Of a stretch of DNA of 64,000 nucleotides, positions 1 through 64,000 are shown one piece after another. The stretch lies in contig OU696576.1 of NCBI GenBank assembly GCA_916048095.2, positions 5,871,664 through 5,935,663 of the forward strand, read 5' to 3'. The first letter of the stretch is position 1; each line of letters opens with the position of its first letter. The notes under the pieces were generated by a model that was not told the origin of the DNA, searched no databases, and was given only the letters and a program-made list of their open reading frames with translations. This DNA is from Sacculina carcini. Its lineage: Eukaryota > Arthropoda > Thecostraca > Sacculinidae. The translations under genes and the position numbers were made by a program.

Positions 1-842
1 GTGGTACCTCGCCTCCGCTGTTTCCTGCTGACAGTGGTTCATCACTCAGCGGCAATGAAACTGAGGTTCCGATTCGAAGTTCCTCAACACTACGCTCTCC
101 ACGTTCGGCTGTTTGAGAACCCACTAAACCGGCATCGACAAATCCTGATACTCCACAAACGTCACGAGACTTTTCCAGGTCGTCGGGCATCAAAGTGCCC
201 ACACTCAATACGGTGGACTTCTCGCTACTTTTTTTTTCATCGACAATATTCACTGGCAAATGACTGCTTACGGAGTCTACAACAGCCACTGAGGAATCAC
301 TGGACGAAGTCGTTATCAAACACGGAACCAGTTGTAGACAAGATTCATCCGACTTCGTCTTCACTGCCTGAACTCTATGTATTGCAGTTCCAGGCTGAGA
401 AATGGGCACACCTCCACACAGAGCTTTCACGCTCATAAGATCGACCAGCTCAGCTGACCAGTCTGCCTGTTCCAACACCGGAGCAGTACTTGCATCTGGC
501 TGATTAATTTTGCCGGCAGACCGCAGTGGAACATCTTCCTCGGAGTTACACTGTTCTGGCGGCAGCGCCGTCACTGAGCCTTCAACCAGGTCGCCATGAC
601 GACGGCGGCGACTACAGTGCCGTCTCCAGCTGAATCCACGTCGCATCAACTGCTGGGCCGACGCCAGAACGCCTCCGCCAGCCAGACCACAATCTGCCAC
701 CCCGTCCGTCGCACGGAACGGACACGGAGATGGTGGAACCTCCAGCAGCGACGCACAAGACGATGGAGGTGCAGCATATAGCAGCGAAATTTCGCTGTTT
801 GTCGACTTATTGCTCGGCAACGATTCCACAGTCACACTGTCG
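1..842 (-). CDS. C2CD5: Candidate exon 6 of C2CD5 (partial, runs off left edge)
   Basis: An uninterrupted minus-strand reading frame of about 280 codons runs from a possible acceptor (CATATAG, exon from 842) to the window edge. The phase fits: exon 5 ends with GG and this exon would add C to complete a Gly codon. The translation is Ser-, Val- and acid-rich low-complexity sequence (for example SLPSNKSTNSEIS, LEVPPSPCPF, DEKKSSEKS). In vertebrate C2CD5 a Ser-rich disordered linker follows the YbjQ-like region at this point, so position and composition agree. I see no direct sequence match to the vertebrate linker. Alternatives are an exon of another gene or a chance open frame. The open frame is seen; membership of C2CD5 is inferred from strand, phase and order. 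Confidence 0.45.
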
Positions 843-1646
843 CTATATGAACAGGAACACAAGTAATACGCGAGGAAACCTAAAGCGTCCTACATACACG
901 GCCCTAACCCAAGCAGCACAATGGTTTGATAACACCATAAATGACGAATAAAACACGATCAAACCGAAACGTCGCACGTTTTACACGAAACAAACGTTAG
1001 TTAAGTTAAGTAAGTAAATAGTTAAGTAAAGCTATAGTGAAATAACTATCCCACTAGACCAGGGGTCACCAAACTACGGCCCGCGACGTCAGTTCACCAG
1101 GCCCGTCGACGGTGAACTGACGTCCTTTCTCGGCTCGTGGTAGCTTCGCCTACGCTCTGACGTCACCATGGTTTCCGTGGCTACACACACACAAACACGC
1201 ATCTTTCCCACCCCTAGATGAGTCCGGTTGTCAACACAGGTCCGAAACTCCAGTAATATTTACTTATTTTTGCCTGTCATCCATTTTATAGGTATGTAAC
1301 AAGGATTTCTTTGTTTGACAGTGATAGGTAAGTGGACTACAAGTGTGATTAGAGGTCATAAAGTAACAAACATAGTTTAATAATGCTATAGAAGCCTCGT
1401 GTTATTCACCTCACCTTATTATGTGATACATTCTATTACTAAATGTACCCATAAGCTTTATATGTACCTTTGGTGAGCCGTAGCTTCACCAGTGCACAGT
1501 GTGACAAATTGTTCACAATAAATTTTTGCCACACTGTGCAGTGACCCCTGAATCTTCTGCTTTACTTATGTTTCATTAGGGTATTAATTATGTTACTAAT
1601 TCAATTTCATTTTCATTTTCAGATCCCGTTTTCTTCACCCTTCCTT

Positions 1647-4600
1647 ATGGCTTCTAAGGAAAGAAAAGTGGACGCCGAGAATGGGGAGTAAAGTACTTCT
1701 TTGTGGAAACAAAGGACCAGAAAGCTAGTTATGTGATATGTAGCGAAAGTGTTGCCGTTCTGAAAGAGTACAATATTAGGCGTCACTATGAAACAAACCA
1801 TCTATCAACATATTCAAAGTTTTCTGGAAAGTTACGCTCTGAGAAAAATGAGTCCATGAAACGTGGTTTAGAAACTCAAAGAAACGTCTTCACGAGAAAG
1901 TTTGCTGAAAATTAATCTGTCACTCGTACAAGTTACAAAATAGTGCATAAGATGGCAGTCCGAGGAAAACCGTTTACTGATAGCAACTTCGTCAAGGCGT
2001 GTATGATGGAAGCAGCAAATGACTTGTGTCCTGAGAAAGCCGATTTGTTAGGAAGTATTAGCCTTTCTTAAGTTCAGTTGTGCGGAGAACAGAAGAAATT
2101 AGAGAGAACATAGAGCTACAGATACGTGAGAAAGCTAGGAACTTCTTGTGGTATTCTCTGGCGCTGGATGAGTCCACTGATATCTCGAGTACGTCACAAC
2201 TTCTCGTGTTCATTCGTGGTGTCAATATGGACTTTCAGATAACAGAAGAGTTGGCATCCGTTTGCAGCATGCATGGAACAACAACTGGACAAGACATTTT
2301 CATGGAAGTGCAGAAAACTTTGCAAGACTATAACCTTCAGTGGAATCAGCTTCGAGGTGTTGCAGTTGATGGAGGTAAAAACATGGCTGGAGGGAGGAAG
2401 GGTCTGGTGAGGCAGATCAGGACTCAGTTGGAAGATCTTCAAATTCCAGGCGCTCTGTTCATACACTGCATCATAGCACTCTGTGGAAAGACTTAGATAT
2501 TTCTTGTGTACTGAAACCAGTCGTTTCTGTTGTGAGCTTCATTCGGGGACATGCACTCAATCACCGTCAGTTCCAGGCTTTTCTTGAAGAAATTCATTCT
2601 GATTTCTGTGACTTGTCTTATTACACAGCAGTGAGATGGCTCAGCTGTGGTAAAGTCATGTTCCGTTTTTACAAGCTCCGAAACGAAATAGATGTTTTTC
2701 TCACTGAAAACGATAGAGCCGATCCACAGCTGTCAGATTCTATCTGGCTGTCAAAGTTGTCTTTTTTGGTGGACATCACATCCCACATGAATGAACTGAA
2801 CATGAAATTTCAGGGAAAGGATAACCTCATCTGTGATCTCTACATAATCATCAAAGGATTTCGGAGAAAGCTGTCATTGTTTGAAGCACAACTGGAAGGG
2901 AAAACTTCTCTCATTTTCACTGTTTCAGATAGTTTTGCGCTTCAATCGCTGAAGATGTCAACCTCGATTTTCCAAAAAAGATTATTCGTGACTTGAAGAA
3001 GCATTTTTTGGAGATATTTTCAGATCTCGACAGAACTGAGAGTGACATTCTTCTGTTCCAGAATCCGTTTGATTGTAACCTTGATGATGTGCCAGTTGAA
3101 CTACAGTTGGAGCTCATTGATTTGCAAGCAAATGACTTGTTGAAAGAGAAGCACTGAGAAAGAAAACTTGTCGAATTTTACCGCTGCTTACCTGATCCTG
3201 AGTTTCCGAAATTTAAGAAATTTGCCGCTGGTATGGCATCAGTGTTTGGAACAACTTATGTCTGTGAGCAAACATTTTCAAAAATGAAGTATGTGAAGTC
3301 AACACGTCGAATGAGATTGACTGATGAATAGGGCTGTCAAAAAAGTAACCTAAAAACCAGAAAAAAGTAACTTTATTTTCGAGAAAAAGTAACCTAAAAA
3401 AGTAACCTAAAAATAACCTATGAGTTGTAATGTTATTATTACTTTTGCATCGTTTTATCACATGTTTATCACGCCTTTGCTGATTAGTGCGCTATAGGAA
3501 ATACACGGTTTGTTTGTTTGTGAACATAAAAAGCAACCTAATAACCTATAAAAAGTAACCAAAAATAACCTAACCTTCGTAAAAATAACCTTCAAAAAAG
3601 TTCAATTTCTGTTTGCAGTTCTGAAGGAAGAAAATACACCATTCCTTCTTTTCTATCCTCTTTCCGAGTTGGTACTATTTTTCTATCCTCTCTCCGATCT
3701 GGTACCATTTTTACAACAAACCACCAAAAGTCTCTTAATATTATTTGGCTAACATCGCAAAAAGGAGCATAACCATCAAAATGCAATTTAAAGTGGAAAG
3801 CTAATACAAATGCGAAATACACTACTTGCTAATGTAATTATTTTTAGTAATGGTCGCAATAATGTTCTTTATATTCTTTCAATGAAACTTGTTATCAAAT
3901 AGAACGTACTACAGCTTGTATTTTAGTGTGAGCCTAAACACTACAAGCATATGTAGCACCCTGTGCTCACTGTCTTATAAATGTCAAACGTGGGAAATGG
4001 CGCTATATCACGCCCTGAAAATCACGTGCTAATTCCTGTTCAAGTAAATTGGTACTGTCAAGTGCTACAGTGCAGTATCTGGTATAGAGAGCTCAAACAT
4101 CGTACTATACCACGCTCCATACATCTCACGACACCCTTCGGTTCGTGGACATTTCCTAAAATGGAATGATGCTATCCTGTGTACCGAAAAACGTATAAAT
4201 ATCGAGTAGCACGGATATTAAGGTGCATATCAATTGCTAAATCCTAACAGCAGCAACTTTGGCATTTCTTGATCTTCAGACCTTATATTCCATCTCTTTT
4301 CCTATTTCATCCTCATATATACAGTTTTTGTGCCTCTTATCTGCAAAAAGTCACCAAACTTCGTGGTAAACTTACCTAATAACCAGAAAAATAACAAAAG
4401 GTAACCTGAAGATAAAAAAGTAACCTAAAAGCAAAAAAAGTAACCTAACGATGAAAAAGTAACTTTTGGTAACCTAATAACTTTTTTAATAATTATCGTA
4501 CACAACTTTTTCATGCAGTTTTAGGCAGCTTATGAAAAAGTGACCTTTAGGTGAAAAAGTAACTTTATTAACTTTTGACAGCCCTACTGATGAACATTTG

Positions 4601-4702
4601 AAAGCAATTCTCTTAATTGGATGCAGCAATTCCAAACCAAACATTGATGATATCTTGAAAGCCAAACATCAGTTTCACAAATCTCACTTTTTTACTGTTT
4701 AG
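1647..4702 (+). pseudogene. hAT transposase pseudogene (ZBED/FAM200-like)
   Basis: The frame starts at an ATG at 1647 (MASKERKVDAENGE) and is broken within 15 codons. It resumes at 1703-1915 with the BED-type zinc-finger region, whose typical CxxC is degraded (YVICSESVAVLKEYNIRRHY), and continues at 2080-2496 (catalytic-core motif ALDESTD, then FIHCII) and 2532-2996 (VRWLSCGKV, FLVDITSHMNELN). The C-terminal dimerisation region straddles the nested insertion, with YVCEQTFSKMKYVKS at about 3258-3302 and the tail ending FFTV at 4702. Several frameshifts and stops mean no functional transposase. Assignment rests on family motifs of domesticated hAT proteins; the breaks are seen directly. Confidence 0.88.
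3329..4586. mobile_element. Nested non-autonomous hAT-type element
   Basis: Inverted termini TAGGGCTGTC and GACAGCCCTA are flanked by a perfect 8-bp duplication CTGATGAA (3321-3328 and 4587-4594). It interrupts the transposase codons of the surrounding hAT element. The interior has no transposase. It is rich in repeats of AAAAAGTAACCTAA/TTAGGTTAC type close to both ends. Small reading frames inside look like chance. Confidence 0.92.
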
Positions 4703-5159
4703 TTTGTGAGATTCGGATATGTGCATTCTAGGTCTAATGTATCTTTTTGCTTACGTCGCCTTCTTTGAAACTTTTTAGTAAATAAAATGTTGGTTGTCTT
4801 TGTTTTTTGATTAACATCGAATGCTAAGCTTAGTTTTTCGTCTTTTTTCCCAGAGCTTTCGTTCTGGCTTGCAAGTATTGAACAGAATGATTATGCGGCC
4901 CGCGCTCGTCATTCTTTCAGTTATCCGGCCCACTGTGAAAAAAGTTTGGTGACCCCTGCACTAGACAATACATAAGACAATACACATTTTATATTGTAAG
5001 TGTAAGTTGCATCTTCAATCAGAGGAAAATGTCACCTAAAATGACATAGGATATTATCTACAATCTTATCTAGATATCCTACATCTCGCGATAAAAATAG
5101 GTCACACGAGCCGTTTGACTGCCCTGGGAGTGCTGGTGACCCACACACACGCCACTCAC

Positions 5160-5375
5160 CCGGTCTTGAGGCCCCCGACGCCAGCTCTTAGTGCGGTGAT
5201 GTTGGTGGCGGTGGCGGTGGTGGCCGTGGTGGTGGTGGTGGTGGTGGTGGTGGTGGTGGTGGTGGTGAGGGCGGCGGACGGTTCGCCGTGACCCTGCTGT
5301 ACCAGAGACACGGCAGTACCGATACCACGCACCACAATGCCCGTCTCGCCTTCCAAATCGAAATACTGCCGATAA
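5160..5375 (-). CDS. C2CD5: C2CD5 exon 5 (with poly-Thr tract)
   Basis: Minus-strand exon with acceptor GTTCAG and start at 5375; donor GG|GTGAGT after 5160. It opens with one base that completes the Gly codon from exon 4, then encodes YRQYFDLEGETGIVVRGIGT, closely matching the family's FDLEGESGLVVR block (YbjQ-like region). It continues into a homopolymeric stretch of 14 Thr codons (GGT repeats on the plus strand, about 5197-5267) and ends ALRAGVGGLKTG. Length is 216 nt; entry and exit phases are both 2. The frame is fixed by the conserved block, so the overlapping poly-His and poly-Pro frames are shadows. A (TG)n tract precedes the acceptor. Confidence 0.85.
5197..5267 (-). repeat. (ACC)n coding microsatellite, poly-Thr
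   Basis: A GGT/ACC trinucleotide run with a few interruptions, read as ACC (Thr) in the C2CD5 frame. Fourteen consecutive Thr codons are followed by ATTATATN-type residues. Triplet phase keeps the gene open whatever the copy number. Confidence 0.9.
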
Positions 5376-5531
5376 CTGAACACCGTTGACGCACAAGCAC
5401 GAACACACACACACATAAAATATTGTATATGTTGTTAGCATACGAGTGTACTCACATAGTTGTACTCACATAGTTGTTCTACAGGATATGAGCTAAGCTC
5501 GTGCTGTGCCGTCTCTTTTCCATAATTTATC

Positions 5532-7140
5532 TTACATATTTTTGAAGGAACTTAAACTTCTAGCTTCAACTATTTTGCTGTCTAATTGGTTCCACTTATC
5601 TACGCTCCTAAACGGGAAACTATACTTTTTACATCTTTTCGACAACGTGTTTTCCTCAGGTTTTTTTAAATGTCCTCTACGCACATTTCCTTGAAAAACT
5701 AATCCGATGTCGTCTGTGTTGACCGTGTCATTTATGCATCTATACATGTTTATTAAATCACCTCTTTCTCTCCTCTCACCAAGCTTGGGTAATTCAATTT
5801 TCCTCAATCTGTCCTCGTAAAACATGTTTTTCAAGTTTGGTACCAATTTTGCGGCCAGTCTTTGAATCTTTTCTATTTTCTCTATATGTCTCACTTCGTG
5901 TGGAGACCAGATTACAGCTGCGTATTCGATTTTTGGCCTAATTAGAGCTATCATGATTCTTCTGAACATATTCTCATCCATGTAGTTGAATACTCCTCTC
6001 GTTTTTTAAATAAGTACAAAAGGTGAACGGTGCTGTCCAGATCGTTTGTTATATCATTGATATATATCAGAAACATTATTGGTCCGAGCACAGAACCTTG
6101 TGGCACCCCACTTTTCACCCGCTTCCACGAAGAAGCCGCTCCCCTCACAGTTGTACTCCTTTTTCTATCGGTTAAGTAATGTTCCATCCATTTCAATATT
6201 GGTCCTTGTATTCCTCCACAATACTCCAGTTTCCACAGAAGCATCCTGAATGGGACCTTGTCGAAAGCTTTGCACAAGTCCAAGTATATGCAGTCCACCC
6301 ACTTGTCCCTCTCCTGTACAACATCAATAATTTTGTTGTAAAAGAATAAAAGACTCGACACACATGATCTTGATTGTCTAAATCCGTATTGTGAATTTGA
6401 CAAAACCTTTTCTCTCTCCAGGTGTTTTACCCACTGGTCCTTGATGATTTTTTCACACACTTTACATATCACGCTGGTCAGTGATATAGGCCTGTAGTTG
6501 GATGACTCCTCTTTCGAACCCTTCTTGTGAATTGGAACAATGCTCGAACATTGCCATTGTGAAGGAACTTCACCCAGGCGCAAGCTAGTACATACGACGT
6601 CATACAATGGTTCCATCAACTCTTCCCTGCATTCCCTGATAATGCTCCCCTCTATTCCGTCTGGTCTAACCGATTTCCCATTCTTTAACTTCGACAGTCT
6701 CTCAATCAGATCTTTCTTAGATAAATACACATCTCCCATAGGCCTACATTTCGGAAAGATTCGACTTCCATCAAAAGGACTTTCATCAGTGAACACCATA
6801 TGAAATATATAATTCATAATTTCGCAGATTTTCTCTGGTTCAGTAGTGGTCTCGCCTTATGTTGAATTCTTTCGATGCCCACGTTATTTTTCATCTTTTC
6901 GTTGACATACTTGTAGAACATCTTCGGTTCTTTTTCACATTTTTCAACTGTACTTTTTTCATAATTCATTGTTTCTTCTCGTCTTATTTTCACGTAATTG
7001 TTTCTGGCTCATTTGTACTATTTCCAGTGCTCATAAGTATTTCTCTTTCGCAATATGCTCCATGCTTTTTCTTTGCCCTCTCTTGCTTTTTCACACCTTT
7101 TGTTGAACCAAACATTTTTCTTGGTGTATGATCTTTTTAT
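5532..7140 (-). mobile_element. LINE fragment (Jockey/CR1-type reverse transcriptase), internally deleted
   Basis: The minus-strand frames encode, from about 7140 down to 5532, the linker before the polymerase (NVWFNKRCEKAREGKEKAW), reverse-transcriptase blocks NYRPISLTSVICKVCEKII, LDLCKAFDKVP and SGVPQGSVLGPIMFLIYIND, then, after a break, the C-terminal region (IALIRPKIEYAAVIWSPHE, YEDRLRKIELPKLGERRERG). The catalytic (F/Y)xDD box and about 150 residues around it are missing, and several stops are present, so it is dead. It lies in intron 4 of C2CD5 in the same orientation. The copy at 25289-26440 is the same family. Confidence 0.9.
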
Positions 7141-7195
7141 TCTTGGAACATATCTTTGTGTATGTGAGTGTGTATGTGTGTGCGTGTACGCAGGC

Positions 7196-7440
7196 AGTGA
7201 TAATGAAATATTAATTGACTAATACTAATTGACTGAACGACTAACTGTGACCAAGTGACTCATTAACTCACTGATATAAAATATTGACCACTTGATCAAA
7301 TATGACAGCAGTCCAAACGAATGTTCTGAATGACTAAATGTCTGACCTTACAACTTCCTTGCTAAATCACCGACTGACTGATATGATGCCCGACTAGCTG
7401 ACTGATTCAGAACGCCTAACTCAATAACTTGTCAACTTGC
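7196..7440. repeat. Degenerate GACT/TGAC-rich simple sequence
   Basis: About 245 bp in which TGACT, GACTGA, AACTGA and similar words recur at irregular spacing. It abuts the exon 4 donor of C2CD5 (GG|GTCAGTCAGC on the minus strand), so the first bases of intron 4 are part of the repeat. I see no coding signal. Confidence 0.5.
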
Positions 7441-7448
7441 TGACTGAC

Positions 7449-7665
7449 CCGATGACCGCGTTGCTGCCGGCCTCAATCACCGACACGCCGATGCGACGCT
7501 GCAGTTGGCCGGACAATTTGCAGAACAGCGCCTGTCTCGCCTCGTTGGAGGCGCGCGGAGAGCGGATTTTGTCGATCCACTGGTACTCGGGGTCATCATT
7601 GACCACCAGCGCCGCCACGAAGCCGGTCATGCTGGCGACACGAGCTCCGCCCGGCACGCCGGCGC
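7449..7665 (-). CDS. C2CD5: C2CD5 exon 4
   Basis: Minus-strand exon with acceptor TCGGCAG, start at 7665, and donor GG|GTCAGT after 7449; 217 nt, entering in phase 1 and leaving in phase 2. It encodes AGVPGGARVASMTGFVAALV, then VNDDPEYQWIDKIRSPRASN and EARQALFCKLSGQLQRRIGV, and ends SNAVIG. The block NDDPEYQWID.IR.PRASNEAR with the GNAVIG-like end is diagnostic for the C2CD5 region after the C2 domain. The residues before TGFV are more Gly/Ala-rich than the family average. The acceptor choice is supported by the exact phase match to exon 3 (A+GC = Ser). Confidence 0.92.
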
Positions 7666-7848
7666 CTGCCGACATTTAGTGCAGCGTATGAATGCGCCCG
7701 GCAAGACGATGAGTTCAACTCAACAGGGCAGCCGATATTTTCCACACACAACATTGACCTTGTCCTCACAAGTGATCTGTGCAGACAGAATGAAATCTGT
7801 CGAAGGCAGTAGAAAATTGAGCTACACAAACAAACTACTTCAACTCAC

Positions 7849-7995
7849 TGGCGAAGAAATGAACTCCGCACGACGACTGTTTGAACTTGTTGAAATCGGT
7901 AAACAGGTCAACTTTGACCATCACGTGAATCTCGCCACGGATGCCGTGCAGAGTGTCGTAGATCGGAATCCAGCCGGATATCATGCTCGGCGCGT
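7849..7995 (-). CDS. C2CD5: C2CD5 exon 3 (end of C2 domain)
   Basis: Minus-strand exon with acceptor GTTTCAG, start at 7995, and donor A|GTGAGT after 7849; it leaves in phase 1. It encodes APSMISGWIPIYDTLHGIRG, EIHVMVKVDLFTDFNKFKQS and SCGVHFFA. This matches the last strands of the C2CD5 C2 domain and the following SSCGVKFF motif. The acceptor requires a phase-1 exon 2, which the obvious exon 2 donors do not give (see that entry). Confidence 0.9.
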
Positions 7996-8722
7996 CTGAA
8001 ACAGCGCCAACGGAGCGGGGCGGAAGAGACACATCAACAGAACACGGTATGTGTTCGAGTCGGGCCCAAAATCATAGCTGGGTCTTGATCCGCACAAATA
8101 TAGGCACAAAACCGCCTATATCGAGCCAAATATCGGTGCAAAATAAGACGAGCTCACTTTCCCAGGAATCACTTTGAAAATATATCTAGTTATTTTAGTT
8201 ACAAATGCTAATATTCCCAGCAAACCAAATTTAACACGAAAAACGTGATCAAATATATCATCAGATGTGCAATACTAGTGGGTTAACAGGTGCGCCAGAT
8301 CAGAATATCAATCGACACAACACAACATCAATCGACACAGCAAAAAACATCATAGACCATTAGTTTACAACCTTGTGACATATTACGACAAGAAAGTAGC
8401 CTGCAATCACCGCTCAACAAACGGCTGCAGAAAACCTCAATATAATCTGATATCAATTATTTTTATAGATCATCGATTATAAGAATTCATGGAAAAAATA
8501 TACACAATATTAAAACATCCTGCTAATATGTCCTCTGGGCACGCAGACCCTAAACGTTACCAGATTATCTTGTGATGGTCAGGGAGCATGACTATGAGAC
8601 TCCTAGTGTACCACCAGTGAAAGGCCTCTAGCGTACCACATGTTGCCAACTGCTGTCACAGACCAAGCCGACGAGCAAACGACAAAAAAGACAGAAAACA
8701 AGCGCCGAAACACAGTCCCACC
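7996..8722. other. C2CD5 intron 2, no recognised feature
   Basis: Between exons 3 and 2. AT-rich with no coding frame, RNA gene or inverted-repeat element that I can support. Confidence 0.6.
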
Positions 8723-8728
8723 GTGCAC

Positions 8729-8866
8729 TTGCGCTCCCTCGCACCGCTCCGACAACAACAGGGCACTGAGGTTGAGGTAGACCTTGCCGATGGCGTCGTG
8801 CGCCGAGTACGTGTCGTGGTCCATAACGCGCAGCTGCACACACTCGTCCTGAAGCTCGGCGTCGTC
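8729..8866 (-). CDS. C2CD5: C2CD5 exon 2 (C2 domain core; 3' end uncertain)
   Basis: The minus-strand frame DDAELQDECVQLRVMDHDTY followed by SAHDAIGKVYLNLSALLLSE matches the Ca2+-binding loop 3 and following strand of the C2CD5 C2 domain (DHDTYSANDAIGKVY in the family). The acceptor is either TTGCAG (exon from 8866, giving FE-DDAELQ) or six bases earlier at 8872; a long (TG)n tract precedes both. Possible donors are GT after 8745 (phase 2), after 8729 (phase 0) or near 8718-8722 (phase 1). Only the last matches exon 3, and it adds residues relative to the family. The exon is certain; its last 30 bases are not. Confidence 0.8.
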
Positions 8867-8878
8867 CTGCAACTGTCA

Positions 8879-8879
8879 A

Positions 8880-8911
<32 letters not shown>

Positions 8912-8945
8912 ACACACACACACAAGCGCGCGCACACACACACAT
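8879..8945. repeat. (CA)n microsatellite at C2CD5 intron 1 acceptor
   Basis: CA/CG dinucleotide run on the plus strand, i.e. (TG)n on the C2CD5 coding strand. It lies directly upstream of the exon 2 acceptor and occupies the place of a polypyrimidine tract. Confidence 0.9.
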
Positions 8946-9095
8946 TTTATTTATTTTATTTTCTTATTTTTGTCTGCGCCACGTCTTGTGGAGATAAACC
9001 AACTAAACTAAAACTAAAAAACACACGCACACACACATGATCAGTATTGACCTATAGAGAATAAACGAATATTATATGTACAATAAGTCCAAACT

Positions 9096-10494
9096 CGAAC
9101 CAGTCACCTCTCACCTCCAACATCAACCAGTCACCTCTCACATCCAACATGAACCAGTCACCTCTCACATCGAACATGAACCAGTTACCTCTCACATCCA
9201 ACCTGAACCAGTCACCTCTCACCTCCAACATGAACCAGTCACCTCTCACATCCAACATGAACCAGTCACCTCTCACATCCAACATGAACCAGTCACCTCT
9301 CACCTCCAACATGAACCAGTCACCTCTCACATCCAACATGAACCAGTCACCTCTCACATCCAACATGAACCAGTCACCTCTCACCTCCAACATGAACCAG
9401 TCACCTCTCACATCCAACATGAACCAGTCACCTCTCACATCCAACATGAACCAGTCACATCTCACATCCAACCTGAACCAGTTACCTCTCACATCCAACA
9501 TGAACCAGTTACCTCTCACATCCAACATGAACCAGTCACCCCTCACATCCAACATGAAGGAGTCACCCCTCACATCCAACCTGAACCAGTCACCTCTCAC
9601 CTCAAACATGAACCAGTCACCTCTCACCTCCAACATGAACCAGTCACCTCTCACCTCCAACATGAACCAGTCACCCCTCACATCCAACATGAAGGAGTCA
9701 CCCCTCACATCCAACCTGAACCAGTTACCTCTCACATCCAACATGAACCAGTCACCTCTCACATCCAACATGAACCAGTCACCTCTCACATCCAACATGA
9801 ACCAGTCACCTCTCACATCCAACATGAACCAGTCACCTCTCACATCCAACCTGAACCAGTCACCTCTCACATCCAACATGAACCAGTCACCTCTCACATC
9901 CAACATGAACCAGTCACCTCTCACCTCCAACATGAACCAGTCACCTCTCACATCCAACATGAACCAGTCACCTCTCACATCCAACATGAACCAGTCACAT
10001 CTCACATCCAACCTGAACCAGTTACCTCTCACATCCAACATGAACCAGTTACCTCTCACATCCAACCTGAACCAGTCACCTCTCACATCCAACATGAACC
10101 AGTCACCTCTCACATCCAACATGAACCAGTCACCTCTCACCTCCAACATGAACCAGTCACCTCTCACATCCAACATGAACCAGTCACCTCTCACATCCAA
10201 CATGAACCAGTCACATCTCACATCCAACCTGAACCAGTTACCTCTCACATCCAACATGAACCAGTTACCTCTCACATCCAACATGAACCAGTCACCTCTC
10301 ACATCCAACATGAACCAGTCACCTCTCACATCCAACATGAACCAGTCACATCTCACATCCAACCTGAACCAGTTACCTCTCACATCCAACATGAACCAGT
10401 TACCTCTCACATCCAACATGAACCAGTTACCTCTCACATCCAACATGAACCAGTCACCCCTCACATCCATCCTGAATCGGCCACATCTCACCTC
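9096..10494 (-). repeat. 27-bp minisatellite derived from the C2CD5 exon 1/intron 1 junction
   Basis: About 51 head-to-tail copies of a 27-bp unit. On the C2CD5 strand a unit reads GTGAGAGGT followed by GACTGGTTCATGTTGGAT. Exon 1 ends GACTGGTTTAGGTTTGAG followed by intron GTGAGA, so the unit equals 18 nt of exon end plus 9 nt of intron start. The last unit overlaps exon 1 itself. Variants (GAG or GAT before GTGAGA; CATGTT or CAGGTT) recur in blocks offset by multiples of 27 (for example 5, 8 and 20 units), indicating unequal exchange. No unit breaks the 3-base phase, so long frames stay open in several registers on both strands. Confidence 0.95.
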
Positions 10495-10668
10495 AAACCT
10501 AAACCAGTCGGAATTCCACTGTGGGTGCAGCGTGCGACGACAAACGTCCGTCTTCTGCACGACGCTGCCCAGTCGCACCTCGACGAACGCGTCGGTCGTG
10601 TCGTTGGCGCGGTCCATCACCGGCAAATTGCGCCCGGCCAGTACGCGCACCTTCACTTTGCTCGGCAT
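10492..10668 (-). CDS. C2CD5: C2CD5 exon 1 (N-terminus of C2 domain protein)
   Basis: The minus-strand ATG at 10668 starts MPSKVKVRVLAGRNLPVMDR, continues ANDTTDAFVEVRLGSVVQKT and ends HPQWNSDWFRFE at the donor GAG|GTGAGA (10492/10491); 59 codons, phase 0. It is nearly co-linear with vertebrate C2CD5 (MPGKLKVKIVAGRHLPVMDR, NPQWNSEWFKFE), a C2-domain, Ca2+- and lipid-binding phosphoprotein implicated in GLUT4 vesicle fusion downstream of AKT. The acidic loop residues Asp-19 and Asp-25 are present. Exons 2-5 follow leftwards on the same strand; the later two-thirds of the protein lies outside the window or in candidate exon 6. The donor is the first of a tandem array of donor-like sites. Confidence 0.95.
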
Positions 10669-10974
10669 GGCGGCGGCGGCGGCCTGTCAACTCGGCCTAA
10701 TCGTCACAACAGCGGCGAATCAAGCCGGAGGCGTGCAGTATGAGTCACACAGGAACAATTCGACACACTACCGCACCAGTACGAACTCAGATTCAAACAG
10801 AGTCACCTAAACAAACACACACACACATGCATACACAAACATTTCGCGATGTGTCCAAGATACGCTCGGCCTTACCTGAGCCCGTGAAGGTGTGTACGCA
10901 TAAAATATACGTACGCATAATACAAATTAAATATTACTTACTTGTGTTACGTGTCGCCGTTTAGACATTCATCG
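10669..10974. promoter_or_regulatory. C2CD5 5' flank
   Basis: Sequence upstream of the C2CD5 ATG, GC-rich close to the gene (GCCGCCGCC next to the ATG on the coding strand) and then AT- and CA-rich. No TATA box or other core motif can be fixed; a promoter is inferred only from position. Confidence 0.35.
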
Positions 10975-11520
10975 TCAGGGCCAACTGGGAAGTCTACCTT
11001 CACCTCGCGCCGCCGCTGCTCTCAGCTGACTGATCTGATCCGGGAGGCTGTTGCTAACAGCCGACCGTACCACAGGCGCGTGCTGGACGGGGGCTCGTCT
11101 GGTATCCCCCTTAAGAATTTGTCTAGATGTATTTTGAAGACATCAGTGCTGCACTTGGTCAAGTCCCTGATGTTCCTCGATAAGCAATTGAACAGCACTG
11201 GTCCGTAGTACGCTAAACTGGAGGCATGTAAAGATTTGAGACGCTGAGATGCTCCCTCCAATGTATATCGGTAGCAGGTGCGTCCATACCTTGGATGGTG
11301 ATGTTCTGTTATTTCGTGGGTGTTTGTTTTAGGGATAGGCACCAACTTCTCTAATATTTTACATGTATAGATAATAAAGTAACGCTCTCTCCTCGTCGCA
11401 AGGAGAAAAGTTGCATAATTGCGTGCAAAGGTTCGCTATATCTGTTCCAGCTGTTGGATGTCACTGATTTTTCTAGGAGACCATATCTGACAGACATATT
11501 CTAATTTAGAGAGCATAAGT
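10975..11520 (-). mobile_element. LINE A, 3' part (reverse transcriptase C-terminus)
   Basis: Minus-strand frames encode SKLEYVCQIWSPRKISDIQQ (11520 downward), then VPIPKTNTHEITEHHHPRYG and LAYYGPVLFNCLSRNIRDL, the usual C-terminal region of CR1/Jockey-type LINE ORF2. One in-frame stop is present. It continues, across a second LINE inserted at about 11521-13729, into 13730-14279. Confidence 0.75.
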
Positions 11521-13729
11521 GACTTCCAGAGAGGTACAACAACAACATCAGTGTGTATTTGGTATAGCGCCCATCATCATATGCGCGCAGACGAGTACTT
11601 ATACAGAAAAACATGAAATATACACTGGCAATGCGAGCATGGGATAATACGATAATAATATAGAGCTCGATCACAAAACAACAAAATAAAACGCGGATTA
11701 AATCAAGGAGAAAACGCAGAATCAAACAAACAACTACATAAAAGAGAGATCAGAGGGAGGCGAAAGGAGTCAAGGCGTGAGTGGTGGGATCAAAGGATAG
11801 ATCATAAAGATATTTACGAAGAAAAGCAGCAAATGAGCGATATGACAACGATGAGGTGATGTGAGAGGGGAGAGAGTTGTAAAGACGCGGACCGAAAAAA
11901 GAGAAAGATTTGGAAGACCACGCGGACTCATTTAAAGCGCGAGGCAGGCTAAAGGGACAGGATGTCGAGAAGAGGGGGTTTCAGAGAGAGAAAGTAAGGC
12001 ATAGAGATACGTAGGTTCAGTGGGACAGTGCAACAGTTTGCAGATTATGGAGCAAATTTTGAAGTGAATTCTAGATTTGATGGGAAGCCAGCGGAACTTG
12101 AAGAGATAAGGAGAAGTATGGCGGCAGAAAGCGGGATATAAAACAAAACGGCAGGATTGGTTCATCACACGCTGGAGAATTTTCAAGGAAGATTTAGGAC
12201 ACTTGAAGTGGAGCGAGCTGCAGTAATCCAGTCTAGAAAAGATGAGTGATTGAACAAGCTTGATAGAAGAGGGCTGGTCGAGGCATGGACGGATAGGATA
12301 GAGAGAGCGGAGTATAAGGCGACAGATGCGAGCAGTAGCAAGAATATTGGCAGAGAAGGAAGGTGAGGAATCAAAGATAATACCAAGGTTTCTAACAGAC
12401 GAAGAGAGAGATATAGGCAATAGAGGAGGAGACAAACGAGGAGGGTGAAGAGCAAGAAATTCTGATTTATCAGAATTCAGAAGAAGTCGACGGGAGGAGG
12501 TCCAAGAAGATATATCAGAAAGTATACCAGACAGAAGAGCAGGGTCAGAAAAGGGACAAGGTATAGAGAATTGGATGTCATCAGCATATATGTCAAAAGG
12601 GATAGACCAGCGTCGAAGGATAGGGCAGAGAGAGGACATATAAAGATTGAAAAGATGAGGACCAAGGATAGACCCTTGAGGTACACCAGAGGTAAGAGGG
12701 ATCGAATTAGAGACGGAAGAGTTGAACTGGACAGAGTAAGATCGATTATGCAAATAGGAGCGAAGCAAGGAGAGCGCGGAATCTTTAATGATAATTTCAT
12801 GATCTATAAGGTCAAATGCTGAGCTTAAGTCAAGAAGGACAAGGAGAATAGATTTTCGAAAGGAGAATGACGACAAAATACCTTCAGTGACCGAGATGAG
12901 GACAGATTCAGTACTATGAGAAGGACGAAATCCGGATCGGTGGATGTCAAGGACGCTACAAATAAAAGGAGATAACTGAGAAAAGATGGCAGATTCCAGG
13001 AGTTTGGAGGAAAAACTAAGGAGGGATATAGGACGGTAGTTACAGCATAAGGAAGGTTCAAGCGAGGGTTTCTTGAGGATAGGGCGAACATAGGCGTGCT
13101 TATCAGCAAGAAAATACCCATGTAAGAAGGAGGAGTTAATAAGATGGAGTAAGTAAGGGGTCAGGGTGTCGATAGCAGGAGCAATTATACTGAAGTTAAT
13201 CGGATCAGGAGGATACGAGAGAAATTTACGGGAGAAGAGAAGAGATAAGAAGTCAGAAATTTCAAGATGAGAAAAGGATGAGAATTTGAATAGGGAGGTG
13301 GTATGTGTGACGAGGAAAGCAGAAGAAGGAATTCTAGATTGGGCGGAAATGATTTTGCTTGTGAAATAGGAGGAAAGCTCGTTGGCGGTTAGAGAGGAAA
13401 CAGCTGAGGGCGAGCGAAGGCCAGAAAGGGAGTTGAGGGTGTTCCAGAGAGCTTTGGGAGATCGAGAAAGAGAATAAAGTCGAGACAAGTAATAAACTTG
13501 CTTGGAGGATGCTAGAGAAGAAATATATAATGAGCGAGTAGAGCAAAGAGTAGACCAGTCACAAGAGAGGCGAGTGCGTCGCCAGGTACGCTCCAACGCC
13601 CTTGAACGACGTTTCAGACGATCAAGGTTAGGATTATTCCAAGGAGACGAACGAGTACGAGAACAACGGAGTCAGAGGGAACAAATGGTTGTTAATGAGG
13701 GATAGAGTAGAAAAGAGGTAGTAGTTGTT
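11521..13729 (-). mobile_element. LINE B (L2-like), inserted in LINE A
   Basis: A 2.2-kb minus-strand non-LTR element with strong strand asymmetry: purine-rich on the plus strand, so CT-rich on the coding strand and Leu/Ser-rich in protein. It separates the C-terminal and catalytic parts of LINE A. The 3' region after the coding frame (11521-11931) has no recognised domain beyond the tail motif FFGPRLYNSLPS. A second fragment of this family lies at about 59940-60130. Confidence 0.8.
11932..13596 (-). CDS. LINE B ORF2 reverse transcriptase (5'-truncated)
   Basis: An open frame of about 554 codons without internal stops. Blocks in order: KALWNTLNSLSG (linker), NYRPISLLSFSSKLLE (about residue 185), GFRPSHSTESVLISVTEGIL, LLDLSSAFDLIDHEI, SGVPQGSILGPHLFNLYMSS, catalytic IYADDIQF (about residue 340), LLLNSDKSEFLAL, SVRNLGIIFDSS and the C-terminal KILQRVMNQSCRFVLY. 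These are motifs of L2/CR1-group LINEs. The upstream endonuclease is absent, so this is a 5'-truncated copy. Its frame is intact through the YADD box, suggesting a fairly recent insertion. No plausible ATG is evident at the left end of the frame. Confidence 0.88.
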   Translation of the reverse strand: MERTWRRTRLSCDWSTLCSTRSLYISSLASSKQVYYLSRLYSLSRSPKALWNTLNSLSGLRSPSAVSSLTANELSSYFTSKIISAQSRIPSSAFLVTHTTSLFKFSSFSHLEISDFLSLLFSRKFLSYPPDPINFSIIAPAIDTLTPYLLHLINSSFLHGYFLADKHAYVRPILKKPSLEPSLCCNYRPISLLSFSSKLLESAIFSQLSPFICSVLDIHRSGFRPSHSTESVLISVTEGILSSFSFRKSILLVLLDLSSAFDLIDHEIIIKDSALSLLRSYLHNRSYSVQFNSSVSNSIPLTSGVPQGSILGPHLFNLYMSSLCPILRRWSIPFDIYADDIQFSIPCPFSDPALLSGILSDISSWTSSRRLLLNSDKSEFLALHPPRLSPPLLPISLSSSVRNLGIIFDSSPSFSANILATARICRLILRSLYPIRPCLDQPSSIKLVQSLIFSRLDYCSSLHFKCPKSSLKILQRVMNQSCRFVLYPAFCRHTSPYLFKFRWLPIKSRIHFKICSIICKLLHCPTEPTYLYALLSLSETPSSRHPVPLACLAL

Positions 13730-14279
13730 TTAGTAGAGGTAGAGCCATGAAACAGTAGGGCTAAGTTTTCTAGTTTGAAACGTACGGAATATCCATCTAA
13801 CGAACCGGTTCACTGTTTTCGTGGCGTGTTTTCGAGCCGGTTCAATGTCTACATGCTCATTGTATGTGAGCTGATTGTTGAGTTGAATTCCCAGATATCT
13901 TAGAATGGTTCGCTCCTCAATCACTTGTACACCAGCCTGGTACTGTTGTGATTTCAGACTCTCATTATTTCATAGCGGATAAGCTCAAACTTATCGCTGT
14001 TGAATTGCATGTTGTTTTCCTTCGCCCATGCGGTTATACTGTCTAGGTCATACTGTAAGTTCTGGATATCTCTGTGCGATGTAATAGCAGAAGATATGCG
14101 AGTATCATCAGCAAAATAGGAGACCTTTGAGTGTTTCACTTTGTTGTCTATGTCGTTGATCATGATTAAAAACAGCACCGGGCCAAGTACTGATCCCTGA
14201 GGAACTCCGCTCATCACCCTATACTTTGCTGACCTGGTGTCGTTTACGCAGACTGATTGTATGGGTAGGATTTCATCGT
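13730..14279 (-). mobile_element. LINE A, catalytic part
   Basis: Minus-strand frames give MSGVPQGSVLGPVLFLIMIN, VSYFADDTRISSA (the FADD catalytic box) and, after a break, ILRYLGIQLNNQLTYNEHVD. This is the region immediately N-terminal to the piece at 10975-11520, from which it is separated by LINE B. It is cut at 14279 by an LTR retrotransposon; the matching upstream codons reappear at 18720-18750. Confidence 0.85.
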
Positions 14280-14351
14280 TGTTATTATATATGATATCTC
14301 AATCTGTATATATTATTGTAGTCAGTGTGTGCGCGTGATTGTGTGGCATAA

Positions 14352-14433
<82 letters not shown>

Positions 14434-14728
14434 ATGTCGTGTGCGTTTGTGTGTATGTATTTGAGTGATTGACTTTGTATGTTCGACTGTATGGAATGAC
14501 AGTGGCGCGATCCATTAGCTGTCTGCTGATTGGCCGGTGTCATCACTGACAAGGTGATAAATAGGACCGGCAGTGGTTCCGGGTGGGCAGTTCGTGTGAG
14601 TCGGTGGTGGTGTTGCGTTGTGCGTGTTTTTCTGTGTAGTGGACGTTTGTGAAGTGTTTTTGCGTAGTCAGCAAGCTGGATGTGTATTGTCAACTTTAAT
14701 ATATATATGTCTGTCTAACTTTCCAACA
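14280..14728 (+). repeat. 5' LTR of retrotransposon 1
   Basis: 449 bp, TG...CA, containing a long (TG)n run at about 14353-14430. Apart from that run it is nearly identical to the 3' LTR. A TATA-like ATAAATAG lies at about 14561-14568, about 160 bp before the LTR end. Confidence 0.93.
14353..14430 (+). repeat. (TG)n microsatellite inside the 5' LTR
   Basis: About 39 TG units. The matching run in the 3' LTR (about 18393-18416) has about 12 units, which accounts for the 52-bp LTR length difference. Confidence 0.92.
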
Positions 14729-14740
14729 AGCTATTTCGGC
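14729..14740 (+). promoter_or_regulatory. Primer-binding site, complementary to tRNA-Phe 5' end
   Basis: AGCTATTTCGGC directly follows the LTR terminal CA. It is the exact reverse complement of nucleotides 1-12 of animal cytosolic tRNA-Phe (GCCGAAAUAGCU). The same 12 bases follow the 5' LTR at 54919. It lacks the TGG start expected for a tRNA 3'-CCA primer. Primer identity is inferred. Confidence 0.7.
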
Positions 14741-14743
14741 ATA

Positions 14744-15445
14744 ATGGAGGCGCTCAAGATGACCGATATTGTGACAAAGTTCGACGGAGCAGGTGATCTA
14801 GAAACATGGCTGGAGAAGCTAAAGCTGGCGGCGAATCTGAAAGACATCAGTGATGTTGGGGCAATTTTGCCATTGTTTCTGGAAGGACGAGCCTTCCGAG
14901 TTTACCAACAAATGGCAAACAACGAGAAAAGGTACGACTTTATAGTATCGGAACTGCGAAAAACTTTCGGTATGACCGCTTGCACAGCATACAACAAGTT
15001 CATTTGTCGGATGTTGCAAGATGATGAGACTCTTGAAGATTTCATGTCAGAACTAAAGTCGTTGTCCAAGACTATTTCAGCGCATAGTAGCGATTCTTGG
15101 GTAGCGTGCCAGTTTTTGAATGGTCTGTCATTGAAAATGCAAGACGCAGTGCGGGCCATCCATGGGGCGGAGCTGTCGGTTGACAACGTTCTAAGTTGCG
15201 CAAAGCAGGTCCAGGCAGGATTGTCGGTTACACCGTCTGGTCATGGGCTAGCAACAACACCAACATGTTTCAGATGTGGCAAGCAAGGTCATGTGAAGAG
15301 TCAATGTAGGCACAACGTCACGCGTGGTCGAATTATTTGTTTCAACTGCAACAGACCAGGTCATATTGCCCGTTACTGTCCGGGAAACGAGGAGCGGGGA
15401 GAGGTTATATCTTCAATGCCGCCCGCCTCTCCCCGCGAGCAATAG
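14744..15445 (+). CDS. Gag of LTR retrotransposon 1
   Basis: 233 codons from ATG 14744 (MEALKMTDIVTKFDG) to a TAG at 15445. The N-terminal half is a retrotransposon capsid-type helical region (LETWLEKLKL, FRVYQQMANNEKRYDFIVSE). The C-terminal part has two CCHC zinc knuckles, CFRCGKQGHVKSQC and CFNCNRPGHIARYC, that would bind genomic RNA. No stop or frameshift is seen. ATG 14744 is chosen because it lies just after the primer site and no ATG precedes it in frame. Pol follows in the -1 frame, overlapping the last codons (see the frameshift signal at 15382-15436). Confidence 0.9.
   Translation: MEALKMTDIVTKFDGAGDLETWLEKLKLAANLKDISDVGAILPLFLEGRAFRVYQQMANNEKRYDFIVSELRKTFGMTACTAYNKFICRMLQDDETLEDFMSELKSLSKTISAHSSDSWVACQFLNGLSLKMQDAVRAIHGAELSVDNVLSCAKQVQAGLSVTPSGHGLATTPTCFRCGKQGHVKSQCRHNVTRGRIICFNCNRPGHIARYCPGNEERGEVISSMPPASPREQ
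15382..15436 (+). promoter_or_regulatory. Programmed -1 frameshift signal (Gag-Pol)
   Basis: A GGGAAAC heptamer at 15382-15388 is placed as G GGA AAC in the gag frame. A 5-nt spacer follows, then an 11-bp perfect stem: 15394-15404 (GCGGGGAGAGG) with 15426-15436, loop 21 nt. Pol is open in the -1 frame through the site. GGGAAAC is a known retroviral slippery sequence. Confidence 0.82.
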
Positions 15446-18276
15446 TGAATGTCTGGATGGACGGCAAGTGTGGACGCGCTCTGGTTGACACCGGCAGCAG
15501 TCATTCCATTGTCAAGCGCGATTTCGTGAGAGAAAATGCAAAAATTGTGACAAGTAGATTGCCTTTGCAGATTATGGACGGTTCGACATATGTTCTAGAG
15601 GAATCCGTTTATTGGAGGGAAGTCAAAGTAGCAAGCGGTTCGTGCGTTCGAAATATGTGCACCTGGATATGTAACAACATTCATCTTCCGTGTGGCGTTG
15701 ACATCATTCTCGGAGTGGACTTGATTACAGCTCTTGGAGGGATCATGTTGACGTCCAATGGAAGTGTGGAATTTCTCGCTTAGTCGCGCTCTGGACTCAA
15801 AATGGACTCGGACGTGGTCGTGATAAGGGAAGACGACTTCATTGCTACTCACAATGAAGGACGGTGGACAGTAGGCTGGCGATGGAAAGAGAATGCACCG
15901 GCGACGGCAGTGCGTAGAAATAATTATCCGATAAGAGGTCATGATCGCAAGGAGTTCGAGGATGAAGTTCAAGGCTGGATCGATGACGGTATCCTGAAGG
16001 AGTACAATCGAACTTTACACGGCGACATCGAGGGAACCATTCCGTTGATGGCGGTTCGCCAGGATAAAAAGAATAAGGTGAGACCGGTAATGGATTATCG
16101 CTTTTTGAATGAGTATATACGAAGCACACCTGGGTTGGACAGTGCAGTATGTGAGGATAAGTTGCGCGAATGGCGTCGGTTGGGGACAGATGTTAAGTTG
16201 GTTGATTTACGTAGAGCGTATCTACAAATACATATTGATTCCTCATTGTGGCGGTATCAGGTAGTTACTTTCCGTGGTAAACAATATGTAATGACACGAC
16301 TAGGTTTCGGACTGAGCATAGGTCCTAAGGTAATGACCAAGATTGTTGATCATGTATTGAAAAAATGTCGTGTGCAAGGAGCTGTCGATCATTACATTGA
16401 CGATAGCGTAGTCAAAAGAGATGAGATGAGTGTCACCGAAGTGCGATCTTTGCTCACTTCATTTGGCTTGGAGACCAAGCAGGAGGAAAATTTAGATGGC
16501 GCCCGTGTTCTCGGTCTGCGAGTCAAGAAGCGCGGTGACACATTCCACTGGTCAAGAGACGGCAGTCTACCCGTAATTCCTAATGAATTGACGAAGCGCG
16601 CCCTCTATTCTATTTGCGGACAGTGGTTGGGTCATTTCCCAGTTGCAGGATGGTTGAGGGTCGTGTGCAGCTGGTTGCGACGCGAGTCCTGTAGTGACGA
16701 AGCTGGGTGGGACAACGCTGTGGGACCCCATATCAAACGAGTCGTTGAGCTCATCTACGAACGATTAAAAACTGATGACCCAGTGTACGGCAAATGGAAC
16801 ATTGTTGGACAACAAGGCACTGTGTGGACAGACGCTAGTGATAGCGCGTTAGGTGTGGTATTGACAATTGGTGGAGTGGTGGCTGAGGATGGATCTTGGT
16901 TAAGGAAAAAACAAGATTCATCTCATGTCAATGTTGCAGAACTCGATGCTGCAATTAAGGGAATAAACATGTGTATTAAGTGGAATTTGACTAATGTAGA
17001 GTTGATTACTGATTCTTCAACAGTGAAGGGGTGGTTGAGTAGTGTCGTTGAAAGGTCTCACAGGCCTCGGACTCACGGAATGTCCGAGATGATCATACGT
17101 CGCCGGTTGGATGTATTGCGAGAGCTTATGGATATCTATCAACTCAATGTGGCGGTGAAGCTGATCTCATCACAGCGAAATTTGGCAGATAAAATGTCGC
17201 GAATTCCAAAAGAATTTTCAACTGTCTTGCGCAAAAATGGTATGTGTTGTTCGGGTGTTTCAGAACGAGTCACCGAAGTGCATCAGGAAACAGGTCACCT
17301 GGGAGTTGACAGAACTCTAGAACTGATGAAAGCAGATGGAAAGTCAGTTCCGAGGTCAGTTGTTGATTCAGTCATAAAAAAATGTGATCGCTGCAGTATT
17401 ATTGATCCTGCACCGCGTGAAAGGTGGCACAAGGGAAAGATATCATGTGATAACGTATGGATGCGGCTAGCGATGGATATAACGTATGTAAACAGGTGTC
17501 CATATTTAACCATTATAGATTGTGCTTCATGATTCACGATCTGGAGAAGACTAGTTGGAGAAACAGCCAAATCAGTGGTTACAGTGCTAGAAAGTGTTTT
17601 TGCAGAGTTCGGTCCTCCACGCATGCTGCTATTCGATAACAGTCCTACATTTATGAGTGCCGCTGTTCAAGAATTGTTGACTCATTGGCAGGTGAAGCCC
17701 ATGCAATGTTGTGCGTATAGACATCAGGGCAATGGAATCATCGAGCGTATACATAGAACGATAAAGCGTATGGTGGAGCGGTCGAAGAGTTGTGTCGCTG
17801 ATATGGTGTTTTGGTACAACGCAACAACAAGCAGCGCTACTGGCGAGGTGCCCTACGTCAGTATGTTTGGGTCGTTACCAAAAATGCCTGGCTTGACCGA
17901 CAGCAGAAGACCAAAGACGTCAAGCTTCACACAAAGCTGGACCGAGGAACAAGACAGTTCCGAGCCTACCTCAATTCGTGTCGGTGATAAGGTGTACTTG
18001 AAGCCTAGCCAGCCGTCGTGTACAAGTCACTGGAGTGGGCCGCACAGAGTGTCTTGTGTGCCCAACAGCTGGTCAGTCGACATTGGAGATGGCGTGAGCC
18101 GGCATATAAGTCATGTGCGGCGAGTGAATGAGGACGGCGAAAATACAGATGACGGAGACGACCGCGGCTGTCGCTCAGAAAACAGCCGTAGTGAAAATGT
18201 TGAACATGACGGAGGGTGGCGACACAGGCTGCGAGATCGTGCCGACATTCGAGTTCCATTGCGCTACATGGACTGA
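15389..18276 (+). pseudogene. Pol of LTR retrotransposon 1 (two nonsense codons)
   Basis: The frame carries aspartic protease (ALVDTGSSHSIV, about 15481), reverse transcriptase (VRPVMDYRFLNEY; LGFGLS; catalytic HYIDDSVV near 16390), RNase H (VWTDASDSALGVVL; NVAELDAAI; ITDSSTV) and integrase (HHCC zinc finger HQETGHLG...CDRC; catalytic AMDITY, FDNSPTF, IIERIHRT). A TAG at 15781-15783 separates protease from RT, and a TGA at 17530-17532 cuts the integrase core; otherwise the frame is continuous to 18276. The order PR-RT-RH-IN is that of Ty3/gypsy and related elements. The closest relative in the window is the intact pol at 55687-58710. The stops are seen; loss of function is inferred. Confidence 0.9.
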
Positions 18277-18317
18277 ATCTCAACAGACTGACCGGCGGCG
18301 AAACTGACTTGGGGCGG

Positions 18318-18714
18318 TGTTATTTTATATGATGTCTCAATCTGTATATATTAGTGTAGTCAGTGTGTGCGCGTGATTGTGTGGCATAAGTATGTGTGTG
18401 TGTGTGTGTGTGTGTGCGTATGTCGTGTGCGTTTGTGTGTATGTATTTGAGTGATTGACTTTGTATGTTCGACTGTATGGAATGACAGTGGCGCGATCCA
18501 TTAGCTGTCTGCTGATTGGCCGGTGTCATCACTGACAAGGTGATAAATAGGACCGGCAGTGGTTCCGGGTGGGCAGTTCGTGTGAGTCGGTGGTGGTGTT
18601 GCGTTGTGCGTGTTTTTCTGTGTAGTGGACGTTTGTGAAGTGTTTTTGCGTAGTCAGCAAGCTGGATGTGTATTGTCAACTTTAATATATATATGTCTGT
18701 CTAACTTTCCAACA
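18318..18714 (+). repeat. 3' LTR of retrotransposon 1
   Basis: 397 bp, TGTTATT...TTCCAACA, preceded by a purine-rich CTTGGGGCGG that could be the plus-strand primer. It matches the 5' LTR apart from the shorter (TG)n run and scattered substitutions. Confidence 0.93.
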
Positions 18715-18719
18715 ATCGT

Positions 18720-19268
18720 ACTGCTTTTTCTACACTGCTAGCACAGTACACAGACACTCGAAAGCAGACAGAAAGTATAATTATATTTATAAAAACACGA
18801 AACGCTTCGAAATCATACAACATAGAATACTAAAAAATCAACACCGACTCGGAACTGTTTGCTCACCAAGTACGATAAGCCATGAATGAAATGAAAAATA
18901 AAAGTCAAGTAAGCAAAGCTTAAATAGTCAAGTGAACAATGCTACAATCAGAGTGTAAAAAACCCAAATATTGTTTGCTTTCAATAAAACTTTATACTCA
19001 ATATTCATACTTTGCCGAATAATTACTTTGCCGAAACATGCGTAACAAAACACGAATTTGAATTTTGCTAGAAAACAATTTGGTATCTTATTTCACCTAG
19101 TACTTTCAGTTGAACAACAGCACTATTTATAGAGTAATTTTTCAGTGACAATCGCAACGCAGGCGCGTGGTTATGTCAGTTTTGTCAGTGTGGTTGGCCG
19201 ATCTTCTTGTACTGTATTTTTGTTTGGTACATCGTTCATCGAAAGCAGTCTAGGGTCATCGACCTGAT
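18720..19268 (+). promoter_or_regulatory. LINE A stub, then TUFM upstream region
   Basis: The first about 30 bp on the minus strand encode KKQYDE, which joins across the LTR element to the LINE A frame (ILPIQSVCVND at 14279). The remainder is AT-rich, becoming GC-richer after about 19150, up to the TUFM ATG. No TATA box is evident near the start; the promoter is inferred from position. Confidence 0.45.
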
Positions 19269-19542
19269 ATGGCGTCCTATGTATTGAGAAAGTATGTATT
19301 GAGTTTCGCCGCGAATAACCCATTACTTACGTTAGCGGGCCGTAGCTGTCGGCACCCGGAATTTTGCGTTCGACATTTGAACTGCTCAAATGTGCTCAAC
19401 TCCACCCCAGCGCCCCCAATTCCTGGTGGTAAAACAGTTTTCAGCAGAGACAAACCTCACGTTAATATTGGTACCATTGGTCATGTGGACCATGGTAAAA
19501 CCACATTAACCGCCGCTATCACAAAAATTCTCTCGTCGAAAG
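19269..19542 (+). CDS. TUFM: TUFM exon 1 (mitochondrial EF-Tu)
   Basis: The ATG at 19269 opens a 481-residue protein encoded by five exons (19269-19542, 19830-20125, 20650-21104, 23484-23643, 27500-27760); all phases agree. Exon 1 encodes a basic N-terminal presequence ([20 protein letters not shown]) typical of matrix import, then [20 protein letters not shown], the G1 P-loop GHVDHGKT of EF-Tu. The product is a GTPase that delivers aminoacyl-tRNA to mitochondrial ribosomes. The donor is AAAG|GTATGT, phase 1. The intron 1 acceptor is preceded by TG repeats. Confidence 0.97.
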
Positions 19543-19829
19543 GTATGTTTCTATTTCACATGTTCCACTCGAGACAATGGATATGTGATTGTGGATGTTC
19601 CATTTTCTTTCTCTTATCGGGCTGTACTTATGCAAACCGTTGTTCTGCATTTTTGCCTTCTTATTGATTCAGCTGTTTGCGCTTGTCTTGATAGTTCAAC
19701 GTTGAAATGCAGGCATATGTATCGTTATTGCGTTATTTATTCATTCTGCGAAAACGATATAAACTTGCCTATACTTGTTTGACGAGTGTATGTGCATGTG
19801 CGTGTATGTATGTGTGTGTGTGGCAACAG

Positions 19830-20125
19830 ACCGCTCGGTCAAGCACAAAAAGTACGAGGAGATTGACAACGCGCCTGAGGAGCGTTCCCGCGGCATCACC
19901 ATCAATGCGGCGCACGTTGAGTATGCCACCGAGCTGCGTCACTACTCGCACACCGACTGTCCCGGCCACGCCGACTACATCAAGAACATGATCACTGGCA
20001 CCTCGCAGATGGACGGCGCTATTCTGGTGGTGGCCGCCACTGATGGCGTTATGCCGCAGACACAGGAGCACATTCTGCTAGCCAAACAAATCGGCATCGT
20101 CAACGTGGTCGTCTACATCAACAAG
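19830..20125 (+). CDS. TUFM: TUFM exon 2 (G domain)
   Basis: The acceptor GGCAACAG follows a (TG)n stretch; the donor is AAG|GTGACG. It encodes [20 protein letters not shown] (G2/switch I, effector Thr in RGITI), [15 protein letters not shown] (G3, DxxG) and the start of G4 (VVVYINK; the Asp of NKVD comes from exon 3). All GTPase motifs are intact. 296 nt, phase 1 in and 0 out. Confidence 0.97.
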
Positions 20126-20649
20126 GTGACGAGTGTGGTTAATCACGGCCGACGTGTATTTGTGTTAGTGTGCGCAATTTTCACATGCGTCGTATCATGC
20201 TGTGTTTGCAAATCGCTTGACATTTCATCTTCATATAAATTGACCGACTTACTGGAGCTATCTCGTGCTCTCCATTGCTGCCCAATTTTCCTTGCACTGA
20301 ATCATCGCCAACTGAGGATGTTTCAATCTGGCATTAATAGATCCTGCCGATCAGTGAATTATATACGGGCACGCAACCATGTCACTTCACGTTCTCGTCG
20401 TCTCAAGTGCTTGCCTGTCATGTCTACTACTACGCCTGTGTGTGCGAGCGCTTCACAAACACGTGCAAAACACATAGTGTTTAATAAGTTGAAATTGTGT
20501 GTGTGTGTGTGTGTGTGTGTACAAGAGAGCGTGCTTTGGAGGTCGTATAATCATGTTTGTCCAATGCTTAATGCTTAATGCAATGTCTGCTGCTGTTGCG
20601 CATGTGTTTGTGTGTGTGTGTGTGTCGGCGCGCGCACTGGCACGTGCAG
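20126..20649 (+). other. TUFM intron 2, with (TG)n tracts
   Basis: 524-nt intron. It contains (TG)n runs at about 20497-20520 and 20608-20630, the second lying just before the acceptor CACGTGCAG. No gene is seen inside. Confidence 0.85.
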
Positions 20650-21104
20650 GTGGACGCCGCCGACGAGGAGATGGTCGAGTTGGTCGAGATGGAGGTGCGC
20701 GAGCTGCTCGACAAGTACGGCTTTGACGGCGCCAACACGTCGATCGTGCACGGCTCGGCGTTGTGCGCGCTCGATGACTCGCGGCCCGAGCTGGGTGTCG
20801 AGTCGATCGAGCGGCTGATGCAGGCCATCGACGAGCGTATTCCGACGCCCGAGCGCCAGCTGGATCGGCCGTTCAAGATGCCCGTCGAGTTGACGCACTC
20901 GATTCCCGGCCGCGGCACGGTCGTCACCGGCCGACTGGAGCGCGGCGTGCTGAAGAAGGGCATTGAGTGCGAGTTTATCGGCCACGGCAAGCGGCTCAAG
21001 TCGACGGTGACCGGTATCGAGATGTTCCACAAGACGCTGACCGAGGCGCAGGCTGGCGACCAGATGGGCGCCCTCGTGCGCGGACTCAAGCGTAACGAGG
21101 TCAG
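20650..21104 (+). CDS. TUFM: TUFM exon 3 (G domain end, domain II)
   Basis: Starts [20 protein letters not shown], completing NKVD (G4), then [12 protein letters not shown] (G5 SAL), the linker [19 protein letters not shown] and domain II ([39 protein letters not shown]). The donor AG|GTGAGT leaves phase 2. High GC and strong family identity; 455 nt. No lesions are seen. Confidence 0.97.
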
Positions 21105-21496
21105 GTGAGTGTCGTCGGGCACCGCACGTGCGCGCGGGACGACGAGGCTTCTGTTAGACTACAGTGGTGACATTAAAGTGGCAGCGGGTAACCCCCGACC
21201 TGCCATTCTCCTGGGCTTCATTATTCTAATCCTGTACCTCCCAGTAAAAGTGGACAACATAATTCAGTATACCTTGAACTTTCAAGTAAATGTATGTTAT
21301 CACTTTATTTACACATTACTATATTTATAGTAATGTCTGTGTGGCAATTCACTGTTATGTCGTTTGTTCATTGCTGATTGATCTAATGTCATTGCTTTTC
21401 AGCTCACCAACAGTGATGAGCTCTTATCAAGTAACGTAGGCAATGTATGTATCACAATAGCATTTCCGATATTTAGTTTTCATATAGTGTCAGGCA
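21105..21496. other. TUFM intron 3, 5' portion
   Basis: Intron sequence before the inserted hAT element. Nothing coding or structured is recognised. Confidence 0.7.
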
Positions 21497-23005
21497 TAGA
21501 GATGCGACCTAAAATAAAAACGATGTGTTTTATATATAAAAAACATTTTTTTGCCAAAACCCTCGACCAAAAACACGTTTTTTAAGAGTCATGCAAATAA
21601 TTCAAATTATGGAAATGGTATATTTGGGATGTTAAATGAATTATTTTTATCAACACATGAGTTATTCATGCTATTTGTGACCCTATCAAATTGAATTGTC
21701 ATTAAATATGCGCAATAAATTGGTATAATGTGTCTGAAAGCCCTAACATCATTGTTTGCACGGTACTGTGCGGCACTTCTATGTACAGTACAGCTTTGCA
21801 TTCAATTGTTGAGTTAATCATTGTGTAAGAAAGCAGGGTTTGAGAACCGTTTTTTATGCTAAAATCTGAAACTGTTTTGAAAAAACAACAGGTGACATAA
21901 TTTTATTTTATTTTTACATATTTCCTTTTTCCTACCAGAAATGAACTACGTTGATTATAATAACTTTCATCATTTCATTCAACAGATCAATTATTTGCAA
22001 ATATAAATGTACAAACACTGCAAATATTTACACAAAGACTACAAATATACACACAAACTTAGTGTCCCTAATGAGACTATGAATAAAAGCGGATCACATT
22101 GTTCAGAGTGGCAATCCTGACCAGAATAACGGGCAATATTTTCGTGTAGGAAAAAGGCGACTGAGGAAATATATGTAATGTACAAGAAGGTATTTGAACA
22201 TAAATATCTACATCAAAGAAACCATCATTCATAAAACCAGTTCTAAAAACAGGTTATTTATAAAATAAAACAATTAATTTGGTTATACTTTACTATATTT
22301 TGAAATAACCATGGTTAAAAAACAGTTTAAAACAAGTGGTTTAACCAGCCGCTTATACCAGCAGGCTCCTTGGTATACAAAATGTATTTGAACGTACATC
22401 AATCACATCTATCTTACATAGAGACTGTTGTAGACAACATTGTTTTATTAATAAGCGTTAGTTTAAATCGTTTTTATAGATAGTTAATAGTTAAATAGTC
22501 CGTTAGTTTTCATTAAAAAGCGTTAGTTTAAATATACGTTTGTCAAAAAAACACTTGCCCAACCAATTAAATTGTCTTGTTCTGCTGTCAACATTTTCGG
22601 AATCTGTACATTAATAAAACGAGTTTTAAAAACATCATTGCATTTTTCATAAAAAACATGGTTTCTTTTAATGATTAACTAACAAATTATTTTAAGTATC
22701 CACATCATTAAAACCATCTTTAAAGCATGGGTTTTCTCAATGAAAATCCCTAAACAACCGGACCCGGATGCACTTCCAAGCAGTCTCCTGGGATATTTAT
22801 TGATATATATTTTTGTTTTTTATACTATTATCAAATTATCTTTGAAATAAGACACGTAAATATCTACAAACCATCGATTAAACTCATGTATATGTACTAA
22901 AATCCAACATCCGATGCCAATTGGGGCTAATTCAAAAAACATAAAAAACTGATAAAACTTTTTTTGCAAAAAAAACGCATCCAAAAAACATTTTTTGCAT
23001 CTCTA
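21497..23005. mobile_element. Non-autonomous hAT element, family M1 copy 1
   Basis: Termini TAGAGATGC and GCATCTCTA with an exact 8-bp duplication GTCAGGCA at 21489-21496 and 23006-23013. The interior is AT-rich with repeated AAACC/GGTTT blocks and no transposase. A second copy in the opposite orientation occupies 40446-42065. It lies in TUFM intron 3. Confidence 0.92.
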
Positions 23006-23219
23006 GTCAGGCATCAAGACGTGTGGTCGTAATCATCCACCTATATTGATATTATGTTATCACAACAGTAACCTCGCCATATGATAATATAATGACTATC
23101 TTATTTAAAAAGTATATAGTTATATAATTATTATTATATTCGGTAAAGGTGAGCTGCCTCCTGTGTTGTGTGCACACAGATAGTTTCGTAGATGTAGTGC
23201 CTGCGAGCTCTTACCCGCT

Positions 23220-23460
23220 GTGTGTTTGTGTGTGTGTGTGTGTGTGTCTATGTCTGCTGTGTGTGTGTGTATGCTGTGTATGATATTTGTGTGTGTGTGT
23301 GTGTGTATGCTGTGTATGATATGTGTGTCTATGTCTGCCGTGTGTTTGTGTGTGTGTGTGTCTGCTGTGTGTGTATGTTGTCTACTGTATGTGTTTGTGT
23401 GTGTGTGTGTGTGTGTATGATGTGTGATGTGTGTGTGTGTGTGTGTGTGTGTGCATGCAC
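23220..23460 (+). repeat. Compound (TG)n tract before TUFM exon 4
   Basis: Several (TG)n runs separated by ATGATATG- and TCTGC-type interruptions, ending about 25 nt before the exon 4 acceptor (TTTGTCAG). Open frames here are repeat artefacts. Confidence 0.9.
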
Positions 23461-23483
23461 GTCTGTGGGTGCGTGTTTGTCAG

Positions 23484-23643
23484 ACGCGGCATGGTCATGT
23501 GCAAGCCGGGCTCGCTCAAGACGTTCGACCACTTCATGGCCAAGCTGTACTTGTTGAACAAGGAGGAAGGTGGAGGCATTCATCCACTAATCAACTATAC
23601 CAAGTTCAACATGTACAGTCTCACATGGGACATCTTGTGCGAG
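23484..23643 (+). CDS. TUFM: TUFM exon 4 (domain III), followed by a GC donor
   Basis: The acceptor is TTTGTCAG. It encodes RGMVMCKPGSLKTFDHFMAK, LYLLNKEEGGGIHPLINYTK and FNMYSLTWDILCE, the domain III start of EF-Tu (family KPGS.K, LSKEEGGRH.PF, FSLTWD). The exon ends GAG followed by GCAAGT, a classic GC-AG intron donor. The next GT (four bases on) would break the frame to exon 5, so the GC donor is supported by phase. 160 nt, phase 2 in and 0 out. Confidence 0.93.
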
Positions 23644-24479
23644 GCAAGTGGTTTTCTTGATGTTTCCTTGCTGTTTTCTTTTGAAAATTAAATTGTTTTG
23701 AAAATATCTGCGATTCTGCTGTTTGGTAAAATTCAGCTCAGTAGAACCAGGTTAATAGGAGCGTGCATACACAAATTTCTGGTTTCGCGAAATTGTTCAC
23801 TGACATTACCAATTGTGTTGTTTTGGTTACAGGTAAAGTTTGGTCCAAAAACATCATGAATTAACCTTCATATGTTTAAATTCATCATACGTTTTTATAT
23901 TCACCTCAGTTCATTTTGGAACAATATCGTTGAATAAGAAAAGTGGAAAATGAAAATATTACGAATAGATGGCAATGTTTATTCTAATTATGTGTTTCTA
24001 TTTACGAGAACGTTTCCGTAAGGATTTATTTTTCTGACTCGAGGCCTAATGTACTACCAATTGTTTTATATATATTACGCGCAGGGTTTGTAAAAATTGT
24101 TTTTCAAAACAAAAACCACTGTTTTTTATAAAACAAAACAAAAAAACACTGGTTGTTTTGGTTTTATCCAAAGAACAATACTTTTTTGTCAGACTCGCCT
24201 AATTTTCATGATTATTTTCATTGCTCACACACGCAAAATCATTTAGGGCTTACGTTTGAACGATTATCATTTAAAAAATCCATTTCACCAGAAAATTCTA
24301 ATGTCGGTGCTAATCAGCTTTATGCCACAGCTAGCTGGTGTATGTAGCAACAAGTAAACTTCTCAAGTGATCTAAAATACGTTTATTATAGTCATGTATT
24401 TAAGATTATATGTTCAAATATAAATATAATAAATAGTAAAAAATATATAATACATAGCAATGTATGTTAGTATCTAATA
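23644..24479. other. TUFM intron 4, 5' portion
   Basis: AT-rich intron. Around 24080-24180 there are alternating GTTTT/AAAAC blocks resembling the ends of the M1 hAT family, but no clean termini could be defined. Confidence 0.5.
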
Positions 24480-25110
24480 TAATACACTCGTCTCGGCCTT
24501 TTATGTGCCGAGACGGTCGCGAAGTTTGGTGTGCGCTAATCCAAAATCGGAGAATATGTGTTCAACAGCCGTTGATGCAGCTGCCACCATAAATACCTTT
24601 ACCAGCTCAATTCCAGCCTTGGTCATTTTGTTGGCGAATTGACCCCACCATTGTTGAGTATACTATAATAACTGTCTTTATTGAATGATGCTGCTTTGCA
24701 TCTGAGTTTCGTAATCATGGAAAGCAATTGAGGATACCGTGACCCGACTACATCAGTGGCTCTATCAACCTGTTCATTCACTTTTCTCATCAGATAGCGC
24801 GGATCCAGAGTGTAAACAGTCAAGTGTTTATCACTAATCGCTTGGCCGTTTCTCAAATATTTGATCCTGTTTTTGTCCATATTTCTGGACCATTCAATTG
24901 TTTGTTTCATGCTGATAGTTGATGCTCTCTTCTCTACTACTTTGCCAGTGCTTTTTCATTCTAACAACCTGCCCTACCACATAGAGCCCACATCGAAGAC
25001 ATACAAAACAACCTTTTCTACCCGGTATGCTTTCTCTTTCAAAATTTGCTCAAACTGGATCATATATCCGTCCAGTCGTAACGCACCAGACACCCTATTT
25101 CTCAGTTTAG
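24480..25110 (-). pseudogene. hAT transposase remnant (C-terminal)
   Basis: Minus-strand frames read LTVYTLDPRYL (the LDPR motif of the hAT core) and, nearer 24490, STAVEHIFSDFGLAHTKLRD, which matches the hAT C-terminal dimerisation region (typically FS.FG..HTKLRNRL). Stops and frameshifts are frequent, especially at 24911-25110. It sits in TUFM intron 4, antisense to the gene. Confidence 0.65.
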
Positions 25111-25288
25111 CTCAGTATACACTCGAATCTCGCCGCAGTTATCTGCCGTGTTAACTCAACTGACTTTGACCACAGACTGCTTCCTATATAAGTCCTTTTA
25201 TATTGTAGTCACTGGTACTGAAGCGGTGTTGCTTAGCGCGTCTCTAGACAATCGGCTTTGTTCAGACCATGAAGTGTTTGCACATGAA

Positions 25289-26440
25289 AACACGGCAATG
25301 TTTACACTGGACTTGTTGGACTTTTACTCAAAAGTCACTGACAACCTGCAAGAAAGGGATGGATGGGTGGATTGTATCTACCTAGACATGAAAAAGGCCT
25401 TCGACAAGGTACCAAGAACTAGGTTGCTATGGAAACTGAAGTATGTTGGAGGTATTGAGGGAAGGTTGCACGAGTGGATGGAGGACTATCTGACTGACAG
25501 GACGATGTGCACGAGTGTGAGAGGCGTAAGATCAGCATGGGGAAAAGTTAGTAGCGGTGTGCCACAGGGGTCGGTATTGGGCCCAACTATGTTTTTGATT
25601 TATATAAATGATATATTTGAAGGTGTAGAGAATTATATGAGTCTATTCGCTGACGATGCAAAATTGATGAAGAACGTGAGATCCAAGGAAGACTGCAAAC
25701 TGCTGCAAAAGGACCTAGACCAAATTCATCAATGGAGTATAGACTGGAACATGGAATTCAATCATACGAAATGCCATCACATGAAACTCGGAAAGAGTAA
25801 ATATCGCCCGAGCTACGAGTATAACATAGGAGGACATTTAATAGAAGAGGTGGATGAAGAAAAGGACCTGGGTATAATTTTTCAGAATAATTTATCATGT
25901 GGACGACATATAGGCAAAGTAGTAAGTATGGCGTATCAAACAATAGCGCAAATTAGAACAGTATTTAATTATTTAGACTGCGAAACACTACAAAAAGTTA
26001 TGGTTGCTATAATAAGACCCAAGCTGGAGTATGCTGAACCTGTGTGGACGCCATACAAAAAGAAAGATATAGCAAAATTAGAGAAGGTTCAAAAAATATT
26101 TTCGAAAATGATTCCGGAACTAGAGAAATTACCATATGAAGATAGATTAAAAAGACTTGGCTTGAAGACACTGCAGGAACGGAGGGAGAGAGGAGATTTA
26201 ATTGCCGTTTTCAAGTATTTAAATGAGTATGACACAGGATTTGACATTTCGGAATACAAACAAAAAGAAGGAAGACGAGGACACAACAGGAAACTAAAGA
26301 AAACCAGATGCCGCAGCGACTTGAGGAAATATGGCTTCCCGTTTAGGTGCATTACCAAATGGAATTCTTTGAGCAATGATGTTGTGGCGGCCTCAACCAT
26401 TAGTTCCTTTAAGTCGTTGTTGGACAAATGTGGCAATTGA
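25289..26440 (+). CDS. LINE reverse transcriptase, 5'-truncated (Jockey/CR1-type)
   Basis: About 380 codons without a stop. Blocks: WVDCIYLDMKKAFDKVPRTR, SGVPQGSVLGPTMFLIYIND, catalytic LFADDAKLM, WNMEFNHTKCHHMKLG, DLGIIFQNNLSCGRHIGKV, then VAIIRPKLEYAEPVW and LPYEDRLKRLGLKTLQERRE. The endonuclease and fingers are missing, so it is a 5'-truncated insertion inside TUFM intron 4 in the gene's orientation. It belongs to the same family as the fragment at 5532-7140, but retains the FADD box deleted there. It is not expected to act alone. Its stop is at 26440. Confidence 0.9.
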   Translation, partial: NTAMFTLDLLDFYSKVTDNLQERDGWVDCIYLDMKKAFDKVPRTRLLWKLKYVGGIEGRLHEWMEDYLTDRTMCTSVRGVRSAWGKVSSGVPQGSVLGPTMFLIYINDIFEGVENYMSLFADDAKLMKNVRSKEDCKLLQKDLDQIHQWSIDWNMEFNHTKCHHMKLGKSKYRPSYEYNIGGHLIEEVDEEKDLGIIFQNNLSCGRHIGKVVSMAYQTIAQIRTVFNYLDCETLQKVMVAIIRPKLEYAEPVWTPYKKKDIAKLEKVQKIFSKMIPELEKLPYEDRLKRLGLKTLQERRERGDLIAVFKYLNEYDTGFDISEYKQKEGRRGHNRKLKKTRCRSDLRKYGFPFRCITKWNSLSNDVVAASTISSFKSLLDKCGN

Positions 26441-27499
26441 GACGGGACAGCTCGAGCCATGCTCATCTCCCGTAAATTCAACTCGGTGAGAACAACTCGG
26501 TGAGAACATGATCATGTCGGTGCACATCATATGCTCAATGGTCAATGTCGGTGCACATCAGTCATCCGACTGATGTCACATTTTCCTGCGGCTGCTCTCC
26601 TCATAATGATTGTCCAAAGTGTTATCCACATGTTTTATGTGTATTCTATATGTAACAGAACACAAATGTGTGAGTGTGATATATATTAGAGATTATTCAT
26701 AATTATCTAACCAAGAAATACATGCATAGATTTATAAACACGTATGTGTTAGAGCGCCGCGCACTGGTACAATTATTCATATATTTTCCTTGGTAATGAT
26801 ATGAGTGTTATACTAATACGGTTATCTTTTTGGTATTGTTCCATTGAAACCCAATTTTTTTGTAAACAATTGTATATCAAAACCAAGGCTTAGAATGAAT
26901 ATGCCTTTTAAAAAGCACATTTTTTAATAAACCACGTGGTTTATACCATGATTGTGTACTGATTGTGGCAAAATATAGATGTATGTATGTATATTCAAAA
27001 GTATCGTAATTTATTTCCACAATACAATTTGTGCATGTCAACGTTTGCTACTGTTTTGATTCTTCTGAACTTGCAATGTTTTCACTTTGTCGCCGTCATC
27101 TGTGCGGCGTGCAGGATGTTTACGCGTTGTCATGTAAGCGTGCACCACGCGACGTTCACGAGTTGTTCTCGTGATGTTTTGATCGCGTGAGCGCTCTATT
27201 TCCTCGTCACATTTTTGTTCTTTTTCCACTTCCTCGTTTTTCCGGCCATTTGATATCTCGGTGGCTTGCGTGTTTGTGTTAGAGCACGTTCTTGTCTGGT
27301 GCACGTTCTTGTCTTGTGTGCCGTTTATAGTGGTCGTGTGTGTGCGTACGTGTGTGTTTGCGTATTTTGAGTCCGTAAGAAGGTAACATGATGTTTTTCC
27401 AATTTCCTGGGAAATATTTGTTGAGCTGCACGTGCGTGTTGTGAGTGTGTGTTGTTCACTGTGCTCGCTGTGCTCACTGCTGGTGTTGCCCTGGTTCAG
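26441..27499. other. LINE 3' end and TUFM intron 4 remainder
   Basis: The first about 200 bp are probably the LINE 3' untranslated part (a duplicated GTCGGTGCACATCA motif at about 26518-26562). After that comes AT-rich intron ending in a TG-containing acceptor region (GCTGGTGTTGCCCTGGTTCAG at the end). Confidence 0.55.
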
Positions 27500-27760
27500 A
27501 GCATGCTGCCGGCCGACAAGAAGATGATGATGCCGGGCGAGGACGCCGACGTCGAGTTCAAATTATCGCGTGCCATGGTGCTGGAGAAAGGTCAGCGATT
27601 CACGCTGCGCACCGGAGCCAAGACACTGGGCACGGGCGTGGTCACTGAGCATCTGCCGTCGCTGACGCCTCTGCAGCGTCTGCAACTGACCGAGAGCAAG
27701 AAGAAGCGCGAGAAACGACTGGCGCTGGAGTCCGAAAAACAAGAGTCGGCATCAGTCTAG
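27500..27760 (+). CDS. TUFM: TUFM exon 5 (C-terminus)
   Basis: Starts SMLPADKKMMMPGEDADVEF, then MVLEKGQRFTLRTGAKTLGT and GVVTEHLPS, the end of EF-Tu domain III (MPGED, GQRFTLR.G..T.GTG.VT). Beyond the usual end the protein continues about 35 residues, LTPLQRLQLTESKKKREKRL to ESASV, a Lys/Glu-rich tail. The stop TAG is at 27758-27760. Confidence 0.95.
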   Translation, partial: SMLPADKKMMMPGEDADVEFKLSRAMVLEKGQRFTLRTGAKTLGTGVVTEHLPSLTPLQRLQLTESKKKREKRLALESEKQESASV

Positions 27761-28768
27761 TCCCATGCTCACCATTTCTTAATTTCAGTGTTTTCGCAAA
27801 TGTTTGTGTTACAATGTGCTTTGTACAGTCATGGACCATTAGTATCGTATGTGCTGTTCAATGACTTCGATAATATTTTTGCTTTGTGTTCACGGTTCAA
27901 ATATATGTGCATGTATTGTTTGTGTTTTATTTCGTAACGCTGACTGTAGTTGGTTTCTGATTAAAGCTCCAATACCTCAGCTGGCGCGACGCAGCTCAAA
28001 CAATAGTTGCCTATGTGAAATTGTGGATGATCCAGGCAGGATGGCATCACGCGAGTTTTTCACAAACACATATTTGGTGTTTTTAGTATTTTGAGCGCGT
28101 CGCAATATGATCTAGTCGTTCGTGGTCTAACACGGCTAGACTTAGTCTTTCACTTCCTATTTATTTATTACGTTTTATATGTGATTCATCCGTTCCGTTT
28201 TTCTCGTTTGGTCGTGATCGGAATTAATTCGTACTTGGTCTGGGTAGCAGCATAATTTATGTGAATCTAGGTATTTTTAGTTGTTCGTCATTAATTTGTA
28301 TTAATTACAGCGGCTGGTGTCACATTGACTCAACTCATTAGCTGATAGTCAATTTCTGGTGTTTCAATTGGGTTTTATATTCGTTGTGCTTAATAAAACT
28401 CAGCTTGGATCCATGCATTAGTTTCGTATATCCAGCAAAGGTATATTTGCATTCACAGTTGTACACATTGCATCACTGGAACACACTTGAAAAATTCACT
28501 GTAGCTGGGAGCAATTTAAAACGGGTGTGTAGAAGTATGAAAATATTGAGCTAAATAAGTGAGAACTTGACTTTCTCTACAAGTTAAATTATTCTAGAAG
28601 CGAAAGATGAGTGTTCTGCGTTATCTGCCGTTGTTGTCGTGTTCATCGTGGTCGAGTCAGCTTCACTAATTAAATTCTGAATGGACATGAATTGTGGCAT
28701 TATGGCTGCGCAATTACATGGAGTAACAATGAAGTTCTCAGCAATCTGGATGCGAATTCATTTGATGT
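27761..28768. terminator. TUFM 3' flank with poly(A) signals
   Basis: An ATTAAA at 27960-27965 and an AATAAA at 28392-28397 are candidate polyadenylation signals for TUFM. The 3' end of the convergent minus-strand gene is at 28769. No other coding signal. Confidence 0.5.
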
Positions 28769-29839
28769 TCAATACTCGTATTTGGTGCTTGGTTCAGTGT
28801 AGCTGTATGTGCGCGGTCTTGTTTTCGGTATTGTCGCACTAGTGATTGCCGTCTTTGTGACACTCACTGTCGAAGGTGTTGAGGTTATCCACTTTGTCAC
28901 TTCACTGGTAAACCACTTGACAGGTGTGGAAGTCTTCCAGCGTGTTATCTCACGGGTGAATGTTACAGTTGAAGGTGTCACCGTCGTCCAAGCCGTTCCT
29001 GTACTGGTAACATATATAACCGAGGGTGGTAAGGTTTTCCAATTTGTTGTACCCGTGATAGTGACCTTTTCGACTGGAGTTGTAGTCTTCCAACTTGTTA
29101 CTGTCTTGGTAGCGTTTGCAACCGTAGGTGTCAAGGTTATCCAGCGCGTAACCTCGTCGGTGATTCTAATGATTGAAGGTATTACGGTCGTTGTGGTCGT
29201 GAATGTGTTGGTAATTTCATCAACAGGAGGTCCCAAAGTTTTCCAGTGTGTTACTACTCTGGTGACTAGGTTTGATGAGCATTCCATAATTGGCGCTATA
29301 CTGGACCACGCAATGGACGTAATCGTCACTGTATCCATTTGGCGGAGTTTTTCTGTGTGAACTTTGTCAGTGATATCTTCACTGGCTGTCGAGCAACCAG
29401 ACATCACTGTTATGGGCTGTTCCGTCAAGGTGACTGTGGATTGGGCAATGGAACAAATGTTTGTGTCACTTGTACCCGGTGAGGATTCCCATCGCGTCTC
29501 GACGTGTGACGGTTCTTCTCTCGGGATTATTCTCGTGCTGATTATGGTCTCTGTGATGGTCGCAGTTTTTACCGGAACCTTCGACGTATCGGTACACTCA
29601 CAAACGTATGCTGAGCAATTTCCACAGTCTGATTGCTCGGGCTGACGAAGCGTTGGATTTGTTGTTGGTGGAGCTATGTCGTAATTGGATCGAATGTTTA
29701 CTCCAGGAGCAACGAGCACCGGGGACGGCTCGTTGGCACTCCTTTTCCATCGCACTTTGTTTACGGTTTGGCTATTCGAAGCGCTTCCAATCAATACAGC
29801 CGTCCATAGAAGAATGTAGCAAGAAAGTGAAGCGGTCAT
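28769..29839 (-). CDS. Secreted Thr-rich tandem-repeat protein (unknown)
   Basis: A single 356-codon frame from ATG 29839. Residues 1-22 form a signal peptide (MTASLSCYILLWTAVLIGSA). A furin-type site RWKR follows at residues 30-33, suggesting a processed secreted precursor. A Cys cluster CGNCSAYVCEC lies near residue 75. The C-terminal half has about eight repeats of 17-20 residues built on a VTxWKTxTP core (VTHWKTLGP, VTRWITLTP, VTSWKTTTP, TTNWKTLPP, ITRWKTSTP, VTKWITSTP), one Trp each, dense in Thr and so likely O-glycosylated. A TATATAG (29947-29953, minus strand) lies about 110 bp upstream. I recognise no family; the antisense plus-strand frames are shadows. Confidence 0.75.
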   Translation of the reverse strand: MTASLSCYILLWTAVLIGSASNSQTVNKVRWKRSANEPSPVLVAPGVNIRSNYDIAPPTTNPTLRQPEQSDCGNCSAYVCECTDTSKVPVKTATITETIISTRIIPREEPSHVETRWESSPGTSDTNICSIAQSTVTLTEQPITVMSGCSTASEDITDKVHTEKLRQMDTVTITSIAWSSIAPIMECSSNLVTRVVTHWKTLGPPVDEITNTFTTTTTVIPSIIRITDEVTRWITLTPTVANATKTVTSWKTTTPVEKVTITGTTNWKTLPPSVIYVTSTGTAWTTVTPSTVTFTREITRWKTSTPVKWFTSEVTKWITSTPSTVSVTKTAITSATIPKTRPRTYSYTEPSTKYEY

Positions 29840-29953
29840 TATGAGAAAATGTCAAACATTAGCTCAGTAGGCGTCGGAGCAGTCACCGAGCATCATCTGT
29901 GGAACATAATCGGTCATACGCCCATGACATGCAGACTGCAAGACAGCTATATA

Positions 29954-30897
29954 ATGTGCAGTTCTCTGCATCAAATCAAGAATATGCTATTTGATATACT
30001 CGCATATGGCGGTGCAATATGAGCTTTATGCATGCGTTGCTTAAGGTTTCTCAAAGTTGCAAAATGAGCATATGTCATCATTAGAGTTTGTATTTTATGT
30101 GATAATTTTCGGCGTTTATGTTTTTATTATGTGACGAAAATGCCCAAATATGTTTTAAACTCCCCAAAATATTTTATGCAATTTTCATACAATATTTGAA
30201 ATTAATAAACTGTTTCATGGATTATTTGCACTTTACGCATGCATCTAGCGACATTCTATTGGGAAGCAACCTTTAGGGAGGCGAAATTTCGTAGTACGTG
30301 GTGAAAATTTTACCTTGGTTGGGCACTTCCGATGAAGTAGGGGTGCAGTGGCGGCGCCATTATTTCTCCAGTGGGGGGCTGAGGGGGGCTAAGGAAATAT
30401 TGCGGGGTTGTGCGAAACATGAGGAACAACACTCAAAATGTTCATGGTAGGGGTGTCATTTTTGACTGCTGCTTACAGGCGCTATAGTCCCAATGATTCG
30501 ATTCTACATGTACATTTTTATTAAATTAATATTTAATAAAAATGGCTGTGGCTTTCGAGTGAGCAGCCGACTTGTGTTGATTGAGCTGCGACTTGTGGCC
30601 AGCCGACACGTTTTTCTCACATGCAACGCAACATGTGCTGCTCCCATCAGACATGTTTTTTTCTGGGAAAATTCGATTTCGCATTAAATTCCTTCAACCT
30701 TTTGAGCTTGATAATACAAAAACCATTAGTGCAATTTGTGTTGAATATTTCCCGAAAAAATCAATATGAAATACATTTATGTGTAACCTTTGATTCAAAA
30801 TAAGCCAATTTCATGTGCACCTAGCTTGGAGAGATTTGATCTGCATAGTGAGTTATTGCATACCCTTTGAATCCCGTTGCCACGCTATCGGACTTAA
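29954..30897. other. Intergenic; possible MITE fragment
   Basis: AT-rich with no gene. A GC-rich patch at about 30340-30420 (GGGGTGCAGTGGCGGCGCC, then GGGGGGCTGAGGGGGGC) resembles the end of the inverted-repeat element at 37397-37684, but no partner end was found. Confidence 0.4.
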
Positions 30898-30909
30898 CCC
30901 ATTAATGCC

Positions 30910-30929
30910 GAGTGGCAACTATAGTTGCC
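30910..30929. repeat. Palindrome, copy 1
   Basis: GTGGCAACTATAGTTGCCAC, a perfect 20-bp palindrome immediately inside the left terminal repeat. Copies also lie at about 31255-31274 and, with one terminal mismatch, at about 33151-33170. Confidence 0.85.
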
Positions 30930-31434
30930 ACCAAAAACAAGCTCTCTATAATCTAAATCAAACAGACATTTGTTTACCAACGACCACCGTTCGAAAGGGG
31001 AGAATCTCCTCTTTCTCTTACGATGAGATAAGACACGTTCTACGCAGCGAGCAATCCACACATGCGAGATTATTCAGTGAGTGTCCGACATGGCTGAACA
31101 GCGCATTGATCAGAGGCATGTGATTTCATACTAAATGCGAATTTGTTTTGTTTTTTTGTCTCATCTTTTAGAGTGAAGCTTGATCTTTCCAAATATGTAC
31201 ATATATTTGCAATTTTTTAATATAATTAGATAATAAATCAGTGTTTTCGGAGAGTGGCAACTATAGTTGCCACTCGGCACTTACGTGTACAAAATATTGT
31301 CATATGGAAAGTTCTCAAGATTTAAAAAGAGATTTATCAGCTCTATGTTTCAATAACTGACTCTACATATATTTGCCTTATGTTAACAATGGAAACATAG
31401 ATATTTCAAATAAAATATTTATTTCAGATGTACT

Positions 31435-32730
31435 ATGAATGAATTTTTGGATAACTTGGATGATCCAGCTGATGCAGACGCCAGCAGCGACCACCTACAT
31501 ATACTAATCTTACAGCCTCCAAGTGAACTCCCAGATGCAGATACTGACTGCAGATTCTGATGCCAGTGACGGAGAAGCGAATTCAGACCCAAATCATTTG
31601 CCTCGAAGGATTTTGTGTGCCCCAGCTGAATTGATGACAGACAGAGATGACGTGGAATCTTCATGTGCAACGGCTTCAACGAGTCACTCTCAGCCTGACA
31701 CGTCGACACAACGAAGACCAAAAATACCAAAAAGGGACAAACAGCCAAAAAAGATGGACAAATAGCAGACGCAGACTTGGCCAGAAAGTGCCTCAATTTT
31801 GTGACACAATGGCGCCCAAACCAATCGATGGTTTGAGAGGTAAAATCAAGACTCCATCTCAATGCTTGAATTTGTTCCTATCTGATGAGCTCATCGGCCA
31901 TCTAGTTGAACAAAGCATTATATACTCCACTCAAAAAGGTCTTGAAACATCCGTTATCACAGAAAGCAATATACGAGTAGCTTTGTCCATCATGATACTG
32001 TCTGGATATTCAAGTGTCCCAAATAGGAGGCTGTATTGGCGTCGAGACGGTGATGTATTCAACGCTCTGGTGGCACATCTACTACGAAGATTACATCTTG
32101 CAGACAACTCCAAAATAAGTGTGAACAAACCAGATTCCTATCACAAAGTTCGGCCGGTTTTTGAAATCACAAATACAAATAACAAGCTCATCTTACCTCC
32201 GGAGGAACTTTCTATTGATGAGTGTATGGTACCCTACTGCGGCCACCATCCTACAAAGCAATGCATCAGGAGCAAACCTGTGCGATTCGGCTTCAAACTG
32301 TGGAGCATATGTACGTCTGACGGTTTCATGCTTCACTCGGAACCTTATCGTGGGTCAGCGACACAATTGGACAGTTCCGGACTTGGACAAGCAGCAGATG
32401 TCGTGTTGGGACTCGCTTCGAAATGTCAACTGAATCCTGGTCACCATGTCACATTTGACAACTTCTTTTCTTCTGTGCGTCTTTTGGAGCAGCTTTCCAC
32501 GATGGGCATTGCAGGGACATGCACTATCAGAGAAAATCGAGTGCCGAAAGATTAATCTTTGATGCACAGCAGCATGGTGAATAAGCAGAACCGAGGCTAT
32601 GTTACTTCAGTTTTTGTTGATGACCTCTCTTTAGTGAGATGGAAGGACAACAAAGCCGTCGCAGTTATCAGTAACAAGCACGGTTTTTGTTTGACGTTTG
32701 TTCAGTATATTTTTGTTGTTGGCTCTATAC
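31435..32730 (+). pseudogene. piggyBac transposase pseudogene
   Basis: Starts at an ATG at 31435 (MNEFLDNLDDPADADASSD, the acidic N-terminus usual in this family), then shifts frame near 31560 and again near 31750. The longest intact part (about 31770-32555) holds the DDE_Tnp_1_7 domain with LSIDECMVPYCG (first catalytic Asp) and HHVTFDNFFSS (second). A TAA at 32553-32555 is followed in frame by RGYVTSVFVDDLSLVRWKDN. The region with the third catalytic Asp and the C-terminal Cys-rich domain is replaced by a fold-back duplication. Non-functional. Confidence 0.88.
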
Positions 32731-32779
32731 CGTGCTTATTACTCATGACTATGACGGCTTTGATGTCCTTCCATCTCAC

Positions 32780-32781
<2 letters not shown>
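32632..32781. repeat. Fold-back inverted duplication in the transposase
   Basis: 32632-32683 (transposase codons) is repeated in inverse orientation at 32730-32781 with about 7 mismatches in 52, separated by 46 nt. Both arms end at TAGTGAGATGGAAGGACA. Confidence 0.85.

Positions 32782-32824
<43 letters not shown>
32781..32824. repeat. (TA)n microsatellite
   Basis: About 20 TA units immediately after the fold-back arm. Confidence 0.9.
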
Positions 32825-32825
<1 letters not shown>

Positions 32826-33313
32826 GTGTGATGATGTATATATTATGTGTATATATATTATATATTTATGTGTGTGTACATATATGCATATTTTTGTCAT
32901 TGAAATATAATAAATATACCTTCATAAACATTCATGTGTAAATGCTTATATTTTACAGTAACATGGTATCTAACATTTGAAGCCAAGTTTGAATAAAATA
33001 GTGACATTTTTAATTTAATCAAACTCGGAATGTTATAAGAATAATACGTTTTTGAGTATAAGTCTCACTTATATGTTTTTTTTCTCAGTGTTTTGAATGA
33101 TGCTCAAAAAGTTTAAGAATGTACTGTTTTTTGTCTATGCCACTGCCGAGTGGCAACTATAGTTGCCAGTCTGAAAAACCTTGTTATAAACATTTTTTTT
33201 CTACAAAACTTCATGAACATGCAGAAAGTGCCCCAGAAATAACATTTCTTGAAAAAAATCTAAAAAATTAACATTTCGAAATTCTCGGCATTAATGGGTT
33301 AATCTATCAGTTA

Positions 33314-34160
33314 GGCTGGGGACACACTAGGCGTTTTTGTGCCGAGCGTTTTTTTGCCGAGCGTTTTTTTTGCCGTCGCCGCTCGAGTGGGAACACACTT
33401 GGCGTTTATTTTGTCGTCCTCTCATCCGTTCACTCACAGGCGTCACTCATTTGATCACTGACCACAGTGCAGTCAGGGTGCGTGCCAGTGTTGTATATAT
33501 TGCTACTAGTACTGCGTGTTCCCGATTATTTCAAGTGAACATGGATAGAAAACAATTCCTTGCATTGTTATATCGTCGTCAAGCAAAGAAACGGCGAAAA
33601 AACAGGTAAATTTGGGTTCATCCTATTAATCAAAAGAGAGAGAATGTTGGAGCCTTTTACACACTGTTTCCTGACTTGAGAAACGATGAAGATAAATTTT
33701 TCAATTACTTCAGAATGTCCATCTCTTCATTCGACGAACTGCATAATATGTTGGAAAATCACATACAACTTGAAAATACCAGACTGAGGATCTAAATTCA
33801 GCCGGTGGAAATGCTCGCAATACAAATGCTGACACTACAAAGTTAAACCAGAACACACGCTGACACGATAGAATCAACACTGTAGCACGCTATGCTGTCA
33901 GCGACAAGCACAAGTGTGTATCAGCGCATTGAGTCACGTGGGCCACCACCCCCGTGAGCGGCAAAAAAACGTCGACGACATTTTTTCCGTCGTGAAAGTA
34001 GTGGCAGCGAGCGGCAACATTGCTGTCGTCGACGACAAAAAAACGCTCGACAATTTTGCCGCTCAATGAGTACGGCGCAATAGCTTCATGCACGCCACTA
34101 CTGATACGACGGTGACGGCAAAAAACGCTCGGCACAAAAACGCCCAGTGTGTCCCCGGCC
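33314..34160 (+). mobile_element. PIF/Harbinger-type non-autonomous element
   Basis: Inverted ends GGCTGGGGACACACTAGGCG and CGCCCAGTGTGTCCCCGGCC, flanked by TTA (33311-33313) and TAA (34161-34163). The plus strand keeps the start of a HARBI1-like transposase: MDRKQFLALLYRRQAKKRRK at 33541, then, after a TAA, VHPINQKRENVGAFYTLF and FFNYFRMSISSFDEL, ending near IQPVEMLA at about 33815. The DDE catalytic domain is absent. The 3-bp flanks are not identical, so the duplication is unresolved. Confidence 0.82.
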
Positions 34161-34163
34161 TAA

Positions 34164-35925
34164 CGTTGCTATTTTTCGATTGTTAACGTTACTGGCGTTA
34201 ATATTGTATATTTATACAGTGTTATAGTGCATCATAACATGTTATATCCGTGATCTGTGTAATTACAATTATTAACAGAATCAACTATTATTAATTCCAG
34301 GCGCAACCTATATAATTATACGTTTGGGGAACATTTTTCAGTGAAAATGACATTTTATGTTTTTTCCGCTATAAATGGCATTATATGAGGAAAAATATTT
34401 TGTATATGATCACAAGGGTGACCTTTTGTTGCAAATGCAACTTTTATAAAATAATCTGTTCATCATAAGGAGCCGAAAAATCTATATTTTATTTATCTGA
34501 GGTAAGTATTAAATATGTTATAGATGCAACTTTTTGCTTTTAGTGCAACTTTTTGCTTTTAGCGCAACTTTTGCAAGTTTTTCATTTTTAAGAGCAACTA
34601 TTTAGATTTAGGACAATTTTGAACTTTTATAACAATTGTTTCACACTATCCAGAAAATTGTTCAGTTGTAAAGGTGTACAATGCAGCATATGTTCATGTA
34701 TTGTCAACATAAACTCGGTAATCATGTATCTGGAAGGCGTGTGAACATTGTGTCCGTGTATGGTGCTAGACACCCTGAGTGTGCATAGCACCGCATACGG
34801 ACATATATACGAGTATACTCGTATATATACGAGTATATATACGATATATACACATATACTCGTATATATAGATACAATACAGACATAGACAATATAATAT
34901 AGATATAAATCTTGGATATAGACACGTGCATTTGTGCAGTAAAATGAAAAATAAGAATATTTATTTAGAATATTATAAGAATTTATTATAGAATATTATT
35001 AAGAATATCTATTTGAAAGAAAAAATTTATTTTTATAATTTTACTTATTTTTCGAACAACCATTGAGCAACTAGTTAGATCAACAACACTTGAATATAAG
35101 TACCGCATAATCAGATGATGTTGTATCTGCAAAATCCATTTAGACCTAGGAACATTTAAGAAAATTAAAATCAAGTGAGAATTTCAAATTATATTGTTTG
35201 TTTAATGCCACTAACAGACATCAGTGCGCCAGACTCGACAAACCAGACAAACATGTGAAACACAATCGTAACGCAACCGCCAATGCTCAAAATGCATCAA
35301 GTAGAAACAAAAACGTGAAACTCCCAAAGTGTTATGTTAAGGAGTGATTTCAGTGTTTACATTTTATTACCCTATTATTTAAAATTGACTATATTTAGCT
35401 AACCATTGAGCTCAACATATTAGCGCAAATATTTGCGATTTTTAGCGCATCCAAATGTCACCCTTGTCGCCAGTGAGGTGACAGTTGAAGCTCATGAAGC
35501 ATGCAATCCTAACACAACCGCCAATGCTCAAAACGTATTGTGGTTATAGTTATGGAATGTAAAAGGTACAACGTTTCCTCACAAAAATTATGTTTCTCAT
35601 AACTAAGTTATTTTCACTACCCTTTTATGGGTTTTAGCGAAATTTCTGCAAAATTTTAAGTCAACTTTTTAGCGTAACTTTTTGGATTTTTTAACGCAAC
35701 TTTTTTCATTTTTAGCGCACCAAAAGGTACCCTAGTGATCACATAAAATTCCCAACTCTAGTCATCATCAATCAATGTACGTATCTTATCTTAGTTTTTA
35801 TGTAGCTTGTGTTTAATGTATTTCAGTTCGCGCAGTAAACATGTATCAGGTTTTATGCACACAAAATATCAACTTTTTGCCGTACATTGCAGAACTATTA
35901 AAGTTTTATTCTAGTCAAATGCATC
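34164..35925. other. AT-rich intergenic region
   Basis: No coding frame. Notable only for repeated phrases such as TTTTTAGCGCAACTTTTT (34520-34580, 35640-35720) and a palindromic ATACGAGTATACTCGTAT patch at about 34807-34824. Confidence 0.6.
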
Positions 35926-35928
35926 CTA

Positions 35929-36476
35929 GGGCGTGTTTCATTATCACTAACGTAAGTGCTGAAGGAAGTTGATGGAAGTGAACGGATAATGAAACACTTT
36001 ATGAAGTGATACATCAATGACGAACAATAACGAGTATCAATGACGAATACCCACAAAATTTATGGTCCAAATAATTTGTTTTGCTTCATTCTCATCATTT
36101 GCATTTGCTTTCTGTTGATTTGCTGAATTTTAGTTCATGGATTCATTAATTCCATATGGAGCTGCGCTAATCTCAGCATTGTCGGATTTACACAAAGACC
36201 ACACAAATACTTTAAGGCGTCCTCTATGGCGAACAAAATGCTCACATAAAATATATTATATAGTCCTCAACAAATATATTCTATTCCTCTATTCAATTCC
36301 AAAACAAACAGCACACGGTGAAGGGAATATCGCTAAAGCGCAATGATTGCCTAATGTCTTCTGCTTCAAGCCTTCCGAGTGAAGCGCAGTGAAGTACTTC
36401 ACTCCACCTTCAGCATTGATAATGTAACACTGTGAAGCGCTTCCTAGCGCTTCAGCATTGATAATGAAACACGCCC
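35929..36476. mobile_element. MITE with GGGCGTGTTTCATTATC termini
   Basis: Inverted ends GGGCGTGTTTCATTATCA and TGATAATGAAACACGCCC, with CTA on both sides (35926-35928, 36477-36479). 548 bp, no coding capacity. Internal sequence shows subterminal GAAGCGC/GCGCTTC words near the right end. Superfamily unknown. Confidence 0.78.
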
Positions 36477-36479
36477 CTA

Positions 36480-37396
36480 TTGATTTCCTACTATCGTTAT
36501 GTATGCTCTTCGAGCTCCGATACAGTAAACTAAACCCCAACGCACACCATTCGTAGACTAATTCAACTCTTCTTTTAATCAACCTTTTATCATTATTTTA
36601 TATTGAATTCGATAGCCACACACAGCGGTATGTACTCACCTATTGTGATGCGCCACTCGAGTGAAGCTCGTATGACTCCATACAATAGCATGCAACAGTG
36701 CTTTCCGCAGTAATCCAGCCATCGCATGACCAGTCGCACTTATAGGTGTGGTTGCAATGCTGCAACAGCAGCTGCAGTAGCAACGCCTGTTAGTCGTCAG
36801 CAAAGTGGTAGCCGGGCTTTTGGTGATGGCGCCGCGTGTTGTGAACGGCTTTGGTCGCACCGTTTCATGTTTGTGGTGCCATTGCGTGAGCTATCGCAGT
36901 GACGCAGTATGCCTCAACCAAATGAAATAACTCATGATCGGAAATACAATGACTCGTAGTGGGTACGATATCTCAATGGCATGTGTATGAATTCAATTGC
37001 AGCCATTGCAATGGATTTCATGTTTGCAAAAGTTTAATGCTCGTCGGTCATCAGTGTAATTGCTTTCAAGCTACACATGCAGGCTAACATCGTAAACGCC
37101 AATAAGCTTTACGATCCGTAGCCGTTTTGCTGTATCTCCATCTCCACCACGATCGGCGATGTAGTGTGAGTGACTTCCGTCAAGTTCCAATGCATATAAT
37201 GACAGTGCCGTTATATCGCCACGTATGTGCTATGTATTGGCACCAACACAGGTCAGATACGGACCTATTGATCCCAGGTCAGCGGGCTAATTGCGTAAAA
37301 ATAATCTACGATAAATTTGAACATGAACATCAAATACACTTAAATTAATACATATACGTAGGTCTCACAGATAGTATTCCCATGCAGAATACGTTG
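36480..37396. other. Intergenic, no recognised gene
   Basis: Moderately GC-rich stretches (36640-36900) but no conserved protein or RNA motif in any frame. Confidence 0.5.
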
Positions 37397-37684
37397 CAGT
37401 GTCGGTCCCAAGGGGAGGCTTGGGGTGCTTCAGCTCCCCCAAATTCCAAGCACCCCTAATCCCCCCAAATATGATCATGAACATTAACATTTCTTACCAC
37501 TGTAAATGTAGCCCTGTAATTTTGGTTCAAGTTCGAGGACTGAATCAGTGTGGCCCATTTCCTTGTTATAATATTTTGTAGTCAGCGTTCGAGTGTAGCT
37601 CTTCACGTTTCGCCAAGCCCCCAGAATTTTTTCCTCAACCTCCTTCCCTCAGCCCCCAACAGAAAAATCCTGGCTTCACCACTG
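37397..37684. mobile_element. Short hAT-type MITE
   Basis: Ends CAGTGTCGG and, inverted, CAGTGGTGAAGCC, with 8-bp flanks ATACGTTG (37389-37396) and ATACGCTG (37685-37692), 7 of 8 identical. Interior GGGG/CCCC-rich, non-coding. Confidence 0.7.
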
Positions 37685-38333
37685 ATACGCTGCTTAAGAC
37701 AATGTGATGTTATGTTATACAAAAATTTGCACAATTATGCTGTATATTTATAACATTTCAAAGCACAAAACAGTCACATGACGCCTACATTCCCATTCAC
37801 ACACACGATATTTCCTTTATTGTCGTGGATACATCACAAATGTAGCAAAAAGGCAAGTGGCGAGTGACAAAGCTAAATGAAAAGTCTCGCCATAACACCT
37901 CCCTCATCAAGTTGAACAAACACCGACTTGAAAAAGAATGGGGACATACTGAACTGACAGAACAACACTACAAGTCAAGAAATTGCGGGGTTTAGGAGTG
38001 CGCTTCGACTGTCTAAGATTGTGTGGTCCATATTCAGGTAAGTTGAAACGAACTTTGCGCGTCACTGGACCTGGCGATGACGGTTGACTCGGAGCGCACT
38101 GTATTGCCTCGAGTTCCAAAGGATGATCGGTAATCGGCCAGTCGCCCGGATCAGTATCGTCTTCACTCACATATCGTTGCTGTAGCTGGTCGATGACGAC
38201 GCCATATTGGTCCACGAATTTCATTTCCTCCGGATTTCATTTTCACGATAGCCGACACCCAACATGCTTGTCGGTCTCGGCGAAGCCCGTAGTACAGTGC
38301 ATAAACAACATCAACTTTGAAAACCTTATTCAC

Positions 38334-38500
38334 TTTTGTTGCGTGCACACTCTTTGTGGCGTCACATTCCTCATCTGCTTTTCCTGGGCAATGTGTGCAG
38401 GCGACGGCGGCGCAACTTTTGTTGCGTGCACACTCTTTTGTGGCGTCACATTCCTCATCTGCTTTTCCTGGGCAATGTGTGCAGGCGACGGCAGTAGCAT
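38334..38500. repeat. 83-bp tandem duplication
   Basis: Two adjacent copies starting TTTTGTTGCGTGCACACTC and ending at GCAGGCGACGGC, almost identical, inside the decayed gypsy A. Confidence 0.9.
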
Positions 38501-39078
38501 GTCCACTTGTGTTCTCAACTGCCGGCCGTTTAGCAGCTCACTCGGAGAGAACCCAGAAGACGTAGGCGTTCTCCTATATTGAAGCAGAAACTCTTGCAGA
38601 GCAGATTTCGGTTGAAGCGATCATTTCCGAAGAGACTGTTTGAAAGTCTGCACCAACCTCTCTGCATAGCCATTGGTAGCCGGATGGTATGGTGCACCCG
38701 TCAAATGAATTATCCTCTTCTCTTTTACACCACATTTTGAATTCTAAACTCACGAAAGTAGGTACATTGTCCGTCACAACAGTGTGCGGATACCCGAAAT
38801 GCACCAAATCGTCCTCTAACAGTTCAATCGTCGATTTTGCGGACACCGAATTAGTGGCAGTGGCATAGTCGCTTGAGCAGGGCGATTTTGATATTCACTG
38901 GAAGCAGTACATTTACGGCAAGTAGACTATTTCGCCATCAATTCTCGGCCAGTAAACCGACTTCCTGGCAAGGTGCTTCATTTTGAGCATACCCAGATGA
39001 CCAACATGTAGCAGCTGCAGCTCTCTCTTTACTTGTCGTCGAAGAGAGGAACAACCACCCGAGCGCCGTAGAGTAGAC

Positions 39079-39477
39079 CAGTGGTTCTCAATCTTTTTCT
39101 TTCCATGGCCCCTTAAACACAATGTGAATCCTTGTGGCCCCCCAGAAACCGTCAGTGGTCCCCTAGAAGTCATTGTGGCCTCATACACACATGGATCGTC
39201 GCGACGCGATTTGTCTATAGGATTAGCTCATGTATGCTGGTGACTATTTCCACCGACAACCGAAACAACGCCACAACCGGAATACACGATTGCAATTTAC
39301 AAATCGACAATAATAATATAAACTATTAAATTGTTAAATTAAATAAATTAAACAAGAAATGTTTCGTGGCCCGTGATAAAATATGGTGGTCCCCGATTTT
39401 TTATTTCGTCCTATGGCCCCTCAGAAAATTTTCCTTGTACCCCAAGAGGACCATATGGTCCACGCTGAGAAACACTG
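39079..39477. mobile_element. hAT MITE inside gypsy A
   Basis: Ends CAGTGGTTCTCA and TGAGAAACACTG with a perfect 8-bp duplication GAGTAGAC (39071-39078 and 39478-39485). 399 bp, non-coding, with GGCCCC-type subterminal words on both sides. Confidence 0.92.
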
Positions 39478-40100
39478 GAGTAGACAACCACAGCTCGTCG
39501 TCAATGATTCAGCAATACTCTGGAAATTGTCCACTTCACTGTTTTCGTGCTTTTTGTTTGTCAACCATCACGAGTGAATCGGATCGCTGTGGAGATGACG
39601 CTGTCTCTGGCTGATTCTCTCTGAAGATTCGCTGACTGAATATGATTGTTCACCATTGTAATCACACAGATGGTGTCAACGTCGTTACCATCTTCCTCTA
39701 GTCAAAACAAGCGTCAGGACCAGCTGGCAGACGGCTCAGCACGTCAGCGTTCCCATGGTCAGCCGTGCGTCTGTACTCAATATTGTAATCATGTTGACTC
39801 AATTGAATAGCCCGACGAGCGAGACGATTGTCTGCCAGAACTGGAGACTTTTGTCGGACCGAAAAGTACCAGCAGAGGTGTATGATCCATGACCAATACA
39901 ATGTGTCTCCCATATAGGTATTGATGTTGTGCCATCTTCATCCCATCCCATCCTCGTCGCCATTCTGCCTGTTGTATATTTATAACATTTCGAAGCACAA
40001 AACAGTCACATGCAGCCCACACTCCCATTCACACACACACGCTATTTCTTTTATTGTCGCGGATACATCACAAATGTAGCAAAAATGCAAGTGGCGAGTG

Positions 40101-42310
40101 TGTAGTTCCGGATTCCCAGCAACCGTCATTGTTGCTTCGTTCTCCATCATGTCTCGGTAGATCGACAACCAGAAATTAGGAAACGTGTAATTGCAGTCTC
40201 GAATAAACTCGGAATGACTGAACGAATAGAAATACTTAGATGATAACAACTCTAATAGAAAGATAACAGTAACCCGTGAGTGAACAAACGACTCATTAAA
40301 CCACCGGGTAACAATAGCTCCTGAGTGAACAAACGACTCAATAAACCACCGCTACCGCCGTAAATCACATTTCAACACAACGCAACATCTCCGCACGCTT
40401 CACACACACTGCCCAACATTCACTCTCCAGTTCACGCGTTGAGAATAGTGATGCAAAACAAACCGTTTTTTGTTGCGTTTTTTTTTGCAAAAAAACATGT
40501 TTTTTGTAGGGTTTTTTCAGAATTAGCCCCAATTGTCATCGGATGTTAGATTTTAGTACATATAAATGAGTTCAATTGATGTTTTGTACATCTTTACGTG
40601 TTTTATTTCAAAGATAATTTGATAATAGTATAAAAAACAAAAATATTTATCAATAAATACCTCAGGAGACTGTTTGAAAGTGCATCCGGGTCCGGTGGTT
40701 CATATTTTTTTCATTGAGAAAACCGATGTTTTTAAAAATGGTTTTAATTATGTGGATATTTGAAATAATTTGTCAGCATAACAAAACAAATTCATTGAAT
40801 AATCATGTTTTTTAAAAAGAAACCGTGTTTTTTATGAAAAAATGCAATGATGTTTTTCAAACTGGTTTTAAATTCGTTTTATTAATGTACAGGTCCAGAA
40901 AATGTTGGCAGCAGAACAAGACAAGCTAATTGGTTGGCCAAGTGTTTTTTTGACAAACGTTCATTTAAACTAACGCTTTTTTAATGAAACAATGATTTCT
41001 AAAGCAGTATCTATGTAAGATAGATTTGATTGATGTACGTTCAAATACCTTTTGTATAGCAAGTAGCCTGCTGGTACGTATAAGCGGCTGGTTAAACCAC
41101 TTTATTTAAACTGTTCTTTTAAACCATGTTTTTTTCAAAATATATTTTTTTGAAAAATTGTTTTCGTAGATGTAGAGATTGCGAAAAAAATTGGCGGCAG
41201 ATCAAGGATAAGTTGAACCAATTCAACTGTTTTTCTATTAGTAACCTGTTTTTAGAACTGCTTTCATGGATGATGGTTTCTTTGATGTAGTTATTTGTGT
41301 TCAAATACCTTTTTGTACATCAAATATATCTCCATAGTTGTTTTTTTCCTACACGAAAATATTGTCCGTTTTTCTGGTCCGTTTTTCTGGTCCGTTGCCA
41401 CTGCGACCCGCTTTTATTCGTAGTCTCATTAGGGACACTAAGTTTGTGTGCATATTCGTAGTATTTGTGTAAATATTTGCAGTGTTTGTACTCTTATATT
41501 TGCAAATAATTGATCTGCTGAATGAAATGATGAAACTTATTATAACCAGCGTATTAATTTCTGGCAGGAAAAAGTTAATGTGTAAAAATAAAAAATAAAT
41601 TATGCCACCAGTGGTTTTTTTAAAAACAGTTTCAGATCTTAGCATAAAAAACGGTTCTCAAACCCTGCTTTCTTACACAATGATTAACTCAATAATTGAA
41701 TGCAAAACTGTACTGTACATAGAAGTGCCGCACAGTACCGTGCAAACAATGATATTAGGGCTTTCAGACACATTATAACATTTATATTGTGCATATTTAA
41801 TGATAATTCAATTTGATAGGGTCACTAATAGCATGAATAACCCATGTGTTGATTAGAAATAATTCATTTAACGTCCCAAATATATCATTTCCATAATTTG
41901 AATTCTCTGCATGAGTCTTAAAAAAACCAAAAAGATCGTGTTTTTTTTGGTCGCGGTTTTTTTGGCAAAAAAACGGCTTTCTTTGAAAAAAACGTCGGTT
42001 TTTTTTGGCTAAAAAACGTTTTTTTTTAAAAAAAAACGTCGGTTCATTTTGAGGTCGCATCTCTAGTTGAGAATCGCCCGCTGCAGGCGATCGTTTGTAC
42101 ATTCAGCCAATAATCAACCAATCAGAAACAATACGCCAATACGTCATCAACGCCTGCAAGTTCACACACAAGCATACATGCACGCTCGCACACACGCACA
42201 TGCAGGCTACCCACACGCGCAGGCTATAAGCCACGCCTCAACACACTGCACGGCAAACAGTCAGATGATACAAATGCCTTAATGCGCAAGCTTTTCAACT
42301 TCATACTACA
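40101..42310 (-). mobile_element. Solo LTR of retrotransposon 2 family, split by a hAT element
   Basis: Starts TGTAGTTCCGG and ends CATACTACA, the reverse complement of the 574-bp LTR at 54345-54918. A 5-bp duplication GAGTG flanks it (40096-40100, 42311-42315). Without the insert (40446-42065 plus its 8-bp duplication) it is about 580 bp. It carries more substitutions than the LTRs at 54-59 kb. Confidence 0.9.
40446..42065. mobile_element. Non-autonomous hAT element, family M1 copy 2
   Basis: Termini TAGTGATGC and GCATCTCTA with an exact 8-bp duplication GTTGAGAA (40438-40445 and 42066-42073). Inverse orientation relative to copy 1 at 21497-23005 and clearly related along its length (AAACAGTTT-, GGTTTT-rich blocks; the GTACTGTGCGGCACTTCTAT phrase appears in reverse complement). 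No transposase. Confidence 0.92.
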
Positions 42311-42338
42311 GAGTGACAATGAAATAAGTCTCGCCACA

Positions 42339-43128
42339 AATTATAATTGGTGGCGTAATAAATAGCTATATATAATTATTTATAGTCGCGCGCCACCTGG
42401 TGTTACCTTTTTGGACTCATTCACAATATTGAACCAATTATGTCATATTGTGAAATATGACACAATACAATGCGCAATCATCTCTTTGATAAAGCTTTTG
42501 ATCATGACTCTCACTCTCTTACTCCTTACTCTTCGCTCTGAGCTGTCATAACTTACCCGTCTCGCGTGATGTTTAGAAGTTTTCTTGTTGTTTTTTATGC
42601 TCTTTCTTACTGCCATGTTTCAATGTGGCGGTGTGTGTGCATGAGTATGTTTGTGTGCGTGTGTGTGTGTGTGTGTGTTTGTGTGAGTGTGTGTGCTTGT
42701 GGGTGTGCGTATTGTCCGCATGTTTGTTTTCCCTAAGCGGCGTGTCTTACTTATTTGTTTATATTTTTGCACCAAGATTTCTATTTTCGCGCGTGTGTTT
42801 TAATGTGTGCTATACAAATAAACGTTAATAATAATAATAATAATACAGACGAGCCGCTGTCTGAGCGCCGGAACATGCTATGTTCATGCGACATCTGGTG
42901 GTGATACAAGAAAGTTGTTGTCAACCAGCCAGATTCTCATATGACTCAGGCGTTCAGAGTATACAAAGCTATCCGGTGTTTATCTTTGCATAAGCGTGCG
43001 CGCTCAAAGCTCTCTCAATCACATCTATATGATGTGTCACCAGTGTTTTACGTGGGCCCGTGAGAGCTGCACCTGCCAAGATTCGTGTGTGCTTGTCGCT
43101 CTAGTCCCATCTGTGTGTGTGTGTCACA
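42339..43128. other. CREG upstream region
   Basis: Contains a (TG)n tract at about 42657-42690, an (AAT)n run at about 42827-42844, and TG-rich sequence just before the CREG start. The promoter is inferred from position only. Confidence 0.5.
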
Positions 43129-43908
43129 ATGTCACGGCAAGGACATCTGTTTCTTCCATTGTTCCCAATGAATTCCGGTTCGTGTGTGTTTGTCTTCTGT
43201 TGGTGCTTGTTGGTACTCGGCGTGTTGCCAGTAAGCGCGTCCAGTAATTCGTCGATCGATGCACCGTTATCTGACGAACAACCACTGTTGTTTCACGATA
43301 ACGACCAGATCGATGGCGAGGATGAGGGCGAAGCCGGACTGCTGTCGCTGACCTGGCTGCATCGGTATGAGGCTCCGTCTCCGCCTCCTCATAACCAAAC
43401 CGTCGCCATGGCGCGCTTCATCGTGCACCAGATCGACTGGACGGCCATGGCCACGTTATGCTCGCGGCCACCGCTGGTCGGCCGGCCGTTTGCCAGTCTC
43501 TTCTCGGTGTGCGACGGACCGCACACACGCTCTACCGGAGTGCCGTACATGTACCTCAGCTCACTGGACGTGTCCGTGCGCGATCTTGAGGTCGATAATC
43601 GCGCCTCGCTGACCATGAGTCTTGCGCAGACGGGCTACTGCAAGAATCACGGGCTCGATCCGGAAAGTCCGCTTTGTGCGCACGTGATACTCAACGGCCG
43701 GGTGGTTCGTGTGCCTCAGTCTTCGTCAGAGTATGCCTTCGCAAAATCTGCTCTTTTTGCTCGACACCCAGGAATGAGGAGATGGCCAGCCAATCATCAT
43801 TTCTTCGTTGCCAAACTCGACATTGAGCAAATTTCCCTTCTGGACTTCTTTGGTGGCATGGTGGACATACCGGTAGTTGATTATTTCAAAGCTCATGTTT
43901 CGGATTAG
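43129..43908 (+). CDS. CREG1: CREG family secreted glycoprotein
   Basis: 259 codons from ATG 43129; an internal ATG at 43168 (MNSGSCVFVFCWCLLVLGVL, ending PVSA) begins the cleaner signal peptide and may be the real start. After an acidic spacer (DNDQIDGEDEGEAG) comes the complete CREG domain, a flavin-reductase-like split barrel: MARFIVHQIDWTAMATL, GRPFASLFSVCDG, GVPYMYLSSLDVSV, LTMSLAQTGYCKNHGLDPES, PLCAHVILNGRVV, LFARHPGMRRWPANHHFFVA and KLDIEQISLLDFFGG. Vertebrate CREG1 is a secreted/lysosomal glycoprotein that lacks bound FMN and affects growth and differentiation. N-glycosylation sequons NSS and NQT are present. The gene has no intron. Stop at 43908. Orthology to CREG1 versus CREG2 is not resolved. 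Confidence 0.93.
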   Translation: MSRQGHLFLPLFPMNSGSCVFVFCWCLLVLGVLPVSASSNSSIDAPLSDEQPLLFHDNDQIDGEDEGEAGLLSLTWLHRYEAPSPPPHNQTVAMARFIVHQIDWTAMATLCSRPPLVGRPFASLFSVCDGPHTRSTGVPYMYLSSLDVSVRDLEVDNRASLTMSLAQTGYCKNHGLDPESPLCAHVILNGRVVRVPQSSSEYAFAKSALFARHPGMRRWPANHHFFVAKLDIEQISLLDFFGGMVDIPVVDYFKAHVSD

Positions 43909-44410
43909 TGGTGCTCGTATGATGTTTGGCATAGGTCTGGATTCTGTCTAGATTCAGGACACTTGTTCAGCCGCGTATTCAAGCCCGAATTCAAAATCGC
44001 TTCTTATTTCAGGTGTGATCAATCTTGTTCCTTCAATGGATTTGTTTGAAATGCTTTTACTTGCATTTTGTTGTTTTTTCAGTCAAACTGCATAAATATT
44101 GCCTTGATTTGCAACGAATCATTAATCTTGTTTGATCTACTCATTAGAAAGTACTGTCCTTGCGTGTACGTGTACGAGTTTGCGAGTCCTTGTTTTAAGG
44201 TTGTTATTATAAGTGCGGTATTTGGCGTCGCACATTTGGTTGAATATTAATATCAGAGCCTGTGAATTTTCATCGTTGTACAAAGCATAGCTCAGAAGAC
44301 TCATTATTCACGGTGTCTATCTAAGATCGATTCAATCAGGAGGAAGATCGATTCAATCAGGAAGTGGTTGGTCAGGCTAGGCTCGTTATTTGACAGCTTC
44401 ATATTTCCCC
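43909..44410. other. CREG 3' flank
   Basis: AT-rich sequence after the CREG stop up to the gypsy B LTR. A repeated AAGATCGATTCAATCAGGA phrase occurs twice at about 44324-44361. No gene. Confidence 0.5.
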
Positions 44411-44791
44411 TGTGGGATTACTCCGCGAATGGTAACATCTCACTGAATATGGACACTATATTGAAGACAAAAATATAACACGAAGTAATACACACACAAA
44501 AATGCAGACACGTCCATTCATAACGAGTACACTTCTCACACCGCTCACTGAGTCAAATCTATCAGTGATACATGCCATATGATATCATTCGTGTAATCGG
44601 ACCTGTCAGCTGACGCTGCAAGCACTGCCAGGTTGCGCTGCATCTTTCTTGGAATGCACGCGTCGGGTGTAAGCCATACATGCACGCAGAGGAACACACT
44701 CGCATATGCACCAGCACAGAAGATTCCACACACATACAAACAATGCAAAACATGATACACCACACCCCTCGTGCCACACCTTGGTGCTGTC
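44411..44791 (-). repeat. 3' LTR of gypsy B
   Basis: 381 bp, nearly collinear with the right LTR (single-base changes and small indels), starting TGTGGGATTACTCCGCGAAT. Confidence 0.88.
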
Positions 44792-45274
44792 CGCCGTAGC
44801 AATGGCGGTGCGTATAGCATGTTGAAAAATACAATGAAAATATCTAAGATATGTGCGAATGACATCAGAATATATGTGATCAATGAAACGCTCGGTAATC
44901 ACAACGTGTGCATCAAGGTAGGCGATTCACAATACGATGCACGACAGCAGCGTATACAAACATAGGTACAAACGCGATGCACAACAGCAGCGTGTACAGA
45001 CATAGGTGCATATAGATCAATACAAAAATGAACATTAAACAGTGTGTAAATGATACGCGTGCATGACAAACAATGGTACAAAGTCTTGTGAAGAATGATC
45101 AGATATGCGCGACAAGACAAACAATATTACACAAAAGATAGTGTGGCGCTTGTAGTCAAATATGTAAATTGAAACACAGTGCTTAACACGCATATCATGT
45201 TCAACACGCACGCATACACCAAGTAGGGACATACAGATATACACAATGTTAACATACATTTTACACTGCAATAA

Positions 45275-46453
45275 TCAAAAGTAGTGGTAGTCTGGGTGTT
45301 TTGTGAATCTCACTTTTCGTCCAGTCCGCGTTGTGACTGGCGTTGGCGGCGACGCTCGAGGAACAGGTACTGGAGCAGGTCGCAGTGCTGCGGGTGTCCT
45401 TGGAGCCGGAGTAGGTGTGCATGACGACGAGGCGGTCGGAGAAGCTGACTGGACAGTATCGACGGCTGGTTTCAAGCGATCGATTGACACTGTCTCCGAC
45501 CCACCAGTTGGCAGAGAAATCACGAACACTTTCGGTGATCTGGAAATAACTCAGAATGGGCCGCGATATGGCGCTTCGAGCGGGCGGCGGACTCGGTCGA
45601 CGCGCACCCACACGTGCTCACAGGTCATGAGTCTTGAAGGCACGTAGGAAGGCGATGTGTTGTGCGAAGTACCGGCAGACAGTTTGTGGAAATCCACTTC
45701 TTGCATTCGTTTGGTGAGATCTAACACAAACTCATGCTGCGCCTTGGTCGAGACGGTGTCGCCCGTCGGTACACGCGGACACAACATGTTGCTGCCAGTC
45801 ACAGCTGTAAATGGTGAGATGCCGGACTCGGTGGGCAACAAGCGAATACCTAGCATCACCACTGGCAACGCAGAGAGCCAGCATTGCTTCCGAGCCATGA
45901 TCGATGTTTTTATAACACGATGTAGCCGCTCAACCAATCCGTTTGATTGCGGTCGATACGCAGTGGTTCTAATGCGGTGAAAACCAACTAACTGCGAGAG
46001 CTCACGGAACAATTCTGAATCAAACTGTGTGCCACGATCGGTTACCACACGAAGCGGGACACCGAAGCGCGACACCCAGTGAGTCATGAAGGCGTCGTCG
46101 ACGGCTACAGCGGTGATGTCTTGCAGAGGAACAGCCTCCGACCAGCGACTTGCTCTATCGATACATGTGAGAATATACCGATAAGGCGTAGAGAACGGTT
46201 GGCCGCGTGGAGTGGCCGGCGGCAATGGCCCGACCAAATCGATGTGGACACATTCGAATCGCTCACTAGGAACTGCAAATTCGGTGAGTGGAGATTTAGT
46301 GTGGCGTGTGATATTCGTTTGTTGACACTCCGTGCAGGCGCGCACCCACGACTTGATGTCTTTCTCCATCTGTGGCCACACATATCGAGACTTGAGCAAC
46401 TTGACGCTGGCCGTGATTCCAGGGTGGCTGAGACTGTGCATCTGATCGAACAC
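45275..46453 (-). pseudogene. Gypsy B integrase
   Basis: 45551-46453 is open: zinc finger (HSLSHPG, CTECQQTNI), catalytic core (VHIDLVGPLPP, VVTDRGTQFDSELF, YRPQSNGLVERLHR) and the C-terminal module (CEHVWVRVDRVRRPLEAPYR). After a frameshift the Pro/Ser-rich tail, with KVRFTKHPDYHYF, ends at 45275. About 390 bp of TG-rich non-coding sequence (about 46457-46845) separates it from the RNase H part. Confidence 0.85.
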
Positions 46454-46456
46454 AGA

Positions 46457-46845
46457 ACGCCTGTGTGTGAGTGTGTGTGCGTGTGTGCGTGCGTGTGACC
46501 TCTGTGCGGAAGTTGGTGTAGATGCCCTGATGTCGTGTACTTAGACTGCAACTGACAGTCTGCAATAATTCTGCCAACTGCTTGATGAACGAGGGTTTTT
46601 ACACTTGTCTTGCTATACTTGGTAAGTATGTATGTGTATGTGTGGGTGTGTGTGCGTACATGGTAATGTATTAACAAAACAAATACCCGAATATAAGCAT
46701 TCTCTGTTAGCTGATGTCAATGGTATCAACTCACAAACAATATGACATTGGAGCTGACAATTGTGGATGTTGTCAAGAAGCAGCGAGAGAGAAAAGAAAT
46801 ATAGTATTCTCTCATCAGTATTCTCATCTCAGTATTCCTGCATTT
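46457..46845. other. Non-coding insertion in gypsy B pol
   Basis: Interrupts the pol frame between RNase H and integrase. TG-rich at both ends (GTGTGTGAGTGTGTGTGCGT; GTATGTATGTGTATGTGTG). No terminal repeats or splice-like ends that I can support. Confidence 0.5.
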
Positions 46846-48856
46846 GAGCGGCACGAACGGTCTGGAATATGGCGTTGATGTGTCGCACAGCAGAGGTTGA
46901 TCTCCCGACGTCATGAATGGCGTAAGAGGAGCGGCAGCTTCCTGGGTCTCAGCATCATCGGCTTGGGCGCGTGCAATCGCCGGTAGGTCAAATACTTCCA
47001 CTGGGACTGCATTTACGCTGCGCGAGAGGCAGTCAGCGACCATGTTCTCTGCCCCTCTGATGTATTGTACATCTGACACGTATTCGTTAATGTACGACCA
47101 GTGCCTTAGCTGACGATCCGATTTGGCCACGTTTGGGCTGATGAAAGCGGAAACCAGCGGTTTGTGATCCGTCAACAAAGTCACTGACCGACCTTCTAAA
47201 TAGTGTCGAAAGTGCAGCACAGAATAATAGGCGGCCAGGAGCTCACGGTCGTAAGCCGAGTACTTGCGCTGTGCTGCAGACAATTTCTTCGAGAAAAATG
47301 AGATGGGTTGAGGTACTCCGTCAACCATCTGATGTAGTGCAGCCCCAGCAGCAGTCGAAGAGCAATCGGTAACGAGTTGCATATGAGAACAGTGCGGTAG
47401 CGGATGCGGCAGTGTGCATGCGCTAGCCAGTGACTGTTTGATGATATCGAAAGCGGCCAGCTCTTCGTCGCTCAGTGCAAGAGACTCATTGTTGGGTTGA
47501 TGCTTGGTTCGTTCTGACAGTGGGTGCACAATGTTGGCGAAGCCAGGAATCATCCTGCGATAAAAACCCACCATGCCTAAGAAACGGCGGAGAGATGAGG
47601 AGTCAGTTGGAACCGGAAAGTCGTTGATAGCAGCGATCTTTGCGACCGGAGGACACACGCCAGCAGCAGTGACTTTATGCCCGAGAAAATCAACGCTCGA
47701 TTGAAAGAACGAGCATTTATCTAATGACAAACGAAGCCCATGCCGCTCGAAAACATCAAACACAGCTGACAAGTCACGCAGATGTTGCTCTTCGTTTTGT
47801 GAGAACACCAGAACATCATCAAGGTAAACAAAAGTGCACTTCAGATGTGAAAGAATGGTGTTCATCAGCCTTTGAAATGTAGCGCCCGCGTTTTTTTAAC
47901 CCAGCGGCATGAAAACATATTCAAAAAGCCCAAATGGCGTAATGACTGCGGTCTTGGAGGTGTCTGCCTCGCTCATAGGCACTTGATGGTACGCCTGGAG
48001 CAGATCAAGTTTTGAGAACAGCGTCATACCGGCCAGCGTCATACCAGCGAGCAGACAGGTCCTGAATATGCGGCAGTGGGTAGCGATCAGGCACCGTACG
48101 AGCGTTCTGTGCCCTGTAATCGCCGGTGATGCGCCACTCACCGGGTGTCTTCTTGGCGACCATGTGGAGCGGAGAAGACCACGGTGAGTTGGACCGACGG
48201 ACAACACCGGCCTGCATGAGAGCCTCGAATGCAGATTTGGCTGCTTGCTCTTTGTCAGCAGTCAAACGACGAGGACGAGCAAAGACGGGTGCTGCGCTGC
48301 CTGTGTCAATGGTATGTTGCACCGGCATAGTGACATTCTCACAGACGGAGCGTGGTGCAAGCAGAGTTGTATGTTGAGTCAACAGCGAACGCACAGGTGA
48401 TGAAAGGTGACTCAAATAATTAACCACCAGTCCAACATACTGCTCATCGTTGGATTTGGCTGGCACACGGAGCAATGTGGTGGTGTCACGAATACACCTG
48501 TTATGACAGTCCACCACCAGTTTGAAGTGTGTAAGAAAATCGTGCCCCAGCAGCGGAGACACGGCATCTGAGACAACGAATGTCCAAGCGAATTTTCGAC
48601 GCAATTTTTGCACAATATCAAGACGGACCTCGCCATGCACCGACATAGGTTGGCCGTTTGCTGCTGAAATGTGTACAGAAGTCGGCTGAAGCGACAGCGT
48701 ACTCACTACACTTGGCGGAATAATAGAAACTCCAGCACCGGTGTCAACGACAAAGTTCAACCAGATAGTACAGATACGGGCTGCAACTGTTAGAAGCGGC
48801 AGGCCATATGGTGCAGCAACCATAGCCTGCCGTTCTAGTTTTCCGACGTGTGACAA
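46846..48856 (-). pseudogene. Gypsy B protease, reverse transcriptase, RNase H
   Basis: 48005-48856 carries protease (FVVDTGAGVSIIPPS) and the RT N-terminus (RRSNSPWSSPLHMVAKKTPG, WRITGDYRAQNA, DRYPLPHIQDL). A small duplication/frameshift near 48010-48050 and a broken codon run near 47895 separate it from 46846-47865: RT catalytic FVYLDDVLVFS, KCSFFQSSVDFLGHKV, FLGMVGFYRRMIPGF and RNase H (VTDCSSTAAGAAL; YDRELLAAYYSVLHFRHYLE; LTDHKPL). Non-functional as it stands. Confidence 0.87.
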
Positions 48857-48951
48857 TCTGGAGTGGTTGGCATGGCTCTAGAGCGAGCAACAGGCGCTGG
48901 TGAAGAACTTAGCGAACTCGGCTCCATCTGTAGTCCCGCTGTTTTATTCGG

Positions 48952-49645
48952 TCATTGGCACCACGGCATGCACTTACGTGCTGAGTTACCGTAAAACACG
49001 TGCCATCTGCACACTCGTGGACGCTGGCCGTGACGGAACGGCTGCATGCTGAAATTGCGCGATGGACGCGATTGGCCTGCCGTTGGCTGCTGAGATGCAT
49101 GCGTATTGGAGGCACTAGCGGAGCGAGCAGGAGTGTTGGCACTGAGAAGTGGCATGAGTTCATCCGCCAGCTTAGCCATGTCCTTCAAAGCCATTTTTTG
49201 CTGAGCTGCCAGCACAGCTCCAATGGTCGGCGGCAGAGTTTTTATAAACTGGTGGCGCACGAGATCGTCAGAGACGCCCACTTTTGCTGCCGTTGTCTGC
49301 AGTTCAGCCATGTTAACTGACGGACGGCCGGTGAGCTGCTGCTTGGTAATTATTTCCTCGAAGAGTTCCGACTTGGTGCGTTGATATAACTGCACAACTT
49401 CTGCTTTGAGAGACGAATAATTCTGTTCTTGAAGAGTCGATGGCGGAAGTCGGCTGACAACATTGGGTGGAAGTGATGACAGCACGTAGAAAAATTTGGT
49501 ATTTTCCGCTGTGATGTTGCGCAAGTGAAACTGCGCCTCCAGAACGACAAACCAACCGTGAACAGCACCCTACATGAACGGCGGTGCCTTTATGGCCACA
49601 GCATTTACGTGCTCTTCAATTAAGAGTCTCCATCGGTCGGTCATT
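48952..49645 (-). pseudogene. Gypsy B gag
   Basis: The coding strand starts near MTDRWRLLIEEHVNAVAIKA at 49645 and is stopped by TAG after PPFM. It resumes as HGWFVVLEAQFHLRNITAEN, then KFFYVLSSLPPNVVSRLP and LKAEVVQLYQRTKSELFEEI. The C-terminal CRWHVFYGNSARKCMPWC is the CHCC-type zinc motif of CsRn1-like Gag, in place of a CCHC knuckle. Confidence 0.82.
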
Positions 49646-49746
49646 CATTTTGACGAAAAAATGTAGCCAGTGAAAATAGCAGAAAAATATATACAATATG
49701 ATGCAAGGCACAAGAACTCACCCACCGATCACGTCGGGGTCACCAA

Positions 49747-50133
49747 TGTGGGATTACTCCGCGAATGGTAACATCTCACTGAATATGGACACTATATTGA
49801 AGACAAAAATATAACACGAAGTAATACACACACAAAAATGCAGACACGTCCAGTCATAACGAGTACACTTCTCACACCGCTCACTTAGTCAAATCTTTCA
49901 GTGATACATGCCATATAATATCATTCGTGTAATCGGATCTGTCAGCTGACGCTGCAAGCACTGCCAGGCTGCGCTGCACCTATCTTGGAATGCACGCGTC
50001 GGGCAGTGTAAGCCATACATGCACGCAGAGGAACACACACTCGCATATGCACCAGCACAGAAGATTTCACACACATACAAACAATGCAAAACATGATACA
50101 CCACACCCCTCGTGCCACACCTTGGTGCTGTCA
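49747..50133 (-). repeat. 5' LTR of gypsy B
   Basis: 387 bp, followed on the coding strand by the tRNA-Trp-type primer site at about 49727-49745. Confidence 0.88.
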
Positions 50134-50303
50134 CCGTCTACTAGCGTTCGTTTCTGCTGTTGTACGAATGACTCACTGATAATTAGGGTGTAGTGTAAAT
50201 GTAGCAACCAACTCAATTCCCTGTAGAATTAGGGTTTTTCAACTAAAAATCAGCATAACAAAACAATTTTGCACACGGCAACACAAACGTACAACCACGT
50301 ATT

Positions 50304-50658
50304 AACCACGAAAGCGCCATGAAAGTACAACTTACAATATACATAAACAAAAGCGAAATAGTATAAACGACACAAAATACGACAATCACCCCATGTTGAA
50401 AATGAGACTATACAAGGTCGAACACATCATGGGAAATGACACTGAGAAGGCCAATTGGGCACTTAGCCAATCACAACAGTTCGTTACACTTTCGGCAAGC
50501 ACGAATGAAACGGACGCCACGCACGCAACTAACGAAGTAGCAATCATGATCAGTATTGTAATCAAGCAGCACACGAATGAGGCAAAATATGACAATTATT
50601 GAAGTAACAAACAAATATGCATAAAAGGCTCGATAGGCAGTATGAGTGAGGATTTACC
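50304..50658. other. Non-coding 3' part of gypsy C
   Basis: Between the left LTR-like repeat and the pol stop. No frame or motif; the polypurine tract could not be placed with confidence. Confidence 0.45.
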
Positions 50659-52914
50659 TTAATAGCGTATGTAATCGTCAAACTCACGAGGTTTGTGTTG
50701 GCGGTTGGATCGCCGTAAAGGAAGACCTGGATCGCTGATGCTCACATGGTCTGGAATAGGTGTAGTCGGAGATACCGGTGTGATCGGAGATGTTTGTTTC
50801 GTAGATTCCGCAGTGGTTGGCAGATTCTCTTCAGGGATATCAGGCCCGACTGAGTTGTCGTCTGGCAGGGACCTTGCACCGTCGTCTCGGGGAAACGGAG
50901 CCAGATCCTTCAAGGCAACGGTAGACTCTCGACCGCTTGGCATCTTTACCCTAGCAAACTTTGGATGAGCTTCCAGGAGTTCTACTTTGTCGACGAGGGG
51001 TTCGTGTTTCGACTGTCGAATGTAGCGGCGCAAGTACACCGGTCCAGGACGGCAGTGCCATGACGGCAGTGAACAGCCATTGGAAGATTTCCTCGGAAAG
51101 TTGAAAAGACATTCATGTGGTGTCGTATTCGAGCTTGTACACAACAATGATCGTATGGCGTGAAGACAGTCAGGTAGCAAATCTTCCCACCTTGATGGCG
51201 GGAGACGACGACTTTCGAGTGCCAGTCGGACAGTTTTCCATATAGTAGCATTGTAACGCTCGCATTGTGCATTGCCCTGCGTGTGATACGGAGACGTATG
51301 ACTTATGACGTATGACGTATGACGTCACACCTCGATCACGCAGAAACGATCTGAATGTTTACGACATGAAGCATGATCCACGGTCAGTACGTACAATTTC
51401 AGGAAGTCCAAGCAGGGTGAAAAGTTGTGACAAACATTTGATGACAGAATCGGAGTCAATACTTTTGCATGGAAATGCGAATGGGAAGCGAGAGAACCCA
51501 TCGATAACTGTGAGTTTGAATGCGTTTCCGGCGACTGTGCGTGGTAGTGGACCTTTGAAGTCAACAGAGATGCGTTCGAATGGAGATGTCGCTTTAATAA
51601 GACGAGATGGCTCAGGTTTGTAGAAGCGAGGCTTGATTTTTGCGCATATTTTACATTGATCTGTTACACGGCGAACCTCGTCCACAGAGAATGGCAGGTT
51701 TTTGTAGCGTACGAAGTGAAGTAGTCTTTGGACACCGGGATGAAAGAGATCATCGTGCAGCTTGGAGAGATCGGCACCAGCCATCGTAAATCCGCAGTGT
51801 GAACGCGATAATGCATCAGCGGATACATTCGCTTTGCCAGATCGGAAGCAATTGTCAAATGAGTGTGCGGTAAGCTCGAGTCGCCAGCGTTGAATTGTAT
51901 CGTTCTTCACTTTACCCTTTACTTTTGTGTTCAGCATGCAAGAAACTGCGCGTTGATCTGTAACGATCGTGAACTGACGGCAGGAGAGAAGTTCACGCCA
52001 GCGACGAACAGCTTCAATTATCGCGTATGCTTCCTTTTCAATGATGTGATGGTTAATTTCAGAACGATTCAATGAGCGCGAGAAAAATGCAACAGGACGT
52101 CCCTCTTGTAGCAAAGTCGCAGCTATTGTCCGCTCAGACGCATCGGTCTCTACAACGAAGCGTTCGTTCTCATCAATGGTTATCAGGGCAGCTTCTGATA
52201 TGTCCTTCAGCGAATTAATAGTTTTAATGACTTCTCGCGACAGGGGGAACGTAGCGTTGATAAGCCCCTGAATTTTCGAAGAATAGTTCTGTATCCATTT
52301 GGAGTAATAAGCAAAAAACCCGATTAGTCTTTTGAGTGACTTGAGGTTCGTCGGAACCGGGAGGTCTATCAAACCTTGCAGTCGACAAGGGTCTGGCCGA
52401 AGGGTGCCGTTCTCGATGAAGTACCCAAGTGCATGTATGCGACTTTGAGAGAGGCTGCATTTGGACTTTTTACAATCAGCTTGTGTTTATCAGCTGCACG
52501 AAGAAAACGAGACAAGTTCCAATCATGTTCCTGTTGTGTGGAACCACACACAATTATGTCATCGAGGTATGAAAATGTACAGTGTAGCTGATTAGATTTG
52601 ATGAATGATAATATGGTTCTCTGAAAGGCGGCTACAGCGTTGATGACCCCTTGCGGGATCCTTTTGAACTGGTATAGGTCGTCGTCTCCTTGGAACGCTG
52701 TGTAAGGGCGACCTCCTTCACAAATTTCAACCTGATCATAGGCATGTTTCAGATCGATGACGCTGTAGTGTTTGTATTTAGCGATTGAGTGCACGACATC
52801 CTCGATATGAGGTAGAGGGTAGGCGTCCAAGTGTATTTGCTTATTGTTTCGGAAAAATAACCGACTAGTCGTCGCTTCCTGTCGTTTGAAACGATAACCA
52901 CCTGGGCACGCCAT
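50659..52914 (-). pseudogene. Gypsy C pol (RT, RNase H, integrase)
   Basis: 52369-52914: RT (AYPLPHIEDVVHSIAKYKHY, VIDLKHAYDQVEI, catalytic FSYLDDIIVCG). 51359-52372: RT thumb (FFAYYSKWIQNYSSKI), RNase H (VVETDASERTIAATLLQEG, EKEAYAIIEAVRRW, VTDQRAV), integrase zinc finger (DLFHPGVQRL, CKICAKIKPRFYKPE) and core (ISVDFKGPLP, TDRGSCFMS). 50659-51180: integrase C-terminus and tail (RRSNRQHKPREFDDYIRY). Frameshifts near 52370 and 51300-51360 break it. Confidence 0.87.
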
Positions 52915-54281
52915 GGGGAGTAGCTTGGCTCGATTACACCTTCTGAAAGCAGACGGTTACATTCCTGTTGAATGAATGCCTTATCGGATAAAGAGTAGTG
53001 TCGCGATTTGAAGGCAACCGGTTTGCATTCTGGCGAAAGATCACGGAAAAGTTGTACTGGAGGAAAATCAGCTGGTGACGCGGCACATACGTTGAGTGGG
53101 GGACGACTGCCTCCAAAATTTATCGACACCTTATCGTGAAGCTGCAAGAAAGGTCGACCAAGTATAACATCACAGCACAAGTCATGCATTGCGAGAAGTG
53201 CGATCGAATCGTTGTCTTCTCCTTCATGATTGAGATTGCAAATACATGTACCCGATATTTTGACATGGAATTTTGCTGAAGCCATGTGAACGTTAGATGA
53301 CGTTTTCTGCAAAGGAAGATTGAGAGTAACAGCCAGTTTGCTGTCTATGAAATTTTCTGAGCTACCAGTGTCCAACAGAGCTTGGAGCGTGCGACCGGCT
53401 ATGGTAACTAGAGTTTTTGCAGGGCTCCCACTGGCTGCACAAATCGAAGCGCAGGAAGCTGCGGACTTTCTACTGACTTTTAATTTGCACACTTTTGCAA
53501 AATGTCCCAGCTTACTGCAATTTCGACAGACAGCGTTTCGTGCAGGACATGGCTTTCTGTCATCATTGGGATGTCTTTTCCCACCACAATTGTAGCATTC
53601 ACCGTTGGAATTTCTCTTTACGTGTGCAGATACGTAAGGTTCACCAACATCTTCATCGTTTGTCTCCGAACGACAGTCCCTCGATTGAGGACCAACAGCA
53701 TCGGAATGTGTGTGGGCAAGTTCGGCGGCGAAAGCACCATTAGGACCACGATCGACGTACGCTTCGGCCCTTTTCCGAGCCTCTTCCAGCGCCCGGGCCT
53801 GTTGCACGGCGTCGTCCAGACTGAGAATGGAATTTTCAAGAAGTCTGACACGGATATCAGGAGATCTCAGGCCCCTGATGAATTAGTCCCGAATGAATAA
53901 ATCGCGGTGAGTGGATGCAGATACATCAGAAAAATTGCAATCGGTAGAAATCTGAATGAGCGACTGAAGAAATGTGTCAATACTTTCATCAGATTGTTGT
54001 ACTCTAGATAAAAGTGCATGGCGAGCGTGAAATTCGCTAGGCATTTTGACGTACGCCTTTTGGAGGACGTCAATAGCCTTGTCAAAGCCATCACACGATT
54101 CAATCAGACTTGATACATTAGTGCCAATATGCAAGAAAGGCACTTCCAGTTTGTTTGGATTTAGATCAGAAATGGTTGTGAGGAAATAGCTGAGTCCACG
54201 GTACCATAATGTCCATTCTTTCCCAGCATTAGGATCAGTTGGCAGAACGTTTAACTTTTCAATACGAATTACTCGGTCCAT
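52749..54281 (-). pseudogene. Gypsy C gag and protease
   Basis: Gag from ATG 54281 (MDRVIRIEKLNVLPTDPNAG; FHARHALLSRVQQSDESIDT) is stopped once near 53883 and resumes (FIRGLRSPDIRVRLLENSIL). Two zinc knuckles follow: CYNCGGKRHPNDDRKPC (altered spacing) and CRNCSKLGHFAKVC. Protease: ALLDTGSSENFIDSKLA, then DVILGRPFLQLHDKV. The RT N-terminus (LLSEGVIEPSYSPWRAQVVI) runs out of frame near 52830. Confidence 0.85.
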
Positions 54282-54344
54282 TTATAAAGTACAGTAATGC
54301 AGCATGAAATTTAGCGAAATTAGTTGAATAAATTGTAGTGTAAA

Positions 54345-54918
54345 TGTAGTGTGAAGTGGAGATGCTTGCGCATTAAGGCATTTGTATCAGCTGACTGTTT
54401 GCGGTGCAGTGTGTCGAGGCGTGGCTTATAGCCTGCGCGTGCGGGTAGCCTGCGTGTGCGTGTGTGCGAGCGTGCATGTATGCTTGTGTGTGAACTTGCA
54501 GGCGTTGATGACGTATTGGCGTATTGTTTTCTGATTGGTTGATTATTGGATGAATGTACAAACGATCGCCTGTATCGGGCGATTCTCAACGCGTGAACTG
54601 GAGAGTGAATGTTGGGCAGTGTGTGTGAAAGCGTGCGGCGGTGTTGTGTTGTGTTGAAATGGGATTTACGGCGGTCGCGGTGGTTTATTGAGTGGTTCGT
54701 TCACTCACGGGTTATTGTTACCCGGTGGTTTATTGAGTCGTTTGTTCACTCACGGGTTACTGTTATCTTTTGTTATTATCTAAGTATTTATATTCGTTCA
54801 GTCATTCCGAGTTTATTCGAGACTGTAATTACACGTTTCCTAATTTCTGGTTGTCGATCTACCGAGACATGACGGAGAACGAAGCAACAATGACGGTTGC
54901 GGGGAATGCGGAACTACA
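54345..54918 (+). repeat. 5' LTR of retrotransposon 2
   Basis: Starts TGTAGTGTGAAGTGGAG and ends GCGGAACTACA. Contains a tandem pair of about 45 bp (GGTGGTTTATTGAGT...ACTCACGGGTTA) at about 54679-54769, and the gag ATG at 54869. Confidence 0.96.
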
Positions 54919-55651
54919 AGCTATTTCGGCCGCAAGTAATGTGGCTTTCGACCTGAGGCTGGTGCCGGAGTATGACGGCAAAAAGGACCCCACAGAATGG
55001 CTCAGCAAAGTTCGGAAAATGTGTCGACTCCGAGGCGTGCGCGATGTGGCCCAAGTTGTTGGGATGAGAGTTACAGGTGATGCATATGCTGTCGTGGACT
55101 GCCTCCCCGATGTGGAACAGCTGGACCTTGAAAAAGTGGAGCAAGCTCTTCAGACCGCGTTTGGCATGGATACTTTCGGAGCGTACGACGCTTTTGTGGG
55201 GCGAAGATTGAGCGAAGGTGAGTGTGTCGATGTGTTGCTGTCCGACCTGCGCAGACTGGGAGCCAGGTGCAATATAACCGACCCAGTCTCAATAAAATGT
55301 GCTTTCGTCTCAGGGATCCCACAGACGGTGCGACATGTCCTCAGGGCGAACGCCAAACTCGACGCTATGACGCTGACCGAAGTCGTGGACAGGACAAGGG
55401 TGATTTTGTCAGAAGCGACCCACACCGTTAACACTGGACTGGCTGCTCGTTCGACAATGCGTGATCACGACCAGCAGATAAAACCCTTCAAGTGCTTCTT
55501 GTGTAACCAAGCCGGGCATTCCGCGCGTTATTGCTCTCGCCGAAAAAATGGCCCTGGAAAAGGGAGAACTGGGCCCACGTGTTTCAAGTGTGGTGAAATC
55601 GGGCATATCTGTTCACGCTGTCCGGAAAACGGCCAAGGAGGGGAGACGTAG
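54869..55651 (+). CDS. Gag of LTR retrotransposon 2
   Basis: 260 codons from ATG 54869, 50 bp inside the 5' LTR, to TAG 55651. The first 16 codons are LTR-encoded; the primer site is itself translated (Ala-Ile-Ser-Ala). A later start would lose the conserved capsid start (FDLRLVPEYDGKKDPTEWLS). Capsid-like region: VEQALQTAFGMDTFGAYDAF, ECVDVLLSDLRRLGARC. C-terminal zinc knuckles: CFLCNQAGHSARYC and CFKCGEIGHICSRC. No lesion is seen. It overlaps the pol frame at -1. It would assemble the particle and package the RNA. Confidence 0.93.
   Translation: MTENEATMTVAGNAELQAISAASNVAFDLRLVPEYDGKKDPTEWLSKVRKMCRLRGVRDVAQVVGMRVTGDAYAVVDCLPDVEQLDLEKVEQALQTAFGMDTFGAYDAFVGRRLSEGECVDVLLSDLRRLGARCNITDPVSIKCAFVSGIPQTVRHVLRANAKLDAMTLTEVVDRTRVILSEATHTVNTGLAARSTMRDHDQQIKPFKCFLCNQAGHSARYCSRRKNGPGKGRTGPTCFKCGEIGHICSRCPENGQGGET
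54919..54930 (+). promoter_or_regulatory. Primer-binding site, complementary to tRNA-Phe 5' end
   Basis: AGCTATTTCGGC immediately after the LTR, identical to that of retrotransposon 1; flanking bases differ (CGCAAG here, ATAATG there). Here it is read in gag as A GCT ATT TCG GC, a different frame from element 1, so amino-acid constraint does not explain the identity. Confidence 0.7.
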
Positions 55652-55669
55652 GTGCCAGTCTCTTCTCCT
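55624..55669 (+). promoter_or_regulatory. Probable -1 frameshift signal (Gag-Pol)
   Basis: GGAAAAC at 55624-55630, read G GAA AAC in gag; 5-nt spacer; 12-bp stem 55636-55647 with 55658-55669 (two G-U pairs), loop 10 nt. The heptamer is one base off the canonical GGGAAAC found in retrotransposon 1. The pol frame is open at -1 across the site. Confidence 0.65.
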
Positions 55670-55686
55670 CTACCGAAACGGCGCCG

Positions 55687-58600
55687 ATGGTCACCACTCG
55701 TGTGTTAGTCAACGACGTTCAGTGCCTTGCGTTAGTTGACACTGGATGTACTAGGAGTATAATATCGGAGTCGTTGTGCAGAGGGCTGGCGGAATTTCAT
55801 GGTGAGTCGTTGTTGACTATTAGCGGAGCTCAGATGATTTGTCAGGGTAGTTGGCCAGCGCAGATCGCGGTGGACGGAGGCAAGGCATTCGAGCTCAGCG
55901 TGCTGGTGGTGAAGCACCGGCCAGCCGGTTTTGATTTCATTCTCGGACTTGACGGTATTGTGGCAATGGGTGGCATGATGTTGGACTCGAGGCGGAAACT
56001 GACGTGGGGAGTAGAAGATGCACTTGCTCAGCGGGAACTGTGTGCTGCGGCAGCAGCGAATGGGAAAGGTGTGGGTGGTGGATGTGAGCTTGAGGGCAAG
56101 GACTTCGTGGCATATTTCGATGCAAATAAAAACTCGTGGAGAGTGAAGTGGAAGTGGTCGCAACGTCCGAGTGTGCTGACGAACCGGACGGCTGAATATG
56201 CGATTGCTCCACATGCCCGCGATGAGTACCGGTCAGAGCTACAATCTTGGATTGACGCCGGATGGCTCGTTGAATACGATGAGCGCGCTCATGGGCCAGT
56301 AAGAGGACTCATCCCACTCATGGCAGTCAGCCAAAAGAATAAATCCAAAGTCAGGCCGGTGATGGACTTTCGCCAATTAAATCAATTCGTGGAAATACAT
56401 ACGGCGGATGCTGACGTCTGCCATCACAAACTCAGAGAGTGGAGGAGGCGGGGCGACCGTATAGCCTTGTTGGATCTGACGCGCGCCTATCTCCAGGTTG
56501 AAGTCGAGCCTGCACTCTGGTGTTACCAAACAGTAATAATATCTAACAAGCGATATTGTCTGACTCGGTTGGGGTTCGGGCTAAGTGCGGCTCCTATCAT
56601 AATGAAAGAGATCGTCAACTTCGTGTGTAAGCAAGATGCAAATGTCGACAGAGCAGCTTCATCGTACATTGACGACATTCTTGTCGATGAGTCTGTGTTG
56701 AGCGCAGATGAAGTGAGCAAGCATCTCTCCAGATATGGGCTGACCTGTAAAACCGCATTGCGGGCCGACCCCTCATGTCGTGTACTGGGTCTGAGCGTTC
56801 GGCGACAGCAGAACGGATTGGCGTGGAGCAGGGATAATCCTATACCACCAATTAATGGGCCAATAACTCGCAGGTCGGTGTTTTCGTGGTGCGGCCGTCT
56901 GGTTGCTCATCTACCGGTGGCTGGATGGTTAAGACCTGCTGCTTCCTGGATGAAGCGGTGTGTGAATTCTGTGACTCAAGGATGGGATGATGTCGTTGAT
57001 GACCGGTCTGTGGAGAACAAAATTTCAAATGTCATTAACAGACTCAAGAATGAAGATCCAGCGCGGGGAGTATGGCGGGTGACCGGAGAAGAGGTAACTG
57101 TGTGGACTGATGCCAGCGCGATTGCTCTCGGAGTGGTGTTGGAGACTAAGGACTCGGGAGTAATCGAGGACGCATGCTGGCTTCGTCGAGATGAAGTCAC
57201 TCATATCAACATGGCCGAGCTGGACGCTGCCATCAGAGGTATCAACATGGCCGTTTCGTGGGGTATGAAGGTGATAGACCTCCGCACGGATTCTGCAACT
57301 GTTCACCATTGGATTGGTGATGCACTGAGCGGTCGTGCCAGGCTCCGGACAAAAGCGCATGGCGAAATGCTGATACGACGGAGAGTGTGCCTCATCAAAC
57401 AGATGGTGGATGAACTCGGATTACGAGTGAAGGTGCGGCTGGTTCGATCCGCCGAAAATTTGGCAGATGCTCTCACGCGTGTGCCAACCAGTTGGCTTGG
57501 CAGCGAATCAACAGCTGTAGGCGCGGCAGCTGCGGCTCCAGCAGTCCGTGGCTCAGTCGCCGAGGATATTGTAAACATTCATGAGCGAGCAGGGCATCCA
57601 GGAATACGTCGAACATTATTTTTTGCCAAACGTGACCTCGCTAGACCTGTGAAGCGATCGGATGTACGCGAGGTGGTTCGTCGTTGTGATGTATGCAACG
57701 CTATCGATCCGGCACCGGTCAAATGGCGACACGGCGCGCTGAGCGTTGCTGATATCTGGAGTCGCCTGGCCATTGACGTTACTCATTACGACAATCAGTC
57801 GTACCTTACTGTCGTTGACTGTGGCCCTTCGCGGTTTAGCTTGTGGAGACAACTGCGTGCGGCCGACAGTTATCAGGTCATACAGCACTTGGAGAGGATA
57901 TTTTTTGAGAGAGGTGCACCAGCTGAACTACTTTGCGACAACGATACAGTTTTCAGAAGTCGGTCGTTTGCGGCGCTTGCAGCACAGTGGAGCATCAAGC
58001 TACGTTTCAGAGCGGCGTATGCTGCAAGTGGGAATGCGATTGTTGAGCGCAATCATAGGACCGTGAAAGTCATTGCTGCTAGAAAGGGTTGCAGCATTAC
58101 TGAGGCTGTTCATTTATATAACGTCACGCCTCGCGACGGAGAGACTGGAGACAGTGCACCAGCCAATTGTGTCTACAACTATAGAGTACGAGACTACGCG
58201 AGACCTCGGGTTAACCAGCCAAGAGAAGGAGATATTTCCGGTAGTGGGCGGTCTAGATTCACGACTGGTGACGCAGTATGGGTTCGTCAGCGTGGGACCA
58301 GATGCACCGAGCGGTCGGCACAAGGAGTGGTAAGTGGTGTTGTGTCTGAGCAGGTGGTCGAGGTTGACGGTGTGCCGCGTCATGTCCGAGATCTTCGACG
58401 CAGGAACGAGTATGGTGTGGAAGCCGAGCCACCCGACGATATGTCATCAACCAACGACTCTCCGCTGTGGGTCGGTGGTCCCGTGTCCCACTCCACTTCC
58501 AATGCAGATGCGGCTGGACGAGCTTCATCGTCAGTACAGGAGCGAGTCGACGCTGTTGGAGTTCATGATGATGCAGCACGTCCAGAAGTTGATGCTGATA

Positions 58601-58710
58601 GACGGGAACCGACGACCGTGCCAGCCGAAGGCGTTCGGAGAGGGGCGCGGGTACGGCGACCACCTCCCCGGTGTTTATGTTGTGATCTTGGAGATCAGGG
58701 TGGGGTGTAG
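55687..58710 (+). CDS. Pol of LTR retrotransposon 2 (PR-RT-RH-IN)
   Basis: 1007 codons from the first ATG in frame; the frame is open back into gag, so frameshift expression would add about 19 residues. Aspartic protease LVDTGCTRSI (DTG at residues 18-20) and FILGLDGIV; RT VRPVMDFRQLNQF, LDLTRAYLQ, LGFGLS and catalytic YIDD at 327-330; RNase H VWTDASAIALGVVL (about 472), NMAELDAAI and RTDSATV; integrase zinc finger HERAGHPG...CDVCNAID (about 631-670) and catalytic D (AIDVTHYD, about 695), D (CDNDTVF, about 751) and E (IVERNHRT, about 786). No lesion. The TAG at 58708-58710 lies inside the 3' LTR. Ty3/gypsy domain order, but a divergent lineage. Confidence 0.95.
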   Translation: MVTTRVLVNDVQCLALVDTGCTRSIISESLCRGLAEFHGESLLTISGAQMICQGSWPAQIAVDGGKAFELSVLVVKHRPAGFDFILGLDGIVAMGGMMLDSRRKLTWGVEDALAQRELCAAAAANGKGVGGGCELEGKDFVAYFDANKNSWRVKWKWSQRPSVLTNRTAEYAIAPHARDEYRSELQSWIDAGWLVEYDERAHGPVRGLIPLMAVSQKNKSKVRPVMDFRQLNQFVEIHTADADVCHHKLREWRRRGDRIALLDLTRAYLQVEVEPALWCYQTVIISNKRYCLTRLGFGLSAAPIIMKEIVNFVCKQDANVDRAASSYIDDILVDESVLSADEVSKHLSRYGLTCKTALRADPSCRVLGLSVRRQQNGLAWSRDNPIPPINGPITRRSVFSWCGRLVAHLPVAGWLRPAASWMKRCVNSVTQGWDDVVDDRSVENKISNVINRLKNEDPARGVWRVTGEEVTVWTDASAIALGVVLETKDSGVIEDACWLRRDEVTHINMAELDAAIRGINMAVSWGMKVIDLRTDSATVHHWIGDALSGRARLRTKAHGEMLIRRRVCLIKQMVDELGLRVKVRLVRSAENLADALTRVPTSWLGSESTAVGAAAAAPAVRGSVAEDIVNIHERAGHPGIRRTLFFAKRDLARPVKRSDVREVVRRCDVCNAIDPAPVKWRHGALSVADIWSRLAIDVTHYDNQSYLTVVDCGPSRFSLWRQLRAADSYQVIQHLERIFFERGAPAELLCDNDTVFRSRSFAALAAQWSIKLRFRAAYAASGNAIVERNHRTVKVIAARKGCSITEAVHLYNVTPRDGETGDSAPANCVYNYRVRDYARPRVNQPREGDISGSGRSRFTTGDAVWVRQRGTRCTERSAQGVVSGVVSEQVVEVDGVPRHVRDLRRRNEYGVEAEPPDDMSSTNDSPLWVGGPVSHSTSNADAAGRASSSVQERVDAVGVHDDAARPEVDADRREPTTVPAEGVRRGARVRRPPPRCLCCDLGDQGGV

Positions 58711-59279
58711 TGTGAAGTGGAGATGCTTGCGCATTAAGGCATTTGTATCAGCTGACTGTTTGCGGTGCAGTGTGTCGAGGCGTGGCTTATAGCCTGCGCG
58801 TGCGGGTAGCCTGCGTGTGCGTGTGTGCGAGCGTGCATGTATGCTTGTGTGTGAACTTGCAGGCGTTGATGACGTATTGGCGTATTGTTTTCTGATTGGT
58901 TGATTATTGGATGAATGTACAAACGATCGCCTGTATCGGGCGATTCTCAACGCGTGAACTGGAGAGTGAATGTTGGGCAGTGTGTGTGAAAGCGTGCGGC
59001 GGTGTTGTGTTGTGTTGAAATGGGATTTACGGCGGTCGCGGTGGTTTATTGAGTGGTTCGTTCACTCACGGGTTATTGTTACCCGGTGGTTTATTGAGTC
59101 GTTTGTTCACTCACGGGTTACTGTTATCTTTTGTTATTATCTAAGTATTTATATTCGTTCAGTCATTCCGAGTTTATTCGAGACTGTAATTACACGTTTC
59201 CTAATTTCTGGTTGTCGATCTACCGAGACATGACGGAGAACGAAGCAACAATGACGGTTGCGGGGAATGCGGAACTACA
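58706..59279 (+). repeat. 3' LTR of retrotransposon 2
   Basis: 574 bp; by eye I find no difference from the 5' LTR. Preceded by the purine-rich GATCAGGGTGGGG, a plausible polypurine tract that is also pol coding sequence. Confidence 0.95.
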
Positions 59280-59390
59280 GTAAATGTAGCAACCAACTCA
59301 ATTCCCTGTAGAATTAGGGTTATTCAACTAAAAAGCAGCATAGCAAAACAATCTTGCACGCGGCAACGCAAACGTACAACCATGATAACA

Positions 59391-59939
59391 ACAACAACAA
59401 CAACAACAAAATATATCTAACATTTATCTAACATTTATCTAACATTACCTAACATATATCTAACATTACCATATACCATATCTATCAACATATACCATAT
59501 CTATCAACATATACCATATCTAACATATATCTAACATTTTATACACAGGCGCGAAAAAGACAAAACCGACAGGAACATCACAGCGAGCAGGGAGTAGGCA
59601 CAAATATAAAAAATAAAATACGTTTGCAAACCGGAACATGCTAGATGGCCGTTGGCTATCAGATAGCTCATCCGCCTCTGAAACAGGATTTTGTTTTTTT
59701 CATGTCGGGCGTCTAGCCACCCTCCTCACTGCAGAACAGTGGGGGAGCCGGTGTAGTCGCCGACGACTCGACCATGAATCTCGTTGTACTGGAATTACAC
59801 GGTTACCAGTAGCAGGGCGAAGCCTGACCAGACAACGACGAATGCAGGATATGCAAAAACTGGACGCAGCAACGAAAGCAGATCATTCACAGTGATTGAA
59901 AGACAAATATCAAGCAAGAACAACGAGGGTACAACACAG
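59391..59939. repeat. (AAC)n and ATATCTAACAT-type short repeats
   Basis: (AAC)n at about 59389-59410, then irregular repeats of TATCTAACATT and ATATACCATATCTATCAAC to about 59545. The rest shows nothing I can identify. Confidence 0.6.
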
Positions 59940-60130
59940 GACGGTGAGCACGAACAACACACATATAACTATAGACAAATCATACATTCAATCATCAAGA
60001 GAACGAGTGAGCAGATATTTATGAAGATCAGCAGAGAAGGATCGGAATGAAGACTTGTGGTGAAGGTAAGATGGAAGCGAGTTATAGATACGAGGAGCAG
60101 AGAAATAAATATATTTAGATGATCAAGAAG
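59940..60130 (-). mobile_element. LINE B-family 3' fragment
   Basis: The minus-strand frame reads SSKYIYFSAPRIYNSLPSYL, then HHKSSFRSFSADLHKYLL, which parallels the tail of LINE B (SKSFSFFGPRLYNSLPS...FRKYL) downstream of 11932. Only the last coding segment is present. Confidence 0.6.
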
Positions 60131-60423
60131 ATTGATTCGTTTCGTCACCATATAGGTGCAGTGTTGTGAACGTGCTGCAGCAGTGTGCGGGGCATCTCGT
60201 GCCTCTGTGCACTATTGTGCGCGTTGTGCGCTTTGGGACATTGTATAATTTGAATAGTTTATAATTAAGTATAACGTCATTGTTTCGGCCAATTTGGGCG
60301 AAAACATCGCTAAGGAAATTTGCATAAAAAACATGTGCCACATCGAATGCGATGCTTCCGACAATTGAAAATTGCATTTTCTGAGCACTTTCAATTGGTT
60401 ATTGTTGGATATTAAATTGGAAA

Positions 60424-60966
60424 TTGGACGTCAAGACTAGTCAGTGCGGGAAGTGCCGTAAATTGAATGAACAAGCTGCATCAGCTGAAGAAAGCGACCG
60501 CAGCAGGTACTTCGACGCAAATAACAAGCAAATGGACGCTTCAACCGCCCAAGCAACACAAGCAATGACGACTGGACAACTGAATCAGGAGAGTGAATGT
60601 CTGGAATGCGAAAACAATTCCGGAAGGCCGTGTATACGTTGTGCCGAATGTGGTAGAGGAGTGCATATTGCGTGCTCTGCCCTGCCTGTCTACCACATCA
60701 TGTGCCTGGAGCTGACCAGATACAGATACATGTGCAGGAACTGTGTTTTTATGAAGGCAGGAGACAAATACGATCAACTACGGGACTATATAAATGACGC
60801 CTTATCAGGTGAGAAAATATCCACCACAGACACATCCGACGAAACAAATGTAACTAGCGACATCGTCGATGCACCGGAAGTGAAGCCGACAAGTATCGAG
60901 AGCACGGGACAGAGAGGCCAAGCCGCCTTTGGTCCAGAGAGACCGAAGGCTGGGAGCACGAAATAG
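60424..60966 (+). CDS. PHD-type zinc-finger ORF (unknown; possibly a LINE ORF1)
   Basis: A 180-codon frame ending TAG 60966. The first ATG in frame is at 60532 (MDASTAQATQAMTTGQ); the frame is open before it and carries an extra CGKC. The core has C4HC3 PHD spacing: CLEC, CAEC, then GRGVH, IAC and a final CRNC. The tail is acidic and Ser/Thr-rich (TTDTSDETNVTSDIVD). PHD fingers occur in ORF1 of CR1-group LINEs and in chromatin proteins; no reverse transcriptase follows on this strand. It could be an exon of a host gene or an orphan LINE ORF1. Confidence 0.5.
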   Translation: MDVKTSQCGKCRKLNEQAASAEESDRSRYFDANNKQMDASTAQATQAMTTGQLNQESECLECENNSGRPCIRCAECGRGVHIACSALPVYHIMCLELTRYRYMCRNCVFMKAGDKYDQLRDYINDALSGEKISTTDTSDETNVTSDIVDAPEVKPTSIESTGQRGQAAFGPERPKAGSTK

Positions 60967-61188
60967 CGGACAAGGAGAGGAACGTGAGGGCCCCGTGCTG
61001 TGCAATACTATTGGTGTGGGAAACACCAGCGTAAACCAGCACCTACTGACCGGATAGGTGGAGATGTCCCGGCAATCACTAACACTCACGAAAAACACGA
61101 CGGTGTATTCAGAGTCTGATCGCCTTCGAACACTGCGATAATAAACGGTGGCATGGATGCCCAAATAAACCCTGCGCTACACTCATTT
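60967..61188. other. Intergenic spacer
   Basis: No coding, RNA or repeat feature recognised between the PHD frame and the gypsy D LTR. Confidence 0.5.
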
Positions 61189-61424
61189 TGTTATGACACA
61201 TTAATACGCATGACTCGATAAAAACTTATACAGACGATACAAAAATGCATAAGCACAACACGTAGAATAACATTACACAACTCTGCAATAATAATTCTAA
61301 TGCAACACACAAGAGCAATACATGCTGTACATATTAAATAACAAAAACAAACAATGTATATGTACGCATATCGCACCGCCACCTATTCGGCAAAAACACT
61401 CGTCACACGTACGGATGCCGCTAC
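61189..61424 (-). repeat. Probable 3' LTR of gypsy D
   Basis: The right boundary at 61424 is set by the polypurine tract and CA end; the left boundary at 61189 (TGTTATGACACATT) is inferred from TG and composition, with no second LTR in the window to compare. Confidence 0.6.
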
Positions 61425-64000
61425 ACTACCCCCCCGTCAGAGTCTAACATGAATGAGACTCGATAGCGCGCTGGCGGTCGGACTTCTCTCCCGGAGCGTG
61501 TGCGGAGGATTGACCGAGGCGCTGTGACAGAAGCGGTAGCCGGCGTGTGTGGGCGAGGTATTCTGGATGCCGGAGCCGGAACACGTTGTCGCCGCGGCAG
61601 TGGTGAAGGTGTTGAGCCGATACGGTTGCCCCGCAAGAACAGTCGAGGCCCTTGGGACGGAAGTGCAGTGCTTGGTGGCAGTGGATTGTGTGTTGTCGGT
61701 GTTGTCTGTGTCAAAGCAGGGGTGTCGCTCTCCTCGATGATCGCAGGCTTGACCCGGTCGAGAGAGATGACGTCATCGCCTGAAATGCGCCGAATGGTGA
61801 CGGTCTTGGGCGTACGTGCAGCGACGCGGAATGGGCCGTCATAGGGCGCGTTGAGAGGCGAGTGGTGTCCTCCGTGGCGAACAAAGACATGTGTGCAGGT
61901 GTCCAGGCCACGCGGTATGTAGGAGCTCCGACGAGTCAGTCGAGGTGGAACCGGCCTTAGGCGGCTCAGAGTGCGCCGCAGGACCTCAGCATACGATGCT
62001 GGTGGCAAGTGTGTGTCATTGCCTTGTGCCGATGTCACCAACTCACCGGGTAGTCGGAGAGGCGCTCCGTACACCAGCTCGGCCGGCGACGTTTGCAGAT
62101 CGGCCTTGACGCTCGTGCGTACACCGAGAAGGACCGCGGGCAGCGTGCTCGTCCACTTAGTGTTTTGATGCGCACGGAGGCCCGCCTTGAGCTGCCGGTG
62201 AAAGCGCTCGACTAGACCGTTGCTGGCCGGATGGTAGCTGGTCGTAGTCGAGTGTTTGCAGCCCAGGACGTCGCAGAGTTGTCGCCACTGAGCGCCGGTG
62301 AACTGCGCTCCTCTGTCGGTTGTGACGATATCCGGCACTCCGAAACGCGCGATCCAGCTGGAGACGAAAGCGTCGCACACTGTTTCGGCTCGAACATCGG
62401 GTATCGGCGTCGCTTCTGCCCATCTGGTGTAACGACATATACATGTGAATATGTACATGTTACCATTAGATGGCGGCAACGGACCCACGATGTCGGCATG
62501 TAGATGCTGGAAACGCTCGCTCGGTAGTTTGAACTCGGCTGGCGGAGTGCGGGTATGCCGGTGCACCTTCGACCTCTGACAGGGTATGCACGCTCGTGTC
62601 CATCGTGCGATGTCACGGTGCATGTCTGGCCACACACAGCGGAGCGTGATGAGATCACTTGTCGCTCGAACGCCGGGGTGCGAGATGTTGTGCCAGAGAT
62701 CAAAGCATCGACGCCGTAGTGCAGTTGGTATCACTGGGCGTGACCTACCCGTCGACTCATCGCAGAGCAGTTTTGCACCGCTGGGCAGCTTAATGTGGCG
62801 GAGCTGCAGCGAGTGCGGCTGGTCAACGAATGCTGTTAGGTCAGGGTCAGCCTGCTGCGCGTCTGCCAGAGCGTCGAAGTCGTGCAGCGGCGGTTGCGGC
62901 ACCTGCAGCATGTTGATGACGCGAGACAAGGTGTCGGCGACAACATTCTCGGCTCCAGGCACATGACGCACATCGGTAGTAAATTTGGCGACAAAGTCGA
63001 GGTGACGAACTTCACGGGGCGAGTAGCGATCAGATGGTGAGTTGACCGCTCCCACCAGTGGTTGGTGGTCCGTAAAGACGATGAAATGCCGGCCCTCCAC
63101 AGCGTAGCGGAACCTGCGGATGGCCAGGTACACCGCAAGCAGCTCGCGACCGAAAGCGCTGTAGCGGCGTTCAGCAGGGCGCAGTGCTTTGGAGAAAAAG
63201 CACAGTGGCTGCCACTGCTGGTCGACGAACTGCTGCAGAACGGCGCCGACGGCTGCGTCTGAGGCATCAACCTGGAGACTGATGGGAGCCTCCTTGACGG
63301 GGTGAGCCAGGCGAACAGCGTTGGCCATCTGCAGTTTCGCTGCGGAGAATGCGTCTTCTGCTTGAGTCGTCCACTTGACCGGCAGACGAGACCGCTTTCC
63401 TGCCGGAACGAGCAGTGCATGCAGCGGCTGGAGTTGAGATGCAGCTGCTGGCAGAAACCGGTGGTAGAAGGCCAGCATGCCGAGGAAGCGGCGTAGCTGG
63501 GCTTGCGTCTGCGGCATCGGGAAAGACACGATGTCCTGTGTCTTTTCCGGGAGTGGTGCGATACCGTCGGCAGAGAAGCGATGCCCAAGGAAAGACACGG
63601 CGGACGCGGCGTAGGTGCACTTCCGGGGGTTGATGACCACACCGTACTTTTGCAGCAGTTCGAGGACTGCCTTCACGTCAAGCTCATGCTCAGCGATGGA
63701 TGGGCTGCCGATGAGGATGTCATCGATGTAAGCATAGACGTGAGGCAGCCCGCGGAGCACCTCGTCGATGAAGCGCTGCATCGTCTGCGCCGCGCTCCGC
63801 AAACCAATAGGCATGCGTGTCGCCTCGTACAAGTCGAATGGCGTCGTCACGGCCGTCTTCGGTATGTCCGCTGGCTCCACAGGGATCTGGTTATATGCAC
63901 GGACCAGATCAAGGGTGGTGAAAACCGTGCATCCAGCGAGGTCACTGACGAAGACCTGCAGGTACGGAATCGAGTACTTGTCAGGAGCTGTGCAGGCATT
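61421..64000 (-). CDS. Pol of gypsy D (partial, N-terminus beyond window)
   Basis: An open minus-strand frame of about 860 codons from the window edge to TAG at 61421, which lies within the LTR. At the edge it is already in RT (TTLDLVRAYNQIPVEPADIP); then PFDLYEATRMPIGLRSAAQT, catalytic VYAYIDDILIG, CTYAASAVSFLGHRF, FLGMLAFYHRFLPAA, RNase H (QVDASDAAVGAVLQQFVDQQ; GRELLAVYLAIRRFRYAVEG; FTDHQPL), integrase zinc finger (HNISHPGVRATSDLI; CIPCQRSKVHRHT), core (LHADIVGPLPP; TTDRGAQFTGAQW; HPASNGLVERFHRQ) and a C-terminal RTRSGREVRPPARY tail. No lesion is seen in this part. Confidence 0.93.
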   Translation of the reverse strand, partial: NACTAPDKYSIPYLQVFVSDLAGCTVFTTLDLVRAYNQIPVEPADIPKTAVTTPFDLYEATRMPIGLRSAAQTMQRFIDEVLRGLPHVYAYIDDILIGSPSIAEHELDVKAVLELLQKYGVVINPRKCTYAASAVSFLGHRFSADGIAPLPEKTQDIVSFPMPQTQAQLRRFLGMLAFYHRFLPAAASQLQPLHALLVPAGKRSRLPVKWTTQAEDAFSAAKLQMANAVRLAHPVKEAPISLQVDASDAAVGAVLQQFVDQQWQPLCFFSKALRPAERRYSAFGRELLAVYLAIRRFRYAVEGRHFIVFTDHQPLVGAVNSPSDRYSPREVRHLDFVAKFTTDVRHVPGAENVVADTLSRVINMLQVPQPPLHDFDALADAQQADPDLTAFVDQPHSLQLRHIKLPSGAKLLCDESTGRSRPVIPTALRRRCFDLWHNISHPGVRATSDLITLRCVWPDMHRDIARWTRACIPCQRSKVHRHTRTPPAEFKLPSERFQHLHADIVGPLPPSNGNMYIFTCICRYTRWAEATPIPDVRAETVCDAFVSSWIARFGVPDIVTTDRGAQFTGAQWRQLCDVLGCKHSTTTSYHPASNGLVERFHRQLKAGLRAHQNTKWTSTLPAVLLGVRTSVKADLQTSPAELVYGAPLRLPGELVTSAQGNDTHLPPASYAEVLRRTLSRLRPVPPRLTRRSSYIPRGLDTCTHVFVRHGGHHSPLNAPYDGPFRVAARTPKTVTIRRISGDDVISLDRVKPAIIEESDTPALTQTTPTTHNPLPPSTALPSQGPRLFLRGNRIGSTPSPLPRRQRVPAPASRIPRPHTPATASVTAPRSILRTRSGREVRPPARYRVSFMLDSDGGVV

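Follow-up and report, generated by a model that had tools for sequence, protein, structure and literature searches.

The window analysed here, a 64,000-nucleotide (64-kb) stretch of the Sacculina carcini genome, carries on its minus strand the beginning of a C2CD5 gene. Its first five exons were placed by reading frame, splice signals and homologues, not by RNA, and the boundaries given below are predicted in this sense.

10492..10668, minus strand: C2CD5 exon 1, coding part from ATG to donor, 59 residues, first half of the C2 domain (Pfam C2 42.3 bits, cut-off 22)
10490..10491, minus strand: putative genuine 5' splice site, GAG/GTGAGA (slash, exon/intron boundary), placed by the zero-repeat junction, which gives the conserved protein, and by a U1 duplex of -9.7 kcal/mol
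8873..10491, minus strand: intron 1, 1619 nt, of which the array takes up 1395 nt; acceptor ACAG ending at 8873
8722..8872, minus strand: exon 2, second part of the C2 domain (LQDDAELQDE...), placed by Pfam C2, frame, splice signals and homologues
7849..7995, minus strand: exon 3, boundaries predicted from frame, splice signals and homologues
7449..7665, minus strand: exon 4, C2CD5-type YbjQ domain (Pfam PF23025 50.9 bits, cut-off 29.1), boundaries predicted
5160..5375, minus strand: exon 5, with an in-frame ACC (Thr) microsatellite and the donor CGG/GTGAGT, the GT of which sets the predicted end at 5160

The two domains of the C2CD5 family, an N-terminal C2 (PF00168) and a C2CD5-type YbjQ domain (PF23025), both score above their cut-offs, and the best homologues are named C2CD5, which confirms the gene identity proposed in the initial annotation of this DNA. 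A search with the joined residues 1-265 yielded 6465 proteins at E <=0.001 among 7992 scored candidates, the best 120 of which were examined; the top named matches, the C2CD5 proteins of the cirripedes Pollicipes pollicipes and Amphibalanus amphitrite, are 79% identical to the host protein. A protein search with exon 3 by itself retrieved no candidate, probably owing to length limits that keep out full-length relatives. A quick tree was built from the host protein and 16 others chosen from the best 120 of the 6465 homologues; in it the host groups with a protein labelled P0007 (SH-aLRT 97), and this pair joins the two thoracican barnacles (99).

Further exon-like C2CD5 pieces were recognised by eye outside the window. 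Within the coding exon 5, a GGT/ACC trinucleotide array at 5195-5267 gives rise to a threonine run, and intron 4 contains, at 5532-7008 on the minus strand, frames that resemble a LINE reverse transcriptase; frames resembling a hAT-family transposase lie at 1658-3331 on the plus strand (both judged by eye from the list of open reading frames). Also inside the C2CD5 gene span, an open frame of 682 codons extends on the minus strand from 889 on past the window start. It could be a lineage-specific long exon; the Amphibalanus records vary in length in the same part. Elsewhere, the same 45-bp, 2-copy repeat is found at both 54678-54765 and 59039-59126, which points to either a duplication within this region or a mobile element present at both places.

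A single large minisatellite is detected in the window by Tandem Repeats Finder; it occupies 9097-10509, has a period of 27 and 52.3 copies, and shows 93% matches. It had initially been described as an array of about 51 copies of 27 bp, adjoining exon 1 on the same strand and spanning 9096-10518; strand, neighbourhood and copy number are borne out, while the bounds are to be corrected. The detected array begins at 10509, inside the exon, with neither a gap nor a shift of register relative to the genuine boundary. Cut in register from the exon along the minus strand, it gives one copy that spans the boundary (unit 0), then 51 intronic units that are complete, and a partial one at the end:

10483..10509, minus strand: unit 0, founder-like copy, consisting of 18 nt from the end of C2CD5 exon 1 and the first 9 nt of intron 1, and matching the consensus at 22/27 positions
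9106..10482, minus strand: units 1-51, complete, intronic, 27 bp each, all with GTGAG in register
9079..9105, minus strand: unit 52, partial terminal copy (DWFEF), without GT at the donor position and with TTT kept as in the exon
Donor G at 10140, 9924, 9654, 9627, 9600, 9384, 9303, 9222 and 9114, minus strand: the nine GAG/GTGAGA units, k = 13, 21, 31, 32, 33, 41, 44, 47 and 51

On the minus strand, unit 0 reads GACTGGTTTAGGTTTGAG in its exon part and GTGAGATGT in its intron part, and the array consensus likewise comprises 18 exon-like nucleotides, GACTGGTTCATGTTGGAT, followed by 9 intron-like ones, GTGAGAGGT. The splice signal is kept throughout: all 51 intronic units have GTGAG, continued as GTGAGA in 46 and as GTGAGG in 5, so that the earlier statement that each unit keeps GTGAGA holds for the five-letter core and not for the final A. 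Together with the preceding three letters, the contexts are GAT/GTGAGA in 37 units, GAT/GTGAGG in 5 and GAG/GTGAGA in 9, the last figure giving an exact value to the 'several' of the initial annotation. The 53 units represent 14 distinct sequences, the commonest of which occurs 24 times. While the interior is homogenised, unit 1 (21/27 identical to the consensus) and the partial unit 52 (16/27) are more diverged, as is expected at array ends. A search for a higher-order repeat gave a best lag of 20 units, at which 13/30 units are identical; shuffles attain this value at their 95% point, and no such repeat is claimed. The intronic array contains AGGT 60 times, and its sense strand is rich in G (GC skew 0.68); as a matter of speculation, R-loops could promote instability of the array.

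Several properties of the unit point to the exon/intron boundary as its source. The 22/27 identity between the exon unit and the consensus is matched nowhere else: across both strands of the window, none of the 125,146 other 27-mers exceeds 17, and the best of 200,000 shuffles reaches 21. Part of the GTGAG core would be common to any donor, and the 18 exonic nucleotides were therefore also compared separately; they match at 14/18 positions, a level attained at 1 of 125,164 other places in the window and by 7 of 200,000 shuffles. Besides this match in letters, the exon copy lies exactly adjacent to the array and in phase with it. The exon unit differs from the consensus at five positions (9, 11, 15, 18 and 25), and at all of these except position 9 the exon letter persists as a minority state, in 10, 1, 9 and 4 intronic units, respectively. 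When 14 states out of 81 are drawn at random, at least four of the five exon-specific letters survive with P 0.0027, or 0.0006 if unit 1 is left out. When the 264-Mb host genome was searched, with very common words skipped and counts being lower bounds, all 17 matches listed sat in the C2CD5 array locus. The identity, adjacency, phase and surviving exon letters make it close to certain that the array originated by tandem duplication of the exon-1/intron-1 junction, an origin that had first been put forward as the simplest one, with chance similarity as the check to be made; the 22/27 match exceeds what either the window or the shuffles provide.

The exon end at this junction is ancestral. DWFRFE is present in all six barnacle proteins among the homologues listed, in agreement with the ancestral exon end (DWFxFE) assumed from the outset. 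If exon 1 is joined directly to the acceptor at 8873, the host protein reads WFRFE-LQDDAELQDE and has the conserved length; the six barnacle proteins have WFRFE-VQDDA at this place, most of the remaining rows have WFRFE-VDD or something close to it, and among the best 120 of the 6465 homologues the spacing between FE and (L)QDE is five residues in 114 and six in 6. None of these best 120 has an insert at the exon-1/exon-2 junction, in a list where long inserts would be under-represented because it is the top of the ranking. The C2 profile score, too, is highest for the zero-repeat junction with acceptor 8873 (75.2 bits) and lower with one unit (68.2) or two units (66.9) included. P0007, a protein of 935 aa from a 3246-bp contig, also lacks an insert at this junction; it probably represents a transcript, since 3246 bp for 935 aa is too compact for introns of host size. 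At 8867-8873, tandem acceptors are seen, ACAG and a possible second one, TTGCAG, 6 nt downstream, and with the acceptor 6 nt further the C2 score is 72.1 bits, compared with 75.2 at 8873. At the start of exon 2, the barnacle proteins (VQDD) are one residue longer than the remaining homologues listed (VDD or similar); perhaps the acceptor shifted in the ancestor of the barnacles.

Minisatellite-like tandem duplications of exon/intron boundaries have been named 'mirages' in amphioxus, where, according to the accessible part of the report, they affect the two globin genes BflGb6 and BflGb9 (PMC3087553). The C2CD5 array is a real, well-formed minisatellite of this type, and C2CD5 is probably spliced mainly or only from the donor at 10491, with the array being removed as part of intron 1. 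In such a scenario, 27 bp across the exon-1/intron-1 boundary would have been tandemly duplicated in one barnacle lineage, and the duplicate would have expanded within the intron until there were 51 complete copies, with replication slippage or unequal exchange as the probable mechanism and with the units becoming partly homogenised. The genuine donor at 10491 would be joined, mainly or solely, to the acceptor at 8873. Most repeat donors would have lost the G at position -1 and thereby become weak, while the nine full GAG/GTGAGA units could serve as donors at a low level. Normal splicing from the first donor is likely; by this route the array would leave with intron 1 and the normal C2 domain would be kept, and since the genuine first donor would still yield the normal protein, harm done by the array is probably small. 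Starting from the register, the unit states, the single locus in the genome search and the zero-repeat junction in relatives, all of which are observed, we infer the order of events, a neutral turnover of units and the donor in use. Three points weigh against this mirage-type reading. Nine units are identical to the genuine 9-mer; all five GTGAG columns, and ten more of the 27, show no variation, with a chance probability of 0.037 for columns picked after seeing the data, which could hint at constraint; and the repeat units of human IFI6, considered below, set a precedent in that such units can be used.

How well the repeat donors might compete was estimated as the calculated pairing to the 5' end of U1 over 9 nt. 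The genuine donor and the nine GAG/GTGAGA units pair with -9.7 kcal/mol, as against -4.4 to -4.9 kcal/mol for the 42 GAT units. The five predicted C2CD5 donors cover a range from -5.2 to -11.0 kcal/mol, and 42/51 repeat donors are weaker than the weakest of these. The array additionally contains 42 GAG/GTRACT sites (-6.6 to -6.7 kcal/mol), which are out of frame because they lie 7 nt downstream of the core, and nine CAG/GTTGGA sites (-6.9 kcal/mol). These values do not support the notion in the initial annotation that every unit offers an equal in-frame donor. Of the ladder of n x 9 residues that it derived from this, the phase is retained, as all 51 cores are in phase, but given the weak GAT donors and the stronger out-of-frame GAG/GTRACT sites, use of every step is not predicted by the sequence.

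The open frame across the array, which had been pointed out correctly for the minus strand, tells us little about coding use. Three of the six frames are open, one on the minus strand and two of the three on the plus strand, the latter two equally so because 27 is a multiple of 3. Among the distinct changes between units, 1/14 is synonymous and 13/14 are non-synonymous; the 81 possible single changes in the unit comprise 13 synonymous, 64 non-synonymous and 4 stop changes. The open minus frame was therefore rejected as evidence of coding, and the variation within the array bears no sign of protein selection. With the array protein (query residues 60-320), a search of a 5.8-billion-sequence database gave one match, a protein with a collagen Pfam domain (E 0.0067; 7990 candidates scored), an absence that carries little weight because the host's own protein is not among the relatives listed.

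Among the other explanations, the one that fares best holds that some units are real 5' splice sites and give rise to C2CD5 isoforms with 9k additional residues after DWFRFE. Judged by donor strength, the likely steps would be k = 13, 21, 31, 32, 33, 41, 44, 47 and 51 (+117 to +459 residues), and the introns left would range from 1268 to 242 nt. The path is free of stops and in phase at each of the 51 core donors, nine units contain the genuine 9-mer, and the junction aligns with the FKV/PYSEL stretch of synaptotagmin-1. This stretch presumably links two strands as a loop that lies apart from those binding calcium. Human IFI6, as far as the accessible text goes, uses two downstream repeat units as donors (PMC4526556). 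We nonetheless consider such isoforms unlikely: the nearest strong unit lies 351 nt downstream, 42 of the units pair weakly, 42 out-of-frame GAG/GTRACT sites would be in competition, an insert is found in 0 of the best 120 of the 6465 homologues, the single collagen-domain match is all that the array protein retrieved, and array variation is mostly non-synonymous. An extended version, in which a germline-variable donor repeat sets the length of the C2 loop and the individual copy number defines a menu of isoforms through the nine full-strength in-phase copies (k = 13 to 51, +117 to +459 residues), appears somewhat more doubtful still. If true, this would give arthropods a counterpart of IFI6, with an invertebrate VNTR that exerts its effect via donor choice.

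Considerably less probable is a role of the array as a decoy or recruiter that binds U1 snRNP many times without being cut, and in doing so slows or boosts intron 1 splicing or guards against early 3'-end formation. For this, the array would provide 51 GTGAG cores in 1.4 kb of a first intron, with invariance of the five GTGAG columns (P 0.037), but most of these cores pair weakly with U1. The array RNA also folds well (378 nt, z -6.35, with 0/100 shuffles as good), and the repeat donors are predicted to be more base-paired than the genuine one, with a mean unpaired fraction of 0.18 vs 0.43; 0/51 are as open as the genuine donor, and that of unit 32 is nearly so (0.429 vs 0.433). With DNA parameters, the structure is almost nil. 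Compared with controls for repetition, however, the hairpin is unexceptional: when units were shuffled and then repeated in tandem, folding was as good in 3.7% of 300 cases with mononucleotide shuffling and in 6.7% of 300 with dinucleotide shuffling, 152/1500 random 5-change variants of the exon unit equal it as well, and among the 243 possibilities at the same five positions the real letters rank 41st. On account of these controls, an RNA hairpin selected to silence decoy donors is not upheld.

It would take a rare coincidence for an unrelated intronic minisatellite to resemble the exon end by chance, or else an assembly artefact, and we give little credence to either. Tandem arrays are indeed common in the host genome; 55 non-overlapping ones (period >=9, >=4 copies, simple-sequence-like arrays included) occur in 274 kb, examined in 22 pieces made up of the window, five neighbouring and 16 sampled stretches. 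Only 2/55, however, carry GTRAG in the consensus unit on either strand, namely the C2CD5 array and a CA-rich one, and the 22/27 identity, the exact adjacency and phase and the surviving exon-specific states all speak against the idea. On the rarity of boundary minisatellites this survey says little, as it covers 0.1% of the genome and exons are not annotated in the sample. A 10-kb stretch, L023, consists mostly of a 9-bp ATTTTCTTT satellite.

Least credible of all is a translated repeat protein from transcripts ending or reading through in intron 1, which would comprise exon 1 followed by VRGDWFMLD some 50 times (538 residues in all, with the stop at 9052-9054): a single frame is open from the ATG across the array, but the two plus-strand frames are equally open, only 4/81 single changes would create a stop, and the one search made (7990 candidates scored) returned no such protein.

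The mirage-type class of minisatellite is already known, and as far as our searches go the present array is new to C2CD5 and to arthropods; no boundary minisatellite of a barnacle or other arthropod was found in the literature searched, which left out most subscription papers. Boundary minisatellites have been found in amphioxus and human genes, and a 51-copy example from a barnacle lineage suggests that animal groups far apart from each other give rise to them. The locus places 51 near-identical donor cores behind one genuine donor, in two strengths that differ by one base (GAG or GAT), and constitutes a natural test of how the spliceosome chooses among equal 5' splice sites. If the units are used, this would be a repeat that tunes protein length via splicing; if they are unused, it would be a clean demonstration of position beating sequence.

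The minisatellite of human IFI6 (6-16, G1P3) reportedly has a 12-bp unit present in 26 copies. In the title of Turri, Cuin and Porter (1995), as quoted by citing papers, it 'provides multiple splice donor sites', and the accessible text of a later source states that two downstream repeat units serve as donors (PMC4526556), a use that sets IFI6 apart from the C2CD5 array as we know it, from its letters. Variable tandem repeats in human segmental-duplication genes are likewise of minisatellite type and, where they lie at exon-intron boundaries, can give alternative splicing; unlike the C2CD5 array, they belong to primate segmental duplications, come with transcript evidence and, taking together every variable repeat of the study, have a mean of 4 copies of 30 bp (PMC2812944). 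In Drosophila, introns are described as having been gained where AG/GT proto-splice sites were duplicated in tandem; exonic sequence with a splice motif is tandemly duplicated as in C2CD5, whereas the C2CD5 array sits in the first intron and no new intron is shown (PMC2891723). Minisatellites in a first intron are also known from an earthworm gene, the accessible text on which does not describe a derivation from an exon (PMC12783039).

For amphioxus, mirages are further documented in TnC and PGBD5 (PMC3902484) and in Adh3, with units of 10-72 bp (Canestro 2002, cited in PMC3087553). As far as the accessible parts of these reports go, the hosts differ, being cephalochordates, and BflGb6 repeats the acceptor side, with 3 or 6 units of 150-160 bp depending on the haplotype. 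Splicing and length instability were examined there, and RT-PCR suggests that regular splicing is undisturbed by the mirages (PMC3087553), whereas the C2CD5 array is known from the sequence of one assembly. BflGb9, in turn, is a donor-side duplication. The amphioxus mirages and the C2CD5 array have in common, within the text available for the former, a tandem duplication across an exon/intron boundary, many units that carry splice signals, and a homogenised interior from which the units at the edges are excluded (PMC3087553).
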